DNA from: Candidatus Saccharimonadota bacterium
GTDB taxonomy: Bacteria > Patescibacteriota > Saccharimonadia > Saccharimonadales > Saccharimonadaceae
DNA length: 64,000 nucleotides
Direction of reading: 5' to 3'
Assembly (NCBI GenBank): GCA_017406905.1
Contig: JAFQXN010000006.1
Location: 1-64,000, forward strand
The notes beneath the pieces were generated by a model that did not search any database, was not told the DNA's origin, and saw nothing but the letters and a program-made list of their open reading frames with translations. Within the stretch, counting starts at the first letter, position 1. Every line of letters begins with the position of its first letter. Positions 1-64,000 of the stretch are shown piece after piece. The position numbers were made by a program, and so were the translations under genes.

Positions 1-157
<157 letters not shown>

Positions 158-317
158 TGAGAAGGAATTGATGCGCCTATCTTCCGCAAGGGGATAGGTA
201 GCTAGGTCGGTTACGGTTATGTTAATTAAGCTTATAACATAACATTTCTTTTACAGACGTAACGTTAAGCTTTTGGCTGATAGATGAAATTGCACAACTA
301 AGTTGTTAAACAAAATC
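158..317 (+). other. 16S rRNA 3' trailer with hairpins
   Basis: This is non-coding RNA trailer between the 16S end and a terminator. A perfect 8-bp stem, TTATGTTA (217-224) with TAACATAA (235-242), is visible. A smaller hairpin, CCTATC with GATAGG, lies near 177-197. The anti-SD can also fold onto AGAAGG just downstream, which would suit a processing stem. There are no tRNA genes and no 23S start, so this is not a normal internal spacer. Confidence 0.6.
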
Positions 318-343
318 CACCCCTATAAAGGGGTGTTTTTTTG
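318..343 (+). terminator. Intrinsic terminator of the 16S transcript
   Basis: CACCCC (318-323) pairs with GGGGTG (330-335) and is followed by a T-run. It sits between the 16S trailer and the next gene. It implies that 16S is transcribed as a single-gene unit. Confidence 0.85.
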
Positions 344-368
344 TTTGCGAATATGTTAAAATCTTACC

Positions 369-671
369 ATGGCGAGTAATAAAAATCTCAGTCTAACACT
401 AGGTTCTTTTAGTTTGGCAGTTTTTGTTTTTGCAAAGCTTATCTTCTTGATGCAAATAAATAGCATAATCGTATCAGCTTTAGTTACGGCTGGTTTAGGA
501 TTTGCTTTGGTGGCGCTCATCGTTTCCTTAATTCATAGCTTTACAACTCCAATATTGCCGGAAACAAAACGAATGATCCACGGCGTTCAAATCGCAGCAA
601 TTCTAGTATTAATAATTTCACTCTTGACGGGTGGTTTTGGCTCTCTCCTAGCTGGCTTCATACACTTTTGA
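369..671 (+). CDS. Small hydrophobic membrane protein, unknown function
   Basis: 100 aa, mostly hydrophobic. About three membrane segments are visible, near residues 10-30, 35-60 and 73-98. The middle loop (PETKRMIHG) is polar. No family is recognised. TAAAAT at 357-362 ends 6 nt before the ATG and there is no Shine-Dalgarno, so the mRNA is probably leaderless. It ends 12 nt from the end of the convergent MazG-like gene. A real gene is likely from its start signal and its coherent membrane topology. Confidence 0.6.
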   Translation: MASNKNLSLTLGSFSLAVFVFAKLIFLMQINSIIVSALVTAGLGFALVALIVSLIHSFTTPILPETKRMIHGVQIAAILVLIISLLTGGFGSLLAGFIHF

Positions 672-683
672 CACGGCATATTC

Positions 684-1025
684 CTATCTTTCGTCACCTT
701 CACCACTTATCTTATTCCGACGCTTGCGGCTTTCAAGCTTTGCAATATTACCCTCTGCCACATTCGACAAAGGAACATCTAGGTAACGTGCTATACTTGC
801 CACATACCACAACACATCGCCCAACTCTTTTACAATTGCATCGCGATCCTCTTCCGAAGCATAACCGCCTTTATCGCGGATTATTTTCTTTATTTTGTCG
901 GCCGCTTCACCAGCCTCACCTACCAATCCTAGTACTTTCTCAAGAAATCCAGGCGCTTTTAAATCTACTGCCGTCTCAAACAAATCAAACTCCGCCACCC
1001 GCCTCTGATACTTATTTAAATCCAT
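684..1025 (-). CDS. MazG-like nucleotide pyrophosphohydrolase
   Basis: 113 aa, single all-alpha NTP-PPase (MazG/RS21-C6 type) domain. The family metal-binding pattern is visible as EAGEAADKIKK (about residues 37-47) and KELGDVLWYVA (about 66-76), which supply the acidic residues that bind Mg2+. Such enzymes hydrolyse (d)NTPs to monophosphate and pyrophosphate, often as house-cleaning of damaged nucleotides. The substrate cannot be read from the sequence. The start is fixed by a good AGGAGGT site just upstream of the ATG. The long plus-strand ORF over the same DNA is a shadow. Confidence 0.85.
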   Translation of the reverse strand: MDLNKYQRRVAEFDLFETAVDLKAPGFLEKVLGLVGEAGEAADKIKKIIRDKGGYASEEDRDAIVKELGDVLWYVASIARYLDVPLSNVAEGNIAKLESRKRRNKISGEGDER

Positions 1026-1110
1026 TTTACCTCCTGATTAACATCATTATATCACAGTGATACCAAAACTATCACAACACCTGACACTCATGCCAAAAAA
1101 TTGCCCATGC

Positions 1111-1139
1111 TTGACTTTCTCGAGTCAACAAGCTATAAA
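1111..1139 (+). promoter_or_regulatory. Strong promoter with a palindromic operator candidate
   Basis: TTGACT (1111-1116), a 17-nt spacer and TATAAA (1134-1139) form a near-consensus promoter. The -35 is the left arm of a perfect dyad, TTGACT-TTCTCG-AGTCAA (1111-1128). A protein binding this dyad would block the -35, so it may be an operator. The regulator is unknown. Confidence 0.7.
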
Positions 1140-1194
1140 ACAATTAGACGCTGTAAAGAGTTGCATCTTAATTTTTTTCAAAGGAGATGAGATT

Positions 1195-1605
1195 ATGTCC
1201 TCCAATTCGTCTAAGCACAACTATATCCTAAATTTTTTGCCTCTCCCAGTGGTTATTCGCACTAGGAATGGCGACTATGGGCCAATTCAACCAGATGGCG
1301 AGATCGTTTATGATCACGAAACCAACAAGCTTGACAGAAGCCATCCAAATAGGCTGCACATTAACCAATTTTTTGGCGGTGGAGGATTGAGGCTTTCCAG
1401 CTACGCATGGCATGTTAAGGTTAAAATGGATGACCGCTTCGTTGCTCTTCCGCCCCCGCGGAAAAATGTCCTCCTGTTAGTCGGCTTTAACGCCGCCTGC
1501 GCTATTAAGATGAGTGGACGCGATATGTCGGACATTATCACTCCAGACATCATTAGGGAACGCGAAGGTATTCTATATTGCGATAAGCTTCTCATCTTCC
1601 GCTAA
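1195..1605 (+). CDS. Hypothetical protein, orphan
   Basis: 136 aa, family not recognised. The reading frame is open upstream to 1057, but AAAGGAGATGAG just before the ATG at 1195 and the promoter at 1111-1139 decide this start. The protein looks soluble. It has a GGGG run (FFGGGGLRL, about residues 61-69), a conserved-looking middle with YAWHVKVKMDDRF, and no signal peptide or membrane segment. It has its own promoter, a 5' leader of about 50 nt and its own terminator, so it is a monocistronic unit. The dyad over its -35 suggests regulated expression. No function is claimed. Confidence 0.7.
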   Translation: MSSNSSKHNYILNFLPLPVVIRTRNGDYGPIQPDGEIVYDHETNKLDRSHPNRLHINQFFGGGGLRLSSYAWHVKVKMDDRFVALPPPRKNVLLLVGFNAACAIKMSGRDMSDIITPDIIREREGILYCDKLLIFR

Positions 1606-1610
1606 ACCAC

Positions 1611-1643
1611 AGCCCCGGATATGCAATTATTCGGGGCTTTTTC
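1611..1643 (+). terminator. Intrinsic terminator
   Basis: AGCCCCG (1611-1617) pairs with CGGGGCT (1632-1638) and is followed by TTTTT. It closes the orphan gene at 1195. Confidence 0.85.
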
Positions 1644-1700
1644 ATTCGTCCTGAGCGGGTCTGCTCACTAGGGTTGTCTAGATGTGATATAATTGCCTTA

Positions 1701-2222
1701 ATGGAAGATACCCGCAATCTAATCGACGAATATAAAGGCGTGCCAAACGAACAAATTTTTGCCACCCTCGAAAAAACTCGCACACCTCTCGAAATCGCCA
1801 TCGAAAATCTTGAACATGATTTTAATATCGGCTCTATTGTCCGCACCGCGAATTCTTTTAACGTTAGTAAAATCCATATCATCGGCAAGAAAAAATATAA
1901 TCGCCGCGGCGCGATGTGTACTGACAAATACCTTAGAATCATTCACCATGCCACTATAGATGATTTTATCAACACGCAGGAAGGCAGGGAATTAGTCGCC
2001 ATCGAGAATAATACTCCTCGCGCCAAACCTTTGGATGGTAAAAATTTTGTTCAAGCCACTACCCTTATATTCGGCTCAGAGAATAACGGTATCACTCCAG
2101 AGCTACTTTCCGAGTCTCACGATGTGCGATATATCGAAAGCTTTGGTTCTACTCGCTCAGTTAATGTCGGCGTTGCCGCGGGAATTGCGATGTATGAGTA
2201 CATCCGACAAAACATCCTCTAA
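1701..2222 (+). CDS. TrmH/SpoU-family RNA 2'-O-methyltransferase
   Basis: 173 aa. All three SPOUT motifs are present: NIGSIVRTANSF (about residue 42), FGSENNGI (about 123) and STRSVNVGVAAGIAMYE (about 149), the last forming the trefoil-knot AdoMet site. It should transfer a methyl group to a ribose 2'-OH in tRNA or rRNA; the target is not readable. There is no N-terminal substrate-binding extension, as in TrmL-like single-domain members. TATAAT at 1688-1693 lies 7 nt before the ATG, so translation is probably leaderless. The 3' end overlaps the next gene by 29 nt. Confidence 0.9.
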   Translation: MEDTRNLIDEYKGVPNEQIFATLEKTRTPLEIAIENLEHDFNIGSIVRTANSFNVSKIHIIGKKKYNRRGAMCTDKYLRIIHHATIDDFINTQEGRELVAIENNTPRAKPLDGKNFVQATTLIFGSENNGITPELLSESHDVRYIESFGSTRSVNVGVAAGIAMYEYIRQNIL

Positions 2223-3057
2223 TAATAAAACGCGCACTCCGCGCCAGTCAAAGCAAGAACACTCTCAATCTTTCTTGCACCGTATAGATGTTCGCTTTCC
2301 CTGGCTTAAACTCGTCGCTGTCATTATCATAGGTGGTATTGCCATCCTGGATCTCATGAACTTTACCATTTCAAAGACTAATGATGCCTACGACAGAATT
2401 AAAATCGCACCCATGTCTCAGCACGTCAAAGCTACCGAACGGGTATTGTATGGCAAAATGCTGGTTGCCCTCACTTTTGACGATGGCCCCTCCCCAGATA
2501 CCACTCCTACGCTATTAGATATTCTGTATCAAAAAGATGTGCCAGCTACGTTTTTCATGCTCGGCAATATGGCAAAAAATAACCCCGACATAGTACTCCG
2601 CGCCGACAGAGAAGGGCACGAAATCGCCAGCCACACCATGTATCATCAAAATCTCATCAGGATTTCTCCCTCAGCTGCGCAATCAGACATAAATGAGGCT
2701 AAATCTGTTTTCAATAACATCCTCGGACATACGCCATCACTCACCCGCCCGCCTTACGGTAATATTAATGATAACGTCCGCTCTAGCATAGGTACACCTC
2801 TAATCCTTTGGTCGGTTGATACTCTAGATTGGAAAAATAAAAACACTGATTCTATCCTCCAGACCACATTAAGTCAAGTGCATGATGGCGCGATTATTCT
2901 CATGCACGACATTCACCCCACCTCAGTCGAAGCGGTCACTACTGTCATAGACGCCTTACGGAGCGCCAATTATGAGTTTGTCACCGTATCTGAACTAGCC
3001 GAAATTCGCCACGCAGATTTAAAATCCGGCTCCTCCTACTATAATTTCAGACCTTAG
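2194..3057 (+). CDS. Membrane-anchored polysaccharide deacetylase (NodB/CE4)
   Basis: 287 aa. The N-terminus is basic and cytoplasmic, followed by one membrane segment (about residues 38-58), then an extracellular CE4 domain. Motifs in order are TFDDGP (about 94), SHTMYH (about 146, metal-binding histidines), RPPYG (about 184), W-S-V-D-T-L-D-W (about 205) and LMHDIH (about 235). Known members remove acetyl groups from peptidoglycan N-acetylglucosamine or MurNAc, protecting against lysozyme. Here it likely edits the cell's own wall. The start at 2194 gives the N-terminal anchor and a 29-nt overlap with the methylase, suggesting co-transcription. Confidence 0.88.
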   Translation: MSTSDKTSSNNKTRTPRQSKQEHSQSFLHRIDVRFPWLKLVAVIIIGGIAILDLMNFTISKTNDAYDRIKIAPMSQHVKATERVLYGKMLVALTFDDGPSPDTTPTLLDILYQKDVPATFFMLGNMAKNNPDIVLRADREGHEIASHTMYHQNLIRISPSAAQSDINEAKSVFNNILGHTPSLTRPPYGNINDNVRSSIGTPLILWSVDTLDWKNKNTDSILQTTLSQVHDGAIILMHDIHPTSVEAVTTVIDALRSANYEFVTVSELAEIRHADLKSGSSYYNFRP

Positions 3058-3291
3058 TTATTTCCCAAACATCAGGTTAGTCAACATCGTCAATAAAAAG
3101 ATATGCAAATTTGCGGTAATAATCAGTCCTAGAATTATAGTGATAACGCCAAACAATTTCACTCTTTCGTAAGAAGACACCCCATTCGCAAGGCTCTCTG
3201 AGATCTGTCGATAAAATATCACCACCAGACCTCCCGCCAGAGTAATCAAAAGACCGCCAAACATCCAACCAAGGTTAAATTCGTAATTCAT
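3058..3291 (-). CDS. Small two-helix membrane protein, unknown
   Basis: 77 aa with two clear hydrophobic segments (about residues 8-27 and 46-70) joined by a polar loop containing RQISESLANG. No family is recognised. TATAAT (3298-3303 on the complement) ends 6 nt before the ATG, so it is probably leaderless. Its stop codon abuts the end of the deacetylase gene on the other strand. Confidence 0.65.
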   Translation of the reverse strand: MNYEFNLGWMFGGLLITLAGGLVVIFYRQISESLANGVSSYERVKLFGVITIILGLIITANLHIFLLTMLTNLMFGK

Positions 3292-3315
3292 AAAAATATT
3301 ATATCACGGCACCCT

Positions 3316-3344
3316 TTGACATTTTCAATAATTTTTGCTAAAAT
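3316..3344 (+). promoter_or_regulatory. Promoter of the tRNA-Ile/tRNA-Ala unit
   Basis: TTGACA (3316-3321), 17-nt spacer, TAAAAT (3339-3344). It lies 36 nt before the tRNA-Ile gene and is the only strong promoter upstream of the pair. Confidence 0.8.
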
Positions 3345-3380
3345 CAAAAGGCATAGTTTAACTATCGTAGATTTTACCTT

Positions 3381-3457
3381 GGGGATATAGCTCAGTTGGT
3401 TAGAGCGCGTTACTGATAATGACGAGGTCTGTGGTTCGAGCCCACATATCCCCACCA
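3381..3457 (+). tRNA. tRNA-Ile(GAT)
   Basis: Full cloverleaf with GGGGATA acceptor strand, anticodon GAT at 3415-3417, T-arm GGTTCGAGCCC and encoded CCA. It is followed 5 nt later by tRNA-Ala(TGC), the pair normally found inside the 16S-23S spacer. Confidence 0.97.
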
Positions 3458-3462
3458 CATAA

Positions 3463-3539
3463 GGGGTAATAGCTCAGTTGATTAGAGCGCTGCCTTTGCA
3501 AGGCAGAGGTCCAGGGTTTGAGTCCCTGTTACTCCACCA
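3463..3539 (+). tRNA. tRNA-Ala(TGC)
   Basis: Full cloverleaf, anticodon TGC at 3497-3499, CCA encoded. The acceptor stem (GGGGTAA with TTACTCC) carries the G3:U70 wobble pair that defines alanine identity. Its T-loop has TTTGAGT rather than TTCGAGT, a minor change. Confidence 0.97.
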
Positions 3540-3549
3540 TTTTAAAATT

Positions 3550-3571
3550 CGCCTCTTATAGGCGTTTTTTC
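3550..3571 (+). terminator. Terminator after the tRNA pair
   Basis: CGCC (3550-3553), short loop region, GGCG (3561-3564), then TTTTTT. It closes the Ile-Ala tRNA transcript. Confidence 0.75.
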
Positions 3572-3598
3572 ATGCCAGATGAGTATATAAAGAAAAAC

Positions 3599-3619
3599 AC
3601 CCCTTACAGGGGTATTTTT
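3599..3619. terminator. Second hairpin, possibly bidirectional terminator
   Basis: ACCCC (3599-3603) pairs with GGGGT (3609-3613), with A-runs on one side and TTTTT on the other. It closely resembles the hairpin that ends the 16S transcript. Confidence 0.6.
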
Positions 3620-3793
3620 CCAGGTCATACATATTTTAAGTAGCCTCGCAGTTTAATCTACTTAAAACTACCCCTATTTTATCTCACATAATGCATATTG
3701 TCAACATTTTTTTTCCACATTTTGTGCAAAAACACACAAAAATTTGTTCGGGAAAAATAAAAAAATTAAAACATATATTTAAGAAAAAGCATA
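3620..3793. other. AT-rich intergenic stretch upstream of the KGG gene
   Basis: About 170 nt with no supported gene. It contains poly-T/poly-A tracts and TTTTCCACA, which differs from a DnaA box by one base. The short ORF that can be drawn here has no start signal. It may be an upstream activating AT-rich region for the strong promoter that follows. Confidence 0.4.
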
Positions 3794-3822
3794 TTGACAA
3801 AACGAAAGCGCTATGCTATAAT
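3794..3822 (+). promoter_or_regulatory. Consensus sigma-70-type promoter
   Basis: TTGACA (3794-3799), 17-nt spacer, TATAAT (3817-3822): a perfect consensus. It predicts high expression of the KGG protein with a 5' leader of about 60 nt. Confidence 0.92.
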
Positions 3823-3889
3823 GAAAACATTCACTCTGATATGGGTGGTTTTATTAATTTTAAAATTTGGTGGGCAGAAGGAGTTCTAG

Positions 3890-4093
3890 ATGTCTGGAAC
3901 TAAAGCTGGCGGCATGAAAGCTGCTGCTACCAACAAAGCCAAATACGGCAAAGAATTTTATGCCCGTATCGGCAAAAAAGGTGGCCAAAATGGCCACACC
4001 GGCGGTTTTGCTGCTAACCCTGCTCTAGCGCGTGTTGCTGGTGCTAAAGGTGGTCGTATCTCTCGTCGTGGCCCAGCTAAAAAAGCTGCCTAA
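3890..4093 (+). CDS. KGG-motif small basic protein
   Basis: 67 aa, very basic, rich in Gly, Ala and Lys. Two KGG-type units are visible, ARIGKKGGQNGHTGGFA (about residues 25-41) and ARVAGAKGGRISRRG (about 47-61). This is the stress-induced bacterial KGG repeat (YciG/GsiB-like) pattern. Such proteins are small and disordered, and may bind nucleic acid or protect in stress; the exact role is unknown. AGAAGGAG before the ATG is a good ribosome site, and with the consensus promoter and strong terminator it suggests an abundant protein. Confidence 0.85.
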   Translation: MSGTKAGGMKAAATNKAKYGKEFYARIGKKGGQNGHTGGFAANPALARVAGAKGGRISRRGPAKKAA

Positions 4094-4110
4094 GTCTAAT
4101 AAAATATAAC

Positions 4111-4146
4111 CAATAGCACTCTGACATATAGAGTGCTATTGTTTTA
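4111..4146. terminator. Strong intrinsic terminator, probably bidirectional
   Basis: A 12-bp perfect stem, CAATAGCACTCT (4111-4122) with AGAGTGCTATTG (4130-4141), is followed by TTTT. It lies between the KGG gene and the convergent metallopeptidase gene and overlaps the latter's last codon. Confidence 0.9.
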
Positions 4147-4539
4147 TAAATCACACTTTGGGCAACGATAAACACTATCCGGTGTCTGAAATCGCGTCAG
4201 CCCACAGATAGGGCAGCGCGATTTTTTATGCAGCCAATCCCTGTAAGTGTCTAATTGTTCCTGTATTAAATTCTCATCTACCTCCACCCTATATTTTGCA
4301 GCCAATTCACGAGCCCTCGCCCAAGCCTCACTTTCCATTCTAAGCCGCTCTACGTCCATTTTAAAGTCCTTATGACCTAAAATAGCATGAGATACCTCAT
4401 GGAGTGTAAAAAGCTCTGAAAACGGCTCTGGTGGCCCCAAAATGATAGTTTTTGGAGGCCGGAAAGCATATTTTTTACCATTCCGGAATTTTAACTCCGG
4501 AAAATCCAACTTTACTCTCTCTATAAAATCATCATCCAC
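4144..4539 (-). CDS. ImmA/IrrE-type zinc metallopeptidase with C-terminal zinc ribbon
   Basis: 131 aa, GTG start. HEVSHAILGH (about residues 47-56) is an HExxH zinc protease signature of the gluzincin/ImmA-IrrE kind. The C-terminus holds CPIC...CPKC (about 112-129), a small zinc ribbon. ImmA-like peptidases cleave repressors in mobile elements or stress responses. No repressor-like HTH gene is next to it, so the substrate is unknown. It lies 14 nt after the ROK kinase gene and is likely co-transcribed with it. No clear Shine-Dalgarno is seen, which leaves the start less certain. Confidence 0.75.
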   Translation of the reverse strand: MDDDFIERVKLDFPELKFRNGKKYAFRPPKTIILGPPEPFSELFTLHEVSHAILGHKDFKMDVERLRMESEAWARARELAAKYRVEVDENLIQEQLDTYRDWLHKKSRCPICGLTRFQTPDSVYRCPKCDL

Positions 4540-4553
4540 GCCAGGACAGGGAA

Positions 4554-5327
4554 CTACTCCCGCTCCTTTTGTTTAGAATATAGATACCCACCATAAATCA
4601 CGGATTCTAGCGGTCTCTTCGGACGCCGCAACTTCACGCCAAGATTGGCGGGTAAAAACTTAGAGTAGAGTTTAAAAATCTTACCCATAGGACCACCCAA
4701 GACAATAGTGTCCGGCTTATACTTTTGTATTACGTCTGGTAAACCAAGAGCAATTCTTGCCGCAACATCTTCCATTATCTCCCGCTTTCTCAAATCCGTT
4801 GCACAATCTACATGATAATAGTTCTCAATTGCACTAGCCGCTGCAATATCTTCCCACTCTTTAATGCCCCCATCATACCAGTACATCTTGTGTCCAGGCT
4901 CGAAGCCATCCGATTCTGGAAGTATCCGATTTTTTTCTACAATCCCGCCACCAATACCGGTAGAAAAGGTCAAGAAAATTGTCTTTCCGTGTAGATCGTA
5001 CCCCTCAAACAAAGCGGCCAAATTTGCATCATTTTCAAAGTAGACTGGGCAATCGAATAAATTTTTTATAGGATTATACAGGTCAATATTGTCCCATTTG
5101 CGATTCCCAAAATGCACTGAGTAATTTTTTTGTACAATACCAGGAATCGCCACCGTGATAGACTTAACTTTATACTTACGAAATTTCTCCAAATTATTCT
5201 CTAACTCTTGTATAAAAGTCCTTGATCCGTGCGCAGTCTTAAACTTTTGTCTGCGCACCACCCGGCCCCTCTTAGAGAATAAAGCGATTAAAGTTTTTGT
5301 TCCTCCAATATCTATAGTCAAATACAT
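4554..5327 (-). CDS. ROK-family sugar kinase-like protein
   Basis: 257 aa. The actin-like ATPase/ROK fold is shown by DIGGTKT (residues 6-12), ENDANLAAL (about 98), STGIGGGIV (about 123) and VLGGPMGK near the C-terminus. ROK kinases phosphorylate glucose, ManNAc or similar sugars. The Asp of ENDAN, the catalytic base, is present. The usual ROK zinc motif after PGH (CxCGxxGCxE) is absent: the segment reads EPGHKMYWYDGG with no cysteines, so substrate use may differ. TATGAT (5334-5339, complement) ends 6 nt before the ATG, so it is probably leaderless. Confidence 0.82.
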   Translation of the reverse strand: MYLTIDIGGTKTLIALFSKRGRVVRRQKFKTAHGSRTFIQELENNLEKFRKYKVKSITVAIPGIVQKNYSVHFGNRKWDNIDLYNPIKNLFDCPVYFENDANLAALFEGYDLHGKTIFLTFSTGIGGGIVEKNRILPESDGFEPGHKMYWYDGGIKEWEDIAAASAIENYYHVDCATDLRKREIMEDVAARIALGLPDVIQKYKPDTIVLGGPMGKIFKLYSKFLPANLGVKLRRPKRPLESVIYGGYLYSKQKERE

Positions 5328-5470
5328 ACCCTCATCATACCCCAGCTCTGGACATTTTACAAGTTTTTTGATACAATTAGTAAAGTTTTAGGCTCATTCA
5401 TAAAATTCGTCATACAGATAAAACAATACGAATTTTTTGAATGAGTCTAAAGGAAGGAAACAATATAATT

Positions 5471-6535
5471 ATGGCAAATGCCAAAAAAATCACTATGGAC
5501 GAGCTCCTAGCGCAAAATGAGGAGTCGTTTAAGAAAGTTATTACTGGGGACACCATTAAGGGCACCGTTCTCTCAGTTAAAAAACACGAAATATTAATAG
5601 ATCTCGGCCCTCAAGGCGTAGGGTTAGTTCCGCGCAAAGAAGCTTCTTTTGCGCGCAATCTCAATATTGGCGACGAAGTTACCGCCTCAGTTATTGAATC
5701 GGAAATGAAAGATGGCTATGTACTCTTATCGTTGCGCAAAGCCGTCAAGGATAAAGGTTGGGATGAGATTCAGGCCAAGCTTGATAACAACGAGACAGTG
5801 GAAGTTACTCCATTTGATGCCAATAGGGGCGGTCTCCTTGTAGAATACGAAGGCATCCGTGGCTTCTTGCCGGTCTCTCAGCTCTCTGCGGAGCATTACC
5901 CTAGAGTGGGCTCATCAGATAAAGACGAAATTCTGCAACGCCTCAACTCTCTTGTGGGTAAGCCTATCAAAGCCCGCATTCTTGATGCCAACAAGAAAGA
6001 GAATAAGCTTATTTTCTCAGAGAAAGAAGCTATCAAAGATGGCCTAGCCGAGCGCTTCGCTGAGCTTAAAATTGGCGATACCGTCAAAGGTATCGTTACC
6101 GGCGTGGTGGACTTTGGCGTCTTCGTTAATGTAGACGGCATTGAAGGTCTAGTCCACATCTCTGAAATCTCATGGGAAAGAGTGAATAATCCATCAGATT
6201 ATGTCAAGGTCGGCGAAACTATTGAGGCAAAAATTATCGCCATTGATAAAGAACGTCTCTCGCTCTCTATGAAGCAACTCGTTGAAGATCCGTGGATTTC
6301 CGAGGTCGAAGGCCTCAAGAAAGGCTCCAAAGTTGAGGGCACAGTCACCAGGATTACTCCTTTCGGTGCATTTGTGCAAATTTCTCCAGCCGTTGAGGCA
6401 CTTGTACACGTATCAGAACTGGGAGAAGGCTCCGACGTGGATCCAGAAAAAATCTTCACTCTCAATGAGCGCAAAAGCTTCAAAGTTTTAGACATTGACA
6501 GGGAAGGTCGCAAGATTTCACTCTCAATAGCTTAA
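5471..6535 (+). CDS. rpsA: 30S ribosomal protein S1 (four S1 domains)
   Basis: 354 aa from the ATG at 5471. Four OB-fold S1 repeats are visible at about residues 20-95, 105-185, 205-275 and 290-354. The third has GVVDFGVFVNVDGIEGLVHISE and the fourth ITPFGAFVQISPAVEALVHVSE. Four domains is the short form, against six in E. coli. S1 helps unfold and load mRNA on the 30S subunit. An upstream in-frame ATG exists at 5441, but MANAKKITMDELL after AAGGAAGG looks like the true start. The gene stands alone with its own terminator. Confidence 0.93.
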   Translation: MANAKKITMDELLAQNEESFKKVITGDTIKGTVLSVKKHEILIDLGPQGVGLVPRKEASFARNLNIGDEVTASVIESEMKDGYVLLSLRKAVKDKGWDEIQAKLDNNETVEVTPFDANRGGLLVEYEGIRGFLPVSQLSAEHYPRVGSSDKDEILQRLNSLVGKPIKARILDANKKENKLIFSEKEAIKDGLAERFAELKIGDTVKGIVTGVVDFGVFVNVDGIEGLVHISEISWERVNNPSDYVKVGETIEAKIIAIDKERLSLSMKQLVEDPWISEVEGLKKGSKVEGTVTRITPFGAFVQISPAVEALVHVSELGEGSDVDPEKIFTLNERKSFKVLDIDREGRKISLSIA

Positions 6536-6543
6536 GCTAACAC

Positions 6544-6570
6544 AAAATAGCCCCGCAAAGGGCTATTTTT
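6544..6570 (+). terminator. Intrinsic terminator of rpsA
   Basis: AAAATAGCCC (6544-6553) pairs with GGGCTATTTT (6560-6569), followed by T. Confidence 0.9.
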
Positions 6571-6633
6571 GTAGGCAATTCTCATATTTTGCTGCTTATG
6601 ATATAATAAAATAAATCTATCTAAGGAGTTTTT

Positions 6634-8355
6634 GTGAAAAACAGTAAAAAAGAATATAAAGAACGCCCGTGGCTTGAATTCTACGACGATGAAGGCATCC
6701 CTAGCAGTATCGAATATCCAGATTGTTCTATGGTCGATATGGTTATGCAGTCAGCGGAAAAATGGCCAGATAACATCGCCTACACTTACTACGGACACAA
6801 AGTCACCTATAAAAATTTCGTCCGCAAAATCGAAAAAGCCGCCCGTGCCCTTAAAAATTACGGCGTCAAAGAGGGCGACCGCGTCACTATTTGTATGCCT
6901 AACACACCAGAGGGAATCACTATGGTATACGCTGTCAATATGGTCGGCGCTATCTGCAATATGGTACACCCTCTCTCGTCCGAAAAAGAGCTCGAATATT
7001 ACATCAAAGTTACAGATTCCAAATACGTCTTAGTTTTTGATGCTGTTTTTGACAAAATCTACCGCCTTCGCGATTCTGCTCAGCTTGAGCGCATTATTGT
7101 TGTGCGCCCATCGGATGGCTTGGGCTTCTTGAAACAAAAAATGTATCGTCTTCTTCACGTCAAAAAGGTAAAGCTCCCCTCAAATGACAGCCGAGTCGTG
7201 CTTTGGGAAGATTTTATCGCCAACTCATATTTCTATCAAGGGAATTATCACGAAGAGCGCGGCGGTAACGATCCTGCCGTCATTCTTTACTCTGGTGGTA
7301 CCACCGGCGCCCCTAAAGGAGTGCTCCTCTCTAACTCCAATTTTAACACCCTTGGCGTACAGTGCACTACGGTTATTAAACAAGCTGTCCCGGGTGCGTC
7401 TATTTTATCCATCTTACCTCTATTTCATGGCTTTGGCCTCGGTGTCTGCATTCATACCCCTCTCTGCAAAGGCATGAACTGTATCCTTATCCCAGCCTTC
7501 TCCCATAAGCAGTTCGCTGACATTATTAAGAGAAATGAACCTAATTTTCTCTGTGGTGTACCCACTCTTTATGAAGCACTTATCAATACTAAATTGCGCC
7601 CAGATGACCTCAAATCAGTCACTGCCGTCATCTGTGGTGGCGACGCGCTCAACCAGACTCTTCGCGATAAAGTCAATAGTTATCTCAAATCTCATGGTTC
7701 CAACGCTAAAATCCGCGTAGGTTACGGCCTCACCGAAGCCACCGGCGCCACCTGTCTTTCGCCAGAGAATTCCTTTAAAGATGGTATTATCGGCGCGCCA
7801 TTCCCGGATATGTACTTCAAAATCGTTAAAAACGACACCTTCAAAGAACTCCCAGTTGGCGAGGAAGGCGAAATATGTATCAGCGGCCCCCTTATTATGA
7901 TGGGCTATCTAGACAACGATGCTGAGACCGCCCAAGCTATTCGCATCCACGATGACGGCAAAGTTTGGCTCCATACAGGCGATATTGGTTATCTAGGTGA
8001 AGACGGGTTCATTTACTTTGCGCAACGCCTCAAGCGTATGATTATTAGTAGTGGCTACAATATCTATCCGACTCATCTTGAATCCGTCATTAACTCTCAC
8101 GAAGCAGTATTGACTTCCACTGTCATTGGCATCGACCACCACTATAAAGGCCAAGTACCGAAAGCGTTTATCGTCTTGAAGCCTGGCTACAAGGCTGGTA
8201 AGAAAATCGAACGCGAAATCCGCGAACTCCTAGAAAGGAATGTTCCCATCTACGCCCTACCTGCCGCCTACGAATTTCGCGACAAACTTCCTACCACTCT
8301 GGTTGGCAAAGTAGCTTTCAAGAAACTTGAAGAAGAAGAAAAGGCTAAGAAATAA
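6634..8355 (+). CDS. AMP-forming acyl-CoA synthetase (fatty acid-CoA ligase-like)
   Basis: 573 aa, GTG start after TAAGGAGT. ANL-superfamily motifs: YSGGTTGAPKGV (about residue 222, phosphate loop), VGYGLTEATG (about 363), HTGDIGYLGEDGF (about 449) and RMIISSGYNIYP (about 468). Near the C-terminus LVGKVAFKKL carries the adenylation lysine. The enzyme activates a carboxylic acid through acyl-AMP and transfers it to CoA. These host-dependent bacteria are thought to lack fatty-acid synthesis, so it may activate scavenged host fatty acids. That is inference, and the true acyl substrate is not readable. Confidence 0.9.
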   Translation: MKNSKKEYKERPWLEFYDDEGIPSSIEYPDCSMVDMVMQSAEKWPDNIAYTYYGHKVTYKNFVRKIEKAARALKNYGVKEGDRVTICMPNTPEGITMVYAVNMVGAICNMVHPLSSEKELEYYIKVTDSKYVLVFDAVFDKIYRLRDSAQLERIIVVRPSDGLGFLKQKMYRLLHVKKVKLPSNDSRVVLWEDFIANSYFYQGNYHEERGGNDPAVILYSGGTTGAPKGVLLSNSNFNTLGVQCTTVIKQAVPGASILSILPLFHGFGLGVCIHTPLCKGMNCILIPAFSHKQFADIIKRNEPNFLCGVPTLYEALINTKLRPDDLKSVTAVICGGDALNQTLRDKVNSYLKSHGSNAKIRVGYGLTEATGATCLSPENSFKDGIIGAPFPDMYFKIVKNDTFKELPVGEEGEICISGPLIMMGYLDNDAETAQAIRIHDDGKVWLHTGDIGYLGEDGFIYFAQRLKRMIISSGYNIYPTHLESVINSHEAVLTSTVIGIDHHYKGQVPKAFIVLKPGYKAGKKIEREIRELLERNVPIYALPAAYEFRDKLPTTLVGKVAFKKLEEEEKAKK

Positions 8356-8369
8356 ACTCTCGCTTCGTT

Positions 8370-9299
8370 CTACGCCCAATAATTCATTCTTACTCTCATC
8401 TGGAATTTTAAAGGTTTTCCCCGTAAAAACCGGTTCTTCCGCCAACCAGGGAAGTACTTTTTCAACATCTTGCGTGAGCGTGCCAACCCCGGCCTCCCCT
8501 CAGGAAATTTCTTAAAATCTGCCGCTGAGTCAATCAGCAGATTCCAGATGAAAAACCACTCCAGTTCGTCATGATATTTTGATACCGCACCTGCTTTTTC
8601 AAACTTACCGTATAACCCCTCTAACGCTGGAAAGATATCAAAATATTTTTCATCCCACTTGGTTTTATGCAGTATAGAATTAGGGTTATTACAATAATAA
8701 TATAATAGTTCATCTACGCTAGAAAACTTGTCCGTGAACAGTATCAGGGAAGACATTAACTCCATATCTTCATGAATTATCCCTTCAGCAAACTTTAAAT
8801 CATGTTTCACCCACCACTCTCGTCTAAGCAGCAGTTGCCAAGGCCCTATCCCATACCTCACGAATCTACTTTTATAATTTGGCTCATCTTTGCGCACTGC
8901 GGAAAGTGGTGAACTTTTATTTTCGTCCCAGCCTACTCTTTTAGCGCCCATCATTACTATATCTGCACCAGTTTTTTCTGCTTCCTCCACTAATTTACTC
9001 ACAGAATCCTCTCTAATATAATCATCCGCATCAATAAACCAAAGGTATTTGCCTTTCGCAAACCGCGCACCCATATTTCTTGCGCCACTAGCCCCGTGCG
9101 CCTCGCTTTGTAGTACCCGTATAGTCTCCCCATGCTTTTTCTGGTATGCCTTAGCGATACCCAATGTCTTATCACGCGAACAATCATCCACCAGAATAAT
9201 CTCTCCCTTAGTATCTTTCAGGGCAACTAATACCGAGTCAAGACATCTTTTTAAATATTTTTCCGCATTATACATCGGTATCACTATAGAAATCACCAT
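8370..9299 (-). CDS. Family 2 glycosyltransferase
   Basis: 309 aa. A GT-A fold is evident from ISIVIPMYNAEKYLKRCLDSV at the N-terminus, ILVDDCSRDKT (about residue 35), GASGARNMG (about 68) and the DxD-like FIDADDY (about 88). GT2 enzymes use NDP-sugars to build surface glycans or glycolipids. There is no membrane segment, so it acts at the cytoplasmic face. TATAAT (9306-9311, complement) ends 6 nt before the ATG, and it shares a 34-nt divergent spacer with the next gene. Sugar and acceptor are unknown. Confidence 0.88.
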   Translation of the reverse strand: MVISIVIPMYNAEKYLKRCLDSVLVALKDTKGEIILVDDCSRDKTLGIAKAYQKKHGETIRVLQSEAHGASGARNMGARFAKGKYLWFIDADDYIREDSVSKLVEEAEKTGADIVMMGAKRVGWDENKSSPLSAVRKDEPNYKSRFVRYGIGPWQLLLRREWWVKHDLKFAEGIIHEDMELMSSLILFTDKFSSVDELLYYYCNNPNSILHKTKWDEKYFDIFPALEGLYGKFEKAGAVSKYHDELEWFFIWNLLIDSAADFKKFPEGRPGLARSRKMLKKYFPGWRKNRFLRGKPLKFQMRVRMNYWA

Positions 9300-9333
9300 A
9301 CCATTATTATAGCACGCGTGTTATCATAGAAAT

Positions 9334-9816
9334 ATGTTCTGGAAGATTTTACTTGTGCTATTTATTTCTATGATTCCGCTTATCGAACTCCGCGGCGCTA
9401 TTCCAGTTGCTATTGGCATGGATTTAGGGCTACCAGAGTGGCTCGTTCTCATTGTTGCAATCATTGGTAACATTTTGCCAGTTCCTATCATCTATCTATT
9501 CGCTCGCAAAGTTCTCACTTGGGGCAGTAATTGCAAATGGCGCACTTTCAAAAAATTCTGCGATTTTTGTCTCAAAAAAGGCGAAAAAGCCGGCAAAAAA
9601 CTCCTACAGAAGGCCAAGGGCGGCGTATATTGGGCACTATTTCTCTTCGTCGCCATACCTATTCCAGGCACCGGCGCCTGGACTGGCACCCTTGCCGCCA
9701 GTATTCTTAATCTAGATTTCAAGAAAACCATCATCGCCATCATCGCCGGCATCCTCACCGCCGGGCTGATTATGCTCGCCGTATCTCTCGGGCTTTTTAA
9801 AGTCCTCTTTGGCTAG
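9334..9816 (+). CDS. Small multidrug-export-family membrane protein (COG2426/PF06695 type)
   Basis: 160 aa with about four membrane segments. IPLIELRGAIPVAIGMDLGLP (residues 15-35) and VAIPIPGTGAWTGTLAA (about 107-123) are the two signatures of this family, which resembles half of a DedA-like fold. The family name implies drug export, but the function is poorly tested. TATCAT (9322-9327) ends 6 nt before the ATG, so it is probably leaderless. Confidence 0.82.
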   Translation: MFWKILLVLFISMIPLIELRGAIPVAIGMDLGLPEWLVLIVAIIGNILPVPIIYLFARKVLTWGSNCKWRTFKKFCDFCLKKGEKAGKKLLQKAKGGVYWALFLFVAIPIPGTGAWTGTLAASILNLDFKKTIIAIIAGILTAGLIMLAVSLGLFKVLFG

Positions 9817-9887
9817 TGTTTACCAAAATAAAACTCCACTTGTTATCATATAAAGTGCTATAATTAAAAAAACAAGGAGAGTTCATT

Positions 9888-10202
9888 ATGATTATCACAA
9901 CTACTGACACCATAGCAGGCAAAACCATCAAAGAAGTGTTAGGCATTGTGGAGGGCGATATTGTCATGTCTAAACATATTGGCAGTGATATTACTGCCGG
10001 TCTTCGCAATATTGTCGGTGGCGAAGTCAAAGGCTATACCGATATGCTAAATAAAGCTCGTAAAGAAGCTATCTCTCGCATGATTGAAAATGCCGAGAAA
10101 ATGGATGCTGACGCTATCGTCGGCATGCGCTACGGTTCATCTGCCATTATGGCCAGCGCATCGGAAATGCTCGCCTACGGTACTGCAGTTAAATTAAAAT
10201 AG
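9888..10202 (+). CDS. YbjQ/UPF0145 family protein
   Basis: 104 aa, the full length of this small pentameric family. Typical features are the N-terminal MIITTTDTIAGKTIKEVLG, then GGEVKGYTDMLNKAR (about residues 44-58) and DADAIVGMRYGSS (about 74-86). The biochemical role is unknown; a heavy-metal-binding name is sometimes used. The start is fixed by ACAAGGAGAG 8 nt before the ATG, with TATAAT further upstream. It is followed by a strong terminator. Confidence 0.9.
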   Translation: MIITTTDTIAGKTIKEVLGIVEGDIVMSKHIGSDITAGLRNIVGGEVKGYTDMLNKARKEAISRMIENAEKMDADAIVGMRYGSSAIMASASEMLAYGTAVKLK

Positions 10203-10245
10203 GGAAAAACCGAAGGTCCGAGTCGGCTCTATGCCGCTAGCTCCA

Positions 10246-10284
10246 CAAAAAAGAGCAGATAAAGGGGGGTTTATCTGCTCATTT
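10246..10284. terminator. Bidirectional terminator between convergent units
   Basis: GAGCAGATAAA (10253-10263) pairs perfectly with TTTATCTGCTC (10270-10280) around GGGGGG. Runs of A lie on the left and TTTT on the right, so it can end both the UPF0145 gene and the minus-strand tRNA-Asn. Confidence 0.9.
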
Positions 10285-10359
10285 TGGCTCCCCCGGCCAG
10301 ACTCGAACTGGCAACCTCGAAGTTAACAGCTTCTTGCTCCACCATTGAGCTACAGGGGA
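10285..10359 (-). tRNA. tRNA-Asn(GTT)
   Basis: On the minus strand: acceptor TCCCCTG with CGGGGGA, D-arm, anticodon loop CTGTTAA (anticodon GTT), T-arm CCAGTTCGAGTCTGG, discriminator G and encoded CCA. The anticodon stem has an A-G mismatch at its first pair. A TATAAT (10379-10384, complement) lies about 20 nt upstream. Confidence 0.95.
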
Positions 10360-10463
10360 ATAAAGTCCTACTCCGTCCATTATAGCATATTTTTCGTTTT
10401 TGTGGTAAAATTAAAAGAGTTATTTTGCGTCGCCGCATTTTTTTAAATACAGAAAGGAGAGTT

Positions 10464-12230
10464 ATGGAAGAAAAAACTATACAAATCGCTGGCTCTATTA
10501 CTGTTGACGAGCTCGCTAAGGCGCTCGGCCTTTCTGTTACTCAGCTTATTGGCGAGCTATTTAAAAACGGCATAGTAGCCACCATTAACCAGCGCTTAGA
10601 TTTTGAAACCGCATCCATTATTATCGATGAATTAGGTTTTACAAATGTCAAATTAGAAAAAAAGACCACCACCTCTCAAACCACTAATATCCGTCGTGAG
10701 TTATCAGACAAAGCCGTTACTCGCCCACCCGTAGTGGCGGTTATGGGGCACGTAGACCACGGTAAAACTACACTTCTAGACACTCTACTCCACAAGAAAA
10801 CCGTAGATAAAGAAGCTGGTGGGATCACTCAGCATATCTCCGCCTACCAGCTCAAGCATGGCGATCGCCTCATTACTTTTTTGGACACCCCAGGCCACGA
10901 AGCCTTTGCTGCCATTCGCCAGCATGGCGCTATGCTTACCGATATTGTCATCATTGTAGTCGCCGCCGACGATGGTGTCAAGCCTCAGACTATCGAAGCA
11001 ATAAATTTTGCCAAATCTGCTAACGCCAAAATCATCGTTGCCATCAATAAAATTGATCGTGAGGGTGCAGATATTAATCGTACCATGGCCGACCTCAGCC
11101 AGCACGGTCTTCAGCCCGAAGAATGGGGTGGCGATATTATCATGGTGCCAATTTCTGCCAAAATGAATAAAAACCTTGATCAACTCTTAGATATGATTCT
11201 TCTCACCGCTGATATTGAGGAACTAAAAGCTGACGTCAGCGTACCAGCTGAAGGTCTTGTAATTGAATCCCACATGGAGACCGGCCGTGGCTCGGTAGTC
11301 AATCTCCTTGTTACCAGTGGGGAATTAAAAACCGGAGAATTTATCGTAGCCGGCTCTACTTATGGCAAAGTCCGCACTATGCTTGATTGGCAGGGTAAAC
11401 CTAAGGGTAAAGCTACACCTTCCACCCCAGTCACTATCACCGGTTTTAAAGAACTCCCTAGCTTTGGCGATCGTTTTATTGAGGTATCAGATGAAAAAAC
11501 CGCTCGCAAAATGGCACTTCTTAATGCTCAGGCTATTGCGAACGAATCTGCCAGCGCTAATGTCACTTCAAACGACCTCTTACGTATGATGAACGTCGCA
11601 GATAATTCCAAGGTGTTTAATGTTATCGTTAAAGGTGACGTGCTCGGCTCTGTTACTTCAGTTGTGGACTCTCTCAAAATGATTGACACCAAAGGCGAAA
11701 TCACACTCAACATAGTTTCTACCGGCGTTGGCGACGTTAGCGAAAACGATGTCTATATGGCTGCTGGTGGCGATACTATCATCTATGGCTTTAATGTTTC
11801 AGTCCCAATCAATATTTCCAAAATCGCTGCTCGCGACGGTGTACCAATCCGCACCTACAGAGTTATTTATGAACTCTTAGATGATGCCAAACATGAGATG
11901 GAGAACCTCCTAGACGCCGAAATTATCGAGGAGGATAAAGGCGAAATGAAGGTTCTTGGCGTATTCCGTACCGAAAAAACCTCTATCATCGCCGGCGGTG
12001 AAGTCTTAAAAGGCGATGTTAAGCCCAGCTACCTAGCTCGCGTCATTCATGACAAAAAATACCTCGGCGAAGCCGAAGTCACATCTGTACAAAAGGAGAA
12101 ACTTGACGTTAAAGAGCTCGTTGCCGGCGAAACCGGTGGCCTCGCCCTCAAGACAGACAACAAAATCGCTCTGGAGGTTGGCGACCGTCTCCAGTTCTTC
12201 ACCCGTGAAGCTAAAAAACGCACTCTCTAG
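10464..12230 (+). CDS. infB: Translation initiation factor IF-2
   Basis: 588 aa from the ATG after AAAGGAGAG. The order is a short N-terminal IF2-N segment ([22 protein letters not shown], about residues 9-30), G domain with [12 protein letters not shown] (about 95), DTPGHEAF (about 141) and NKID (about 194), then domains II, III and the C-terminal fMet-tRNA-binding domain IV. It lacks the long variable N-terminus of E. coli IF-2. It is a GTPase that places initiator tRNA on the ribosome. An in-frame TTG at 10425 is upstream but has no ribosome site. Confidence 0.96.
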
Positions 12231-12232
12231 CC

Positions 12233-12261
12233 TTGTCAAACTCGGCTCCATACGTTAAAAT
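12233..12261 (+). promoter_or_regulatory. Promoter of the DUF5663-like gene
   Basis: TTGTCA (12233-12238), 17-nt spacer, TAAAAT (12256-12261), directly after infB. Confidence 0.7.
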
Positions 12262-12279
12262 TAGCATAAGGAGTATAAA

Positions 12280-12567
12280 ATGCAATTTGATGACAACTTT
12301 TTACAAGAAATGGGCCTTAGCGCTATGCCAGAGGAGCAAAAACAAGCCTTTCTTAATTACGTTCAAGAAGAGCTAGAAGTCCGCATCGGCGAGCGTATCG
12401 CCAAAGGCCTCACTGACGTTCAGCTCAACGAATTTGACATGATCACCGATCAAGCCGAAGCTGCCAAATGGCTCGAAACTAATCGCCCAGATTACCGCGA
12501 GATCGTTAATCGCACTATCGAAGAAATGAAACAAGAAATCCGTGCTAATCGTAGCAAACTCATTTAG
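12280..12567 (+). CDS. DUF5663-like small helical protein
   Basis: 95 aa, acidic, almost entirely alpha-helical by composition. It begins MQFDDNFLQEMGLSAMPEEQ and contains QAEAAKWLETNRPDYREIV. This pattern is found as small conserved proteins in Patescibacteria (DUF5663). No function is known and no signal peptide or membrane segment is seen. A good AAGGAG site precedes the ATG and it has its own promoter. Confidence 0.7.
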   Translation: MQFDDNFLQEMGLSAMPEEQKQAFLNYVQEELEVRIGERIAKGLTDVQLNEFDMITDQAEAAKWLETNRPDYREIVNRTIEEMKQEIRANRSKLI

Positions 12568-12584
12568 TCACAAGCCTATCTAGC

Positions 12585-13367
12585 TTATCTGTGCGCCCCA
12601 TATCCATTGAGGAACGCTTTTGCATCCATGGCCTTTCGCCCCTCTGGCTGTAATCTGTCTACCGCCACCAGACGCCCATCAGTACACGGTATTGAAAGTA
12701 CCGCCGTTTCGCCCATCTCTAGTATGTGCGCCCCTAAAATGATGCAATTTATGCCCCAGAACGCATATTTTGGTTTTGGAAAGCCCCCAAAAGCCACGAT
12801 TTTACGTAAAGTTTGCTCCGCCGTATCTGTTTCTGGTGTCAAAATCCCCATAGATTTTTCCAATTTTGCCGTAAAAGTTGCCTCTTTTTCATCTTGCGCT
12901 ACCGGCTCTGGCAAATCGTCAATATTCGCGCTGATCCACTCCGCTCCCGCTTCCGCCAGAGTACGGTACACCTCCTCTTTCTCCAGAGGCAAACCAGGGA
13001 AAGATTTTTGCCAGTAAATCGGTCCAGCATCCATTTTTTTAGCTAGCTTCATCACTGATACGCCAAATTCCTTATCTCCATTCAAAATCGCGCTTTCAAT
13101 CGGTGACGCCCCCCTGTATTTAGGTAACAGGGAAGGATGAATATTCAAAATCCCTTCCGGCTCAAACCTTTCTAAAACAGGCTCACGAATTATCACCCCA
13201 AAAGACGCTAACACTCCATGCGCCTCTGGATATTTGCGTTTTAACTCGCAAACTTTCTCTATATCCTCCTTTTTCCGCGCGTGAAAAATTACCTCAAAAT
13301 TCTTCTCAAGTGTTGCCAAAGCATACTCCGACAACATTCCGTTTCCCAAGAAAATTACCTTTTTCAT
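12585..13367 (-). CDS. fmt: Methionyl-tRNA formyltransferase
   Basis: 260 aa from the ATG after GGAGGTGG, ahead of which a longer in-frame ATG at 13403 has no ribosome site. The formyl-transferase fold shows VIFLGNGMLSEYAL at the N-terminus and HPSLLPKYRGASPIESAIL (about residues 78-96), where the loop with the SLLP motif lies; a C-terminal OB-like domain follows. It uses 10-formyl-THF to formylate Met-tRNAi. It is shorter than the usual 310 aa. It follows def by 22 nt, so formylation and deformylation are encoded together. Confidence 0.88.
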   Translation of the reverse strand: MKKVIFLGNGMLSEYALATLEKNFEVIFHARKKEDIEKVCELKRKYPEAHGVLASFGVIIREPVLERFEPEGILNIHPSLLPKYRGASPIESAILNGDKEFGVSVMKLAKKMDAGPIYWQKSFPGLPLEKEEVYRTLAEAGAEWISANIDDLPEPVAQDEKEATFTAKLEKSMGILTPETDTAEQTLRKIVAFGGFPKPKYAFWGINCIILGAHILEMGETAVLSIPCTDGRLVAVDRLQPEGRKAMDAKAFLNGYGAHR

Positions 13368-13389
13368 TCCACCTCCGTTTAAACCAAAT

Positions 13390-13965
13390 TTATTCTTCTT
13401 CACCCCATAATTTTGTGTTATTGCGCACGTCTTTTTCGTAGTCTGCCGGCTCCAATTCTCCCTTATCGTTCATTACGTAAAAAGCATCCGATTTATCCTT
13501 TATATGGTCAATAAACAGCACTCCGTCCAAATGGTCAATTTCGTGCAACAAAGTCCGAGCCAACTCATCCGTAGCTTTGATTCTCACCTCTGTACCATCC
13601 TCGAGCTTAGCCTTTACGCGCACCTTAGATGCTCGCGGCACCAAACCATAAAACGATGGCACAGATAAGCACCCTTCATAGTCGTATTTTACTTTACCTT
13701 CTGCTCTAATTACCTCCGGATTAATCAGTGCCGTAAAAGAAGCCTTTTTCTTATCTTCCATATTATCCCTGATGATAATAATTCGCTTGTTCACTCCCAT
13801 CTGGGGCGCTGCCATCGCCGCTGATAGTTCGTAAGGGTGCCCCTTTTCCCAATCTAGCGACAATTTTCGCATATCAGCAATAATACCTAAAATTTCATCA
13901 TCAATTTTACGTACTTTTTCGGATTTCTCCCTTAATCTCGCATCTGGCGTAGTAATTATTTTCAT
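13390..13965 (-). CDS. def: Peptide deformylase
   Basis: 191 aa. The three motifs are AAMAAPQMG (about residues 48-56), EGCLSVP (about 94-100, metal-ligand Cys) and LLHEIDHLDG (about 137-146, HExxH). It removes the formyl group from nascent proteins. The first motif departs from the usual GxGLAAPQ, reading SAAMAAPQ. TATAAT (13972-13977, complement) ends 6 nt before the ATG, so it is leaderless, and it heads the def-fmt unit. Confidence 0.95.
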   Translation of the reverse strand: MKIITTPDARLREKSEKVRKIDDEILGIIADMRKLSLDWEKGHPYELSAAMAAPQMGVNKRIIIIRDNMEDKKKASFTALINPEVIRAEGKVKYDYEGCLSVPSFYGLVPRASKVRVKAKLEDGTEVRIKATDELARTLLHEIDHLDGVLFIDHIKDKSDAFYVMNDKGELEPADYEKDVRNNTKLWGEEE

Positions 13966-13977
13966 AAGCCTATTATA

Positions 13978-15939
13978 TCATAACAGAGATGGTAGGTCAA
14001 TCGTCACCCGAAAACTCGGATCCAGCCCAGCGCAAGCCTGCACCAAAGCCTTACGCGACCTTGCCCTCACGATAATTTGCCAAGTGTATCCTTTTGCCGT
14101 CCGTTCATGGAATGCTGGCTCCGCTACTGATACCAACAAACGTTTATCCGTCCCCAGTCGCCTCGCTACCTCTCGTATTTTCTTTAATACTATCGCCTCT
14201 GTCTTCATAGTTATTTCCAGTTTCATCACGAATCTAAACGGCGGGAATCCTGCCTTTTGTCGTCGTTCTAACAGGTATTTTGAAAATCCCTCATAGTCCT
14301 CAGTCACTGCATACCGTAGTACTGGATGTTCCGGCCGAAAAGTTTGTACCACCACCTGAGCAATATCTAAATGACCACGCCCTACGCGCCCAATCACCTG
14401 CGTTAAAAGCTGAAATGTCCTCTCTTCTGCCATAAAATCCGGCAGGGAAAGTCCAGCATCCGCCTGTACTACTCCCACTGTAGCCAAACGCGGCAAATCT
14501 AAACCCTTGGCAAGAGTCTGCGTCCCCACTAATATATCCACCTCTCCGGCTAGCACCTCTGTATAAACATCGGCCAGCCCCTCTCCTCGCTTATTGTCCG
14601 CATCAAATCTCTTTATGCGTGCCTGGGGAAACAGCTTCAAAAGTTCTGCCTCTAGTAATTTTGTACCGAACCCCTTATGTATTAGTCCTGGCGCTCCACA
14701 TTTTGGGCAATTTACCGGCACTTTCATAGAAAAATCGCACGTATGACAAGCCAAATCATATCTGTCCGCGTGCAACGTCAGTGGCAAATAACAATTTGGA
14801 CACAATATTTCTTCTCCGCAACTCTCGCAAAGTGTCAGAGGCGACGAACCACGACGGTTATGAAAAATCAATGTCTGTCGCCCATGTTCAAGATTATCTT
14901 TTATTGCCCCTAACAGCACTCCAGAAAAATACTTACTTTTCCGAAAATTATCCCTGTCTTTCAAATCAATTATTTTTATTTCTGGCTTTACTGCAGTTTT
15001 TATTGCTTTCTCTGTCAACCGTACCAATGAACTTTGCCTTAAAGCTAAGTAGTAATCTTCCACCACCGGCGTAGCTGAACCCAGTACACAGCTAATTCCT
15101 AAATTCTTTGCCATAAAACTTGCAACTCTTATCGCGGAATATTTCGGTGTGTTCTCTTGGTAATAAGTAGATTCATGCTCCTCGTCTACAATAATGAGCC
15201 CCAAATCCTCAAGAGGCGTAAACAGTGCCGACCTCGGCCCTATCACTATCTTTGGCCCCTCTGCTTCTAGGAGGGAATTAAAGATTAAATGCCGCTCTGC
15301 CTCAGTCTGTTTCGAATGTATTAGCACCACTCTACCCCCAAATACTTCACTAAAAACCCGAACAAGTTGGCCTGTCAAAGCTATTTCCGGCACTAGAAGT
15401 ATTGTTGATTTTTGCCGCTCAAACGCATTTAAAGCCATTTTGAGGTATATATTAGTTTTTCCGCTACCAGTAACGCCAAACAGCAGTTTCGTGGCTCCTG
15501 GGGCCTTATAAAGGCCTTCTAGGGCATTTTTTTGGGTAGCATTAAGCCGAATTTCCGCAAAATCCGAATCATGTTCGGTCTCAGATACTTCCGACAAGGG
15601 CCACTTATTATTTCCGAACATTTGCTCGGTTTTTGATTTTCGCCTCTGTTTTTCTACGCCATTCGGCAATATTAACGAAATCGCCTGCCCAGACGGCACC
15701 AAATAATATTCGTGAATAAAATGCGCCACTGCCACTAAATGTGCCGGCAATGGCTTTGAATACAAAACTTTTAAAATTGCCTTTGTCTTAAAATCCGGTT
15801 GCGCAACTTTTTTAACAACTATCCCAGGCACTACTTTTCGTCCCAGTGGTACCAACACGATTTGCCCAGACGACAGGGAAACATCAAAATTATAAGTCAA
15901 AGCTTCCACTTTACCCTCCGGGATTACCTCATAAAACAT
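13978..15939 (-). CDS. priA: Primosomal helicase PriA
   Basis: 653 aa. N-terminal DNA-binding region, then helicase domain with GVTGSGKTN (about residue 155) and DEEH (about 253). A zinc region with CESCGEEILCPNC, CHTC and CPKC spans about 373-416, and the C-terminal helicase lobe follows. PriA restarts collapsed replication forks by loading the replicative helicase. The start is placed at MFYEVIPEG because TATAAT (15946-15951, complement) ends 6 nt before it; the earlier ATG codons overlap this box. A low-complexity insert near residues 115-140 (KTEQMFGNNKW...) carries a copy of a dispersed repeat. Confidence 0.95.
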   Translation of the reverse strand: MFYEVIPEGKVEALTYNFDVSLSSGQIVLVPLGRKVVPGIVVKKVAQPDFKTKAILKVLYSKPLPAHLVAVAHFIHEYYLVPSGQAISLILPNGVEKQRRKSKTEQMFGNNKWPLSEVSETEHDSDFAEIRLNATQKNALEGLYKAPGATKLLFGVTGSGKTNIYLKMALNAFERQKSTILLVPEIALTGQLVRVFSEVFGGRVVLIHSKQTEAERHLIFNSLLEAEGPKIVIGPRSALFTPLEDLGLIIVDEEHESTYYQENTPKYSAIRVASFMAKNLGISCVLGSATPVVEDYYLALRQSSLVRLTEKAIKTAVKPEIKIIDLKDRDNFRKSKYFSGVLLGAIKDNLEHGRQTLIFHNRRGSSPLTLCESCGEEILCPNCYLPLTLHADRYDLACHTCDFSMKVPVNCPKCGAPGLIHKGFGTKLLEAELLKLFPQARIKRFDADNKRGEGLADVYTEVLAGEVDILVGTQTLAKGLDLPRLATVGVVQADAGLSLPDFMAEERTFQLLTQVIGRVGRGHLDIAQVVVQTFRPEHPVLRYAVTEDYEGFSKYLLERRQKAGFPPFRFVMKLEITMKTEAIVLKKIREVARRLGTDKRLLVSVAEPAFHERTAKGYTWQIIVRARSRKALVQACAGLDPSFRVTIDLPSLL

Positions 15940-15959
15940 ATCTCCATTATACATCATTG

Positions 15960-15989
15960 TTGTAATTTTTACTGTTATTGTGCTATAAT
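15960..15989 (+). promoter_or_regulatory. Promoter of the winged-helix/recJ unit
   Basis: TTGTAA (15960-15965), 18-nt spacer, TATAAT (15984-15989). It is divergent to the priA promoter with only about 10 nt between the two. Confidence 0.65.
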
Positions 15990-16011
15990 TAGACCAGTTA
16001 AGCGAGGTAAT

Positions 16012-16305
16012 ATGCTAGATATATTTATCACTTCTCGGGTGCGCCGCAAAATAATGGTTGTATTTGCCAAATACCCAGATTACAAGACTAACGTCCGTGG
16101 TCTTTCAAAGCTTCTCAATGAAGATCCGGGCAACATTCAGCGTGAGCTCAATCACCTCGCCGAAGGTAAATTTCTTGTCGTCACCAAAGTAGGCAACAAT
16201 AAAATGTATCGCACCAATAAAGATTTTCCCATTCTCAAAGAATTACAAAGCATTGTGCTTAAGAGCCAGCAAAACAACAATAAGCCTAAAAAGACCATAG
16301 GGTAG
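16012..16305 (+). CDS. Winged-helix DNA-binding protein (ArsR/MarR-like)
   Basis: 97 aa. MLDIFITSRVRRKIMVVFAKYPD is the first helix of a winged-helix domain. VRGLSKLLNEDPGNIQRELNHLAEGKFLVV (about residues 28-57) looks like the helix-turn-helix and wing of an ArsR-like regulator. No metal-binding cysteines are seen. The start follows GCGAGGT. It lies 5 nt before recJ, so the two are co-transcribed; it may regulate recJ or act elsewhere. The open frame extends far upstream but without start signals. Confidence 0.8.
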   Translation: MLDIFITSRVRRKIMVVFAKYPDYKTNVRGLSKLLNEDPGNIQRELNHLAEGKFLVVTKVGNNKMYRTNKDFPILKELQSIVLKSQQNNNKPKKTIG

Positions 16306-16310
16306 TCCCT

Positions 16311-17930
16311 ATGAGTAAATTATTTGACCGCCTGATTGAAATGCGCGGCATCGATGCCGACTTTTTAAATCCTTGTTACGATAATCTCTCTGACCCATTC
16401 CTGCTCCCCGACATGGATAAGGCAACCTCACGCATCAAACAGGCAATCCAAAACCACGATAAAATTCTCATTTACGGCGATTACGATGTTGACGGTATTA
16501 CCGCCAGCGCCCTTATGGAAGAAGCTTTAATTTTATCCGGCGCCGCACCGGGCAATATCTCTATTATGTTGCCAGACCGCTTCACCGACGGTTATGGCAT
16601 GAGTCCTAAGTTAATCAAATTCGCTCAATCTCAAGGGATTAAATTAGTTATTACCGTCGACTGCGGCTCTCGCAATCACGACATTATCACGGAATTAAAC
16701 AATCTAGGGGTAGATTCAATCATTACCGATCATCACGAAACCGACACCACTCTCCCAAGCGCTATTGCCGTCATCAACCCTAAACGCAAAGATTGCCCCA
16801 CCATTTCTCTTAAGAATATTGCCGGCGTTGGCGTCGCCTTTAAACTTGCCCAGGCTCTCGTTCAAACCAATCTCATCAAAAACGGCCAAGAAAAATGGCT
16901 CTTAGATCTCGTTCTCATTGGCACTATTTGCGATAATATGACTCTCACAGGAGAGAACCGCATCTTTGGCTATTTTGGCATCAAAGTTCTCGAAAAAACC
17001 CGCCGCCCTGGCCTCGCCGAATTGATGCGCCGTGCCAGAGTAAAAAATTTGAACGCCGAGTCTATTGGCTTTCAAATTGGCCCTCGCCTTAATGCTGCTG
17101 GTCGTCTAGAGTCAGCCGACATCGCCCTTAATCTTCTCCGCGCCAGAAGTGCCATCGAGGCTGCTCCTCTTGCCGAAAAATTAGAGCAACTGAACAAAAA
17201 ACGTAAAACTGAACAAATATCCGCCACGCGCGAGATTATTGCGCGCGGCGTTTCCGACGATCCCGTCATTATCGCGGCTGGCAACTGGCATGAAGGCATA
17301 CTCGGCATCGTCGCTGGTCGTCTTGTCGAAGAATATCACCGCCCATCTTTTGTTCTTTCCGAAGTTGAAGACGGCACTCTTAAAGGTTCCGGTCGCAGTT
17401 TTGGTGATTTTAATCTTGCCGAAGCCCTTAACTACGCCAAAACCGCAATTATCGGCGGCGGTGGACACGCCGGAGCTGCTGGAGTTCGTCTAGACAAATC
17501 ACGCCTCCATGACTTTTGTGCTAAAATAAACGAATACTATAAGAGTTTACATCTAATCGAACAAGAAAAATACCTCAGAATTCACGCCGATCTTGACGTC
17601 GATACGTTCACTAATTTTTCCTTTAATTTTCTTAATGAGCTCAAAACCCTTGAACCTTTTGGCGCAGGGAACGAAGAGCCAGTTTTTCGTCTCAAAAATG
17701 TCAATATTCTCAATGTAACTCGCATGGGCGCCGACCGCAATCATCTACGTCTTGACATCAAAGACCAGTCCAATAAACCCCTCAAGCTGGTCGCTTTTTT
17801 CGCTCCGGAATCTTGGCTTTCTCTCGATTCTGCCTCGAAAATTGAACCAATTATTAAACTCACCACCAATGATTTTAATGGAGTTAAATCTGTCGAAGCT
17901 CGTCTTCTTGATATCGGCATCATAAATTGA
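16311..17930 (+). CDS. recJ: Single-stranded-DNA exonuclease RecJ
   Basis: 539 aa. DHH phosphoesterase motifs are present: GDYDVDGITA (about residue 55), VDCGSRN (about 119) and TDHHET (about 138). The DHHA1 motif GGGGHAGAAG (about 381) follows, then a C-terminal OB-fold. It degrades ssDNA 5' to 3' in recombination and mismatch repair. All metal ligands are present. Length matches the family's core form. It is second in an operon with the winged-helix gene. Confidence 0.95.
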   Translation: MSKLFDRLIEMRGIDADFLNPCYDNLSDPFLLPDMDKATSRIKQAIQNHDKILIYGDYDVDGITASALMEEALILSGAAPGNISIMLPDRFTDGYGMSPKLIKFAQSQGIKLVITVDCGSRNHDIITELNNLGVDSIITDHHETDTTLPSAIAVINPKRKDCPTISLKNIAGVGVAFKLAQALVQTNLIKNGQEKWLLDLVLIGTICDNMTLTGENRIFGYFGIKVLEKTRRPGLAELMRRARVKNLNAESIGFQIGPRLNAAGRLESADIALNLLRARSAIEAAPLAEKLEQLNKKRKTEQISATREIIARGVSDDPVIIAAGNWHEGILGIVAGRLVEEYHRPSFVLSEVEDGTLKGSGRSFGDFNLAEALNYAKTAIIGGGGHAGAAGVRLDKSRLHDFCAKINEYYKSLHLIEQEKYLRIHADLDVDTFTNFSFNFLNELKTLEPFGAGNEEPVFRLKNVNILNVTRMGADRNHLRLDIKDQSNKPLKLVAFFAPESWLSLDSASKIEPIIKLTTNDFNGVKSVEARLLDIGIIN

Positions 17931-17949
17931 TTTATGTTATAATTAACCC

Positions 17950-18486
17950 ATGAAGAAAGTCATTCTCAAGTGCAAGCTAAAAAATCGCGACCAATTTGAA
18001 GACAAACTTAGCGAAATCGATCTCGATTTTTCCGCAATTTATTGGCAACACGATCGCATTTATCTTCCGCGCGATTACAAAACGCACTCCAATTTCCCCC
18101 GCCTCATTATGCGCACCGAGGTAAAAGCCGTAGATAAACCGGCTAAATACAGCCTTATTCTTCGTCGCCACATTGAAGATTCTGGTATCGATATTGTTGA
18201 GGAGTCCAATATCAAAGATTACGAGACCATTACAAATATTATCTTACAACTCGGTTTTCGCCCTGCTGCGGAAGTTTCTCGTCGGCGTCAAGATCTCAAA
18301 ATGGGCGAGGGTACCTACATTTACCTAGATAAAATCGAAAACCACCCAGGTTATTACGCTAAAATTGAGTCCGAGCTCACTACCACTGATTCCGTTATCG
18401 CCGCCAAAGAAGACCTCAAGAAAACTTTCGAAACTCTCGGCGAATCTAATTTTATAGATAAACCTTATAGCGACATCGGCAATTAA
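17950..18486 (+). CDS. CYTH-domain protein (adenylate cyclase class IV/ThTPase-like)
   Basis: 178 aa. The triphosphate-tunnel fold is suggested by alternating charged strands: PRLIMRTEVKA (about residue 52), YSLILRRHIED (about 70), RRRQDLKM (about 115) and YIYLDKIENHPGYYAKIESEL (about 120-140). These supply the Arg, Lys and Glu lining of the tunnel. The usual N-terminal ExExK signature is missing; the first strand reads KKVILKCKLKN. Activity on a triphosphate substrate is therefore uncertain. TATAAT (17938-17943) ends 6 nt before the ATG, so it is leaderless. Confidence 0.75.
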   Translation: MKKVILKCKLKNRDQFEDKLSEIDLDFSAIYWQHDRIYLPRDYKTHSNFPRLIMRTEVKAVDKPAKYSLILRRHIEDSGIDIVEESNIKDYETITNIILQLGFRPAAEVSRRRQDLKMGEGTYIYLDKIENHPGYYAKIESELTTTDSVIAAKEDLKKTFETLGESNFIDKPYSDIGN

Positions 18487-18494
18487 AATCTTTA

Positions 18495-19487
18495 TTATCC
18501 TCTTGGCGGTTCACCATCTGGCTCGCCCAGCAGTTTTTTCGACTTGATTTCGTACCTCTTACCATTTACCGGTGATACGTAATAATCCTCGTTAAGCAAA
18601 TTCACAAACATTGTTAAATCTTTGTCATCCATGATGATAATTGAGCCATCATCATCAGTCATTAGCTCAAGCTGCATATCATCTGCATATTCTAGTAGCT
18701 TATCCTGCGGCATTTCTTCTGCTATATCCATCGCTTGCACCTTTTTCAGGATTGGTTTTTTGTCCGCTAGTAGGGAATCAAGCGTCAAACCTTCTGCAAA
18801 TGACAGTTTATATTTCTCGGTCAATTCTTTAGCTTTCGCCTCTGCAATCACTTGCGATTTATAATCATATTGGAATAAATTTTCAAATTTTGCTTGATTA
18901 AACACGATAATTGTACCGTCCACAATCGCCACTTGGTTATCATCCGGCATTTTCAGCGCTATCTCTGCCGAAAATGGTTCAAAACTTTCACCATTTATCT
19001 CCCAAGATTGTGCGCCCTTCAGCGCTGCTGACGCCGAGATTAGCTTTGCAATATAAAAAGTCTTAGAGCCTTCATCACCACCAGGATAGGTAAACTTCGC
19101 TATAATTCCTTTTACCTTTTTAAAATCGTACTCATTTTCCGAGAAGTAATCAATATCCTTATATTCATTTTCAATCAGATGAATCAAAGTCTCAGCCCGC
19201 CCAACTTTCGACAGGGAAGTACGATAAATTACTTTCTCTTCGCCATCCGCCCTCTCATACTCGCGACACTCCAACCCTTTGTCAGCCTCCTCTATAATAA
19301 AGTGTACCGCCTCTTGCATAAACATTGATTTCACCGCGCCGGTCAATTTATCGGAATATTTTATCTTATAAGGTGTGTAATTTTTATTAAACAAAAACAA
19401 CTCCGCCGAAACATTGTTTTTTACCTCATCAATCTCATTTGCCCAAAGAAAAACATCAAACGGCTCACCAGTATTAGGATTTTCCAT
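18495..19487 (-). CDS. DUF4868 / KwaB-like protein
   Basis: 330 aa, soluble, acidic. The C-terminal half has the pattern I associate with DUF4868, the KwaB component of the Kiwa anti-phage system: a strand pair then FNQAKFENLFQYDYK (about residues 214-228), a long helix, IIIMDDKDLTMFVNLLNEDYYVSP (about 288-311) and the closing GKRYEIKSKKLL. In Kiwa, KwaB binds DNA and works with the membrane sensor KwaA. No KwaA-like membrane gene is next to it. Solitary DUF4868 genes exist, so defence is an inference. The start is the ATG after GTGGAGATAGTT rather than the GTG 12 nt upstream; TATAAT lies further upstream. Confidence 0.65.
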   Translation of the reverse strand: MENPNTGEPFDVFLWANEIDEVKNNVSAELFLFNKNYTPYKIKYSDKLTGAVKSMFMQEAVHFIIEEADKGLECREYERADGEEKVIYRTSLSKVGRAETLIHLIENEYKDIDYFSENEYDFKKVKGIIAKFTYPGGDEGSKTFYIAKLISASAALKGAQSWEINGESFEPFSAEIALKMPDDNQVAIVDGTIIVFNQAKFENLFQYDYKSQVIAEAKAKELTEKYKLSFAEGLTLDSLLADKKPILKKVQAMDIAEEMPQDKLLEYADDMQLELMTDDDGSIIIMDDKDLTMFVNLLNEDYYVSPVNGKRYEIKSKKLLGEPDGEPPRG

Positions 19488-19638
19488 AACTATCTCCACT
19501 TATTTACTAGGATTATATCACATCAAATGTAATCAGAAAATGCCTTTTGAATACCAGGATAGCCTCAATCACCCCGTCCGTTCGGTTATTATTAAATAAA
19601 ATCTACAAAAATCAAGGGTACCATGTTCGGTAAAATAA

Positions 19639-19667
19639 CAGGGAAGTTATCCACTAATTGTGGAAAA
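19639..19667. promoter_or_regulatory. Paired DnaA-box-like sites in inverted orientation
   Basis: TTATCCACT (19647-19655) and, on the other strand, TTTTCCACA (19659-19667) each match the DnaA box TTATCCACA at 8 of 9 bases. They form an imperfect dyad with AT-rich DNA beside it. This could be a DnaA-controlled regulatory site. There is no dnaA gene or origin cluster in the window. Confidence 0.4.
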
Positions 19668-19709
19668 CTCAAGGTATTTATAAAAACATAAAAAAGTCTA
19701 AAAAAGCTC

Positions 19710-19738
19710 TTGCATTTTGCCAAAAAATATACTAAACT
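19710..19738 (+). promoter_or_regulatory. Promoter of the pre-rsmH structured RNA
   Basis: TTGCAT (19710-19715), 17-nt spacer, TAAACT (19733-19738). The predicted start, about 19745, falls in a small hairpin, TTAGCG (19743-19748) with CGCTAA (19764-19769). Confidence 0.55.
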
Positions 19739-19744
19739 AAAGTT

Positions 19745-20046
19745 AGCGAATAAATAATAAAAACGCTAAAACAAAACGTACCTTAAAAGAGTTTGAGATC
19801 GGCCAACTAGGAGTTTCGGCGCGCATTAAATTTCAAGCGAGATGCGAAAAAACAATCGTGCGCTCTTTCCTTAAACACACCTCCCAATAAAACTCTATAT
19901 GGTTAAACCAATACACAATAAGTCTCTCAACGGCTACGATATATGGTTAGTCTTAGATTAACCAAATCGTGGTAGATATATTGTGAACAAACAAAAATCA
20001 AAGCAGAAACAAAAACGCTGAAGTTTCTAGTTGAACGATCTCAAAC
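19745..20046 (+). ncRNA. Candidate structured RNA upstream of rsmH
   Basis: No ORF is supported. GTTTGAGATCGGCCAAC (19791-19807) pairs with GTTGAACGATCTCAAAC (20030-20046): 11 bp, a 2x2 internal loop and 4 bp, closing a 256-nt domain. Inside it CACAATA (19914-19920) pairs with TATTGTG (19979-19985). This encloses CTACGAT/ATCGTggTAG (19934-19940 with 19966-19975) and GGTTA/TAACC (19945-19949 with 19959-19963). GAGTTT (19811-19816) can pair with AAACTC (19890-19895). Signatures of RNase P RNA, tmRNA, SRP RNA and 6S were looked for and not found. It could be a stand-alone ncRNA, since rsmH has its own -10 box right after the 3' arm, or a mobile element with terminal inverted repeats. Confidence 0.6.
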
Positions 20047-20062
20047 GTTGTATAATAACAGT

Positions 20063-20935
20063 ATGGAGAAACTACATATCCCCGTATTATTATCTGAAGT
20101 CATGGCGGGCCTAAAGCCCAAGCAGGGTGAATCTTATCTGGATTTAACTGCTGGTTATGGAGGTCACGCTAAGGAGATTTTGGATGTAACACAGAATTAT
20201 AAAGATTCGGTTTTAGTTGATCGTGATGAATTCGCCGCCAAATACTTAGAGCGGGAATTTCCTCTCGAAATCAGCATCAAAAACACAGATTTTTATAATG
20301 CAGTGCTGCAGCTTTTTAAGTGTGGAAAGACTTTTGATATAATACTGGCAGACTTTGGAGTTTCTTCTCCGCAACTAGATATGGAAGATAGAGGCTTTTC
20401 GTTTAAAAACGACGGGCCACTAGATATGCGGATGGATAGACGGCAAGATTTAACGGCGGACGAAATAGTTAATCATTATAGCGAAAGGGAATTGGCAGAC
20501 ATTTTCACTACCTATGGCGAAGAAAGCCCAGGTCGTGCCAAAATGCTAGCCAGGGAAATAGTACATAGCCGTCCGATTCATAGCACTAAAGAATTAGCCG
20601 ATATTATCAAGGCTAAGTCTAAGCATAGTAAAATCCACCCCGCTACCAAGATTTTCCAAGCAATTCGTATCGTAGTGAATGACGAGCTTTCAGAGATTGA
20701 GAAAACTCTGCCGCTCTTGCCAAAGCTACTCAATAAAAACGGGCGCGTGGGAATCATTACTTTTCATAGTCTAGAGGATAGGCTGGTTAAGGATTACTTC
20801 AAATCGGCTTCTAGCTTGGGCGAAGAATCCGAATTACAAATCATCAACAAAAAGCCAATCACTGCGGAGAGTATGGAGTTGCTTATCAACCCGCGGGCTA
20901 GGAGCGCAAAACTCAGGCTAGCTAAGCGGAATTGA
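20063..20935 (+). CDS. rsmH: 16S rRNA (cytosine-1402-N4)-methyltransferase
   Basis: 290 aa. MEKLHIPVLLSEVMAGLKP is the family's N-terminus, followed by LDLTAGYGGHA (AdoMet loop, about residue 26), LADFGVSSPQLD (about 98) and GIITFHSLEDRLVKDYF near the C-terminus. It methylates C1402 in the ribosomal decoding centre. As in most bacteria it heads the division/cell-wall cluster, but mraZ is missing. TATAAT (20051-20056) ends 6 nt before the ATG, so it is leaderless; a TTG further up in frame is not used. Its base use differs from its neighbours: 120 nt at 20401-20520 hold 32 G and 20 C, whereas the + strand of nearby genes is C-rich. Confidence 0.95.
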   Translation: MEKLHIPVLLSEVMAGLKPKQGESYLDLTAGYGGHAKEILDVTQNYKDSVLVDRDEFAAKYLEREFPLEISIKNTDFYNAVLQLFKCGKTFDIILADFGVSSPQLDMEDRGFSFKNDGPLDMRMDRRQDLTADEIVNHYSERELADIFTTYGEESPGRAKMLAREIVHSRPIHSTKELADIIKAKSKHSKIHPATKIFQAIRIVVNDELSEIEKTLPLLPKLLNKNGRVGIITFHSLEDRLVKDYFKSASSLGEESELQIINKKPITAESMELLINPRARSAKLRLAKRN

Positions 20936-20967
20936 TAAAATAAAAACTAAACACAAAAGGAGGCAAA

Positions 20968-21033
20968 ATGCCAAAACAAATTTTAGTTGCGAACAAATCC
21001 CGCAAACAAACTGTTAAGGTAAATTTTCGCTAG
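20968..21033 (+). CDS. 21-codon leader-type ORF with strong ribosome site
   Basis: Encodes a 21-residue basic peptide that starts MPKQILVANKSRKQ and ends VNFR. AAAGGAGGCAAA just before the ATG is one of the best Shine-Dalgarno sites in the window. The TAG stop (21031-21033) lies inside the 5' strand of the first large hairpin downstream, so translation would affect folding of that RNA. This is the layout of an attenuator leader peptide, although no obvious run of one amino acid is present. It matches no known protein to my eye. Confidence 0.5.
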   Translation: MPKQILVANKSRKQTVKVNFR

Positions 21034-21201
21034 AGTCCCCCTTGCCGAGCGAAGCCACAGAGCTTCGCTCGGGTTCCGGGCTCTAGTGACTTGGGCCTAA
21101 AAAGGCTCACCAATTAGAGTTTCACAGAGAGTGTGAAGTGTATGACCTTCCCGGGAAAGTTCTTGCGAGTTACTTATAGCTCTGCTCGCAAAACTTCCCG
21201 G
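21030..21201 (+). ncRNA. Multi-hairpin RNA leader between rsmH and ftsL
   Basis: Four hairpins follow one another. H1: CTAGAG (21030-21035) with CTCTAG (21081-21086), enclosing a perfect 11-bp CCGAGCGAAGC (21045-21055) with GCTTCGCTCGG (21062-21072). H2: TTGG-GCCT (21091-21098) with AGGC...CCAA (21103-21113). H3: TTCACA (21121-21126) with TGTGAA (21132-21137). H4: a long stem from CCGGGAA (21151) to TTCCCGG (21201). CTCTAG can instead pair with TTAGAG (21114-21119), giving a competing fold. No U-run follows H4, so it is not a simple terminator. It could be a regulatory leader for ftsL-ftsI or a processed stable RNA. Confidence 0.65.
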
Positions 21202-21283
21202 ACTAAGACAAAAGACAAAACAAAATCAATCAATTGAAAATAAAAACAAATAAACAAAAACACAAGCGAGGAAATAACCAAAA

Positions 21284-21628
21284 ATGCGAGAACAATCATT
21301 TACTACCAGACGAACTGCGAGCGCCGGATTTGCTCGAAACCGCAATACCGTACGCCACACCAGAAGAAGTTTAGGCTCAATCTCTCAAATTGTCATCGTG
21401 GGTATGCTCACTCTAGTTTTTGGCCTTATTTATGTTGCCGAGGGCACTAAAGCTACCAGTTTCGATTACGAAATCTCTTCTGTTGAATCTGAAATTACTG
21501 AAATGAATTCCAAAAAAGACGATTTAGCGGTTGAAAAAGCACGTCTGACATCCGTCGCCACTGCCAAAACCAGCACTGTAGCAGCCGCGATGGAAGACGC
21601 TACGGTAACTGGCTATGCCACGGAATAA
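21284..21628 (+). CDS. ftsL: FtsL-like division protein
   Basis: 114 aa: basic cytoplasmic tail, one membrane segment (about residues 35-53), then a short coiled-coil-like extracellular part (SFDYEISSVESEITEMNSKKDDLAVEKARL, about 58-87). This topology and its place between rsmH and ftsI are typical of FtsL, which holds the FtsQLB complex and activates FtsWI. Sequence identity is low in this family, so the call rests mainly on context. It overlaps ftsI by 14 nt. GCGAGGAAAT lies before the ATG. Confidence 0.75.
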   Translation: MREQSFTTRRTASAGFARNRNTVRHTRRSLGSISQIVIVGMLTLVFGLIYVAEGTKATSFDYEISSVESEITEMNSKKDDLAVEKARLTSVATAKTSTVAAAMEDATVTGYATE

Positions 21629-23399
21629 CCAATACAATCAACCGGTGACTTCGAGTCAGATTTCAAGTCACCGCATTAAAATTCTAAAGAAAATCGTTTT
21701 TGTTGCTCTCGCAATTATTGCGGTGCGACTTTTTTTCATTCAAATTATCGAACATGATATGTGGGTAGCTAAAGCCGACGAACAGCACACCCTGTTAGAG
21801 ACCATCGTCGCCAAAAGAGGCGAAATATACATGATGGATGGTGATGAGCCGGCCGCAGTTGTCCTAAACCAAACTACCTATCAGATTATTATTGATCCTG
21901 CCATTACCGAAAAAGACGCAATCGAAAAAGCTCTCACAACTTACGCTAAAGATTATATCGTTGTTGATCTTGACGAAGTCTATGGTCGAGAAGGCCTCAG
22001 ATACTCCATCGTCGCCAAAAACGTTCCTCGCGAAATTGCCACCAAAATAGCCGAAGAGGATATTTCGGCGGTGTGGTTCCAAAAAAATAATCAGCGCGTT
22101 TATCCGGAAGGGGATTTGGCCTCTGGTCTGCTTGGCTTTGTTAACGCCGACGGCCTCGGCCAATACGGCGTCGAGGGCTCGCTCAATGGCTTACTTTCTG
22201 GCAAGGATGGCCTTCTCAAAGCCACAGCCGACGTCAATAACGTAGCTCTTTCTATCGGCAATGATAACGTCAAAATACCGGCAGAAGACGGTAAAAATAT
22301 AGTTCTCTCCGTTGACCGTGGTCTCGAAAAGGGAGTGGAGGAAAAAGCTATCGACGCCATCAATTCTACCGCCGCCACTAACGCCGCCGTCCTCATCATG
22401 AATCCCAACACTGGCGAGGTAATTGCTATGGCCAATTTGCCCAACTATAATCCAGATGATTATGGCAACGTTGCCGACGCATCTTCCTACGTAAATTACA
22501 CTACCGAAATCCCTTATGAACCAGCCTCAGTTTGTAAAAATTTCGCTTTTTCTGCTGCCATTAACGAAGGCGTAATGACTCCAGATACCACATATTTCAA
22601 CCAAGGCTACGAAATCATCGATGGCTGGAAAATTCAAAATGCCGAGCAGCGTTCCATGCTCTACGGCACTATCAATATGCGTACCGCTCTATATTGGTCG
22701 CTCAATACTGGTTCAATTTACGCGCTCAAACTCTTGGGCGGCAATTCCAATGAAATTACTCAGCAAGGTCGCGAAAAACTTTATGATTATTACTATAACA
22801 AATTCCGTTTAGGCCGTGCTACCGGCATCGAACTCATTGAAGCCGAAGGTTTCATCCCAGACCCCAATGAAGGCTGGGGCCGCGATTCCGTCTACGCCAA
22901 CATGACCTTTGGCCAGAATCTAGGTATCACCATGATTCAAACCGCCACCGCCTTTTCGGCAGTCGTAAACGGCGGTTTCTACCGAACTCCTACTATCGTT
23001 AAGGGCACGCTAGAGAATGGCGAAATCGTCAGTTCGGCAAAAAATGATGTCATCAATGAACAGATTCTTTCAGAAGAAACTAGCTCAGCGATGCGCAGTA
23101 TGCTTGTCAATAACCGAGATTACAAAGTCCGTGCGGGCATTGACCGCGCCGGCTATAGCATTGGTGGAAAATCCGGTACCGCCCAGGTTATTAAAGATGG
23201 TGCCTACGATGATACTATGAGCGAGACTGTAGGTACTTATATTGGCTTTGTAGGCACGGAAGGGGAGTTGCCAAAATACGTAATAATGGTTAAAATGTGG
23301 GGAGAGGGTCAATATTTGGATGGCGGAATAGCTAGTGGTTTATTTGATTCGCTCTCTAATTACCTCATTGATTATTTAAAAATAAAACCGAAAGCATAA
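21615..23399 (+). CDS. ftsI: Division transpeptidase FtsI (class B PBP)
   Basis: 594 aa. One N-terminal membrane segment (about residues 27-46), a PBP dimerisation region, then the transpeptidase domain. Active-site motifs are SVCK (about 305, nucleophile Ser in ASVCK), SLN (about 361) and KSGTA (about 519), the last in place of the common KTG. It cross-links septal peptidoglycan as partner of FtsW. It overlaps ftsL by 14 nt and mraY follows 7 nt later, so it is translationally coupled within the cluster. Confidence 0.95.
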   Translation: MPRNNQYNQPVTSSQISSHRIKILKKIVFVALAIIAVRLFFIQIIEHDMWVAKADEQHTLLETIVAKRGEIYMMDGDEPAAVVLNQTTYQIIIDPAITEKDAIEKALTTYAKDYIVVDLDEVYGREGLRYSIVAKNVPREIATKIAEEDISAVWFQKNNQRVYPEGDLASGLLGFVNADGLGQYGVEGSLNGLLSGKDGLLKATADVNNVALSIGNDNVKIPAEDGKNIVLSVDRGLEKGVEEKAIDAINSTAATNAAVLIMNPNTGEVIAMANLPNYNPDDYGNVADASSYVNYTTEIPYEPASVCKNFAFSAAINEGVMTPDTTYFNQGYEIIDGWKIQNAEQRSMLYGTINMRTALYWSLNTGSIYALKLLGGNSNEITQQGREKLYDYYYNKFRLGRATGIELIEAEGFIPDPNEGWGRDSVYANMTFGQNLGITMIQTATAFSAVVNGGFYRTPTIVKGTLENGEIVSSAKNDVINEQILSEETSSAMRSMLVNNRDYKVRAGIDRAGYSIGGKSGTAQVIKDGAYDDTMSETVGTYIGFVGTEGELPKYVIMVKMWGEGQYLDGGIASGLFDSLSNYLIDYLKIKPKA

Positions 23400-23406
23400 T
23401 AAATAT

Positions 23407-24429
23407 ATGAGTATTAACGATGAAGTATTTTATGGATTGTTACTTGCTCTAGCAGGGTTCCTATTTTCTATGGTTTTAACTCCATTTTATACGCATTTTG
23501 CCTATAAATATAAATTCTGGAAAAAACAGAAAAAGACCACCGTAGATGGCAAATCCCTCCCGGTCATGACCAAGCTTCATGCTCACAAATTCAAGCACGT
23601 CTTCCCAACCATGGCCGGTCTCATCGGCGTAGTCTCTGTCACTGCCGTTACATGGATTTTCAATCTAGATCGTGGTCAGACTTGGCTACCACTCATCGGC
23701 TTTTTGGGCGGGGCCTTAGTCGGCGTAATTGACGACGTAATCAATATCTTCGGTTCAGGTCGTGGCGCTGCTGGCCTCCGCGGCCCAGTCAAATTTTTCC
23801 TTATTACTGTAGTCGGGCTCGCCTTAGGCTGGTTCTTTGCCGTTAAGCTTGGTTGGACTAGTATTTTATTGCCATTTATCGGCGATTTCGAGGTTGGTGC
23901 CGTTTGGATGATGATAATATTTGCCTTTGCTGTAGTCGCCACCTCCAACGCAGTCAATATCACCGACGGCCTAGATGGTCTATCTGGCGGTCTCGCCATG
24001 ATGTCGTACGGTGCTTATGGCATTATAGCGCTTTTTCAGGGAAATATGCTACTATTCGGCTTCTGTCTTACCGTGGTCGGTTGGCTCCTTAGCTATGTTT
24101 GGTTTAATGTCCCACCTGCTCGCTTTATGATGGGTGATACAGGTTCATTCGCACTAGGTGCTGGCCTGGGTGTAGTATCGATGATGACCAACTCCTTCCT
24201 CTTACTTCCAATCATCGGCCTTCCTTTCGTAGTAGAGACCGGCTCCAGCCTTATCCAGCTTTTCTCCAAAAAATTCTTTCACAAAAAAATCTTCATCTCC
24301 GCACCACTGCATCATCATCTAGAAGCTAAAGGCTGGGGTGAAGCTAAAATCGTCATGCGTTTTTGGATTGTTGCTGGCGTCTGCGCCATCCTCGGCATCT
24401 TTATTGCTGCTACCGGAGGGGCAATTTAA
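23407..24429 (+). CDS. mraY: Phospho-MurNAc-pentapeptide transferase MraY
   Basis: 340 aa polytopic protein with about ten membrane segments. Signatures: IDDVINIFG (about residue 109), NAVNITDGLDGLSGG (about 183), MGDTGSFALG (about 242) and the HHHLEAKGW loop (about 301). It moves phospho-MurNAc-pentapeptide onto undecaprenyl phosphate, giving lipid I, at the membrane. Catalytic Asp residues are present. It lies between ftsI and ftsW in the cell-wall cluster, so this organism makes its own lipid-linked precursors at this step. Confidence 0.96.
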   Translation: MSINDEVFYGLLLALAGFLFSMVLTPFYTHFAYKYKFWKKQKKTTVDGKSLPVMTKLHAHKFKHVFPTMAGLIGVVSVTAVTWIFNLDRGQTWLPLIGFLGGALVGVIDDVINIFGSGRGAAGLRGPVKFFLITVVGLALGWFFAVKLGWTSILLPFIGDFEVGAVWMMIIFAFAVVATSNAVNITDGLDGLSGGLAMMSYGAYGIIALFQGNMLLFGFCLTVVGWLLSYVWFNVPPARFMMGDTGSFALGAGLGVVSMMTNSFLLLPIIGLPFVVETGSSLIQLFSKKFFHKKIFISAPLHHHLEAKGWGEAKIVMRFWIVAGVCAILGIFIAATGGAI

Positions 24430-24457
24430 TGATCATCTACCAAGGAATAGTTGTGGC

Positions 24458-25690
24458 ATGAAAATTCGCAAACACAAATCCGATCTTGTGATATTATTCG
24501 CCACCCTTGGTCTCATGGCTCTTGGTCTCATTATCATTTACGCTATTGGCCCTATGCGCGCCAACGTCTTAAACGCTACCTACGGTACAGATTATGGCAC
24601 CAATGATTTCTTTTTTGGGCAACTACGCTCTGTAGGACTTTCACTCATAGCCTTCTTCTTAGCGTTTAAAGTTATACCATACAAATATATTAAGAAATAT
24701 GCCAAGCCTCTCATGATTATTGCCATCATACTTTCTGGTTTGCTCTGGGTACTTTCAATTATCGGCTCAAGTTTGGTTAAATGTGAGCTCGGCGAATGTC
24801 GTTGGTTTAACTTCGGTGGTCTTAGTTTCCAGCCAGCCGAATTTCTTAAGCTCGCCATGGTAATTTATCTCGCAGATTTTCTTTCTCGCAAAAAAGAAGA
24901 GGGCAATATCGGTAAATGGCGGGAGTTTTGGCTACCACTTCTCATCATCTGCGGAATTTCATTATTCCTTGTGGTGATCGCACAGGGCGATCTCGGCACC
25001 GGTGTAGCTCTCATTTCTATCATCTTTGGCATGCTCCTTATAGCCGGAGTTCCAGCAAAACAATACCTTATCATGCTTGCATTGGTCATCGTAGTCGCTG
25101 TAGGCGCTGTTGCTACGTCATCTCACCGTATGGAGAGAGTCGATGCCTGGATGGCCACTCTCACTGGCGGGGAATCATCAGACTCTACCTATCACATAGA
25201 AAATGCCATGTTGGCTATTGGTACCGGCGGTTTCTTTGGCGTAGGCATTGGCAATTCTGTTCAAGCCACCGGCTACCTTCCAGAATCCATCAATGATTCA
25301 GTTTTTGCTATCATGGGTGAAACTTTCGGCTTCGTCGGTCTTTTTCTCATCATGGTTGTTTTTGGCGCTATGTTACTACGTATGCTAAAAGTCGCCGAAG
25401 GCACTCAAGCGCTCGATAGCCGCCTTCTGATTATTGGAGTCTTCTCATGGACTCTAGCGCAAGTAGTAGTTAATATTATGGCTATGACAAGTCTAGTTCC
25501 GGTCACCGGTATTACTCTGCCACTTCTATCTTACGGTGGTACCAGTATGGTATTTATTACTTTTGCTATTGGCCTAGTTTTGCAACTTTCGTGCTATACT
25601 AGTAGAGAGGTAATAGTAAAAAATGAAGATATTAGTAGTCGGCGGGGGGTCCGGGGGGCATATCACTCCAGCCGTCGCCGTAATTCGTGA
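24458..25690 (+). CDS. ftsW: SEDS glycosyltransferase FtsW
   Basis: 410 aa with about ten membrane segments. Family hallmarks are RWFNFGGLSFQPAEFLKLAM (about residues 113-132), LIAGVP, GDLGTGVAL (about 179) and a C-terminal PVTGITLPLLSYGGTSM (about 349). It polymerises lipid II into glycan strands for the septum with FtsI. The start follows AAGGAATAG; an upstream ATG inside mraY is not favoured. The last 23 codons, basic and Ser/Arg-rich, overlap murG by 68 nt, which is unusually long. Confidence 0.95.
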   Translation: MKIRKHKSDLVILFATLGLMALGLIIIYAIGPMRANVLNATYGTDYGTNDFFFGQLRSVGLSLIAFFLAFKVIPYKYIKKYAKPLMIIAIILSGLLWVLSIIGSSLVKCELGECRWFNFGGLSFQPAEFLKLAMVIYLADFLSRKKEEGNIGKWREFWLPLLIICGISLFLVVIAQGDLGTGVALISIIFGMLLIAGVPAKQYLIMLALVIVVAVGAVATSSHRMERVDAWMATLTGGESSDSTYHIENAMLAIGTGGFFGVGIGNSVQATGYLPESINDSVFAIMGETFGFVGLFLIMVVFGAMLLRMLKVAEGTQALDSRLLIIGVFSWTLAQVVVNIMAMTSLVPVTGITLPLLSYGGTSMVFITFAIGLVLQLSCYTSREVIVKNEDISSRRGVRGAYHSSRRRNS

Positions 25691-26852
25691 AATTCTAGAA
25701 AAAAAACCACGCTCTGAAGTCCAATTTTGGACCGATTTCAAATACTATAAAAATGTCACCAAGCTCACTACCGAAATTGGTGTAGCTTGGGGCGAAGAGA
25801 AGAAGTCTCCCCGTAAGTCACCATACATTCGCGTTCGCAAAATCCCCGCCGGCAAGTTCCACCGCTATTCTAATTGGCATTTTCGCGATTATTTCATTCA
25901 TCTAGACATCACCATTAAAGATTTAATCATCGGCAACATTTTGGGCTTTTTTGGCTTCACCGCCGGCCTTATTACTACCTTTTTCCGCCTTGTTCGCAAA
26001 TCATCTCGCCCTGACATCATCTTCCTCAAGGGCGGCTATGTCTGCCTCCCAGTTGGCATCATCGCTAAGCTCTTTCATATTCCATACATCATTCACGAGT
26101 CCGACGTCGTAGCTGGCCTTGCCAATCGTATCCTAATGAAAAAAGCCAAAAAAGTCGCCTTCGGAATGCCACTTTCAGAAGAAGTCCTAGCTAAGCACCC
26201 AAATTACATCTGGACTGGCATCCCCGTCGGGCCAGAGTTCAAACCGGTTAGTCCCACTAAGCAATTATCGCTCAAGAAAGCCTTTTCATTCAATCCCGAC
26301 AAGCCCCTCGTAGTCATCACGGGCGGTTCTCAGGGCTCCGAAAACCTCAACAATGCCACGCGTGCAATTTTACCAGATTTACTTAAATTCGCATCCGTAG
26401 GCCTTATCGCTGGCCGCAAGCATTATGAAGGCATGGTAGATCTCAAAAAATACGAAAATTGGGACCATGCCAGTCTTGAATCCAATTTCCGTATGTGGGA
26501 GTTCAATACTACTATGGACGAGCTAATGGGTGCGGCAGATATCATCGTCTCTCGAGCTGGCGCTACCACTATTGCTGAAATGGCTGGCCTTAAAAAAGCC
26601 ACCATCCTAGTTCCGTTTGAGCGCCTTCCTGGCGGTCACCAGCAGAAAAACGCCGCCAGGCTCGAAGAAACTCACGCCGCCCTAGTTGTTAGTGATATGC
26701 AAATGGTCGAAAATCCCCAGATTCTCCTTGACCAGATTCACCATCTCGTCAAATCCCCCCGCCTCCGTGCCGATATGGCAGACAAGCTCGCCGAAGAAGC
26801 TCGTTCTGATGCCGCTAAGCGCCTAGCCGACATCATCCTGGAGGAAGCCTAA
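25623..26852 (+). CDS. murG: UDP-GlcNAc:lipid I GlcNAc transferase MurG
   Basis: 409 aa, GT-B fold. VVGGGSGGHITPAVAV at the N-terminus, then KGGYVCLPVGI (about residue 139), IHESDVVAGLANR (about 158), ITGGSQGSENLN (about 234) and SRAGATTIAEMAG (about 310). It adds GlcNAc to lipid I to give lipid II at the inner membrane face. It is longer than E. coli MurG (355 aa) because of an N-terminal domain insert near residues 50-105. GAGAGGTAAT precedes the ATG, and TATACT upstream inside ftsW may give an internal promoter. It ends TAATG, overlapping ftsQ by 1 nt. Confidence 0.95.
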   Translation: MKILVVGGGSGGHITPAVAVIREILEKKPRSEVQFWTDFKYYKNVTKLTTEIGVAWGEEKKSPRKSPYIRVRKIPAGKFHRYSNWHFRDYFIHLDITIKDLIIGNILGFFGFTAGLITTFFRLVRKSSRPDIIFLKGGYVCLPVGIIAKLFHIPYIIHESDVVAGLANRILMKKAKKVAFGMPLSEEVLAKHPNYIWTGIPVGPEFKPVSPTKQLSLKKAFSFNPDKPLVVITGGSQGSENLNNATRAILPDLLKFASVGLIAGRKHYEGMVDLKKYENWDHASLESNFRMWEFNTTMDELMGAADIIVSRAGATTIAEMAGLKKATILVPFERLPGGHQQKNAARLEETHAALVVSDMQMVENPQILLDQIHHLVKSPRLRADMADKLAEEARSDAAKRLADIILEEA

Positions 26853-27547
26853 TGCCCAAATTCATCAAAAAACTTTCACCCAATAAATCAAAATCCAAAG
26901 CCAAGCCTTCTGCCGCTCCGTCTTCCGAGCCTACCACTCCAGCTCAGCCGCAAATCGCTCGCCGTTCCATGAATCGTAAATCTACTATCAAGTCTGGTCG
27001 CACCATCGGCGAAAAAAGGGAACACCTCGAAACCGCCAACGAGCGCGCCGCTGCTCGTAAGAAAGACAAACGCAAAAACACATGGCGCGTCATCTTCGTC
27101 AGTATCGGCTTCATGGTTTTTGCGACCATCCTCATCGCGGTCGGTATTTCAATTATTAGCAGTAGCAAAGATAAAGAAGACACCGTCGTACAAGATTCTC
27201 AGCCCACCGCTCCTATCCATGAACCCACCGTCGAGATTGTCGATGAGGATGCCTCCGCTACCAATGGCAAAATCACTAATCGTATGCGCGAATACATCGG
27301 TCAGGCTGAAGCAGATTTTCGCGATCTCGGATATGCTCCCATTAAAGCAGTTCTTCCCACTGGCACTATCCGCGAGGTTAATTTCTACCTAGAAGGCCAC
27401 CCAGGTTTTGTCAAAATGACCATAGATCGCGACACTGCCGTCTCAGTTGAAGACGCCGACCGAATGTTCCGTTATCTAGAAGCTAAGGGGATTACAGACT
27501 TCTCCTATATCGATGTCCGCCTAGACGGCAAAGCTTACTGGAAATAG
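26852..27547 (+). CDS. ftsQ: FtsQ/DivIB-like division protein
   Basis: 231 aa. Long basic, disordered cytoplasmic tail (about 1-80), one membrane segment (about 81-103), and a short extracellular domain ending in FSYIDVRLDGKAYWK, the IDxRxxGKxYxK-type ending characteristic of FtsQ. The usual POTRA domain is not evident and the extracellular part is small. Its place at the end of the rsmH-murG cluster supports the call. It is coupled to murG by TAATG. Confidence 0.75.
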   Translation: MPKFIKKLSPNKSKSKAKPSAAPSSEPTTPAQPQIARRSMNRKSTIKSGRTIGEKREHLETANERAAARKKDKRKNTWRVIFVSIGFMVFATILIAVGISIISSSKDKEDTVVQDSQPTAPIHEPTVEIVDEDASATNGKITNRMREYIGQAEADFRDLGYAPIKAVLPTGTIREVNFYLEGHPGFVKMTIDRDTAVSVEDADRMFRYLEAKGITDFSYIDVRLDGKAYWK

Positions 27548-27572
27548 CTCACGGACACGGAAGCAGGGAATT

Positions 27573-27624
27573 GTTCGGTTTTTGTTCTATCCCGTAATGC
27601 CCTATTTCTGTTCGGTTTTTGTTC
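27573..27624 (+). repeat. Two direct copies of GTTCGGTTTTTGTTC
   Basis: Exact 15-mers at 27573-27587 and 27610-27624, 37 nt apart, in intergenic DNA. A third exact copy is at 28615-28629 in the VirD4-like gene. Near copies are at about 15620 (TTGCTCGGTTTTTG, priA) and 35357-35370 on the minus strand (dprA). Confidence 0.8.
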
Positions 27625-27650
27625 AGGAAATTTCACACTCAAAAATATTA

Positions 27651-27680
27651 AAGCGCCTACAAAAACTCCGCAAAACAGGG
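27651..27680 (+). repeat. Dispersed repeat, copy in intergenic DNA
   Basis: AAGCGCCTACAAAAACTCCG followed by CAAAACAGGG. The same 30 bases, with two changes, occur in the second FemAB gene at 63405-63438. This is the only strong copy outside a gene. Confidence 0.8.
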
Positions 27681-28182
27681 AAAAACACTAAAAAGGGAAA
27701 GAAAATGGGGAAATGTCAAATTTGGCAAAAATCCTCGAAAATCCACAAAAATCCAACAAATTTGACTAAGCCACGGGGCGCTTAAAACTTCGGCCGCATT
27801 TACCGACTTTAATCATTATAAACTTCATAAAAATATGATATATAAAAGTTCGCTTAAGCGCCTCATAGCCACTATTATTACTCACGGCGAAGCCCGCCTA
27901 GCTATGGCTAATAATTGAAAGGCTTTTAAGGCTCTCGCAGCCCATTGGAATATCATTTTAGACGACTCACCTTCACGACGTGAGCATCTTACCCATTAAA
28001 GACGCATGTTCTACTGCCTTTTCCGTTTATGCTTAATGTCCGAAAATATGCATTGTGCGACATTAAGACTTTCATAAAAAGACGATTCATCATTCATCAA
28101 GGTATTTGCTTAGTCCATCAAAAATCTCACAATTCTCTGCTTTTTATTAATAATTCTAGGTTTAATTCTAATTAGCTCAAGT

Positions 28183-31164
28183 TTAATGCTTGATCGCCAA
28201 AAACCCATCCACCGAGTTATCTCTACTGGCAAAATCTTCCGTCCGTTTAACAGGGGTAGACAGAGAGATAGGGGTATGTGAGGGGTGTATTTCTGTAGGA
28301 GATTTTTCCTGATATTCCACCTCTGGCTTAACAGGGGTAGATTTGTTAGCCTTTTCGCCATCCGCTTTCACTAGTCTATCAGAGGGAACTGCAGGGGTGG
28401 ATTTCGTTCTCTTTTCGAATCGCTTTTTCCCTTTCCTAATGACGGGGCGACTATTTTCTGTACTAGTCTTCTCTGCCGGCTTATTTTCCCCTTCACCCGT
28501 CTCGTTTACCAATTTTGCTAAATCTTTCAAGCCCAGACGCTCCTTGCCCTCAGCCATATTTGGGCTTATTCCGTTACGACGAAGATTCGCCGGCGAAATC
28601 GCCGCTTTCCTTAAGTTCGGTTTTTGTTCGGCATTACGATTAACCTGCCTCGCCGGGCGGCCAGCATTGGTTCGCTCCGTTTCAGTTTTTATTATTAGTT
28701 TTGGCGAATCTTGTCTCCCGGAATCCGCTAACTCTCTCTTATATTTCTCGGATTGCTCAATCGTTGCTCTAATTTCAGCTTCTACTTCCATTCTGGGCCT
28801 AGCAAAATATTCCCGCGAATTGGCGATAATCGCCTCGAAATTATCTTTTGGAGTGTCAGGTATTGAGAGAGTGGTCGCCGAAAACGCCGGCACTTTTTCA
28901 CCATTGATAATCATCGAAATAATAAAATGCCGATTATTCAGTTGCAGCAAATCCGAAGCCTCAAACGTAGGCTCAAATTGCTTTACTAGCACAGGGGCAT
29001 CATCCGCCGACACCCGGAAAGAAATAGTCGTACCTACGTTGCCAAAAACCGCGTCTCTTACCGAATCTGTCATCTGTGATACGTATTGATTGGCCACTGT
29101 CAAATTCAAACCATATTTACGTGCCTCTGACAGGATTACCGCAAACGAATCCGTGGCAAAATTTTGAAATTCATCCACATACAAATAAAATGGACGTCTA
29201 TCTTTGACATCTGGTATATCCGAACGCGACATCGCCGCCAGCTGTACCTTGGTCACCAAGAAAGCTCCCAGAATCGAAGCATTATCTTCACCAATCAGAC
29301 CTTTAGACAAATTCACTACTAATATTTTGCCTTCATCCATGATCTTCCGAATGTCAAAAGAAGACTTAGTTTGGCCAATAATGTTGCGAATAATTGGATT
29401 TGCCGTGAAAGCCCCCACTTTATTTAATACCGGCGCGATGGATTCGTTCACCTGCTTATCATTCCACTGACCAAACTCATGCTTCCAGAATTGTAATACG
29501 GTCACATCCTTACAGTATTCCAGAGTCTCTTTACGAAAATCTTTATCCGTCAAAAGCCTAGAAATATCTAGGAGCGTCGTTTCGGGCCTATCCAGTAGTG
29601 CTAGTAAGGTGTATCTGAGAATATGCTCTAGCCTTGGGCCCCAAGAATCGCCGAACATTCGCTTCAATACGCCTATCACCTCCGAACAAATATTTGGTTT
29701 CCTCGCTGGATCTGTAATCTCCAGCGGATTAAAAGCTACTGGAAATGCCGTATCGGCTGGGTTGAAATATACTACATCTTTTACCCTTGATTCCGGTATG
29801 AAACGCAAATTATCAATTGCAAAATCTCCATGCGGGTCTATAATGCAGTATCCTTGATTGTAAAAAATGTCAGACAAGGCCAAGAGTTCAAGCATCCCGC
29901 TTTTCCCCGCCCCAGTTTGCCCAATAATGTATACATGACGCGACCTGTCACGACGTAATAAGCCAAACTGATGATTAATTCCCCTAAAATTCGTCAAACC
30001 AAAGGCCGAGATATTCTCGTCTATTGCTACATCACCGGTCAAAACTGGTAATTTGGCTGGCGGCTCTGCAGTTTTAGAAGAAGCCCAAACAATGTTAGGC
30101 GTCTCCACCGACGTATGTGGCAAATGATATACCGAAGCCAGCTCTGATATATTTAAAATAAATCCTCGCCCGGTAAATTGCCGCATCTTATAAGCGTCTA
30201 AATCAGCAGGGTTAAAACTCCCGCCTAACTGCTTGAAACCATTCAGATTTGTCGAATTATACTGTTTAAATGTGCCCACCAGAGCCTGCATATTTAGCTT
30301 TGCATCTGTATCATTCTGACCTAGATATGCCAGGCGAATCTTTACTTCATACCCAAGCTTCGTAGCCTTTTCTTCGGCTTTGGAAATTCTCGTTTTATCT
30401 CGTTCCGAAAGCTCTATCGTAGTCTCTGAGCCACTTCCACCCGCTGGCGGCCGAAATAGCGCCGCGAAAGCTTCCACTATCCAGGTCCAATCAATCCCGG
30501 TATTGCCCAAAGTCCTCTTTTTTCCTGATTTTACGCGCCTTATCCACTTGTCAGTGGTATTTTTATGCCAATCATCCGGTATTGGTCGCGCCAAAATCTG
30601 AATCCAAAGCTCCTCGGATTTGTCTGAGCTTAATTTCGCCAACGTACCAGTAACACCGGCCAAAGGGTCCACCTCGAAACTGTCGAAAGTCTTAATCGGC
30701 AAAGCTTCATTATCCGTCAGCCCTAGTTCGGAAGAATATTGCACTGGGTATTTGCTGCGGTCATCCACGTAATCCTCTTTCATCTTATATATCTGCACGG
30801 TAGGATATTGGGAATAAATTTGCCCTTCTACAAAGCTCTGTAAAACTTTTGGCGCCCACACATAAAACCGAATTTGTCCTGCAGTAGAAACAATCTCAAA
30901 TGATAAATGCTCTTGTATGCCCCCAGAATTCTTTAATTCTTGTTTGTCGCGCAAAATCCCATGTAAACTAGCAAAAAGTTGTTCCGCCGCCAGTTCTTTC
31001 TTGTCGTTTTCGCGGGGTATTTCAAGCATCAACAGCACGGAATCCACATTCAATACCTTCAACTTGTTCAGTTTTTTATAATTCCGATAGGTCAAAAAAG
31101 CCAATATTCCCACCGCTGGAATCCAGAATATCGGCATTAAAATAAAATGTATGACAGCTTCCAT
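28183..31164 (-). CDS. VirD4/TraG-like membrane-anchored DNA-coupling ATPase
   Basis: 993 aa. One N-terminal membrane segment (about residues 5-25), a long N-domain, then an AAA+ coupling-protein core with Walker A GQTGAGKSGM (about 415) and Walker B FYLYVDEFQNF (about 660). The C-terminal 200 residues are disordered, Lys- and Pro-rich. Such ATPases feed DNA or protein to type IV secretion channels or pili. In host-attached Saccharibacteria, type IV-like machinery may serve contact or DNA uptake; that is inference. No other secretion genes lie nearby. TAAAAT (31171-31176, complement) ends 6 nt before the ATG. Confidence 0.85.
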   Translation of the reverse strand: MEAVIHFILMPIFWIPAVGILAFLTYRNYKKLNKLKVLNVDSVLLMLEIPRENDKKELAAEQLFASLHGILRDKQELKNSGGIQEHLSFEIVSTAGQIRFYVWAPKVLQSFVEGQIYSQYPTVQIYKMKEDYVDDRSKYPVQYSSELGLTDNEALPIKTFDSFEVDPLAGVTGTLAKLSSDKSEELWIQILARPIPDDWHKNTTDKWIRRVKSGKKRTLGNTGIDWTWIVEAFAALFRPPAGGSGSETTIELSERDKTRISKAEEKATKLGYEVKIRLAYLGQNDTDAKLNMQALVGTFKQYNSTNLNGFKQLGGSFNPADLDAYKMRQFTGRGFILNISELASVYHLPHTSVETPNIVWASSKTAEPPAKLPVLTGDVAIDENISAFGLTNFRGINHQFGLLRRDRSRHVYIIGQTGAGKSGMLELLALSDIFYNQGYCIIDPHGDFAIDNLRFIPESRVKDVVYFNPADTAFPVAFNPLEITDPARKPNICSEVIGVLKRMFGDSWGPRLEHILRYTLLALLDRPETTLLDISRLLTDKDFRKETLEYCKDVTVLQFWKHEFGQWNDKQVNESIAPVLNKVGAFTANPIIRNIIGQTKSSFDIRKIMDEGKILVVNLSKGLIGEDNASILGAFLVTKVQLAAMSRSDIPDVKDRRPFYLYVDEFQNFATDSFAVILSEARKYGLNLTVANQYVSQMTDSVRDAVFGNVGTTISFRVSADDAPVLVKQFEPTFEASDLLQLNNRHFIISMIINGEKVPAFSATTLSIPDTPKDNFEAIIANSREYFARPRMEVEAEIRATIEQSEKYKRELADSGRQDSPKLIIKTETERTNAGRPARQVNRNAEQKPNLRKAAISPANLRRNGISPNMAEGKERLGLKDLAKLVNETGEGENKPAEKTSTENSRPVIRKGKKRFEKRTKSTPAVPSDRLVKADGEKANKSTPVKPEVEYQEKSPTEIHPSHTPISLSTPVKRTEDFASRDNSVDGFLAIKH
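28615..28629 (+). repeat. Third copy of GTTCGGTTTTTGTTC
   Basis: It lies in the disordered C-terminal tail of the VirD4-like gene, which is on the opposite strand and reads AEQKPN here. Confidence 0.75.
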
Positions 31165-31183
31165 AAATCCATTTTATCATATA

Positions 31184-32212
31184 TTACGCTAGCGTATATG
31201 AATTTTTATCAACCTTCTTAAAAAGCTTTTTATTTTGAAGATTCAACAAAATCGTAGTTTCTTTTACCTTACGTACTTTTAAAACCTGCTTTACTATTTC
31301 TTCACGAGTCAACGGCTCGCCTGCTTTCTCTAAAATAGACTTAATAATATCTGATATAGTTCCCTTCTTATAGCCCCAGGAACTTAACGCATAAATTCCC
31401 CGACCGATCAATACGAATCTTGAATCCTTAATTAATTCATTATGGATAGCCTGTACAGTTACATTTTTACGCTTGAAATTGGATTCCCGGATCTCTTTCG
31501 CAATATCGGAAAAATGCATTGGCTCTTTCTTCGTTTCTAAAATTACAAAAATCTTATCACGAATATTCTTTGGATTTACCGATGGCCACTTCGTTAAGCC
31601 CCATAGTCCATTCAGAGTTGCGAGCAACTTAGAAATTGATGCAATTGCTCTAATATGGTCAGGATGCTCATAATTTAGTTTTTCGTCAAGCTCATCAAGC
31701 GTCATTGGTTTTTTATTTTCTTTGATAATCTTTACAATTTCGTCTACGCGCTCTTTGATTGCCGCTGCATTGCCGTATTCTGCGATCCCCGCAGCCGCAT
31801 TATAGCGGTCGTTTTCTTCTATTACCGTCAAACTCCTAGAAAAAGTCGCTATAAAATAAATTCCCGTTCTTTCCGATGCGGTGGTCTCTCTCCCATACAC
31901 TTTATCGGCCAAATCGGAAATTTTTGCAACTCTTCCCATCTCGGTTAAATTACGTATTAAGATTTTTTCGGCCGCTGCAAGTTCTGGAATCTGATTCTCC
32001 TCCGCAGCAATCTGAAGACGAATCAAAATAGCTTTCTCCAATTGACGTACGCGCTCCCTTGTAATTGAAAGCATTTCGCCAATTTGTTCAAGAGTCTCCT
32101 TGCTACCGTTTAAACCAAAACGACGAGAAATAATTTCCTTCTCCCTGTCTTGCTCGATAATTTCTAGACTGCCAGAAATTGCATTTTTTAGGATTTCCGC
32201 GTTTTGAGTCAT
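31184..32212 (-). CDS. Sigma region 4-like plus HARE-HTH domain protein
   Basis: 342 aa. The N-terminal EKEIISRRFGLNGSKETLEQIGEMLSITRERVRQLEKAIL (about residues 24-63) is a sigma-70 region 4 helix-turn-helix, the part that reads the -35 element. No region 2 is present, so it cannot act as a full sigma factor. Later segments (KKPMTLDELDEKLN, EPMHFSDIAKEIRE and EPLTREEIVKQVLK) look like winged-helix HARE-HTH units, as in RNA polymerase delta. It may modulate RNA polymerase at promoters. The start follows AAAGGTAGAG. Confidence 0.75.
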   Translation of the reverse strand: MTQNAEILKNAISGSLEIIEQDREKEIISRRFGLNGSKETLEQIGEMLSITRERVRQLEKAILIRLQIAAEENQIPELAAAEKILIRNLTEMGRVAKISDLADKVYGRETTASERTGIYFIATFSRSLTVIEENDRYNAAAGIAEYGNAAAIKERVDEIVKIIKENKKPMTLDELDEKLNYEHPDHIRAIASISKLLATLNGLWGLTKWPSVNPKNIRDKIFVILETKKEPMHFSDIAKEIRESNFKRKNVTVQAIHNELIKDSRFVLIGRGIYALSSWGYKKGTISDIIKSILEKAGEPLTREEIVKQVLKVRKVKETTILLNLQNKKLFKKVDKNSYTLA

Positions 32213-32391
32213 CTCTACCTTTCTTTATCCACCCCTGATTTAGTTGTCAATTTATACTATAATATCATAAGTTTGCTTTAATGTCAACTATGAAAATTAT
32301 TACTTCTCACTACTATTGTAGCACATTTTTTACATTTTTTGAAAAAAGTGATAAAAACATAAACATTATCCAAAAAATATGACAAAAATAT

Positions 32392-34788
32392 TTATTTTTT
32401 CTTCTTGCTGGCTGCTGTTTTTTTCGCTTTGCCGGTATTCTTTTTGGCGCCCCCTCTCGCACTACGCCTAGTTGCCTTTGACTTATTTTCTAACATTTCT
32501 CGTGCTTGTGCCTCCGTAATCGTTTTAGGATCGGTTTCTTTTGGTATTTTTACATTATTGCGTCTGCCCGGCCCTTTCACGTATGGTCCGTAAGCGCCGT
32601 TAATTATCATAATTTCTCCCCAATCCGCAATAATAGAGTTTACCTTGGCCTGATACAGCGTCACCGCGTCCTCTAACGCCACAGTATATGGATCATAATC
32701 TTTCATCGGTATATTATATTTGCCGCCCTTTAGATACGGGCCGAATGGCCCATTCGCTGCCACCAATTCTGTTCCATCTGGGGCCTTTCCCAGTACTCTA
32801 GGTAGTGCCGGCAAAGCCAGCTGTTTTAAAGCTTGTTCCAAATTCACAGTCTTCACAGATTTTCGTTTTGGCAGCGGCGCAAATTTTGGCTTTTCACCTG
32901 ACTCCTTTTCGTTATCGCCCAGCTGAATAAAGCCACCATTTTTCCCCACCTTCGCATAAATAGGTTTACCCGTCTCCGGATCATGGCCTAAAAGCCGCGC
33001 ATTATTATATCGCTCTACTCCATTCGCCACTAACACCGTATCCCTGAAAGGCCCATAAAAATCCTTCAGCATTTTTACGCGCTCTAGTTTGGCGTCCGCC
33101 ACAAGATCTAAATCTTTTTCAATATTTGCCGTAAACCTATAATCCACAATATTTTTAAAATTATCTGTCAAAAACCCTGCAACCAGCTCTCCGATTGGAG
33201 TAGGTATCAATTTGCCTTTGTTTGCTCCGTATTTTTCTTTGACGATATTACGTTTTACTGGCACGTCGTTGCTATTTGCTGCCTTAATCGCCGTAAGCTT
33301 TATCGTAGTTTTTGCAACTTTCGCATTTGCCATTTGCGTTGCCATCGTTCGTGCCCAGATTAGACTGTAGAGCCGTTTCTCATAATCATTCTTCCCTGCC
33401 GAAGTTCGGGCAAATGAGGTCGGGCGAATTGCCTCGTGCGCTTCCTGTGCGGAGGCGCTTTTTGTCTTAAAGTGTCGCGTTTTTAAATATTCCGCTCCAA
33501 AATTTTCCTTAATATACGCCGCCATCGCTGCCGTAGCTTGAGAGGAGAGATTAAGTGAATCGGTTCGGTGATAAGTAATTAGGCCAGCCTGGTATAACCC
33601 CTGCGCTGCGCTCATTGTAGTACGTGACGAAAACCCCAATTTTGAATTTGCCTCAATCTGGAGCGCCGCTGTCGTAAATGGCACTGGATTAGCCTTCGTC
33701 CCCTCAGTCTCCTCTATGTCTTTCACGACAAACCTTGCCTTCGCCAGCCGCGCCGATAGGTCATGTGCCGCTCGCTCATCTTCTGGTGCCTTACCGTCGT
33801 AAGCCGCCACAAACGCCGTTACATCGTCTGGAGCCGAATCAGGTGTTGCTACAAGCTCCACTACCTCGCGTTCTACCCCCTCTGACTCGCCCTTCTCGAC
33901 ATATTTCCGCGCCTGGATTGCCGTCATGATAGAGGCGTAAGTGGATGGCCGCCCGATCCCCAGTTCCTCTAACTTCTTTACTAGCGAACCTTCAGTGTAG
34001 CGTGCTGGCGGTTTTGCAAAAACCTGCTTGGTGGTCAGTTCCGTTAATTCCACCACGTCACCCTTGCTCAGCTTCGGCAATTCCAAATCTTTACTATTGC
34101 CATATACCCTTAAAAATCCATCAAAAATCACCACCTCACCCTTAGCTGTAAAATCGTATGCCTCATCGGCAGGCGATATTTGAGCGGAAGAAGTATCAGC
34201 GGTGCCAGTCGGAAGGAATTTACCGCTAATCTTAAATGATGATTTTGCTTCAAACTTTTCAATTTCTTTCTCTCGCTCCACTATCAATCTTAGGGCTGGC
34301 GATTGCACTCGCCCCGCTGAAATTGCCCCAGGTACTTTTCGCCTTACCACATCCGAAAGATCATAACCTACTAACATATCCAATGTTTGCCGTGCCTGCT
34401 GCGAAGCCACCATATCCATATCTACTGTTCTCGGAGTCTTAATTGCCTCTTCTAACGCTGGTTTGGTAATCTCATGAAAAGTAATTCTAGCCGTATCTTT
34501 CGGCAATTTTAACACTTCGCAAAGATGCCAAGAGATTGACTCACCCTCACGGTCTTCATCAGTTGCCAGCCAAATCTTATCGGCTGATTTTACCTCTTTT
34601 TTTAACTCTGAAATAATTTTTGCGTGTCCGGGGTCTATTTCATAAGTCACATCAAAAGTCGCCTTATCCACCTTTGTATCCTTCCGGATATGCCCTACCG
34701 AAGCCAACACCTTAAAGTCCTCTCCAAGGTATTTCTCAATCGTATGTGCCTTAGCTGGGCTCTCTACTATCACTAAATTCTTCGCCAT
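32392..34788 (-). CDS. topA: DNA topoisomerase I
   Basis: 798 aa from MAKNLVIVESPAKAHTIEKY. TOPRIM acidic residues appear in LATDEDREGESISWH (about residue 77). GLITYHRTDSLNLS (about 405-418) carries the catalytic tyrosine. The C-terminus has several short topoisomerase-I repeats (GPYLKGGKYNIP, GPYVKGPGRRNN) and a Lys-rich tail, with no Cys4 zinc fingers. It relaxes negative supercoils. An ATG 10 codons upstream is in frame, but a TATTAT-type -10 (34796-34801, complement) lies 7 nt before this ATG, so it is probably leaderless. Confidence 0.95.
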   Translation of the reverse strand: MAKNLVIVESPAKAHTIEKYLGEDFKVLASVGHIRKDTKVDKATFDVTYEIDPGHAKIISELKKEVKSADKIWLATDEDREGESISWHLCEVLKLPKDTARITFHEITKPALEEAIKTPRTVDMDMVASQQARQTLDMLVGYDLSDVVRRKVPGAISAGRVQSPALRLIVEREKEIEKFEAKSSFKISGKFLPTGTADTSSAQISPADEAYDFTAKGEVVIFDGFLRVYGNSKDLELPKLSKGDVVELTELTTKQVFAKPPARYTEGSLVKKLEELGIGRPSTYASIMTAIQARKYVEKGESEGVEREVVELVATPDSAPDDVTAFVAAYDGKAPEDERAAHDLSARLAKARFVVKDIEETEGTKANPVPFTTAALQIEANSKLGFSSRTTMSAAQGLYQAGLITYHRTDSLNLSSQATAAMAAYIKENFGAEYLKTRHFKTKSASAQEAHEAIRPTSFARTSAGKNDYEKRLYSLIWARTMATQMANAKVAKTTIKLTAIKAANSNDVPVKRNIVKEKYGANKGKLIPTPIGELVAGFLTDNFKNIVDYRFTANIEKDLDLVADAKLERVKMLKDFYGPFRDTVLVANGVERYNNARLLGHDPETGKPIYAKVGKNGGFIQLGDNEKESGEKPKFAPLPKRKSVKTVNLEQALKQLALPALPRVLGKAPDGTELVAANGPFGPYLKGGKYNIPMKDYDPYTVALEDAVTLYQAKVNSIIADWGEIMIINGAYGPYVKGPGRRNNVKIPKETDPKTITEAQAREMLENKSKATRRSARGGAKKNTGKAKKTAASKKKK

Positions 34789-34817
34789 ATATATAATAAT
34801 ATCACGCCTGTCAAGCA

Positions 34818-34863
34818 CAAAAAAGAGCTCAGGTAAGGGTGGGCATCACCTGAGCTCTTTTTG
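34818..34863. terminator. Strong bidirectional terminator upstream of topA
   Basis: A 15-bp perfect stem (34820-34834 with 34848-34862), core GAGCTCAGGT/ACCTGAGCTC, is flanked by A-run and T-run. On the minus strand it would end the candidate ncRNA before the topA promoter. Confidence 0.9.
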
Positions 34864-35076
34864 GCCCTCTAACACTTCACTACTATACCGGGTGAACCCC
34901 GGAAGCGCGACCCACCTCACACAAATTGGGGCCCGCCGGTTAGAGGGATTGCTATGCCTTCGAAACGTTCCCCTCTAAAGTGGAGGTAATACTTATAAAA
35001 CTTTAAACCATAAAGAAATTTAAAGCCTGAGGGGGTTTCAAAAGCACGCAATTTCTGCTACACTGGAAGCAGTATA
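34864..35076 (-). ncRNA. Candidate structured ncRNA with competing helices
   Basis: No ORF fits this 213-nt stretch, which ends at a strong terminator and starts near -10-like boxes TATAAT (35083-35088, complement) and TATACT (35071-35076). Segment B, GTTAGAGGG in + coordinates 34939-34947, can pair with C, CCCTCTAAC (34865-34873, 9 bp), or with A, CCCTCTAA (34971-34978, 8 bp), but not both. Inside B-C sits a CCGGG/CCCGG hairpin (34889-34902). Further up TTTAAAG can pair with CTTTAAA (35001-35025). It may be a stand-alone regulatory RNA. On the plus strand GGTGAACCCCGGAAG recalls SRP RNA but the SRP core is absent. Confidence 0.55.
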
Positions 35077-35158
35077 GCTGAAATTATAATTTATTTAGGT
35101 GCGGTGTGGAGCACTTTTTGTGCCCCAACTGTCTTCATTATATCACACAGGAGAAAAA

Positions 35159-36241
35159 ATGTCAACACTTTTTTACACTTTTTTTCAAAAAATCAACCAA
35201 ATTGCACCTCTAGAGTGCGATTTTACAGAGGTGTTAGAGTCTATTGCGCTTAAGCCTAAAACATTGTATTTTTGTGGAAAAATGCCAGAAAATATGCCAA
35301 AATCGCCCTCCAGAGAACCAGGATTACGACACCAAAAAGTCGTAAAGTCAACCGCGCAAAACCGAACAGAGCGCCCCAAAACTGTCGCCATCGTCGGCTC
35401 TCGTCACAATACTCGTTACGGCGAAGAGGTAGCCTACAAAATGGCATACGAATTAGCCCAGAGGGGCGTTGTCGTTGTCTCTGGCCTCGCCTACGGCATT
35501 GATTCCATCGCCCATCGTGGCGCTCTCGATGCCGGTGGCCAAACCGTTGCCGTTCTCGGTACTAGAATCGACGATATTTATCCCAAAAATCACCTTGCCC
35601 TTGCTAAAGAGATATTAGAAAAAGACGGCGCTATTATGTCAGAATATGCCCCTATTTCAAGTAAAAATGCGCCCCTCGCTCCAGCTGAAGCTGGTTGGGA
35701 TGGCCAAAATTGGGTTAAATATAGTGACGACTCATCAAGTAGCACCCCTTTTATTAAGCGCAGAATTGACCGAAAACTTTCCTTCCTACAACGCAATCGT
35801 CTCATCTCTGGGCTTTCAGACATAGTTGTAGTGGTTGAGGCTGCCGAACGATCTGGCTCCCTTAATACAGCTACTCATGCGCTCGCGCAGGGCAAGGAAG
35901 TCTTTGCAGTACCAGGCAACATTAACAACCCCTACTCTCAGGGCTGCAATAAGCTTATTCGTCAGGGCGCGATGCCCTACACCGAGCCAGACGACCTTTT
36001 GCGCGAGCTCTTCCCTGAATCTTTCATCGCCCCGCGCCAAAAATCTCCTCAGCTTCATCTTTTTGGCGACACCGCCACTGAAACAGCGATTCTGCAGTCT
36101 CTCGATAGGGGCATCCGTAATGGCGAAGAAATCATCAAGAACTCCCAGCTCACCCCAGAAGAGTTCAATGAGGCGACCACTCTCTTAGAGATCAAAGGTC
36201 GTATCCGTTCTCTCGGAGCCAATAATTGGAGCTTAGCTTAG
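35159..36241 (+). CDS. dprA: DNA-processing protein DprA
   Basis: 360 aa. Rossmann-like core with VAIVGSRHNTRYG (about residue 75), VVVSGLAYGIDSIAHRGAL (about 101), RNRLISGLSDIVVVVEA (about 211) and GSLNTATHALAQGKEVFAVPG (about 229-249). A C-terminal winged-helix (about 290-360) follows. DprA loads RecA on incoming single strands in natural transformation. A segment of about 40 residues (SSKNAPLAPAEAGWDGQNW..., about 162-203) interrupts the core, where most homologues have a short loop. The N-terminal SAM-like domain is short. The start follows CAGGAGAAAAA. Confidence 0.93.
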   Translation: MSTLFYTFFQKINQIAPLECDFTEVLESIALKPKTLYFCGKMPENMPKSPSREPGLRHQKVVKSTAQNRTERPKTVAIVGSRHNTRYGEEVAYKMAYELAQRGVVVVSGLAYGIDSIAHRGALDAGGQTVAVLGTRIDDIYPKNHLALAKEILEKDGAIMSEYAPISSKNAPLAPAEAGWDGQNWVKYSDDSSSSTPFIKRRIDRKLSFLQRNRLISGLSDIVVVVEAAERSGSLNTATHALAQGKEVFAVPGNINNPYSQGCNKLIRQGAMPYTEPDDLLRELFPESFIAPRQKSPQLHLFGDTATETAILQSLDRGIRNGEEIIKNSQLTPEEFNEATTLLEIKGRIRSLGANNWSLA

Positions 36242-36242
36242 C

Positions 36243-36770
36243 CTATGACTCCCCAATAAATTCATTGATCTTCGCCAGCACTTCTTCCAACACTCCTGGC
36301 AATTGCAATTTCTCCTCGGGTGTAAATTTTGATAATACAAAATCCACATCTCCTAGTCGTGACCTCACCTCATCATTGCCGGTACCTACCCTTATTCGTG
36401 GATATTCCGAAGTCCCCAGCGTAGAATCCACCGATTTTAGACCATTATTTCCTCCAGTCGCGCCCGAACTACGATAGCGTACTTTCCCAAATTCCAAATC
36501 AAAATTATCGCAAATTATTAGAATTTCCGATACCGGAATCTTATAATATTTTTCAAATTCACGCACTGCTCTACCTGATTCGTTATAATAATCCTGGGGT
36601 TTCAAAAAAATCACATCCCCCTCTCGCGCATAGACCGCTCCGTATTTTGGTTTTTCGTTCCATTCCAGCCTCTGTCGTTTAAAATAATAATCCAACGCCA
36701 AAAAACCCACATTGTGCCTTGTAAAATTGTATCGCGCCCCCGGATTCCCTAGACCTACTACTAATTTCAT
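36243..36770 (-). CDS. pth: Peptidyl-tRNA hydrolase
   Basis: 175 aa. GLGNPG (residues 6-11, N10-equivalent), TRHNVGF (about 17-23, catalytic His), PQDYYNESG (about 59-67) and CDNFDLEFGKVR (about 87-98) are present. The GGHNGLKS loop reads GGNNGLKS, so the His next to the substrate-binding Asn is replaced by Asn. It recycles tRNA from peptidyl-tRNA that falls off ribosomes. It follows der by 6 nt in the same direction and should be co-transcribed. It is convergent with dprA, with 1 nt between stops. Confidence 0.92.
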   Translation of the reverse strand: MKLVVGLGNPGARYNFTRHNVGFLALDYYFKRQRLEWNEKPKYGAVYAREGDVIFLKPQDYYNESGRAVREFEKYYKIPVSEILIICDNFDLEFGKVRYRSSGATGGNNGLKSVDSTLGTSEYPRIRVGTGNDEVRSRLGDVDFVLSKFTPEEKLQLPGVLEEVLAKINEFIGES

Positions 36771-36776
36771 CGTGTC

Positions 36777-38159
36777 TCACCTCTGTTTATCATCTGTATT
36801 TTTATCATTACGATATGAGAACATAATTGGCGTCCCCATAAAGGGGTATTTTTCGCGAATTTTACGTTCTAAAAATCGTTTCCACGACCAATGTAAAAGC
36901 CCTAAATCCCGCCCGTGCACCACAAGCCACGGTGGGCAGGTGTCAGTTTGCACGATATATTTTGGCTTTGGGCGAGTATTTTTTAAGCCCGCCGGCGGAT
37001 GAGCTACAATGGCTTCATTCAGAATCTTATTTAGCTCCGAAGTTTTTATTTCTAAATGACGATTAGTGTCTATCTCTAATGCCAGTTCAAAAAGCTGCGT
37101 CACATTTTGCCCCGTCTCCGAGCTAGTGATTAGCACTGGCGCATAAGGAAGAAAATCAAAATCTTTCTCTAGCGCATCAATTAAGAAATCTGCCGCCGTC
37201 CGGTTTCCTACGTTTTCTTCCCCAAAGTAGTTTGTGGGGGTGGCATCTTCCAGTAAATCCGCCTTCGTTACTACCATAATAATCCCCTTACCTGCCTCTA
37301 TAATCTGCCCCGCCAAAGACTGATCCAATTTAGAATGCGGCTCTGTTGAATCCACAAGCAAGGCACAAACGTCGGCTTCCTCTATCGCCGCTAAAGTCCG
37401 TATTGCAGAAAATTTTTCAATCCCCACCTCACGTTTACCTGGTTTGCGCAACCCAGCAGTGTCCAGAACTTCAATTTCTCGCCCCTTATATTTTAACCGC
37501 ACCCGGTTTATGTCGCGTGTGGTTCCTTGCCGACTAGATACTACGGCCTGCTGCTTTTTGGCAAGCGAATTAAACAAAGACGACTTACCCACATTCGGCC
37601 TGCCAATTAGCGCGATTTTAAGCGGGGCAACCTCTTCCTTCGCCACTACATCCTTGCTAACCTCGCGAAAAACCGGCTCAGCCAAAATCCCCTCTTTGAG
37701 CTTAATCATACCTTGCCCAGTGGTCGCCGACACGTAGTAAATATTCTCCGGCGCCACGCCTAACGCTCGGAATTCCTCTACCGGTAAAGAATCGCCCAGG
37801 TCGCATTTATTCAACACTAAAAGTACTGGCTTACCAGACCTTAAAGCATCTTTTGCGATTTTTGCATCACGATAATCAAAATATTTTACTGAATCCAAAG
37901 TCACTAATATTACATCAGCCGCCTCAATCGCATCCGCAATTTGGTCTTGGATTGACGCCTCAAAATCATCCGACGGATCCTTTAACCCCGCAGTGTCAAT
38001 CAAAATAAACGCATTATCTATCGTAGCCATCACATTATCTCGGGTAGTGCCCTCTTCGCGTGCCACGATAGCAATATTTTTATGCGCCATACGATTCAAA
38101 ATGCTAGATTTTCCAGCATTTGTCTGCCCTATCAGCGCTACGATTGGTAATTTCTTCAT
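36777..38159 (-). CDS. der: Ribosome-assembly GTPase Der (EngA)
   Basis: 460 aa with two tandem G domains: GQTNAGKSSIL (about residue 11), DTAGLKD and NKCD, then GRPNVGKSSLF (about 187), DTAGLRKPGKRE and TKAD. A C-terminal KH-like domain ends with GTPIMFSYRN. It acts in 50S subunit assembly. TATAAT (38166-38171, complement) ends 6 nt before the ATG, so it is leaderless; a terminator for tRNA-Glu sits just upstream. Confidence 0.96.
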   Translation of the reverse strand: MKKLPIVALIGQTNAGKSSILNRMAHKNIAIVAREEGTTRDNVMATIDNAFILIDTAGLKDPSDDFEASIQDQIADAIEAADVILVTLDSVKYFDYRDAKIAKDALRSGKPVLLVLNKCDLGDSLPVEEFRALGVAPENIYYVSATTGQGMIKLKEGILAEPVFREVSKDVVAKEEVAPLKIALIGRPNVGKSSLFNSLAKKQQAVVSSRQGTTRDINRVRLKYKGREIEVLDTAGLRKPGKREVGIEKFSAIRTLAAIEEADVCALLVDSTEPHSKLDQSLAGQIIEAGKGIIMVVTKADLLEDATPTNYFGEENVGNRTAADFLIDALEKDFDFLPYAPVLITSSETGQNVTQLFELALEIDTNRHLEIKTSELNKILNEAIVAHPPAGLKNTRPKPKYIVQTDTCPPWLVVHGRDLGLLHWSWKRFLERKIREKYPFMGTPIMFSYRNDKNTDDKQR

Positions 38160-38174
38160 GGCATAATTATACCA

Positions 38175-38199
38175 TAAAAAACGGCTCCTCGAAAGAGCC
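38175..38199 (-). terminator. Terminator of tRNA-Glu
   Basis: GGCTC (38083 offset: 38183-38187) pairs with GAGCC (38195-38199); on the minus strand six T residues follow (38181-38176). Confidence 0.75.
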
Positions 38200-38239
38200 T
38201 ATACCTTAATTATACCACACTTAAGCCAAAAAGTCAATA

Positions 38240-38316
38240 TGGTGATCCCGGCGGGAGTCGAACCCGCGATTTTCTGGATGAGAACCAGACGTCCTAGACC
38301 ACTAGACGACGGGACC
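38240..38316 (-). tRNA. tRNA-Glu(CTC)
   Basis: On the minus strand: acceptor GGTCCCG with CGGGATC, anticodon stem TCTGG/CCAGA around loop TTCTCAT (anticodon CTC), T-arm GCGGGTTCGACTCCCGC, discriminator A and encoded CCA. A TATTAT-like -10 lies just upstream in the gap after the DUF3048 gene. Confidence 0.95.
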
Positions 38317-38343
38317 ACACTCATAATATTAGCATATTTTTCC

Positions 38344-39573
38344 CTAATAATCAACACTTCCGTAGTTTGGCACTGCGGAAATAAAAGTTTGCCCTGGCGC
38401 TAAGGCAATCTCTTCACCGGACTCACCGATGAATTTTATTTGGTCGGAGACCGTAGATTTCTCCCACTTACCCTTCTCCACTGTGCCATTTTGGAAAATA
38501 TACGCCTCGCCTGAACCAACCGCGGTGATGTCTTCGTGGTAATTGTCTCGTGCTTTGGACTCTTTCACCACCATTGCAATTACCACGGACGGCGCCATTT
38601 GCGTTAATTTGCACGCATCTTCAGGATTCTTTTCTCCCAAATCTTCTCCAGGGCATTGATAGACATCGTGTGCTAATCCATTTTCGTAACTTCGCTTATA
38701 GGTGTTACTATCCTTATCGTATGCATATTTTACATTAAAGTTGGCCGAACCACCAAACCTTATACCAACCGAATCAACCGTCACGCCGAGTTCAGAAGTA
38801 TCCCCATCTGCTGGTTTTACAATGTCTAGTTTTCTCACTACTAAACTATCCACTCGCTTTTTTTCTGATTCTGCCGGCGTCATTCTCTTGAAGCCTTTAA
38901 TTTCGGACTTATTATATCCACGATCCGCGCTAAACTTTTTCAAATAAGAAGCAGTAGTAAATAAATTATTCCATAATCTGCTGCCGTATGTCCCGCGATA
39001 CATATAACTGTAATTCTCCGTCAAATCTTTGTATCCACCAGATGCCACTGCTGCCAATGCGTCATCTGCTCCGCCGGCATGCACAATCGTACAGTCGAAC
39101 GGCGTATCCCACTGCAAATAATATAGACGTAATGACCTAATTGGCCCAATCACTGCACTCGTGGGATTCTGATAAATCGCCGCAAAACGCGTAATCCCAG
39201 CTTCAGCAATCGCCTCAAATATTACTCCCGCCTCATTTAGACCAGCTTGTGGACGAGCCCCATCTGTACCATTTGGAGTCTGAATACAAAATACCGGCGC
39301 ATCTTTAAATGCAGAGTCGGACAATACTTCACCAGTCAAGTTACTATAAGCCTCGTCCTTGGGAGTTTTTGAAGGTATCGCCGGAAACGCTAATTCGCTT
39401 TTTTCATCCACCGGCTTCAGAAAATTACCTAATAAACACCCAATACCGCCAATTAGTCCCACTATGCCACAAATCAAAAAAACCAAATCTTTTTTGCGCC
39501 ATTTTCGCTTCGCCGAAGATTTGTCAAGCACTAAATCTTCGCTGGTGAGGTTCATTGTAGTTTTTTCGTCCAT
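38344..39573 (-). CDS. DUF3048 (YerB-like) membrane-anchored extracellular protein
   Basis: 409 aa. A cytoplasmic tail of about 25 residues, a membrane segment (about 30-52), a linker, then DUF3048: ARPQAGLNEAGVIFEAIAEAGITRFAAIY (about 107-135), GPIRSLRLYYLQWDTPFDCTIVHAGG (about 144-169) and a C-terminal part with GEAYIFQNGTVEKGKWEK. YerB-like proteins are surface-facing with unknown activity. The linker FPAIPSKTPKDEA may hold a decayed copy of a dispersed repeat. It lies alone upstream of tRNA-Glu. Confidence 0.85.
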   Translation of the reverse strand: MDEKTTMNLTSEDLVLDKSSAKRKWRKKDLVFLICGIVGLIGGIGCLLGNFLKPVDEKSELAFPAIPSKTPKDEAYSNLTGEVLSDSAFKDAPVFCIQTPNGTDGARPQAGLNEAGVIFEAIAEAGITRFAAIYQNPTSAVIGPIRSLRLYYLQWDTPFDCTIVHAGGADDALAAVASGGYKDLTENYSYMYRGTYGSRLWNNLFTTASYLKKFSADRGYNKSEIKGFKRMTPAESEKKRVDSLVVRKLDIVKPADGDTSELGVTVDSVGIRFGGSANFNVKYAYDKDSNTYKRSYENGLAHDVYQCPGEDLGEKNPEDACKLTQMAPSVVIAMVVKESKARDNYHEDITAVGSGEAYIFQNGTVEKGKWEKSTVSDQIKFIGESGEEIALAPGQTFISAVPNYGSVDY

Positions 39574-39783
39574 ATTTTACTCCACTTTCGCACTTACACA
39601 ACAATTATAATAAAAAACATAATTTTTTTCCACATTTTCTTACAATTTTTAACATTACTATTTACATTCTTTTTTACTTATGTTAATATACTAAGCATAA
39701 AGGTCATAAATACAAACATGAAAATATCAAAATTTAGCATAAAAAAGTACACAAAATCAAAAAGCTTGTGCTATAATAGAACT

Positions 39784-40731
39784 ATGCTCAGGAAAGTATC
39801 GAGGGTCATGATAGGTTCGGCAGGCTTGCTTGCTTTTGCCGCCGTTGGCTTCTCTCATTTCTCTGATACGTCTTCAGTCTTAGCTACAGATACAACCAAT
39901 GCTACTTTCCAAATTAATGTCAAAGAAACATTATCAGTCTCCGTTACTGCGCCGAGTACTTGGGCCTCAGATACCCCCACTTTTGACAGTAGCACAGGCA
40001 CTTGGTCTACTGGATTTTTGCGCAATAAAATTTCCGTAAACGTCATTTCTAATAATGCCCAGGGCTTTAGGGCCTCTATGTACGCTAGCAATACTAGCTT
40101 AGTCAACACTTCTAAAAGTAGTGCTACCCTACCCACTCTCGACACATCCATCTATCCTTCCGGCGTTGAACGCAGCGCTTTTCCGGCTAATTCCTGGGGC
40201 TATTCATTGACTGATACCGATTCTGGTCTTGATAGCAGCAGTTACTTAGCTATGGGCTCAAGTAGCAGTCCGGTTACACTCATCTCTGAATCCGGCGCCG
40301 CAGCTGGTTCTAAAGACGTATATTTCGGCGCTAAAGCAAATCTCTCACAAGCATCAGGTACTTATGCTGGCACAGTTACTATTAGTGTTGTGACCGGCGA
40401 CATTGTCGAACCGACAACGCCAGCCACGCCGAATGCAGCTCCTAATGTGGCCGTATATAATCCTAGCCCGGTTGGCGGTTCTGCTAATGGTTCCACTGCC
40501 TACACTACATTTAGCGGCACTACTACCACCACGCAAGTCAGTGACGGTGACAACCGCGCCTACAGTGGCTATGTTTCCCCGCAAGGCGTCAAAGACAACA
40601 CCACATCTGATATTGCCAACGGTTCCTCCATCGCCACTGCCCTTGCAGTTGCCGCCTCCATCGCCGCTGTCTCTGGCGTAGCCTTCTTCGCTGTAGCTAA
40701 GCGCCGCAATGAGGACGACGAAGAAGAATAA
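39784..40731 (+). CDS. Secreted, C-terminally anchored surface protein
   Basis: 315 aa. Signal peptide MLRKVSRVMIGSAGLLAFAAVGFSHF..., a Ser/Thr-rich beta-type extracellular region (TTNATFQINVKETLSVSVTAPSTW...), a Pro/Thr linker, then a C-terminal membrane segment (about 285-305) and an acidic-basic tail RRNEDDEEE. No LPXTG is seen. The extracellular part resembles WxL-like surface domains only in general character. TATAAT (39772-39777) ends 6 nt before this ATG, favouring it over the ATG at 39718. It could be a surface adhesin. Confidence 0.75.
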   Translation: MLRKVSRVMIGSAGLLAFAAVGFSHFSDTSSVLATDTTNATFQINVKETLSVSVTAPSTWASDTPTFDSSTGTWSTGFLRNKISVNVISNNAQGFRASMYASNTSLVNTSKSSATLPTLDTSIYPSGVERSAFPANSWGYSLTDTDSGLDSSSYLAMGSSSSPVTLISESGAAAGSKDVYFGAKANLSQASGTYAGTVTISVVTGDIVEPTTPATPNAAPNVAVYNPSPVGGSANGSTAYTTFSGTTTTTQVSDGDNRAYSGYVSPQGVKDNTTSDIANGSSIATALAVAASIAAVSGVAFFAVAKRRNEDDEEE

Positions 40732-40750
40732 ATATGGTATAATATACCAC

Positions 40751-42190
40751 ATGAAAGTAATAACCAGATTTGCTCCCAGCCCAACCGGGTATATCCACAT
40801 TGGAAACGTTCGTTCTGCGATTTATCCTTACCTTGTCGCGCGTCAAGCGGGTGGTAAAATGATTCTTAGAATAGAAGATACCGACCGTGCGCGCTATGTT
40901 GAGGGTGCTACAGAACTCATTGAAGATACTCTTGAGTGGCTTGGTTTAAATTGGGACGAAGGCCCTATTGTAGGGGGCCCAAATGGTCCATATTTCCAAA
41001 GTGAACGCAAAAGCATTTATCATCAGTGGGCACAAAAGCTTATTGATTCCGGCCGGGCGTATGCAGATCCTACACCGCCAGAAGTTATAGAACGATATCG
41101 TCAGGAATGTAACGCCAAAAAGATACCTTTTCTTTATCGTAATTTTCGTCCAGATGATTCTCCCGAGTGGCATCCTGGCATCCCGCTTCGTTTTAAGGCA
41201 GAGCCTAAAGATTATCGGTGGCATGACGCGGTAATGGGTGATATGCACTCTGGCCCGGAAGTACTGGACGACATTATCTTAATCAAAAAAGATGGCTTCC
41301 CCACATATAATTTTGCACACATCGTAGATGACGCCGAAATGGGCGTCACCCATGTTATGCGTGGAGTTGAATACCTTTCCAGTATGCCAAACTATTTAGC
41401 TCTTTACGAAGCGCTTAATCTTCAACCGCCCGTATTCGTTTCCCTTCCCCATATTCTAGCGCCACAAGGTAATAAAAAATTAGGCAAGCGAGACGGCGCA
41501 AAATCCGTCACCGAATATCGCGAGGACGGAGTCCTTGCTGAAGCGATGCTAAACTATCTCGCCTGTCTCGGCTGGAACGACGGCACCGAGCAGGAGATCT
41601 ACGCCAAAGATGAGCTTATTCAAAATTTCTCCCTAGACCGCATACAAGTTTCAGGCGCTCGCTACGATGAAGCTAAATTACTTTGGCTCAATGGCCAATG
41701 GATTCGTAAAATAGTCGCTGAGCAAGGTGTAGAGGCGCTTTATCCCAGGACGCAAAACTTCTGGCCGGAGTCTTCCGAAGGCTACGACGACGAATATAAG
41801 CTCCGCGTTCTTTCTATCATCTATGATCGCCTCAAAACTCTCTCAGATTTACGCGAGATGACCGATTATTTCTTCCGCGATCCGCGTATAGACCTAGATT
41901 TCCTTATTAATAACAAATTTCTCAAAAAATTCTCCGAGTCGGAAATTGAAGCTTTACTCAAACAAGTTTCCGTCAAACTCGCCAAAATAGAAGATTGGTC
42001 GTCCGATAATCTGCAAGATGCGCTTAATGAACTACTCTTAGAGACCGGCAAGAAACCCGCCGAGCTATTTAGTCTAATTCGCATCGCCATTAGTTTTGCC
42101 CCTTTTAGCCCGGCTCTCAATCTCACACTCCATGTATTGGGGCGCGAGACTTCTCTCGCCAGAATCAACGCCGTAGCTCAAGCAATCTAA
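40751..42190 (+). CDS. gltX: Glutamyl-tRNA synthetase
   Basis: 479 aa. Class I motifs: RFAPSPTGYIHIGN (residues 5-18, HIGH-like) and KLGKRDGAKS (about 244, KMSKS-like). The GluRS-type zinc-site cysteines are not obvious, and the anticodon-binding domain is the expected all-helical C-terminus. It charges tRNA-Glu, whose gene lies 2.4 kb away. TATAAT (40738-40743) is 7 nt before the ATG, so it is leaderless; the in-frame ATG at 40709 inside the previous gene is not used. Confidence 0.95.
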   Translation: MKVITRFAPSPTGYIHIGNVRSAIYPYLVARQAGGKMILRIEDTDRARYVEGATELIEDTLEWLGLNWDEGPIVGGPNGPYFQSERKSIYHQWAQKLIDSGRAYADPTPPEVIERYRQECNAKKIPFLYRNFRPDDSPEWHPGIPLRFKAEPKDYRWHDAVMGDMHSGPEVLDDIILIKKDGFPTYNFAHIVDDAEMGVTHVMRGVEYLSSMPNYLALYEALNLQPPVFVSLPHILAPQGNKKLGKRDGAKSVTEYREDGVLAEAMLNYLACLGWNDGTEQEIYAKDELIQNFSLDRIQVSGARYDEAKLLWLNGQWIRKIVAEQGVEALYPRTQNFWPESSEGYDDEYKLRVLSIIYDRLKTLSDLREMTDYFFRDPRIDLDFLINNKFLKKFSESEIEALLKQVSVKLAKIEDWSSDNLQDALNELLLETGKKPAELFSLIRIAISFAPFSPALNLTLHVLGRETSLARINAVAQAI

Positions 42191-42208
42191 CAACTCCTTC
42201 GGTCTATC

Positions 42209-43108
42209 TTATAAAGAAACCGCTATTGAACGAATCTGCTTCTTTGTCAAAGAGCCAGATGTAGTTTTCAGCTTGTAAACCACACCGCCATTTACCCATG
42301 AGGCATCACTGCCGCTAATATAAATGGTCAAACCTTGCTCACGTATAACTGAGTAATTATCCCCATATGCATCTTTAACATAATTGGTGAGTAGCGCATT
42401 AGAATCCCAAGAAGACTGCTCCTCAATCAAAGTAAAAGCATCGCCGGTCGAGGCATTCTTAAAATTAAGAGTAATCTTACCATCTTCTGAAGTAATATCA
42501 GATAAGCTATAGTCCCTAGGCACGTAACCGGGATATGAAGCCTCAATCCCAGTCTGCATAGCCGCGACTCTTAGCGAAATATCTGGCATATTTAGATTCA
42601 CAAAATATACAATAGCAAATACTGCGGCTGCTGCACAAGAAAGTGCCAACACTATGCGCCCAAATCCAAAATGCACCTTACCGAAATCATGCGATTCCTT
42701 TTTCTTTTTAACTTTACTGCTATTAACGTCAGTAGATTGCGAAGCCGAAGCCAGGGCTTTCTGGATGGCCTGATCCTTCAACTCTTTTGCGGACATTTTC
42801 TTAACTTCACCTTTCGTACTTTCTGAGCGTTTTCTTATTTTTTCCATCGCAGTCACTTGCATTGGATGTGGTTCGGCTTCGGCTATAGGCTGTTCTGCGA
42901 CAACACTCTGCATCATCTGCGGCTGATTAGAAACCATGCCCATCTCTGCGTTGTTAAACTTCTTAATTTTAGAACTCTTCCTTACCGCCACAGTCGTCAT
43001 GTCGGTCTTCTTCATCGGCTTCTTCACATACTTACGATTCAGCGTGGTAGAAGATTTTACGCGCCTATGAGTACTCCTAGCTGTCTGGTTGTCATCAGTT
43101 TTTTGCAT
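42209..43108 (-). CDS. Membrane-anchored protein with DUF4367-like C-terminal domain
   Basis: 299 aa from the ATG after GCGAGGTAAAA. A long, basic, disordered cytoplasmic part (about 1-150), one membrane segment (about 158-178), then an extracellular domain with YPGYVPRDYSLSDIT...GKITLNFKN...YISGSDASWVNGGVVYKL, similar to DUF4367/lipoprotein-sorting folds. Function unknown. The disordered part lies over a decayed repeat copy at 43061-43077. It is convergent with gltX. Confidence 0.72.
   Translation of the reverse strand: MQKTDDNQTARSTHRRVKSSTTLNRKYVKKPMKKTDMTTVAVRKSSKIKKFNNAEMGMVSNQPQMMQSVVAEQPIAEAEPHPMQVTAMEKIRKRSESTKGEVKKMSAKELKDQAIQKALASASQSTDVNSSKVKKKKESHDFGKVHFGFGRIVLALSCAAAAVFAIVYFVNLNMPDISLRVAAMQTGIEASYPGYVPRDYSLSDITSEDGKITLNFKNASTGDAFTLIEEQSSWDSNALLTNYVKDAYGDNYSVIREQGLTIYISGSDASWVNGGVVYKLKTTSGSLTKKQIRSIAVSL
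43061..43077 (+). repeat. Decayed dispersed repeat copy
   Basis: GCGCCTATGAGTACTCC matches the consensus GCGCCTATGAAAACTCC at 15 of 17 bases. It lies on the strand opposite the gene it is in, in a disordered region. Confidence 0.45.
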
Positions 43109-43218
43109 TTTTACCTCGCTTATTCTTATAACCATCATACTCTCTTTTATGACAAAACGCAAGAGCTAAATTGCACGAAATCTATGTTATAATATATACA
43201 TAATAAATAATATTTAAT

Positions 43219-44652
43219 ATGGATCCGGAAAAACTCAAACGACGTCAAAGTCTAAAAGTTATTACTTCTGAAATAATCATGTTTTTGAGTGTAGTCGTCA
43301 CCGTAGCGGTACTAGCTCTCATTGTCTCTGGCTATTGGCTCAATTCCAATTTTGAAGTAGAGAGGCAAGGCATGCTCCAAATCTCTTCCGTTCCTACCGG
43401 TGCAGATGTCATTATAGACGGCGAATCTTCCTGGCTCCAAAAGACCAATACTTCCAAAGTCTTATCAAGCGGTGAACATTCCGTCACTCTCGCTAAAGAA
43501 GGTTACGATTCCTGGTCTAAAACTATTAACATCTCCGAAGGTCTGCTTTATAGATTACACTATCCGCGCCTATTTCTTAAGGAGCGCGAATTAGAGAGCG
43601 TCTTAGATGTGAATGGCAGCACGATGGCGAGTATTTCGCCAGATCATAATTCCCTCTTGCTCCTCAATAATACTACCAAGTGGACGCTTATTGAACTCAA
43701 TTCTGAAAATCCCACTTCCAAATCTCTCGATGTATCCGCCCTTTTCCCTAATGCCAATATTGCCAATGGCGCCGAAGTCGGCCTCCTACCTACATCAATA
43801 ACTAGCATTAATTGGAGTCGCGACAACAACCACGCGTTAGTGCAGTCGGGCACTGATACCACTAAAGAATGGATTTTACTAGACATTAAAAACCCTTTAA
43901 ATAGCGTTAACCTTTCCCGAGAATTCAACTATAATTTTACCAAAATGCAGATTCTTAATCATAACGCTAGCGACATCCTTGCGGTCCAAGACGGTAATTT
44001 GTATAAAATAGACATCCCTAGAAAGCAAATTTCTACGATTTTAGTTAACGACATCACAAACTATGACCACTACGGCAACGAAATCGTTTTTGTTGCCGCC
44101 AACCCGGATAACAGCGACATTTCCGACATCTCTCAAACCGAAGAGAATTACTATATCGGACTGTTAGAAGTAAATAGCGGCAAAATCACCACCCTAAAAT
44201 ACATTTCATCTTCAGCCCAAGTCGCCATCAGTAAATTTTATGATGACAAATACATCACCGTTGTAAAAGACAACATCATCACCGTATATAAATATAACAA
44301 TTTTGAAGAATATTCTAATTTCACGCTAAATTTCACGCCCGACGCTATTACTGTTGGCCATGATGGAGAATTTGTCGTCATGTCTTCTGGCCCTCAAATC
44401 GCCACATTGGATATGGAGGCCAATGAGGTCCGCGAATGGTCTGTGGATGGTAGCACTTACGGCTGGTTGGACGATAATATGATTTACTCCATCAAGGACG
44501 GCGAACTCTACGTTTATGATTTTGACGGCCTCAATCGCCGCGCTTTAGCAGATAACGCTTCCTCACATTTCCCTGTCACTATTTCTGATAACAAATGGTT
44601 ATACTATTTCAGTGATGATTATCTCGTACGAGAATGGCTAAGCCCCCGTTAG
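43219..44652 (+). CDS. PEGA-domain membrane protein with beta-propeller-like region
   Basis: 477 aa. One membrane segment (about residues 19-41), then a PEGA domain: LQISSVPTGADVIIDGESSW ... GEHSVTLAKEGYDSWSKTINI (about 52-100). The rest is rich in beta-repeat units (SPDHNSLLLL, SRDNNHALVQ, VGHDGEFVVM), as in WD/TolB-type propellers. It faces outward. PEGA domains often bind surface glycans or proteins. TATAAT lies about 25 nt upstream of the ATG. The last 15 nt overlap the convergent sortase gene. Confidence 0.78.
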   Translation: MDPEKLKRRQSLKVITSEIIMFLSVVVTVAVLALIVSGYWLNSNFEVERQGMLQISSVPTGADVIIDGESSWLQKTNTSKVLSSGEHSVTLAKEGYDSWSKTINISEGLLYRLHYPRLFLKERELESVLDVNGSTMASISPDHNSLLLLNNTTKWTLIELNSENPTSKSLDVSALFPNANIANGAEVGLLPTSITSINWSRDNNHALVQSGTDTTKEWILLDIKNPLNSVNLSREFNYNFTKMQILNHNASDILAVQDGNLYKIDIPRKQISTILVNDITNYDHYGNEIVFVAANPDNSDISDISQTEENYYIGLLEVNSGKITTLKYISSSAQVAISKFYDDKYITVVKDNIITVYKYNNFEEYSNFTLNFTPDAITVGHDGEFVVMSSGPQIATLDMEANEVREWSVDGSTYGWLDDNMIYSIKDGELYVYDFDGLNRRALADNASSHFPVTISDNKWLYYFSDDYLVREWLSPR

Positions 44653-45870
44653 CCAATTCCAAATTCCCTCAAAGAAAGATGGTTCGTTTGAGGGGAGCTC
44701 CTCGCTCTGATTCTGATCTACGGTCGGCAGACTTTCTTCTGCAGATGCACCTTCATAACTTGGTGATATTTGCTCGCCAGTCACCAATAACCTATAACGA
44801 GACGTACCCAGTGGCGTACAGGTTACTAAAGTTATCAATGGCTTATCCGTATTCTCCACCAAGGCCGCCACATTTGACGGCTCTACTACTTCTTTTCTAA
44901 TTACTCGGTAAGTATATCGTACCGACTTGTAATTTACATAAATCAAATCACCGTCTTCTAGCCTTTCCAGTCCAGAAAAAATGTACTTATAAGGGTTGGA
45001 ACTATAAACATCACCTGCCGAATGCCCAGTAATTACAAAATTGCCAATTTCACCAGGAAAAGCACTAGCGCCGGCTATCCTGTAATGCGCCACGCCATGA
45101 TTCATCGCAGACATCACATCGGATATAGGAATATCAAAATTTATCGGCACGTCAATATTTAGTTTAGGTATAATTAACCGCGGCTCCGCAGATACCGCCT
45201 GAGTGATCGTCGGATCAATGGCTTCAATCTCTGAAGCCGGCGCATTTCCGGGCGAAACATAAGCCATAATTGGGGCAAAAATTAATCTATTATATTGCAA
45301 GAACAATATAAGCAGCACTACCGCCACGCCCGCAAAAACCGGTATAAATCGCTTTCTGCGCCGAGATTTCTTCGCGCTGTCTGTGGCTTTTTTGCGTATT
45401 CTCTGGCGCAAACGATTACGTATGTCATCCTCATCCATAAAAACGGCATTTTCGGAGTTTTCATGGGCGCTTCCTTTGGCATTTACCCCTGTTTTTAGCG
45501 ATAAACCGGCTTTTTTATCGGTATTTCTACTCATTCTAGTTAATGAGTTTAAAATCTCCTCTTCATCGGCTTTTTCTCGTGCGTCCTTAAGCCTTTCTTT
45601 CTCTATATAATTTCTCGCCGCCTTTGAATAATAATCACTGTAGTACTTTTGATAATACTCCTGCCAAGCGCTATGATACTTCTTCCAAGATTCTGAATTG
45701 ATTTTTTGAACAATAGGCTCATCTTTTATATGTGAATCATTCCTGTTCGCTTCCGGTAAAGACTTTTTTGCCGACGCAGCATAAGCCGCCAGAACCTTCT
45801 TTCTGGCCAAAGCAGCTGCCGCCTGCCTCTGCAGGTCGCTAGAAGATTGCCCACCGTTTCCTGAATCCAT
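44638..45870 (-). CDS. Sortase (class D/E-like) with long N-terminal region
   Basis: 410 aa. A long charged cytoplasmic tail (about 1-185), one membrane segment (about 190-210), then the sortase barrel. Catalytic residues: His in TGHSAGD (about 281), Cys in LITLVTC (about 348) and Arg in TSRYRLLV (about 357). It cleaves sorting signals and joins surface proteins to the wall or to each other. TATAAT (45877-45882, complement) ends 6 nt before the ATG. The linker carries a copy of the dispersed repeat (AKGSAHENSEN). Confidence 0.9.
   Translation of the reverse strand: MDSGNGGQSSSDLQRQAAAALARKKVLAAYAASAKKSLPEANRNDSHIKDEPIVQKINSESWKKYHSAWQEYYQKYYSDYYSKAARNYIEKERLKDAREKADEEEILNSLTRMSRNTDKKAGLSLKTGVNAKGSAHENSENAVFMDEDDIRNRLRQRIRKKATDSAKKSRRRKRFIPVFAGVAVVLLILFLQYNRLIFAPIMAYVSPGNAPASEIEAIDPTITQAVSAEPRLIIPKLNIDVPINFDIPISDVMSAMNHGVAHYRIAGASAFPGEIGNFVITGHSAGDVYSSNPYKYIFSGLERLEDGDLIYVNYKSVRYTYRVIRKEVVEPSNVAALVENTDKPLITLVTCTPLGTSRYRLLVTGEQISPSYEGASAEESLPTVDQNQSEELPSNEPSFFEGIWNWLTGA
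45451..45477 (-). repeat. Dispersed repeat, copy in the sortase gene
   Basis: On the minus strand AAGGAAGCGCCCATGAAAAC then TCCGAAAA. Read in the frame ...GSAHENSEN, in the linker before the membrane segment. Confidence 0.8.
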
Positions 45871-45903
45871 AAAATAATTATAGCATATCTTATTAAAATG
45901 TGA

Positions 45904-45960
45904 TATAATTACACCGTATATCGGCGGCGTATGACTCGCCCACTGCATACTAAGCAGTGG
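45904..45960 (+). promoter_or_regulatory. tRNA-Leu promoter -10 and 5' leader hairpin
   Basis: TATAAT (45904-45909) is followed by a leader with a 7-bp stem, CCACTGC (45940-45946) with GCAGTGG (45954-45960). The leader would be cut off by RNase P. Confidence 0.5.
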
Positions 45961-45987
45961 CGCATCTTATCCACCGATAATCATCAC

Positions 45988-46074
45988 GGGCGAGTGGCGG
46001 AACTGGTAGACGCGCTAGACTCAAAATCTTGTGACCGCAAGGTCGTAAGGGTTCAAGTCCCTTCTCGCCCACCA
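45988..46074 (+). tRNA. tRNA-Leu(CAA)
   Basis: Long-variable-arm tRNA: acceptor GGGCGAG with CTCGCCC, anticodon loop CTCAAAA (anticodon CAA), variable arm TGACCGCAAGGTCG, T-arm AGGGTTCAAGTCCCT and encoded CCA. One T-T mismatch occurs in the anticodon stem. Confidence 0.95.
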
Positions 46075-46080
46075 GCAAGA

Positions 46081-46105
46081 CCCCCATTAGGGGCCTATTT
46101 TATCT
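46081..46105 (+). terminator. Short terminator after tRNA-Leu
   Basis: CCCC (46082-46085), ATTA, GGGG (46090-46093) and TATTTTAT. The stem is short but GC-only. It overlaps the 3' end of the DsbA-like gene on the other strand. Confidence 0.6.
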
Positions 46106-46748
46106 TCGTTTCAATTGTATCTATTAACTCACCCAGGTTGATTGTTTCGCCGTCTGTCCTAAACGTAGGAGTCCCGGTAATGCCAACTTTCTTTCCCATA
46201 TTCTGTTCGAACTTTAGACGAGTCCTGACGGAATCACTTTTTATGTCTTCCTTAAATTTATCTAAATCTCCAGCACCGTTACTTGCCGCCTCAAAATAAC
46301 TCGAGAAAATTTCAGTTAACTCCGCCTTATCCTTATAAAACCATTCTATTTGATTTGAATAAAGCAGGTCTTTATATTCTTTAAAATACCCCTGAATTTG
46401 TGCGGCCGTTGCGGCACTTGCCGCTTTCAAACTATTCTTGAACTGACCTATATCATAGCTACGAAAAACCAGCGCTATTTTGCCGTCGTATTTTTCCATT
46501 AAACTGTTTATTTTTCTATTCCACTCAGCGCAGTGAGAGCATCCGAAGTCGGCATATTCATAAATTACTATTTTGGCTTCTGCAGGATTCCCAACAGTTT
46601 TTTCGCCAATAAAGCCTGTTGCTTCTGATTGTTCAATAACTGAATCCGCATCCATATCTTCGTATGGATCGGTTCTAAAAATAACTAGGCAAACAACAGA
46701 AGCGACGGCCACAAGGATTATCGCGCCTATTATTATTCCTTTTTTCAT
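46095..46748 (-). CDS. Membrane-anchored DsbA-like thiol-disulfide oxidoreductase
   Basis: 217 aa. An N-terminal membrane anchor (about residues 4-24), then a thioredoxin fold with CSHC (about 71-74) in YADFGCSHCAEW and the cis-Pro loop GTPTF (about 192). It should form or shuffle disulfides in secreted proteins outside the membrane. Two residues between the cysteines are Ser-His, resembling DsbA (CPHC). The start follows GAGGAGAAC. Potential substrates include the Cys-bearing surface proteins encoded nearby; that is inference. Confidence 0.9.
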   Translation of the reverse strand: MKKGIIIGAIILVAVASVVCLVIFRTDPYEDMDADSVIEQSEATGFIGEKTVGNPAEAKIVIYEYADFGCSHCAEWNRKINSLMEKYDGKIALVFRSYDIGQFKNSLKAASAATAAQIQGYFKEYKDLLYSNQIEWFYKDKAELTEIFSSYFEAASNGAGDLDKFKEDIKSDSVRTRLKFEQNMGKKVGITGTPTFRTDGETINLGELIDTIETKIK

Positions 46749-46829
46749 TAAGTTCTCCTCTAGAACAAGTATTTTTGCATTCTATTCATATCTACATTGC
46801 AATATGTGTCACAAGCACGCCGCTCACCA

Positions 46830-47084
46830 TTACTTTTTCCAGCGTTTTAGTGTCGGAAAGATTTTTGTGCAATATTCACGCATCTGTTCGTTGGTCATAC
46901 CGGCTTGCTCGCCGAATTCGGAACACTTATCAATATATTCTTCCATTGTGCATTTATCAACAAACTCACCATCTTTGTAGCACCATTTACAATAGTCTTC
47001 ATTCACGCTACCATCGGCGTTAGTGCCAAATAAATCTGCCGATATGAGCGGCATCGCGCAACTTTGACAAATTTTATCTCCCAT
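46830..47084 (-). CDS. Small zinc-ribbon protein (PF12674 type)
   Basis: 84 aa. CQSCAMPL (residues 6-13), then GTNADGSVNEDYCKWCYKDGEF (about 20-41) is the signature of this putative zinc-ribbon family; the four Cys would bind one Zn. The C-terminal helix MTNEQMREYCTKIFPTLKRW is also typical. Function unknown. It is directly downstream of the two-component genes in the same direction, 65 nt away. Confidence 0.85.
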   Translation of the reverse strand: MGDKICQSCAMPLISADLFGTNADGSVNEDYCKWCYKDGEFVDKCTMEEYIDKCSEFGEQAGMTNEQMREYCTKIFPTLKRWKK

Positions 47085-47149
47085 AAAAAGTCCTTTGTTT
47101 ACTTATATAATTATATCATGCAATATTCTTTTTCATTATTAAATAAAGC

Positions 47150-48094
47150 TTAAAAGGCTACTGTGAATTTAGTATTTTTGTTATTGCTCTCGCAGAATAT
47201 TTGCCATTTATTTTGTTTGCAAATAGATTTAGCAATAGCAAGACCAAGCCCAGAGCCTTCTTTTGTCTTGTCGGTTTGGTAAAAGCGATCAAATATTTTT
47301 TCTAAATCTTTCTTTTCTATCGTAGCGCCATCATTCATTATGGCAAGTTCGTTTTGATTTAGCGTAATTAATATTTTTTTGTCTCCGTATTTGGTGGCGT
47401 TGTCCAACAAAATATCCAACACCTGCAAAAAATCTTGCTTTGGTAAAATATACTCTGCATTTTTATTTTTTGCATCAAAAGAAATTTTTCCAGAAAACTT
47501 TGGTTTAAAAATCTCAACGTGTTCATTAATTATTGCGCCCAAATTCACTTGTTCAGAAGGATTTTTGCCAATTTCACCAGCGTCCATTTTTGCAAGTTGC
47601 AGTAAATCCAAAACTAATTTATTGGCATGCGTCACTTCATTTTCAATGTTGGACTTCCATTTTTTATTATTTTCGTCTACGTCAAGAGCCTCCACATTGG
47701 CTTCGATAACGGCAAGCGGCGTTTTGAGTTCATGGGAAGCGTTGGCGATAAATATTTTTTGTTTATCATAGGATTTTTTCACTGGCTCCACGATTCTCTG
47801 AGATAAACTATAGATACTGATAAAGACAATTACCTCAATGATACCACCGACGCAAAATAGCGCAACAAGAAGTCGGGCACTCCCCTCCTCACGGTCTGTC
47901 TGAATATAATCTTTTAACTCTTGGTCGTCATAAAGCGCAGGACTTGGCATATTGTAATCTAGTTCTAGATAAGGTTTAGGCTCCGGACGCATGGTAGCCG
48001 AAAATAGCATAATAAAAACGCCAGCTACCACCAAAACAGCAGTGGCAACGGACATTGTGACAATTATAATTTTATTTCTAAGTTTATCAAACAT
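47150..48094 (-). CDS. Sensor histidine kinase
   Basis: 314 aa. Two membrane segments (about residues 9-31 and 74-96) flank a short extracellular loop. H-box ANASHELKTPLAVIEANVEAL (about 117-137), N-box DILLDNATKYGD (about 231), then FDRFYQTDKTKEGSGLGLAIAK (G-boxes, about 265-286). It lacks a clear HAMP domain. It starts 2 nt after the response regulator stop, so the two form one operon. The DNA of this pair looks more AT-rich than that around it. Confidence 0.94.
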   Translation of the reverse strand: MFDKLRNKIIIVTMSVATAVLVVAGVFIMLFSATMRPEPKPYLELDYNMPSPALYDDQELKDYIQTDREEGSARLLVALFCVGGIIEVIVFISIYSLSQRIVEPVKKSYDKQKIFIANASHELKTPLAVIEANVEALDVDENNKKWKSNIENEVTHANKLVLDLLQLAKMDAGEIGKNPSEQVNLGAIINEHVEIFKPKFSGKISFDAKNKNAEYILPKQDFLQVLDILLDNATKYGDKKILITLNQNELAIMNDGATIEKKDLEKIFDRFYQTDKTKEGSGLGLAIAKSICKQNKWQIFCESNNKNTKFTVAF

Positions 48095-48096
48095 CT

Positions 48097-48756
48097 CTAT
48101 CCATTCGTCAATTTATATCCTAGGCCACGGATAGTTACTATTTTGGTTTTGCTGTGAATTTTTTTCAGTAGCTTACGAATTCTGGATATATATGATTCCA
48201 CATAATTATCTTCCCCCAGGCTCTCTCCGCCCCAAACCTTAGCGAGCAAATGTTCTTTATTGATCAGCATTTCCGGAGATTTCATCAACTCGGTAACAAT
48301 ATCTACTTCCTTAGCGGTAAGCTGCTCGCCGTTTAAGGTTGCGTTAATTTTGTCTAACACCAAATCGCCATACGTAATGTCCGATATTTCAATATTTTTT
48401 GGGCGACGTAAAATAGCATTAATTCTGGCCACTAGTTCGGCAGTTTTAAATGGCTTAGCGAGGTAATCATCTGCACCCTTATCTAAATGACTAATTTTTG
48501 TTTCAACCTCCGACAATGCTGATAGCATAATTACGGGAGTTTGGATCTTTTTCTCGCGCATTCGTTTTAAAATGTCTGTACCAGACATTTTGGGTAACAT
48601 AATATCTAAAACAACACAATCGTAAATATTGTCCAAAGCTTTTTCTAGGCCATCTTCACCATCGCCAGAAAGATCTACCGAAATACCCTGTTTTTCTAAA
48701 TTATGTTTAACGGCCTCGGCCAGAAATGTTGCATCTTCTACATAAAGTACCCGCAT
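48097..48756 (-). CDS. OmpR-family response regulator
   Basis: 219 aa. Receiver domain with acidic pair E7-D8, phospho-acceptor D51 (VVLDIMLP) and K101 (LAKPF), then a winged-helix effector domain (YVESYISRIRKLL, VTIRGLGYKLTNG). It controls genes in response to the adjacent kinase. The ATG follows AAGGAGAATAGT, with TATAAT further upstream. Target genes are unknown; the ABC exporter next door is a natural candidate by position only. Confidence 0.95.
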   Translation of the reverse strand: MRVLYVEDATFLAEAVKHNLEKQGISVDLSGDGEDGLEKALDNIYDCVVLDIMLPKMSGTDILKRMREKKIQTPVIMLSALSEVETKISHLDKGADDYLAKPFKTAELVARINAILRRPKNIEISDITYGDLVLDKINATLNGEQLTAKEVDIVTELMKSPEMLINKEHLLAKVWGGESLGEDNYVESYISRIRKLLKKIHSKTKIVTIRGLGYKLTNG

Positions 48757-48846
48757 ACTATTCTCCTTACTTAATTATAATATCATTTTCCAACACCTAG
48801 TTAAAATAAAACTGAAAATCATCCGCAGAGAGTAATAGCTTAATGA

Positions 48847-50460
48847 CTAAGCCGCCAGCTTTGAATATCTTTCTTTCCCCCAAGTCGCAACCGCGAAGTA
48901 CAGATACATAGCTATCACTACAAACACCGCGTTCATCATCGCGAGACCAGCTGCCTGACCGGCAAAGAAAACAGCTGCGAAAGTCAAAGAAATCGCCACT
49001 AGCACCATCCCCAGCCCCAAGAAAGTCGATATCACCACGCTAGCGCTTTGTTTTACTGTTACCGCATCGCTTTCAGCGTCAAATCGAGCATATTTTAAAT
49101 TAATTAATATACCAATCAACTCTGTCACCAGCGGTATCACTACCACCGCAATCAAAATTAAAATCATATCTAAAATGCCAAACTGAAACCTCACGAACAT
49201 CGCGATACTCCCTAAAGCTGTCACCGGCACAATTAGCAACATCGCTGCTAGCACTTTAGACATAATAACCTTTTTACCGCTAATTGGCAATGATTTCAAC
49301 AAATTAAATGCTCCACCTTCCAAAGAAATCATCGTAGATGTGATAAATGTCATCAAACTAGCAAACGCCACCAGTGCAAAAGTCACGCTCGGCAAATATG
49401 CGCGCATTTCGTCAAGCGTTAACGGAAAATCTTCCGTAGTAGCCATAAGCGAAGCCGCGATGTCGTCAAATTTGAGACAAAGTGCCCCCACGACCACTAT
49501 AAACAGCACTAGGCCTATAGCCGTGTTCATCAATAAGACTGGCGTATTAAAGTATTTAATTAATTCTTTTTTAACTACTGCGAAAACCTGGCCGTGTTTA
49601 GTGAAAATATATTTTGTTTTTGTCTTTTCGGCGTGCTTTACTACATTTATGCGGGTGATAATTTGGAAATAAAATCGGCTGATTATAAATATCGTCACTA
49701 TCAATACCGCCAAATTGATCACTATCAATATTAGATATTGCCCTATATCAAAATTCGTCACCAGATTAGCAAACGCCGCCGCCGGATAATAAAACTCGGT
49801 TATTTTATCGCTGACCGCAATTATGGAGCGCCCATCAAAATCCGACACCCCATTTACCATTAGTATCAGTATCGCAAAGACAAATAAAGCTGCAAAAGAT
49901 AGGACTATTTGCAAGAATGTTTTATGTTTGAATTTAGAAGAAGCCGCTGAAATTATTAGCCCCATGATGCATGAAATTGTAATCGGAATTATTGGCACAA
50001 TTAACAACATCGTCATTGCTACTAGATAATAAGATATTTCTACATCCACATTCATCGCATAAGCTATAATCGCCGGCAAGAGAAAAATTAAGCAATACAG
50101 CATTTCGAACAGATAAAACTTAATAATTCTCGCGGAAACTATTGTGGATTTTTTAATTGGCATCGCAAGTAACGCATCGTTATCGCGCGGTCTAAACAAT
50201 AAGTCACTAGATTTATATATGCCCTCCGTCACGATAATAACGGCCGTTACTATCGTGTAAAGCGATAGCACTGCAGATTCTGCTCCGTCTTCCTTGAGCT
50301 CAGCCATCATGGCATTGACGCTAAAAAACATTGCTATACCCACGAGTAAAGCCAACAGAATCGGCATCGCTCGCTTTGAGCGCTCATCTTTAGCGCGATA
50401 ATTAAATAGCTGTACCCCCTCAGACATCGTGGCTTTTAGTAGAGAAAACAATTTACTCAT
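48847..50460 (-). CDS. ABC-2-type transporter permease
   Basis: 537 aa with about twelve hydrophobic segments, no nucleotide-binding motif. The layout of two groups of six segments with a cytoplasmic middle (KYIFTKHGQVFAVVKKELIKYF, about 283-304) suits large ABC-2 permeases that export peptides, lipids or antibiotics. Substrate is unknown. It overlaps the ATPase gene by 4 nt, so they form one transporter. Confidence 0.88.
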   Translation of the reverse strand: MSKLFSLLKATMSEGVQLFNYRAKDERSKRAMPILLALLVGIAMFFSVNAMMAELKEDGAESAVLSLYTIVTAVIIVTEGIYKSSDLLFRPRDNDALLAMPIKKSTIVSARIIKFYLFEMLYCLIFLLPAIIAYAMNVDVEISYYLVAMTMLLIVPIIPITISCIMGLIISAASSKFKHKTFLQIVLSFAALFVFAILILMVNGVSDFDGRSIIAVSDKITEFYYPAAAFANLVTNFDIGQYLILIVINLAVLIVTIFIISRFYFQIITRINVVKHAEKTKTKYIFTKHGQVFAVVKKELIKYFNTPVLLMNTAIGLVLFIVVVGALCLKFDDIAASLMATTEDFPLTLDEMRAYLPSVTFALVAFASLMTFITSTMISLEGGAFNLLKSLPISGKKVIMSKVLAAMLLIVPVTALGSIAMFVRFQFGILDMILILIAVVVIPLVTELIGILINLKYARFDAESDAVTVKQSASVVISTFLGLGMVLVAISLTFAAVFFAGQAAGLAMMNAVFVVIAMYLYFAVATWGKERYSKLAA

Positions 50461-51164
50461 TTTGCCTCAAGTTCCAGGAAAACTTTTTCAAGCGATTTAT
50501 CGCCACGAATTTCTTTCATATCGCCAACTTTTACAATCTTACCATTTTTCACGATTGCTACTCTGTCGCAAAGCTTTTCTGCCACATCCAAAATATGAGT
50601 AGAGAAAAATATCGTCCCTCCATTTTTTACAATATCTTTCATTAGTTCTTTCATGTCAAAAATTGCCTTCGGGTCCAATCCTACAAAAGGCTCATCCATA
50701 ATCAAAATCTTTGGATTATGTGCAAGTGCCGCAATTAGGGCGACTTTTTGTTTCATCCCGTGTGAAAAAGATTTTATAACATTATTTAATTCGTCTTGCA
50801 TGCCGAATATTTTAGCAAAACGCTCAATATTCTGCCCTCTCGCTTCTGCCGATACGTCATACATATCGCATACAAAATTGATAAACGAAATCGCCTTCAT
50901 ATCTTCATATAATTCCGGGGCATCCGGCACGTAAGCCATTTCTTTTTTGCAGGCAATTGGGTCGTCCTTGATAGATTTTCCGTCAATCAATATCCTTCCC
51001 TCGTCAAAATCCAAAATCCCACAAATCGCTTTAATTAAGGTTGTCTTCCCTGCTCCATTATGTCCAATAAAACCAAAAATCTCGCCCTTACCAACAGTAA
51101 ACGATACTCTATTCAATGCCTTTTTATCGCCGTACAGCTTAACTACATTTTTAATCTCAATCAT
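50457..51164 (-). CDS. ABC transporter ATP-binding protein
   Basis: 235 aa. Walker A GHNGAGKTT (about residue 34), signature SFSHGMKQKVALIAAL (about 130; LSGGQ variant), Walker B ILIMDEPFVGLDP (about 153) and switch His in STHIL (about 188). It powers the permease encoded downstream. TATAAT (51171-51176, complement) ends 6 nt before the ATG, so it is leaderless. Confidence 0.95.
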   Translation of the reverse strand: MIEIKNVVKLYGDKKALNRVSFTVGKGEIFGFIGHNGAGKTTLIKAICGILDFDEGRILIDGKSIKDDPIACKKEMAYVPDAPELYEDMKAISFINFVCDMYDVSAEARGQNIERFAKIFGMQDELNNVIKSFSHGMKQKVALIAALAHNPKILIMDEPFVGLDPKAIFDMKELMKDIVKNGGTIFFSTHILDVAEKLCDRVAIVKNGKIVKVGDMKEIRGDKSLEKVFLELEAK

Positions 51165-51188
51165 ATCATTATTATACTATAATCTAGC

Positions 51189-51214
51189 CTAAAAAAGCAG
51201 GCCCGCAGGCCTAC
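51189..51214 (-). terminator. Terminator of metK
   Basis: On the minus strand GTAGGCC and GGCCTGC form a stem, followed by TTTTTT (51191-51196 in + coordinates are A). Confidence 0.85.
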
Positions 51215-51216
51215 TT

Positions 51217-52179
51217 TTATTTATCCCAATCAAACCCTTCGCCATAATGTCCGTAGCGAGCAGTAGCTTCATAGATAGGACGCTTTAAGTCTAAAAATTT
51301 GATTATTCCACGCGGGGTTAAATCATATCCTTCGATTTCTTCAGGTTTACCATCAATTATCACGGTTTTCTCCAGGGGCTCCGCCTTTCCAATCGCATAA
51401 GCAAGTCGCACCAATACTTCGTGTGCCTTACGCTTTCTGAGATAATCCACCGCTATCTTTCGTGCCATATAGGCCGCCGAGCGATCTACTTTTGATGGAT
51501 CCTTACCAGAATAGCAACCTCCACCGATAGCTACTCGTGGGCCGTAATTGTCTACAATTAATTTTCGCCCGGTCAAACCAGTATCCGCATCGAATCCGCC
51601 TTGGTTCCAATCCCCCGCTGGATTTAAATGTAGCTCCAATTTCCCCTCCAGTTTATTCTCCGCGATAAATTCGCGTACTAGCTTCTCCAATTCCGCAGAC
51701 GACACATTCTGGAAGCTCGCCACGATAGAATCTATGGAGCCATCCGGCGCAATCGTCACTTGAGTTTTGCCGTCGTACGGATATTTATCAAAGATATATT
51801 GATTTAGTCTTCGCGATAATACCACCTCACGCGGCAAGAGCTCTTCCGTTTCGTCGCAGGCGTAGCCAATCATAATGCCCTGGTCACCGGCCCCACCAGT
51901 ATCTACACCCTGTGCAATTTCTGGCGATTGCTTTACGATTTTTGTGTGCACCTCGACATCGTCACCGGCAATTCGCTTTACTATCGCCGGAATATCTACT
52001 TCTGCATTTGACGTAATTTCGCCTGTCACGAATACTACCCCATGTCCGCCACAAGCTTCCGCCGCTACGCGTGCCTCTGGATCTTTCTCAAAATATGCAT
52101 CCAAAATCGCATCGCTTATTTGGTCACATAATTTATCTGGGTGTTTTGGAGAAACGCTCTCCGCAGTCCTGTAAAACAT
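51217..52179 (-). CDS. metK: S-adenosylmethionine synthetase, short form
   Basis: 320 aa, against about 380-400 usual. Both ends of the fold are present: HPDKLCDQISDAILDAY (residues 13-29) and YEATARYGHYGEGFDW at the C-terminus. Also GAGDQGIMIGYA (about 96) and GGGCYSGKDPSKVDRSAAYMAR (about 220-241), which binds ATP and phosphates. The missing 60-80 residues must be internal loops. It makes AdoMet from methionine and ATP for the methylases here (RsmH, TrmH-type). A GTGGAGTTATT site precedes the ATG, in a 34-nt divergent spacer. Confidence 0.94.
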   Translation of the reverse strand: MFYRTAESVSPKHPDKLCDQISDAILDAYFEKDPEARVAAEACGGHGVVFVTGEITSNAEVDIPAIVKRIAGDDVEVHTKIVKQSPEIAQGVDTGGAGDQGIMIGYACDETEELLPREVVLSRRLNQYIFDKYPYDGKTQVTIAPDGSIDSIVASFQNVSSAELEKLVREFIAENKLEGKLELHLNPAGDWNQGGFDADTGLTGRKLIVDNYGPRVAIGGGCYSGKDPSKVDRSAAYMARKIAVDYLRKRKAHEVLVRLAYAIGKAEPLEKTVIIDGKPEEIEGYDLTPRGIIKFLDLKRPIYEATARYGHYGEGFDWDK

Positions 52180-52213
52180 ATAATAACTCCACTTAATATG
52201 TTATGATTATATC

Positions 52214-53446
52214 ATGAAAATCGCATTTTTTTCAGATTGTTATCTCGATCTTACCGGCGGAATTCGCACTTCAATCGATGCTCAAAAATCTGCTCTAGAA
52301 AAATCCGGTCACGAAGTCTATATTTTTAGTACGGGCTTCCCTAAATCTCAACAAAAGCTTGACGAGCTCGCCAGGCAAAATATTTTCCAAGTCCCAAGTT
52401 GCAAACTATTTTTTCGTGGTCTCACGCCAGTTTCACGTCGCCCCAAAATTATCGAACGCTGGTTAATTAAAAATCACCCAGAAATCAAAAATTTTGACAT
52501 ATATTATATACATTATGAATCAGGTTGTTCCATTGCGGGCTTGAGGCTCGGCAAAAAATTTCACATCCCCACGCTTCAAGTCATGCATGGCCGCGAAGAC
52601 ATGGGTGAGACCAATATTATCCCATTTGGCCTGCGCACGATAGTCGCCGTTTTATTTAATTGGTTGCATTCCTGGTATTTGCCACATCAAGTTAAGATTC
52701 ATCGTGACGATTATCTTGCCAATAGCCTTGCCAAAGCTAAAATGTGGGAGCTTATGGTCAATCATGCAAACGCTGCTGATTTAGTAATTACTCCTTCCGC
52801 TCACTTTCGCGACAAACTCAAACATTACGGAGTCAAGCCCACTGTCAAAGTTCTTCCAAACGGTTTTCCCGACGACAGATTCCCGCCAAATCCGCCGCTC
52901 AAAATTTTAAATCCAGGAGAAACCTTAAGAATTATTTGGCATTCTCGCGTCTCAGCCGAAAAACGCATCATGCCTCTTTTCCGCGCTCTCGCAAATGTCC
53001 ACGATAAGTATCACTTAGACGTTTATGGTAATGGCGGCGATTATTTCCGTGCAAAGCGTTTTGCCAAGAGGCACAATTTAAATGTCAGATTTCACGGTAA
53101 TACCCCGTTTGCCAAAATCCAAGACGCCATTTTAAATTCTCATCTCGACGTTCTCGTTTCTTATAATTTTGATACTTTCGGCATGACTTTAATCGAAGCC
53201 GAAGCAGCCGGAGTGCCAGTATTCTTTTGCGATCCCGATATGCGCGAAATAGTCCCTAAAGGCAGCTACATCATGTCTCAAAATGAAACTCCTTCGGCGA
53301 TGGCAGCCAGCCTCAATGATTTACTTAAAAACCCAGACCAAATCCGCCAAATGTCCGAAATTATGCTTAAACACCGCGAAGAAGTCCTCATTAGCAAACG
53401 CATCAAAATTTTAGAAAAATATATGGAAACCTCTGCGACACATTAA
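52214..53446 (+). CDS. Family 4 glycosyltransferase
   Basis: 410 aa, GT-B fold. DCYLDLTGGIRTSIDAQKSAL (about residues 7-27), QVMHGREDMG (about 117), VLPNGF (about 215), IIWHSRVSAEKRI (about 237) and FDTFGMTLIEAEAAGVPVF (about 318-336), the last with the E-x7-E motif of retaining GT4 enzymes. It resembles enzymes that glycosylate diacylglycerol or phosphatidylinositol. The next gene makes a phospholipid, so a glycolipid pathway is plausible. TATGAT (52202-52207) ends 6 nt before the ATG. Confidence 0.88.
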   Translation: MKIAFFSDCYLDLTGGIRTSIDAQKSALEKSGHEVYIFSTGFPKSQQKLDELARQNIFQVPSCKLFFRGLTPVSRRPKIIERWLIKNHPEIKNFDIYYIHYESGCSIAGLRLGKKFHIPTLQVMHGREDMGETNIIPFGLRTIVAVLFNWLHSWYLPHQVKIHRDDYLANSLAKAKMWELMVNHANAADLVITPSAHFRDKLKHYGVKPTVKVLPNGFPDDRFPPNPPLKILNPGETLRIIWHSRVSAEKRIMPLFRALANVHDKYHLDVYGNGGDYFRAKRFAKRHNLNVRFHGNTPFAKIQDAILNSHLDVLVSYNFDTFGMTLIEAEAAGVPVFFCDPDMREIVPKGSYIMSQNETPSAMAASLNDLLKNPDQIRQMSEIMLKHREEVLISKRIKILEKYMETSATH

Positions 53447-53524
53447 CTATCCCATGAGTCTCAATTCACTCTCACGCTAAGATTGCACATAGAAATTTTC
53501 AAATGTTCGTTATATAATACGTCT

Positions 53525-54163
53525 ATGAGATATTTAGCCGATTTGCTCACCGTTGCTAGGCTCACTTTATGCATTGTGCTTTTAGTGCTAGCTTTTATTG
53601 GCGCCGAGCCCGAAGTCGCTTTTATTATTTTTATCATTGGCGAGCTTACCGATGCCTTTGACGGTGCAGCGGCCACCAAATGGCCATTCCCCAAAAACCA
53701 AACTCCTAAATATCGCAAATATGCCGCCAAATACGACATGTTTATTGATATTTTTCTTGGCCTCTCAATGATTTTCTATTTCATTCTTCGCGTTAATCTT
53801 GTCGCCGGCCTTATTATCTGTTTCGGTTTCACCTCGCTCGCCGCAATCGTTGATCTCATTGTCTATGGCAAAATACTGGGCCATCCAGACGATTGCAAAG
53901 CACATTCGCTCATAAAGCGTAATTTTCCGCTTGCTAAAAAAATCATTCTCGCTCGTCGGATGCTTTATCTTTCACTAATCGCGCTCGTCGCCGCGTGGAC
54001 GTTTTATGCTTCCGGCTGGAGTCTAATCGTCAAAATAGTTATCACCGTTATTTCGATAATCATTTCTTTATTTCTTTGGTTCTTCCTTGCCCAACGTCGC
54101 AAAAATATTTCCCGCGACGCCGTGGATGCCGAACAGCAGCTTATGAAAACAGCGCGCAAATAG
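53525..54163 (+). CDS. CDP-alcohol phosphatidyltransferase-like membrane protein
   Basis: 212 aa with about six membrane segments. The signature D-x2-DG-x2-A...D-x3-D appears as GELTDAFDGAAATKW (about residues 40-54) followed by YDMFIDIFLG (about 74-83). The usual Arg after DGxxA is replaced by Ala-Thr-Lys, and the spacing to the last aspartates is longer than normal, so activity is less certain. It would join CDP-diacylglycerol to an alcohol. TATAAT (53513-53518) ends 6 nt before the ATG. Its end overlaps the convergent gene by 23 nt. Confidence 0.75.
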   Translation: MRYLADLLTVARLTLCIVLLVLAFIGAEPEVAFIIFIIGELTDAFDGAAATKWPFPKNQTPKYRKYAAKYDMFIDIFLGLSMIFYFILRVNLVAGLIICFGFTSLAAIVDLIVYGKILGHPDDCKAHSLIKRNFPLAKKIILARRMLYLSLIALVAAWTFYASGWSLIVKIVITVISIIISLFLWFFLAQRRKNISRDAVDAEQQLMKTARK

Positions 54164-54920
54164 TCGCCTTGATAAAATTATTCGGATTATAAAGATTAAA
54201 TGCTGCGATTTTCGCTGCCGATTCCCCGCCCCAAAACATTATCGGCGAATAGCCGGATTTTTCAACAGGCATGGCTACCACTTTACCGTCTTTTGCCACC
54301 AAAATCTGCCCGCCATGTAAAGTTATCACGGCAATCGGATAACTTAAAGTAAATTTATGCAACACGTCTGCTACTTGCACCAAAGATTGAGACATCATCA
54401 ACATCTTGGGATAATATACTGCTTTCAATAATTTTTGTAACTGCACCACGGAGCCCATTATTACGATTTTTCCATTCATTAACCATTTTTCTGCCCCATT
54501 TTCCGACGCCAAATCCACTGCATCTCGCGTAATTAACAGAGGTTGTTCGGAGTTTTCATAGGCGCCCCCTACAGCTCGTCCTGTAGTTGTATTTTTTGAT
54601 AAATCGCCAATTATTATATTATAATCTCCTCTTGCCAGAATTTTTTGCAGCTCATCTCCATCTGCAAAAGAGCCAGATTCAGTAGATTTTAAAAACAAAA
54701 AATTAGGCAATTCCGGCAACTTTCCTTTTAATGCGTCTGGCATCACTGTATTTATCACTTCCACCGGAAATTTTTCACTCAAAAATTCCGCAACTTTTAC
54801 TGTAGCCCTAAAACTTTGACTATTCCCACCCACTACGTTCACGACTCCCTGTTTTCGCTCCGGAATATTCCATACTAAATCTTCGTATGGATTCACCTCA
54901 ATTTTTTCAAAATAATCCAT
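54141..54920 (-). CDS. Hypothetical protein, weakly NAD(P)HX-dehydratase/ribokinase-like
   Basis: 259 aa, soluble. VVNVVGGNSQSFRATVKVAEFL (about residues 26-47) recalls the N-terminal glycine motif of ribokinase-fold NAD(P)H-hydrate dehydratase, but the GTGDVLAG signature is not seen, so the function is uncertain. A loop GGAYENSEQPL (about 117-127) is coded by a copy of the dispersed repeat. AAGGAGCTGA precedes the ATG. It is the last gene before the convergent phosphatidyltransferase. Confidence 0.6.
   Translation of the reverse strand: MDYFEKIEVNPYEDLVWNIPERKQGVVNVVGGNSQSFRATVKVAEFLSEKFPVEVINTVMPDALKGKLPELPNFLFLKSTESGSFADGDELQKILARGDYNIIIGDLSKNTTTGRAVGGAYENSEQPLLITRDAVDLASENGAEKWLMNGKIVIMGSVVQLQKLLKAVYYPKMLMMSQSLVQVADVLHKFTLSYPIAVITLHGGQILVAKDGKVVAMPVEKSGYSPIMFWGGESAAKIAAFNLYNPNNFIKATICALFS
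54543..54571 (-). repeat. Dispersed repeat, copy in the 54141-54920 gene
   Basis: On the minus strand GGGGGCGCCTATGAAAACTC then CGAACAA. Read in the frame ...GGAYENSEQ, the same frame as in the sortase. Confidence 0.8.
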
Positions 54921-54941
54921 TCAGCTCCTTAATTACTAATT

Positions 54942-55718
54942 TCAAAAATCCAGCTCAACCGAAACCGGACAGTGATCGGACCCTTTATAATCTTCATATA
55001 TTTCCGCCATCTTCAAATTCTTATGTAAATTATTAGAAATAAAGAAATAATCTATCCGCCATCCTACATTATTTTCGCGCGCTTTACCCCAATGACTCCA
55101 CCAAGTATATCGCTGAATGGCTGGATTTAACTCACGAAATGTGTCGATAAAACCCGCAGCCAATAAATTTGATATGCCTCGTCTCTCCTCATCCGTAAAG
55201 CCGGCGTTATGATGGTTGGTCTTTGGTCGCGCTAAATCTATCTCTTCATGTGCAGCATTAAAATCCCCGCATACTACCACTGGCTTGTCTTTTTTTAGTT
55301 CCTTCAAAAAACCTAAAAATTCCGGATCCCATTCTGCTTCGCGCAATTTTAATCGTGATAAGTCCGGTTTTGAATTTGGCACATACACATTGACCAAAAA
55401 GAATTTTTCACAATCCAGCGTTAATATTCTTCCTTCATTGGCCGACAAATCTTCTTGGCGAAGTAATGAAGAGGCCTTCATCTGGAATTTGCCGTCTAAT
55501 TGCCGCGATACAAGCGTCGCGGTACCGGAGTAACCCGCTCGTTTTGCCGGATTCCAAAATATTTTATAACCCGGAAAATCATACTCCACTTGCTCTGGTT
55601 TTGCTTTTATTTCTTGTAAACACAAAATATCCGGCCGCTCATTCTCTATAAAATCTTGCAACGCACCCTTCCTTAGCACCGCCCTCAGCCCATTCACATT
55701 CCACGAATAAATTCTCAC
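54942..55718 (-). CDS. xth: Exodeoxyribonuclease III
   Basis: 258 aa. SWNVNGLRA (residues 5-13), DILCLQEIKA (about 30-39, metal-binding Glu), VYVPNS (about 109), CGDFNAAHEEID (about 146-157) and GSDHCPVSVEL at the C-terminus with the catalytic Asp-His. It cuts abasic sites and trims 3' ends in base-excision repair. It overlaps smpB by 4 nt, so it is translationally coupled. Confidence 0.95.
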   Translation of the reverse strand: MRIYSWNVNGLRAVLRKGALQDFIENERPDILCLQEIKAKPEQVEYDFPGYKIFWNPAKRAGYSGTATLVSRQLDGKFQMKASSLLRQEDLSANEGRILTLDCEKFFLVNVYVPNSKPDLSRLKLREAEWDPEFLGFLKELKKDKPVVVCGDFNAAHEEIDLARPKTNHHNAGFTDEERRGISNLLAAGFIDTFRELNPAIQRYTWWSHWGKARENNVGWRIDYFFISNNLHKNLKMAEIYEDYKGSDHCPVSVELDF

Positions 55719-56131
55719 GAGTATCTCCCTCTTTCAATATCGCGTTTTTTGATAGTTTCACGCTTATCGTATTTTTTCTTGCCTTTTCCGACCGCAATTA
55801 CAAGTTTAATATGCCTAGAGCCACCTAAAAGTCTTACCGGTACAATAGTAGAACCCGCCACTTTTTCTCTTTCAAATGCGGCTATCTGCTTGCGCGTTGC
55901 TAGAAGTTTAATATTTCGCGCTGTTTCTGCTCCCAGCGTCAAATTATTTAGCCAAAGCTCTCCATTTCGTATTGTCACGAACGAGCCTTTTAATTGTACA
56001 TGGTGGTCACGAATTGCCCGCACTTCCAGGCCACTCAAAACCATACCTACTGTTAGCTCGCCACCCAGTATGTAATCATATCGCGCCTTACGATTTACCG
56101 TCACGCTGTCAGGGGTATTTTTCCGTTTCAT
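55715..56131 (-). CDS. smpB: SsrA-binding protein SmpB
   Basis: 138 aa. NRKARYDYILGGELTVGMVLSGLEVRAIR (about residues 11-39) is the core OB-fold signature, then GELWLNNLTL, and a basic tail GKGKKKYDKRETIKKRDIER. It brings tmRNA to stalled ribosomes. No tmRNA gene was recognised in the window. TATAAT (56138-56143, complement) ends 6 nt before the ATG, so smpB-xth form a leaderless unit behind dnaE. Confidence 0.96.
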   Translation of the reverse strand: MKRKNTPDSVTVNRKARYDYILGGELTVGMVLSGLEVRAIRDHHVQLKGSFVTIRNGELWLNNLTLGAETARNIKLLATRKQIAAFEREKVAGSTIVPVRLLGGSRHIKLVIAVGKGKKKYDKRETIKKRDIERGRYS

Positions 56132-56143
56132 GATGATATTATA

Positions 56144-59100
56144 TCATACAGTCGTAGTTTTTAATTTTACGCAATCTCCACCTATTAAATCGCTGAGCTT
56201 TTTTAGCAGCTCACTACTAGCGTCTACCCTAAACGGCATCCTTAACGGGCGCATAGTTTCACCATCTTTTAACACCAATACTACCTCTTGGAATCCCGAA
56301 TTTAAATCTGCCAATCGTCTAATTGCCGACAGCGTATCTGTATCATTTGGGTTCTTGATTAATAGATACAGCCGTTCTTTTCTCGGATCCTTCGGCGGTT
56401 CTTTCAATACTCGCGGCGTATCCATTGTTGGAGTTTTACTAGGCGCTTCCTTGCCGCCGCTATTATATACTCTTTCGGCAGAAGATTTGCTGCGCCCCCC
56501 TCGTCCATTTGATGGTGCAGCCACCGGCGCTGCCAATTTTGTACCGGTAGAAACATAATTATCCAACACCTCATCAGATACCAGCTCTACTACCTCAGCC
56601 AATATCTTCACATCAGAAGTCGCGTTACCATCTTTATCCGTCGCGTTCACTTTGCCTCGTACCCTTACTACATTATCTACTTCAAGTTTACTGCCATACT
56701 CCGCAAACACGCCAGGAAACACAATAAATTCAGTTTCAGCAGATTTGTTTTCCATTTTTACAAAAGCCATTTTATCGCCTTTTTTCGTCAAGATTGTTCG
56801 TACTGCCGTGATAATTCCCCCAATCGTTACAATCTTATTATCATTTTCCGCCTTTATCATATCCATAGGGTGAGTCTGTTCTTCAAAGTACGTGTCATAT
56901 TTATCTAGCGGGTGTGCAGACAGATACAGACCCATCAAATCCCTCTCCCAGAGCAATTGTTCTTTCTCGGGATATTGCACGGGCGCCTGTTTTATTTCTA
57001 CCTCGGGTACTGCTCCTGCTTCGCCCATCATTCCAAACAAATCCGTTTGCCCGCTTCCCACATCTTTTTGTATTTTTGCGCCATAGGCCTGTATCGCCTC
57101 CAAATTAAATAACAAATCAGATCGCGACGCCCCAAAGCGGTCAAAAGCCCCCGTCTTGATCGCCGCTTCCCAAGATTTTTTATTAAATTTAGTCGAATCT
57201 ACACGCTTAGCAAAATCACATACAGATTTAAACGGCCCGTTCTTATCTCTTTCCGGTATTACATAGTCTTCCACCAAAGCCTTGCCCATACTTTTGATCC
57301 CAGATAAGCCAAACCGAATCGTATTTTCGCCACCCACAATACCAAAATCACCATACGACTGATTAATGTCTGGGCCTAGTACTTTTATTCCCATTCTTTT
57401 ACATTCTGCAATCTCAATCGCAAGCCTATCTGTCCATCGCATATCCGCCGTCATCAGTGCCGCCATAAACGCATCTGGATAATGCGCCTTAAGATAAGCC
57501 GTCCAATATGCTACCAAAGCATAGCACGCCGCGTGCGATTTATTAAAACAATAATTAGCAAAATCTAATAGTTGCCCCCAGAAAGTTTCCGCAATTTCTT
57601 CTGTAGCGCCACCAATCTTTACTGCGCCCTCGATAAACTGTGGTTTTACCTTCTTCATCAGGTCAATCTTTTTCTTGCCTACAGCCTTTCTCAAGGTATC
57701 CGCCTGACCACCAGTAAATCCGCACCATTCCTTAGAAATCTGCATGAACTGCTCTTGGTAAATCATAATTCCGTAAGTGTTCTTCAGTGAATTTTCCAAT
57801 CCGGGGTGCAGATATGTGATTTCTTCTTTTCCATGCTTACGGCGAATAAATGAATCAATAAATTGCATTGGGCCCGGGCGATACAGTGCCACCATAGCGA
57901 TTATATCTTCAAAAGTAGAAGCCTTCAAATCTTTAAGGTATCGTTTCATGCCGGCAGATTCCAGCTGAAAAACGCCAGTAGTCTCTGCTCTTTGTAGGAG
58001 CGCGTAGGTTTTCGGATCATCTAGCGGCACCGAATACATATCTATATCATTATTGTAAACTTTGCGAATCATTCTCAGTGCATTATTAATTACGGATAAG
58101 TTGGATAAACCCAAGAAATCCATTTTCAAAAGACCTAACTCTTCCACTTGCCCCATCGGAAATTGTGCGGCAATCGGTCCTTTTGCGGAAACTTCCAGCG
58201 GCAAAAATTTTACCAAATCATCTGGCGCAATAATCACGCCGCAAGCGTGTACGCCATGATTCCGAATCGTCCCTTCTAGCCGCGAAGCAAAATCAATCAC
58301 TTCTTTGGAAGTTGGGTTTGTTTCATATTCCTGCTTCAAATCTGGCACATCACGAATCGCATCAGCCAGATGCACATGGTGCCCCATCACTGGATCTGGC
58401 ACCATCTTCGCCAATCTATCGGCCTCAGCATAAGGCACTTCCAATACGCGCGCCACATCTCGTACTGCGTTTTTTGCCATCATTTTGCCAAAAGTTGCAA
58501 TATTTGATACTCGGTCGTACCCATATTTATTGGAACAATATTCAATTACTTCATCTCGCCTCGTGTCTTGTATATCCGTATCAATATCTGGCATACTAAT
58601 CCGATCCGGATTCAGGAAACGCTCAAACAGTAAATCGTATTTCAGTGGATCTAACTCCGTAATACGTAACGCATAAGCCAAAATTGAACCCGCCGCCGAG
58701 CCACGCCCAGGCCCATATACAATACGTTGCCCTTTGCCCCAATTAATGAAATCTTGCACAATCAAAAAGTAGCCATTATAACCCATTTTATCCACTACGG
58801 ATAATTCATAATCAATTCTAGGTAAAATTTTATGTACCTCGTCGCGGTCTTCGTCGACCTTTTCAAGAATTTTTCGGCAATCCGCTACTTCCAAATTGGA
58901 CACTTCCTCCAACTTTTTACCACCATATCTATAAACCAATCCCTGGAAGACTAGCTTATCCAAATACGTCTTTTCGTCTTCGCCATCCGGTACTGGGAAT
59001 TTCGGAATCAAAATTCGGCCAAGTTGTAAATCTACATTGCACCTATCGGCAATCGCTTTCGTATTCAAAATAGCTTCTGGACACGTATCTTCCCAATGCG

Positions 59101-59887
59101 ATATTATTTCTTCTGCTGGGATCACGTGTAAATCGTAATCTTTCAACGTCATCCTGTTCGTGTCCGACAAATTCGACGCAGTGCCTATACACAATAATAC
59201 TTCATGCGCATCTTGGTCTTCTTTTTTTAAATAATGCGCATCACAAGTGACCACTAAGGGCAATCCTAATTCTTTTGCGTGTGCCAAATGCCAATCATTA
59301 ACTTTCTTCTGTTCTGCCGAATGAGTAGATGATTTTGGGTGCCCATGATCTTGCATTTCCAAATAAAAACGGTCTTTAAAGACATTTCTGTACCAATCTA
59401 TCAATTCGAGCGCTCGTTTATCATCGTCTGCGCGTATAGCTTCGCTAATTTCGGAACCCATACAGCCAGACAAACAAATAATTCCCTCATTATATTTCAT
59501 GAGTTCATCATGGTCAGTTCTCGGCTTATAATATTTACCGTGCTCTTCAGCATTGCTCATGATACGACAAAGGTTTTCAAAACCTTTATTATTCATCGCA
59601 ATCAAAGTTATATGGAATCTCTGCTTGTCATGTGCGGGATCCTTATCCGTCATTTTCCGCGCCGCCACATAAGATTCCAGGCCAAGTAATGGCTTAATCC
59701 CAGCATCATTACAGCACTTATATAGCTCTACCAAAGCAGACATAGTGCCGTGGTCGGTCACCGCTACGGCCTCCATGCCTTGTTCTTTTACGTAATCCAC
59801 CAGCTCCGGCACCTTAGTCAACCCATCGAGTAAAGAATAATGGGTATGATTATGTAGGTGTACAAAATCGCTTGGCTTTAACTTCAT
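56144..59887 (-). CDS. dnaE: DNA polymerase III alpha subunit
   Basis: 1247 aa. PHP domain at the N-terminus (FVHLHNHTHYSLLDGLTKVPELV, residues 8-30; ends near 280). The polymerase core has YGPGRGSAAGS (about 391), MPDIDTDIQD (about 434, catalytic aspartates) and ARVLEVP. The finger and beta-binding regions follow, then an OB-fold (about 1020-1100) and a C-terminal part. It is the replicative polymerase. A low-complexity linker (about 1115-1160) carries a repeat copy (GGKEAPSKTPT). GGAGAAAAA precedes the ATG, which overlaps the small upstream gene by 4 nt. Confidence 0.97.
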   Translation of the reverse strand: MKLKPSDFVHLHNHTHYSLLDGLTKVPELVDYVKEQGMEAVAVTDHGTMSALVELYKCCNDAGIKPLLGLESYVAARKMTDKDPAHDKQRFHITLIAMNNKGFENLCRIMSNAEEHGKYYKPRTDHDELMKYNEGIICLSGCMGSEISEAIRADDDKRALELIDWYRNVFKDRFYLEMQDHGHPKSSTHSAEQKKVNDWHLAHAKELGLPLVVTCDAHYLKKEDQDAHEVLLCIGTASNLSDTNRMTLKDYDLHVIPAEEIISHWEDTCPEAILNTKAIADRCNVDLQLGRILIPKFPVPDGEDEKTYLDKLVFQGLVYRYGGKKLEEVSNLEVADCRKILEKVDEDRDEVHKILPRIDYELSVVDKMGYNGYFLIVQDFINWGKGQRIVYGPGRGSAAGSILAYALRITELDPLKYDLLFERFLNPDRISMPDIDTDIQDTRRDEVIEYCSNKYGYDRVSNIATFGKMMAKNAVRDVARVLEVPYAEADRLAKMVPDPVMGHHVHLADAIRDVPDLKQEYETNPTSKEVIDFASRLEGTIRNHGVHACGVIIAPDDLVKFLPLEVSAKGPIAAQFPMGQVEELGLLKMDFLGLSNLSVINNALRMIRKVYNNDIDMYSVPLDDPKTYALLQRAETTGVFQLESAGMKRYLKDLKASTFEDIIAMVALYRPGPMQFIDSFIRRKHGKEEITYLHPGLENSLKNTYGIMIYQEQFMQISKEWCGFTGGQADTLRKAVGKKKIDLMKKVKPQFIEGAVKIGGATEEIAETFWGQLLDFANYCFNKSHAACYALVAYWTAYLKAHYPDAFMAALMTADMRWTDRLAIEIAECKRMGIKVLGPDINQSYGDFGIVGGENTIRFGLSGIKSMGKALVEDYVIPERDKNGPFKSVCDFAKRVDSTKFNKKSWEAAIKTGAFDRFGASRSDLLFNLEAIQAYGAKIQKDVGSGQTDLFGMMGEAGAVPEVEIKQAPVQYPEKEQLLWERDLMGLYLSAHPLDKYDTYFEEQTHPMDMIKAENDNKIVTIGGIITAVRTILTKKGDKMAFVKMENKSAETEFIVFPGVFAEYGSKLEVDNVVRVRGKVNATDKDGNATSDVKILAEVVELVSDEVLDNYVSTGTKLAAPVAAPSNGRGGRSKSSAERVYNSGGKEAPSKTPTMDTPRVLKEPPKDPRKERLYLLIKNPNDTDTLSAIRRLADLNSGFQEVVLVLKDGETMRPLRMPFRVDASSELLKKLSDLIGGDCVKLKTTTV
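56426..56452 (-). repeat. Dispersed repeat, copy in dnaE
   Basis: On the minus strand AAGGAAGCGCCTAGTAAAAC then TCCAACAA. Read in a different frame, ...KEAPSKTPT, in a low-complexity linker near the C-terminus. Confidence 0.75.
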
Positions 59888-60120
59888 TTTTTCTCCGAGT
59901 TACTTTTCTCGGCTGGTTTTGCTTCCTTTTCTTCTTTTGTTTTTTCGCAATGAGGCTTATCCTCTTCTTTACAGTCATGCTCATCCTCACATTTACATTC
60001 GCCTTTTTCACACTTCTCTGTCTTATCTGAAACAAACTTCCCAGCGATAGCACCAGCAATGCCACCAAGCAATGCTCCTAGAACAAACTTCCCCGCTCCG
60101 CTTTTATTTTTTTCCGCCAT
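59884..60120 (-). CDS. Small glycine-zipper protein with Cys/Glu-rich tail
   Basis: 78 aa. FVLGALLGGIAGAIAGKFV (residues 12-30) is a YtxH-like glycine-zipper membrane segment. The tail has five cysteines and many Glu/Asp/Lys (EKCEKGECKCEDEHDCKEED), which could bind metal. No function is known. AAGGAGGAAAG precedes the ATG. It overlaps dnaE by 4 nt and the next upstream gene by 17 nt, so it is part of a three-gene unit. Confidence 0.7.
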   Translation of the reverse strand: MAEKNKSGAGKFVLGALLGGIAGAIAGKFVSDKTEKCEKGECKCEDEHDCKEEDKPHCEKTKEEKEAKPAEKSNSEKK

Positions 60121-60397
60121 CTTTACTTTCCTCCTTCTTTTCTTTAATTTTTTCCTTTAATTTTGGGTTGATATATTTATCAACAAACATTTCCATCGTC
60201 CCACCTATTGATGTCATACCTTTTACATTTGAAACGATGCCATTCGCGTTTCTTGCAATATCTTTACTTTCCTTTACTACTTCTTTTGTCTCTTTGCTGA
60301 GGTCAATCAATTTAATAAATAACACAATGCCCACTATCAGAAACACGAAAAGCGTAATGCTTAGAATTGCGACCAATATCCACTCGGCTACATTCAT
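60104..60397 (-). CDS. Small DUF948-like membrane protein
   Basis: 97 aa. One membrane segment (about residues 6-29), a coiled-coil-like helix (LSKETKEVVKESKDIARNANGIVSNVKG, about 33-60) and a Lys-rich tail. This resembles DUF948-type small proteins. Function unknown. AAGGAGAAAAT precedes the ATG. It overlaps the glycine-zipper gene; together they precede dnaE. Confidence 0.7.
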   Translation of the reverse strand: MNVAEWILVAILSITLFVFLIVGIVLFIKLIDLSKETKEVVKESKDIARNANGIVSNVKGMTSIGGTMEMFVDKYINPKLKEKIKEKKEESKDGGKK

Positions 60398-60424
60398 ATT
60401 TTCTCCTTATTTAATATTATGTTA

Positions 60425-61303
60425 TTATTTACCGTAATTTGCTACAAAATTCCTCACATCGTCAGCATAATCTGTCTCAGATAATACATATTCAAGATGT
60501 GCCAAGAAATAATTTTTTGGATCACCAGTCGTAATCCACTTCCCCTTACTATGTGCCACTAGCACGTCGCCATGTTCTGCCAACTTCGTGATAGCATCCA
60601 CTGTCCAGAGCTCACCATCCAGGCCAGTATTCTTAGGCAACAAATACTCAAACACTTCCGGAGTTAACAAATACCTACCATAGCTAGTCAAATTACTAGG
60701 CGACAAATCTGGAGTTTTTGGCTTCTCCACAATGTGAGAAAGCGTACCATTCTCTTTTAGAGCTACCATTCCGTATTTGTGCCACACTTCCTCTGGCATC
60801 TCCTGTGTTGCAATTACAGCCTTTGCGTTCTTGTTATTTTCGTAAGTATCAATCAAAGTCTTTACGTCACCCTGACCAAGAATCAAATCATCACTATATA
60901 ATACTACAAAAGCCTCTTCGTCCTTCACAAAATCCTTTGCCGAGACGATAGGTGAGCCATTCCCGTACGGCAGAGTCGCATCCTGCTCAATTACTGTAAT
61001 TTGTGGGAAATCTAGCACCTCCTCAACCGGCTTGAACCGTTCGGACTTCCCCTGCTTGTCTAGTAGCTGTTTAACATTCTGTGCTGGATTGTGAAAATAA
61101 TCCTCGTAAATCTCTTTAGATTTAGAATTTGGTGTTGCTACGATAATTATCTCGGTTATCCCTGCCGCCACACACTCTTCTACGCAAAGTTGCATCACCG
61201 GCTTAGCACCAATCGGAATCATCGCCTTTGGTATCGTTTTAGTAATGGGTAAATAGCGACTGGCAAAACCAGCATCAGTAATAATAGCCTTTCTAATAGC
61301 CAT
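60425..61303 (-). CDS. GalU-like sugar-1-phosphate nucleotidyltransferase
   Basis: 292 aa from the ATG after AAGGAGGC. KAIITDAGFASRYLPITKTIPKAM (residues 5-28) is the nucleotide-binding signature, but the usual GxGTR is GFASR. IVATPNSK, YGNGSPIVSAKDF (about 120) and GRYLLTPEVFEYL (about 208) match UTP-glucose-1-phosphate uridylyltransferase. It would make UDP-sugar for glycosyltransferases here. The altered loop leaves nucleotide choice open. TATAAT lies about 26 nt upstream of the ATG. Confidence 0.82.
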   Translation of the reverse strand: MAIRKAIITDAGFASRYLPITKTIPKAMIPIGAKPVMQLCVEECVAAGITEIIIVATPNSKSKEIYEDYFHNPAQNVKQLLDKQGKSERFKPVEEVLDFPQITVIEQDATLPYGNGSPIVSAKDFVKDEEAFVVLYSDDLILGQGDVKTLIDTYENNKNAKAVIATQEMPEEVWHKYGMVALKENGTLSHIVEKPKTPDLSPSNLTSYGRYLLTPEVFEYLLPKNTGLDGELWTVDAITKLAEHGDVLVAHSKGKWITTGDPKNYFLAHLEYVLSETDYADDVRNFVANYGK

Positions 61304-61336
61304 AATAGCCTCCTTAAAACCCAATTATAGCACAGG

Positions 61337-61981
61337 TTAGCTTTTCTTTTTAGCTGTTTTTGTAGTTTTAACGGATTTACGAACTTTCTTGCCTGAAGCT
61401 ACCTTACGTGATTGGCTCCGCGCGATTTTATCTTCGATGTTTTGCTCGCGGTTATGTACTCCATAAATCAAGCTCGTCACACCCACAATTAACATATAAG
61501 CTCCGAAAAACCTAATAAATGTCATTATTTCGAAAGCTCCGGCGTTTAAAATTACCGCGCCCATCACACATCCACATACGCCAGCCAATATCCGAATAAA
61601 GCGGTCGGTTGGATCGACGGTGGACAAAAAACCATGGAAAATATCAATGATGCCAGATACTACAGTGTACGATGCCAGAATAATCAAGCTAGATACTAAA
61701 CTATTTCGCGCAAAAAACAACAACGCCACTGCCGCCGCCACGTCTATCAACGCATCAATTACGGAGTTTATCCAGCCATGTTTCTTTACTGAGCTATAAA
61801 GCGCGCTCACAGCATCCACGATGCCCATCAAAAGCAACAGAACGCTAATCACTGCGATAATAGTCTCCATATCCGTCATGCCACCAAATAACGCCAGGCA
61901 ACCAAACACAATTGCAAGCGCTCCACGAAATATAAACACCACCCAGTGTTTATCAATAAATCTCCGATTAATTTTTGCCAT
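61337..61981 (-). CDS. HdeD/DUF308-family membrane protein
   Basis: 214 aa. Six hydrophobic segments in three pairs; FRGALAIVFGCLALF (about residues 18-32) and VVSGIIDIFHGF (about 106-117) match the HdeD/DUF308 pattern. A Lys-rich cytoplasmic tail closes it. Function unknown; E. coli HdeD is acid-stress related. AAAGGATTTTT precedes the ATG and TATAAT lies further up. It lies alone between the FemAB and GalU-like genes. Confidence 0.85.
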   Translation of the reverse strand: MAKINRRFIDKHWVVFIFRGALAIVFGCLALFGGMTDMETIIAVISVLLLLMGIVDAVSALYSSVKKHGWINSVIDALIDVAAAVALLFFARNSLVSSLIILASYTVVSGIIDIFHGFLSTVDPTDRFIRILAGVCGCVMGAVILNAGAFEIMTFIRFFGAYMLIVGVTSLIYGVHNREQNIEDKIARSQSRKVASGKKVRKSVKTTKTAKKKS

Positions 61982-62035
61982 AAAAATCCTTTATTACTTA
62001 TGTCTATTATATCACATAATCAACTTAAGCGAAAT

Positions 62036-63064
62036 TTATATATGTCGTTTTTTCTTGCGCGCAGTTTCTACTAACTTTGTTATTTGGTATTTCGCTGGCT
62101 TTAAAATCATATCGTGGGCCGGCGTGTATCTTAACTCCTCACATCCAAAAGAACGCTTAAACTCGCTTACCCCATAGAAACGATGCGATTTTTCCTCTGT
62201 GCCTACAATCCCCCACAAATTATACCTAATACAGCCTCGTCGTCTAGCCTCTTCCATCGCTTCAATATGCAGAAGTGGTGCGGCGGAGTACCTCGTACCC
62301 ATCTCAGAAGATACGCCATAATGATAGCTTGCTTCTGGCCCATAAAAAATCATAAAATTCTGTGCCAGGATTTCTCCGTCTTTCCGTGCCGTATAAATCA
62401 ACACCTCTCTGTTCTCGCGAAAAGCTTCGAATTGTTTTGTCAAAAAACTCTCCGAAAACGCTACATACCCCTGTCGTTCAGCATGTTTTTTCTCTAATTT
62501 ACAGAATTCTCGTATTGCTGCGTCATCATCGCTTGCCGTCACCTGAATCTCGGACTTTTCAGCTTTGCGCAGCTTCCTGCGAAATCCTTGCGACGTTCCC
62601 GCCAAGATTTCCTCTTCTGATTTCGTTAAATCTAGCACCCCAGCATATTCAACAGATAAATACATCGGCGCCTTCTTTAATCCGAGCTCCTTCATTAGTT
62701 GTAAAGATTTTTCTGATAAAATCAGCTGCGGCCTCACCCGCGCGAACGCACATCCAGCCCCAGTCGCTTCTTTGCGAATATCGTCAAACACCATACGTAC
62801 TAATTTCTTATCTCCCCAATCTAAAATTGGGCCGCCCGCAATCGCCAGATATTTCCCCCTCTTAGCAGTTTCTACCACTCCAGCATAAGCTCCCACAATC
62901 CTTTCACCTCTCATGGCAACGCGCCGTACTATTTTCTTCCCTCTAGCAAGGTGAAACTCATAAAAATCCCACGACTGCAAAAAATTCGCTTCCTCGTGAG
63001 ATTTGATAAAGTCATCCCAGACATTTCTATCTAGGCAGTCCGTCAAAATCTCTCCGTTACTCAC
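62036..63064 (-). CDS. FemAB-type aminoacyl-tRNA-dependent peptidoglycan bridge enzyme
   Basis: 342 aa, GNAT-fold pair. NFLQSWDFYEFHLARGKKIVRR (about residues 27-48) is the N-terminal signature, then GPILDWGDK, ARVRPQLILSEKS (about 102), SQGFRRKLRKAEKSEI (about 157) and YNLWGIVGTEEKSHRFYGVSEFKRSFG (about 285-311). FemX-like enzymes add amino acids from tRNA to the lipid II stem peptide. Its ATG overlaps the previous gene's stop, so the two are coupled. The amino acid added is unknown. Confidence 0.9.
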   Translation of the reverse strand: MSNGEILTDCLDRNVWDDFIKSHEEANFLQSWDFYEFHLARGKKIVRRVAMRGERIVGAYAGVVETAKRGKYLAIAGGPILDWGDKKLVRMVFDDIRKEATGAGCAFARVRPQLILSEKSLQLMKELGLKKAPMYLSVEYAGVLDLTKSEEEILAGTSQGFRRKLRKAEKSEIQVTASDDDAAIREFCKLEKKHAERQGYVAFSESFLTKQFEAFRENREVLIYTARKDGEILAQNFMIFYGPEASYHYGVSSEMGTRYSAAPLLHIEAMEEARRRGCIRYNLWGIVGTEEKSHRFYGVSEFKRSFGCEELRYTPAHDMILKPAKYQITKLVETARKKKRHI

Positions 63065-64000
63065 AGATGCCTCCTTTTCTTTCTAGCCTTTTCCACCACC
63101 AGATCTTTCATATACCCCATACGCGAAATTACTAAATCATGCGCTGGCACAAATTCTACCACTTTTCCGCCAAACCCAGTCTTAAATGTCGTCACCCCAG
63201 AATAACGATGCCCTGGCTGGCCGGCCGGTGCAATCCCCCACAGATTGAATCTCTCATAACCTTCGCTCTTTAGGTCTCTCATCGCCTGCCACAACAGCGC
63301 GTATGCTCCAGGTAATTTTCTATTTAATAACGTTGAAGCTGCCTCGTAATAATCTCCCTCGCGACCACTCTTTACTATCAACCCATACGCTATTGGCTCC
63401 CCGCCCCTGTTTTGCGGAGTTTTCATAGGCGCTTCCTTCGCGCCATTATCTGTTTTGTCTGAAGTTCTTGCTACATAAATCTCAATCTTATCACCAAATG
63501 CTTCTCTCTCTGCCATTAATGTCTTTAAATTCGGTGGAACGAAGTTTTGCCGTCTCGCCGTCTCTACTTGTACTTCATGAAATTCCTTAAAAATCTCCTC
63601 TGTCCTCTCTCTATGAACTTTTATGCCAATTTTCTCCGCTCGCCTTACCTCATATCTTGTCTGCCTACGCATCTCGGCCAGTAGCTCCTCCTCTTCATGC
63701 TTCAAATCTATCATTACTGTATGCTCTGCCGCTAGATGCATCGGCGATTTTTTTAACCCTAAATCTGCCAGAATCTTCAAATTCTTAGAATTTGACTCTA
63801 GCTGCGGCCTTACCCGCACAAATACACATTTTTCTCTCTTAGCAACTTCTGCAATTCTGTCAAATACCCTTTTCACCGCTTCTTTATCTCCCCAATCTAC
63901 CAGGGGCCCACATGGTACCTCTAAGTATCTCCCCCTCTTCGCATCTCTGACTATCAAAATCGCCCATCCAAATCCGCCAAAATCTTCCGCTACTACCTTT
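63061..64000 (-). CDS. Second FemAB-type enzyme, 5' end outside window
   Basis: At least 312 aa; the frame stays open to the window edge, reading ...DFGGFGWAILIVRDAK, so the start lies beyond 64000. It has the same signatures as its neighbour: GPLVDWGDKE, FVRVRPQLESNSKN, MRRQTRYEVRRAEK and FNLWGIAPAGQPGHRYSGVTTFKTGFGG. A loop KEAPMKTPQNRGG is coded by a dispersed repeat copy and looks inserted relative to the sister protein. The pair likely makes a multi-residue cross-bridge. Confidence 0.88.
   Translation of the reverse strand, partial: KVVAEDFGGFGWAILIVRDAKRGRYLEVPCGPLVDWGDKEAVKRVFDRIAEVAKREKCVFVRVRPQLESNSKNLKILADLGLKKSPMHLAAEHTVMIDLKHEEEELLAEMRRQTRYEVRRAEKIGIKVHRERTEEIFKEFHEVQVETARRQNFVPPNLKTLMAEREAFGDKIEIYVARTSDKTDNGAKEAPMKTPQNRGGEPIAYGLIVKSGREGDYYEAASTLLNRKLPGAYALLWQAMRDLKSEGYERFNLWGIAPAGQPGHRYSGVTTFKTGFGGKVVEFVPAHDLVISRMGYMKDLVVEKARKKRRHL
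63405..63438 (-). repeat. Dispersed repeat, copy in the second FemAB gene
   Basis: On the minus strand AAGGAAGCGCCTATGAAAAC, TCCGCAAAACAGGG. Read as ...KEAPMKTPQN. It is preceded by GGCGCGAAGG, so GGCGC and GCGCC form a small dyad at its edge. Confidence 0.85.

What the first reader, a model, noticed from the sequence alone, without database searches (positions are those of the whole stretch)
20968..21201. 21-codon ORF feeding into a competing-hairpin RNA before ftsL
The short ORF has one of the strongest ribosome sites in the window, and its stop codon lies inside the 5' arm of a large hairpin. CTCTAG (21081-21086) can pair with CTAGAG (21030-21035), which ribosomes on the ORF would cover, or with TTAGAG (21114-21119). 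Two more stems follow, one of about 17 bp. This is the logic of translation-dependent attenuation or a riboswitch, placed to control ftsL-ftsI and perhaps the entire wall cluster. No known class is recognised.
Basis: partly seen in the sequence, partly recalled or inferred. Interest (0 to 1): 0.72.

Follow-up and report, generated by a model that had tools for sequence, protein, structure and literature searches.

The report
Conserved micro-gene and RNA before ftsL
Between two genes of the cell-division cluster of a very small bacterium (Saccharibacteria) lies a real 21-amino-acid gene found throughout that class of bacteria, followed by an evolutionarily conserved folded RNA of no known family; together they probably tune the next division gene, though not by the on/off RNA switch first proposed.

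Summary
The 21-codon ORF (20968-21033) and the folded RNA after it are conserved. The ORF occurs as a 19-28-codon gene between rsmH and ftsL in all 48 Saccharibacteria-class genomes read outside the genus (over 20 families), and in 0 of 8 genomes from other classes. Its amino-acid sequence is under selection: pN/pS is 0.23 in frame against 1.4 and 2.8 out of frame. In the window's genus and one sister genus it is followed by a roughly 125-nt RNA core with strong covariation (24 of 25 pairs with compensatory changes, 0/500 shuffles). The core has one locus per genome and matches no Rfam family. Elsewhere in the order the same slot holds a plain strong hairpin.

The alternative pairing CTCTAG/TTAGAG is a peculiarity of this genome: 3 of 30 relatives, no better than mismatched arms. 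The stop-codon helix is kept only in close relatives. Stop-to-core distance varies from 21 to 162 nt. No terminator U-run follows the stems. Classical attenuation is therefore unlikely. I favour a selected micropeptide gene plus a cis RNA acting after transcription (translation or mRNA processing) on ftsL-ftsI. Peptide function and any ligand are unknown.

The parts
20063..20935 (+). rsmH (mraW), 16S rRNA methyltransferase gene, immediately upstream
   Evidence: PF01795 E 3.8e-89
20955..20963 (+). Shine-Dalgarno AAAAGGAGG of the micro-ORF
   Evidence: 6-nt match; AAAGGAGGC invariant in 30 aligned relatives
20968..21033 (+). micro-ORF, 21 codons, MPKQILVANKSRKQTVKVNFR; class-wide micropeptide gene
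   Evidence: conserved at this position in every Saccharimonadia-class genome read outside the genus and in the genus; pN/pS 0.23
21027..21089 (+). P1: outer helix 21027-21038 / 21078-21089 that includes the stop codon, enclosing hairpin 21045-21055 / 21062-21072
   Evidence: fold, repeats; kept with compensatory changes in close relatives only
21086..21208 (+). conserved RNA core (model R1, 124 positions)
   Evidence: covariance model hits in nearly all genus genomes plus a sister genus, one locus per genome apart from one genome with two identical-scoring copies on two contigs; covariation
21092..21109 (+). P2 helix 21092-21097 / 21104-21109
   Evidence: 6 of 6 pairs with double changes in 86 sequences
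21115..21119 (+). linker TAGAG, possible pseudoknot with CTCT (21180-21183) in the P4 loop
   Evidence: 99% pairable in 30 sequences but only wobble changes; partner lost in some divergent members: unproven
21121..21137 (+). P3 hairpin TTCAC / GTGAA
   Evidence: 5 of 5 pairs with double changes in 86 sequences
21138..21151 (+). near-invariant single-stranded element GTGTATGACCTTCC; complementary to the micro-ORF Shine-Dalgarno
   Evidence: TGACCTTC in 90 of 94 genus sequences; median duplex -5.6 kcal/mol, median in best 5% of windows
21150..21202 (+). P4 long stem 21150-21169 / 21184-21202 with conserved loop ACTTATAGCTCTG (21172-21184)
   Evidence: 13 of 14 pairs with double changes in 86 sequences
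21203..21283 (+). A-rich, unstructured ftsL leader; weak Shine-Dalgarno AGCGAGGA at 21265-21272; no U-tract after P4
   Evidence: sequence; 4-nt SD
21284..21628 (+). ftsL (divergent), followed by ftsI 21615-23399
   Evidence: weak TIGR02209 ftsL_broad match, E 0.024, below cut-off; position in cluster

Best explanation
20968-21033 is a true micropeptide gene of the division-wall cluster, ancestral to the class Saccharimonadia. The RNA between it and ftsL is a cis-acting element that works after transcription, setting translation or stability of the ftsL-ftsI part of the message. In most of the order this element is one strong hairpin followed by an A-rich leader. In the window's genus and a sister genus it has become a four-helix RNA with invariant single-stranded elements that most likely bind something: a protein, a ribosome part, or the micro-ORF's own Shine-Dalgarno through UGACCUUCC. 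Shown: the gene, selection on the peptide, the RNA fold, the distribution, absence of a terminator, and absence of a conserved switch pairing. Inferred: that the peptide is a functional product rather than a disposable leader, that the RNA acts on ftsL, and how.
For: Peptide present in 40/40 order genomes, 5 further family genomes and 3 other orders of the class, but 0/8 genomes of other classes; profile hits in 287 phylum genomes fall only in the own order. pN/pS 0.23 in the genus and 0.36 in other families, against >1 out of frame. A pattern of alternating hydrophobic and basic residues is kept while codons change. RNA core covariation 24/25 pairs, 437 double-change cells, 0/500 shuffles; independent MAFFT alignment 15/29, 0/500. 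Simple hairpin elsewhere: 37/40 loci with z<-3, mean -4.9; only 3/40 tails have 4 or more T in 10, and those are A/T-mixed; only 4/40 ftsL starts have a Shine-Dalgarno, whereas the micro-ORF has a purine-rich one. One core locus per genome.
Against: No expression, ribosome or proteome data. The peptide matches no family or structure, so product function is inferred from selection only; leader peptides can also be selected. One core carrier (L082) shows no recognisable micro-ORF. Effect on ftsL is inferred from position.
Confidence: 0.5

Rival explanations
1. One reading: ribosome-dependent attenuation. Ribosomes on the 21-codon ORF cover CTAGAG, so CTCTAG pairs with TTAGAG instead, and this decides whether transcription continues into ftsL.
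For: Both pairings exist in the window and the stop codon lies in the P1 arm in close relatives.
Against: Alternative pairing in 3/30, native equals swapped; stop-to-core distance 21-162 nt; no U-tract after the stems, although a canonical terminator with a U-run exists at about 4112-4147 of the same window, and the terminator scan finds nothing between the ORF and ftsL; no regulatory codon run.
Confidence: 0.08
2. Leader peptide acting in cis at the ribosome: the nascent 19-28 aa chain stalls or senses a signal, and the stalled ribosome changes translation or decay of ftsL mRNA.
For: Strong Shine-Dalgarno, conserved amino acids, fixed place before ftsL, length within the exit tunnel (general knowledge).
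Against: C-terminal residues next to the peptidyl-transferase centre vary (R, C, V, F, Y, L, H, KK, KKSN), and the spacing to the RNA varies; arrest peptides usually fix both.
Confidence: 0.2
3. The RNA core is a small-molecule riboswitch for ftsL, and the ORF is incidental to it.
For: Compact multi-helix RNA with invariant unpaired nucleotides and a possible pseudoknot.
Against: One locus per genome at a single gene, restricted to two genera; no Rfam match even at E<10; no expression platform seen: the ftsL Shine-Dalgarno lies about 60 nt beyond P4 in mostly unpaired A-rich RNA.
Confidence: 0.1
4. The structures are only mRNA processing or stability stems (nuclease barriers) that separate rsmH and micro-ORF message from ftsL message; the micropeptide is unrelated to them.
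For: Hairpin conserved as a shape but not in sequence over the order, with A-rich 3' flank and no U-tract; distance from the stop unconstrained.
Against: Does not explain sequence-invariant unpaired elements in the genus.
Confidence: 0.25

Closest known systems
Leader-peptide attenuators (trp, ilv, tnaC type)
   Same: short well-initiated ORF followed by strong RNA structure upstream of operon genes
   Different: no terminator U-tract, no conserved antiterminator pairing, no regulatory codon run, peptide conserved as an alternating pattern over a whole class, spacing free
Rfam cis-regulatory RNAs and riboswitches
   Same: covarying multi-helix RNA with invariant unpaired nucleotides in an mRNA
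   Different: no match to any of 4227 families, single locus, preceded by a conserved ORF, far from the ftsL start
Conserved small-protein (microprotein) genes of bacteria
   Same: 19-28 codons, own Shine-Dalgarno, purifying selection, fixed neighbourhood
   Different: no known family; found only in Saccharimonadia here; followed by a structured RNA
Intercistronic mRNA-stabilising stem-loops
   Same: strong hairpin between cistrons without U-tract
   Different: in two genera it has sequence-invariant unpaired elements beyond a simple stem

Membership tests
Transcription attenuator with leader peptide | short leader ORF with signs of translation | tested here: met
   Shine-Dalgarno and pN/pS 0.23; translation itself not measured
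Transcription attenuator with leader peptide | intrinsic terminator (stem plus U-run) before the regulated gene | tested here: not met
   no U-tract after P4; none between ORF and ftsL in the scan; tails of 40 other loci mostly A-rich
Transcription attenuator with leader peptide | mutually exclusive pairings conserved in relatives | tested here: not met
   3/30, native 3.33 bp vs swapped 3.38
Transcription attenuator with leader peptide | regulatory codon run in the leader | tested here: not met
   76 peptide variants, no run of one amino acid
Known RNA family (Rfam 15) | match over gathering score | tested here: not met
Structured RNA under selection | compensatory base changes above shuffles | tested here: met
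Riboswitch | ligand-dependent folding coupled to an expression platform | not testable with these tools
   no platform seen; needs probing
Bacterial microprotein gene | frame-specific purifying selection and conserved neighbourhood | tested here: met
Bacterial microprotein gene | stable peptide product detected | not testable with these tools
   needs mass spectrometry or tagging
tmRNA | tRNA-like ends and tag ORF | tested here: not met
   genome's tmRNA is on contig C4; no tmRNA match here

The most novel reading that the evidence does not exclude
A class-wide Saccharibacteria micropeptide (basic, probably a two-strand hairpin) is a working part of division or ribosome control. In the window's genus it is held in a feedback circuit in which the invariant UGACCUUCC of the downstream RNA pairs with the micro-ORF's own Shine-Dalgarno, linking rsmH, the peptide and ftsL output.
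Probability: 0.15. Interest if true: 0.85.

Novelty: new variant of a known kind. Interest (0 to 1): 0.64.

Why it matters
Saccharibacteria divide as epibionts on host bacteria, and little is known about how they tune their division genes. A micro-gene kept through a whole class, and a new structured RNA, both at the entrance to ftsL-ftsI, give concrete handles on that question. The peptide matches no family in the libraries searched. The class also includes strains that can be grown in co-culture with a host (general knowledge), so the element is testable.

Tried and rejected
Attenuator with switch pairing: rejected on conservation and missing terminator. tmRNA, RNase P and 6S identity: tmRNA and RNase P lie elsewhere; no 6S match in the genome. 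Known RNA family: none. Known protein family or structure for the peptide: only chance hits to phage coat proteins at E>1. Pseudoknot AGAG/CTCT: attractive in close relatives but without compensatory change, and the partner is lost in some divergent members. SD/anti-SD pairing with UGACCUUCC: suggestive energies only; both sides nearly invariant, so covariation cannot test it. First MAFFT alignment A1 mixed strands and was discarded. Literature on a micro-ORF or RNA here: nothing found in the held library; absence there is weak evidence.

Full report
Check. Every coordinate in the finding is right. The region is exceptionally foldable: z -5.8 for 20950-21290, and the second strongest of 1277 windows on the + strand of the 64 kb. 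No Rfam family matches.

Where it comes from. The window belongs to a 585 kb Saccharibacteria genome (G000). Named relatives are Candidatus Saccharibacteria, mostly from ruminant gut plus one oral taxon. A DNA search finds the element in 85 of 99 genomes of the genus.

The micro-ORF. It is 20-24 codons in the genus and its sister genus (76 peptide variants). Substitutions are concentrated at third codon positions; pN/pS is 0.228 in frame and 1.39 and 2.75 in the other frames. Moving outward, I read the sequence after rsmH in 40 further genomes of the order, from other genera of the family and about 20 other families. All have an ORF of 19-28 codons in the same place: 39 were seen directly, and the fortieth (L144) reads MSIEVQNKSRACKIQVRVVH (sequence, translation). 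In most families it is a variant of MPIQVKSSSRAYKVRVKVL. Five further family genomes and three genomes of other families of the class, outside the order, also have one; the last three read MTLVIKNRTPHARKVKVRVK, MSIKVQGVSRKVNITKRIRVKK and MAIKVKALGNSLRAQKVEVKVLSLVRA. In eight genomes of other classes of the phylum no such ORF was found. A profile search of 287 phylum genomes hits only the own order, once per genome. In other families pN/pS is 0.355 (17 sequences). The conserved pattern is alternating hydrophobic residues with basic ones between, which would suit a two-strand hairpin (inference). No protein family or solved structure matches.

The RNA. In the genus the part that matters is 21086-21208. 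On a structure-blind MAFFT alignment of 30 sequences, a structure of P2, P3, P4 and a possible pseudoknot gives 95.6% paired cells, 15 pairs with double changes and 0/500 shuffles as good. On 86 sequences aligned to the model, 24 of 25 pairs have double changes (that alignment leans towards the structure). The model finds 84 of 393 genomes of the order, 81 in the window's genus and 3 in one sister genus, one locus each except one genome with two copies of equal score on two contigs. TGACCTTC is near-invariant (90 of 94). In the rest of the order the slot holds a strong hairpin of unrelated sequence (37 of 40 loci z<-3) followed by an A-rich leader to an ftsL that mostly lacks a Shine-Dalgarno.

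P1 over the stop codon is kept with compensating changes in close relatives (for example CTAAAGTCC/GGATTTTGG), mean 6.2 bp against 5.4 for swapped arms, but many relatives lack it. The competing pairing CTCTAG/TTAGAG reaches 5 bp in 3 of 30 and is no better than swapped arms. The distance from stop codon to core varies from 21 to 162 nt. No U-run follows the stems, although the same window has a canonical terminator with one at about 4112-4147.

Mechanism. I commit to a two-part reading. First, a selected micropeptide gene; I think a functional product is more likely than a disposable leader, because its C-terminus and its spacing to the RNA are free while its internal pattern is fixed. Second, a cis RNA acting after transcription on ftsL-ftsI. 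In the genus the invariant ACCUUCC can pair with the micro-ORF's Shine-Dalgarno (5-8 bp in genus and sister genus, median -5.6 kcal/mol, median in the best 5% of windows), which would give feedback; this is a hypothesis only.

Novelty. Neither the peptide nor the RNA belongs to any family in the libraries searched, and the literature searches returned nothing on them. Structured leaders and microproteins are known kinds; this combination, its class-wide spread and its place in the division cluster appear new. The neighbourhood also holds a second unknown RNA upstream of rsmH, listed under things noticed.

Noticed in passing
19791-20046 (+), just upstream of rsmH: A second, unrelated structured RNA of about 256 nt: closing helix GTTTGAGATCG/CGATCTCAAAC (31-nt arms, 81% complementary), fold z -7.0, about 80% identical in genus relatives with compensatory changes (UA/CG/AU at one pair), invariant ACACCTCCCAAT and near-invariant CACAATAAGTCTCTCAACGG. 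CACCTCCCAA recurs 185-390 nt upstream of rsmH in other genera of the family. No Rfam match.
   Followed up: partly
19710-19738 (+): Conserved promoter-like TTGCAT-17-TAAACT preceding that RNA, so it is probably transcribed from about 19745.
   Followed up: no
20052-20065 (+): Conserved TATAAT only a few bases before the rsmH ATG in genus relatives, suggesting a leaderless rsmH transcript in addition to the longer one.
   Followed up: no
L106 (sister genus), between micro-ORF and core: Three copies of TTTATTTTGACCGAT, each able to form a small hairpin showing UUGACC in its loop; UUGACC also appears in the P2 loops of L108 and L113. UGACC may be a recognition motif.
   Followed up: no
4112-4147 (+): Canonical intrinsic terminator with U-run (fold z -9.2 in the scan), useful as a contrast to the hairpins before ftsL.
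   Followed up: partly
5351-5500 (+): Strong unexplained fold (z -5.6) in a 150-nt scan window that runs into the start of the ORF at 5441.
   Followed up: no
1-155 (+) and genome G000: 16S rRNA ends near the window start and no 23S match is found in the assembly, most likely a gap of the assembly rather than biology.
   Followed up: partly
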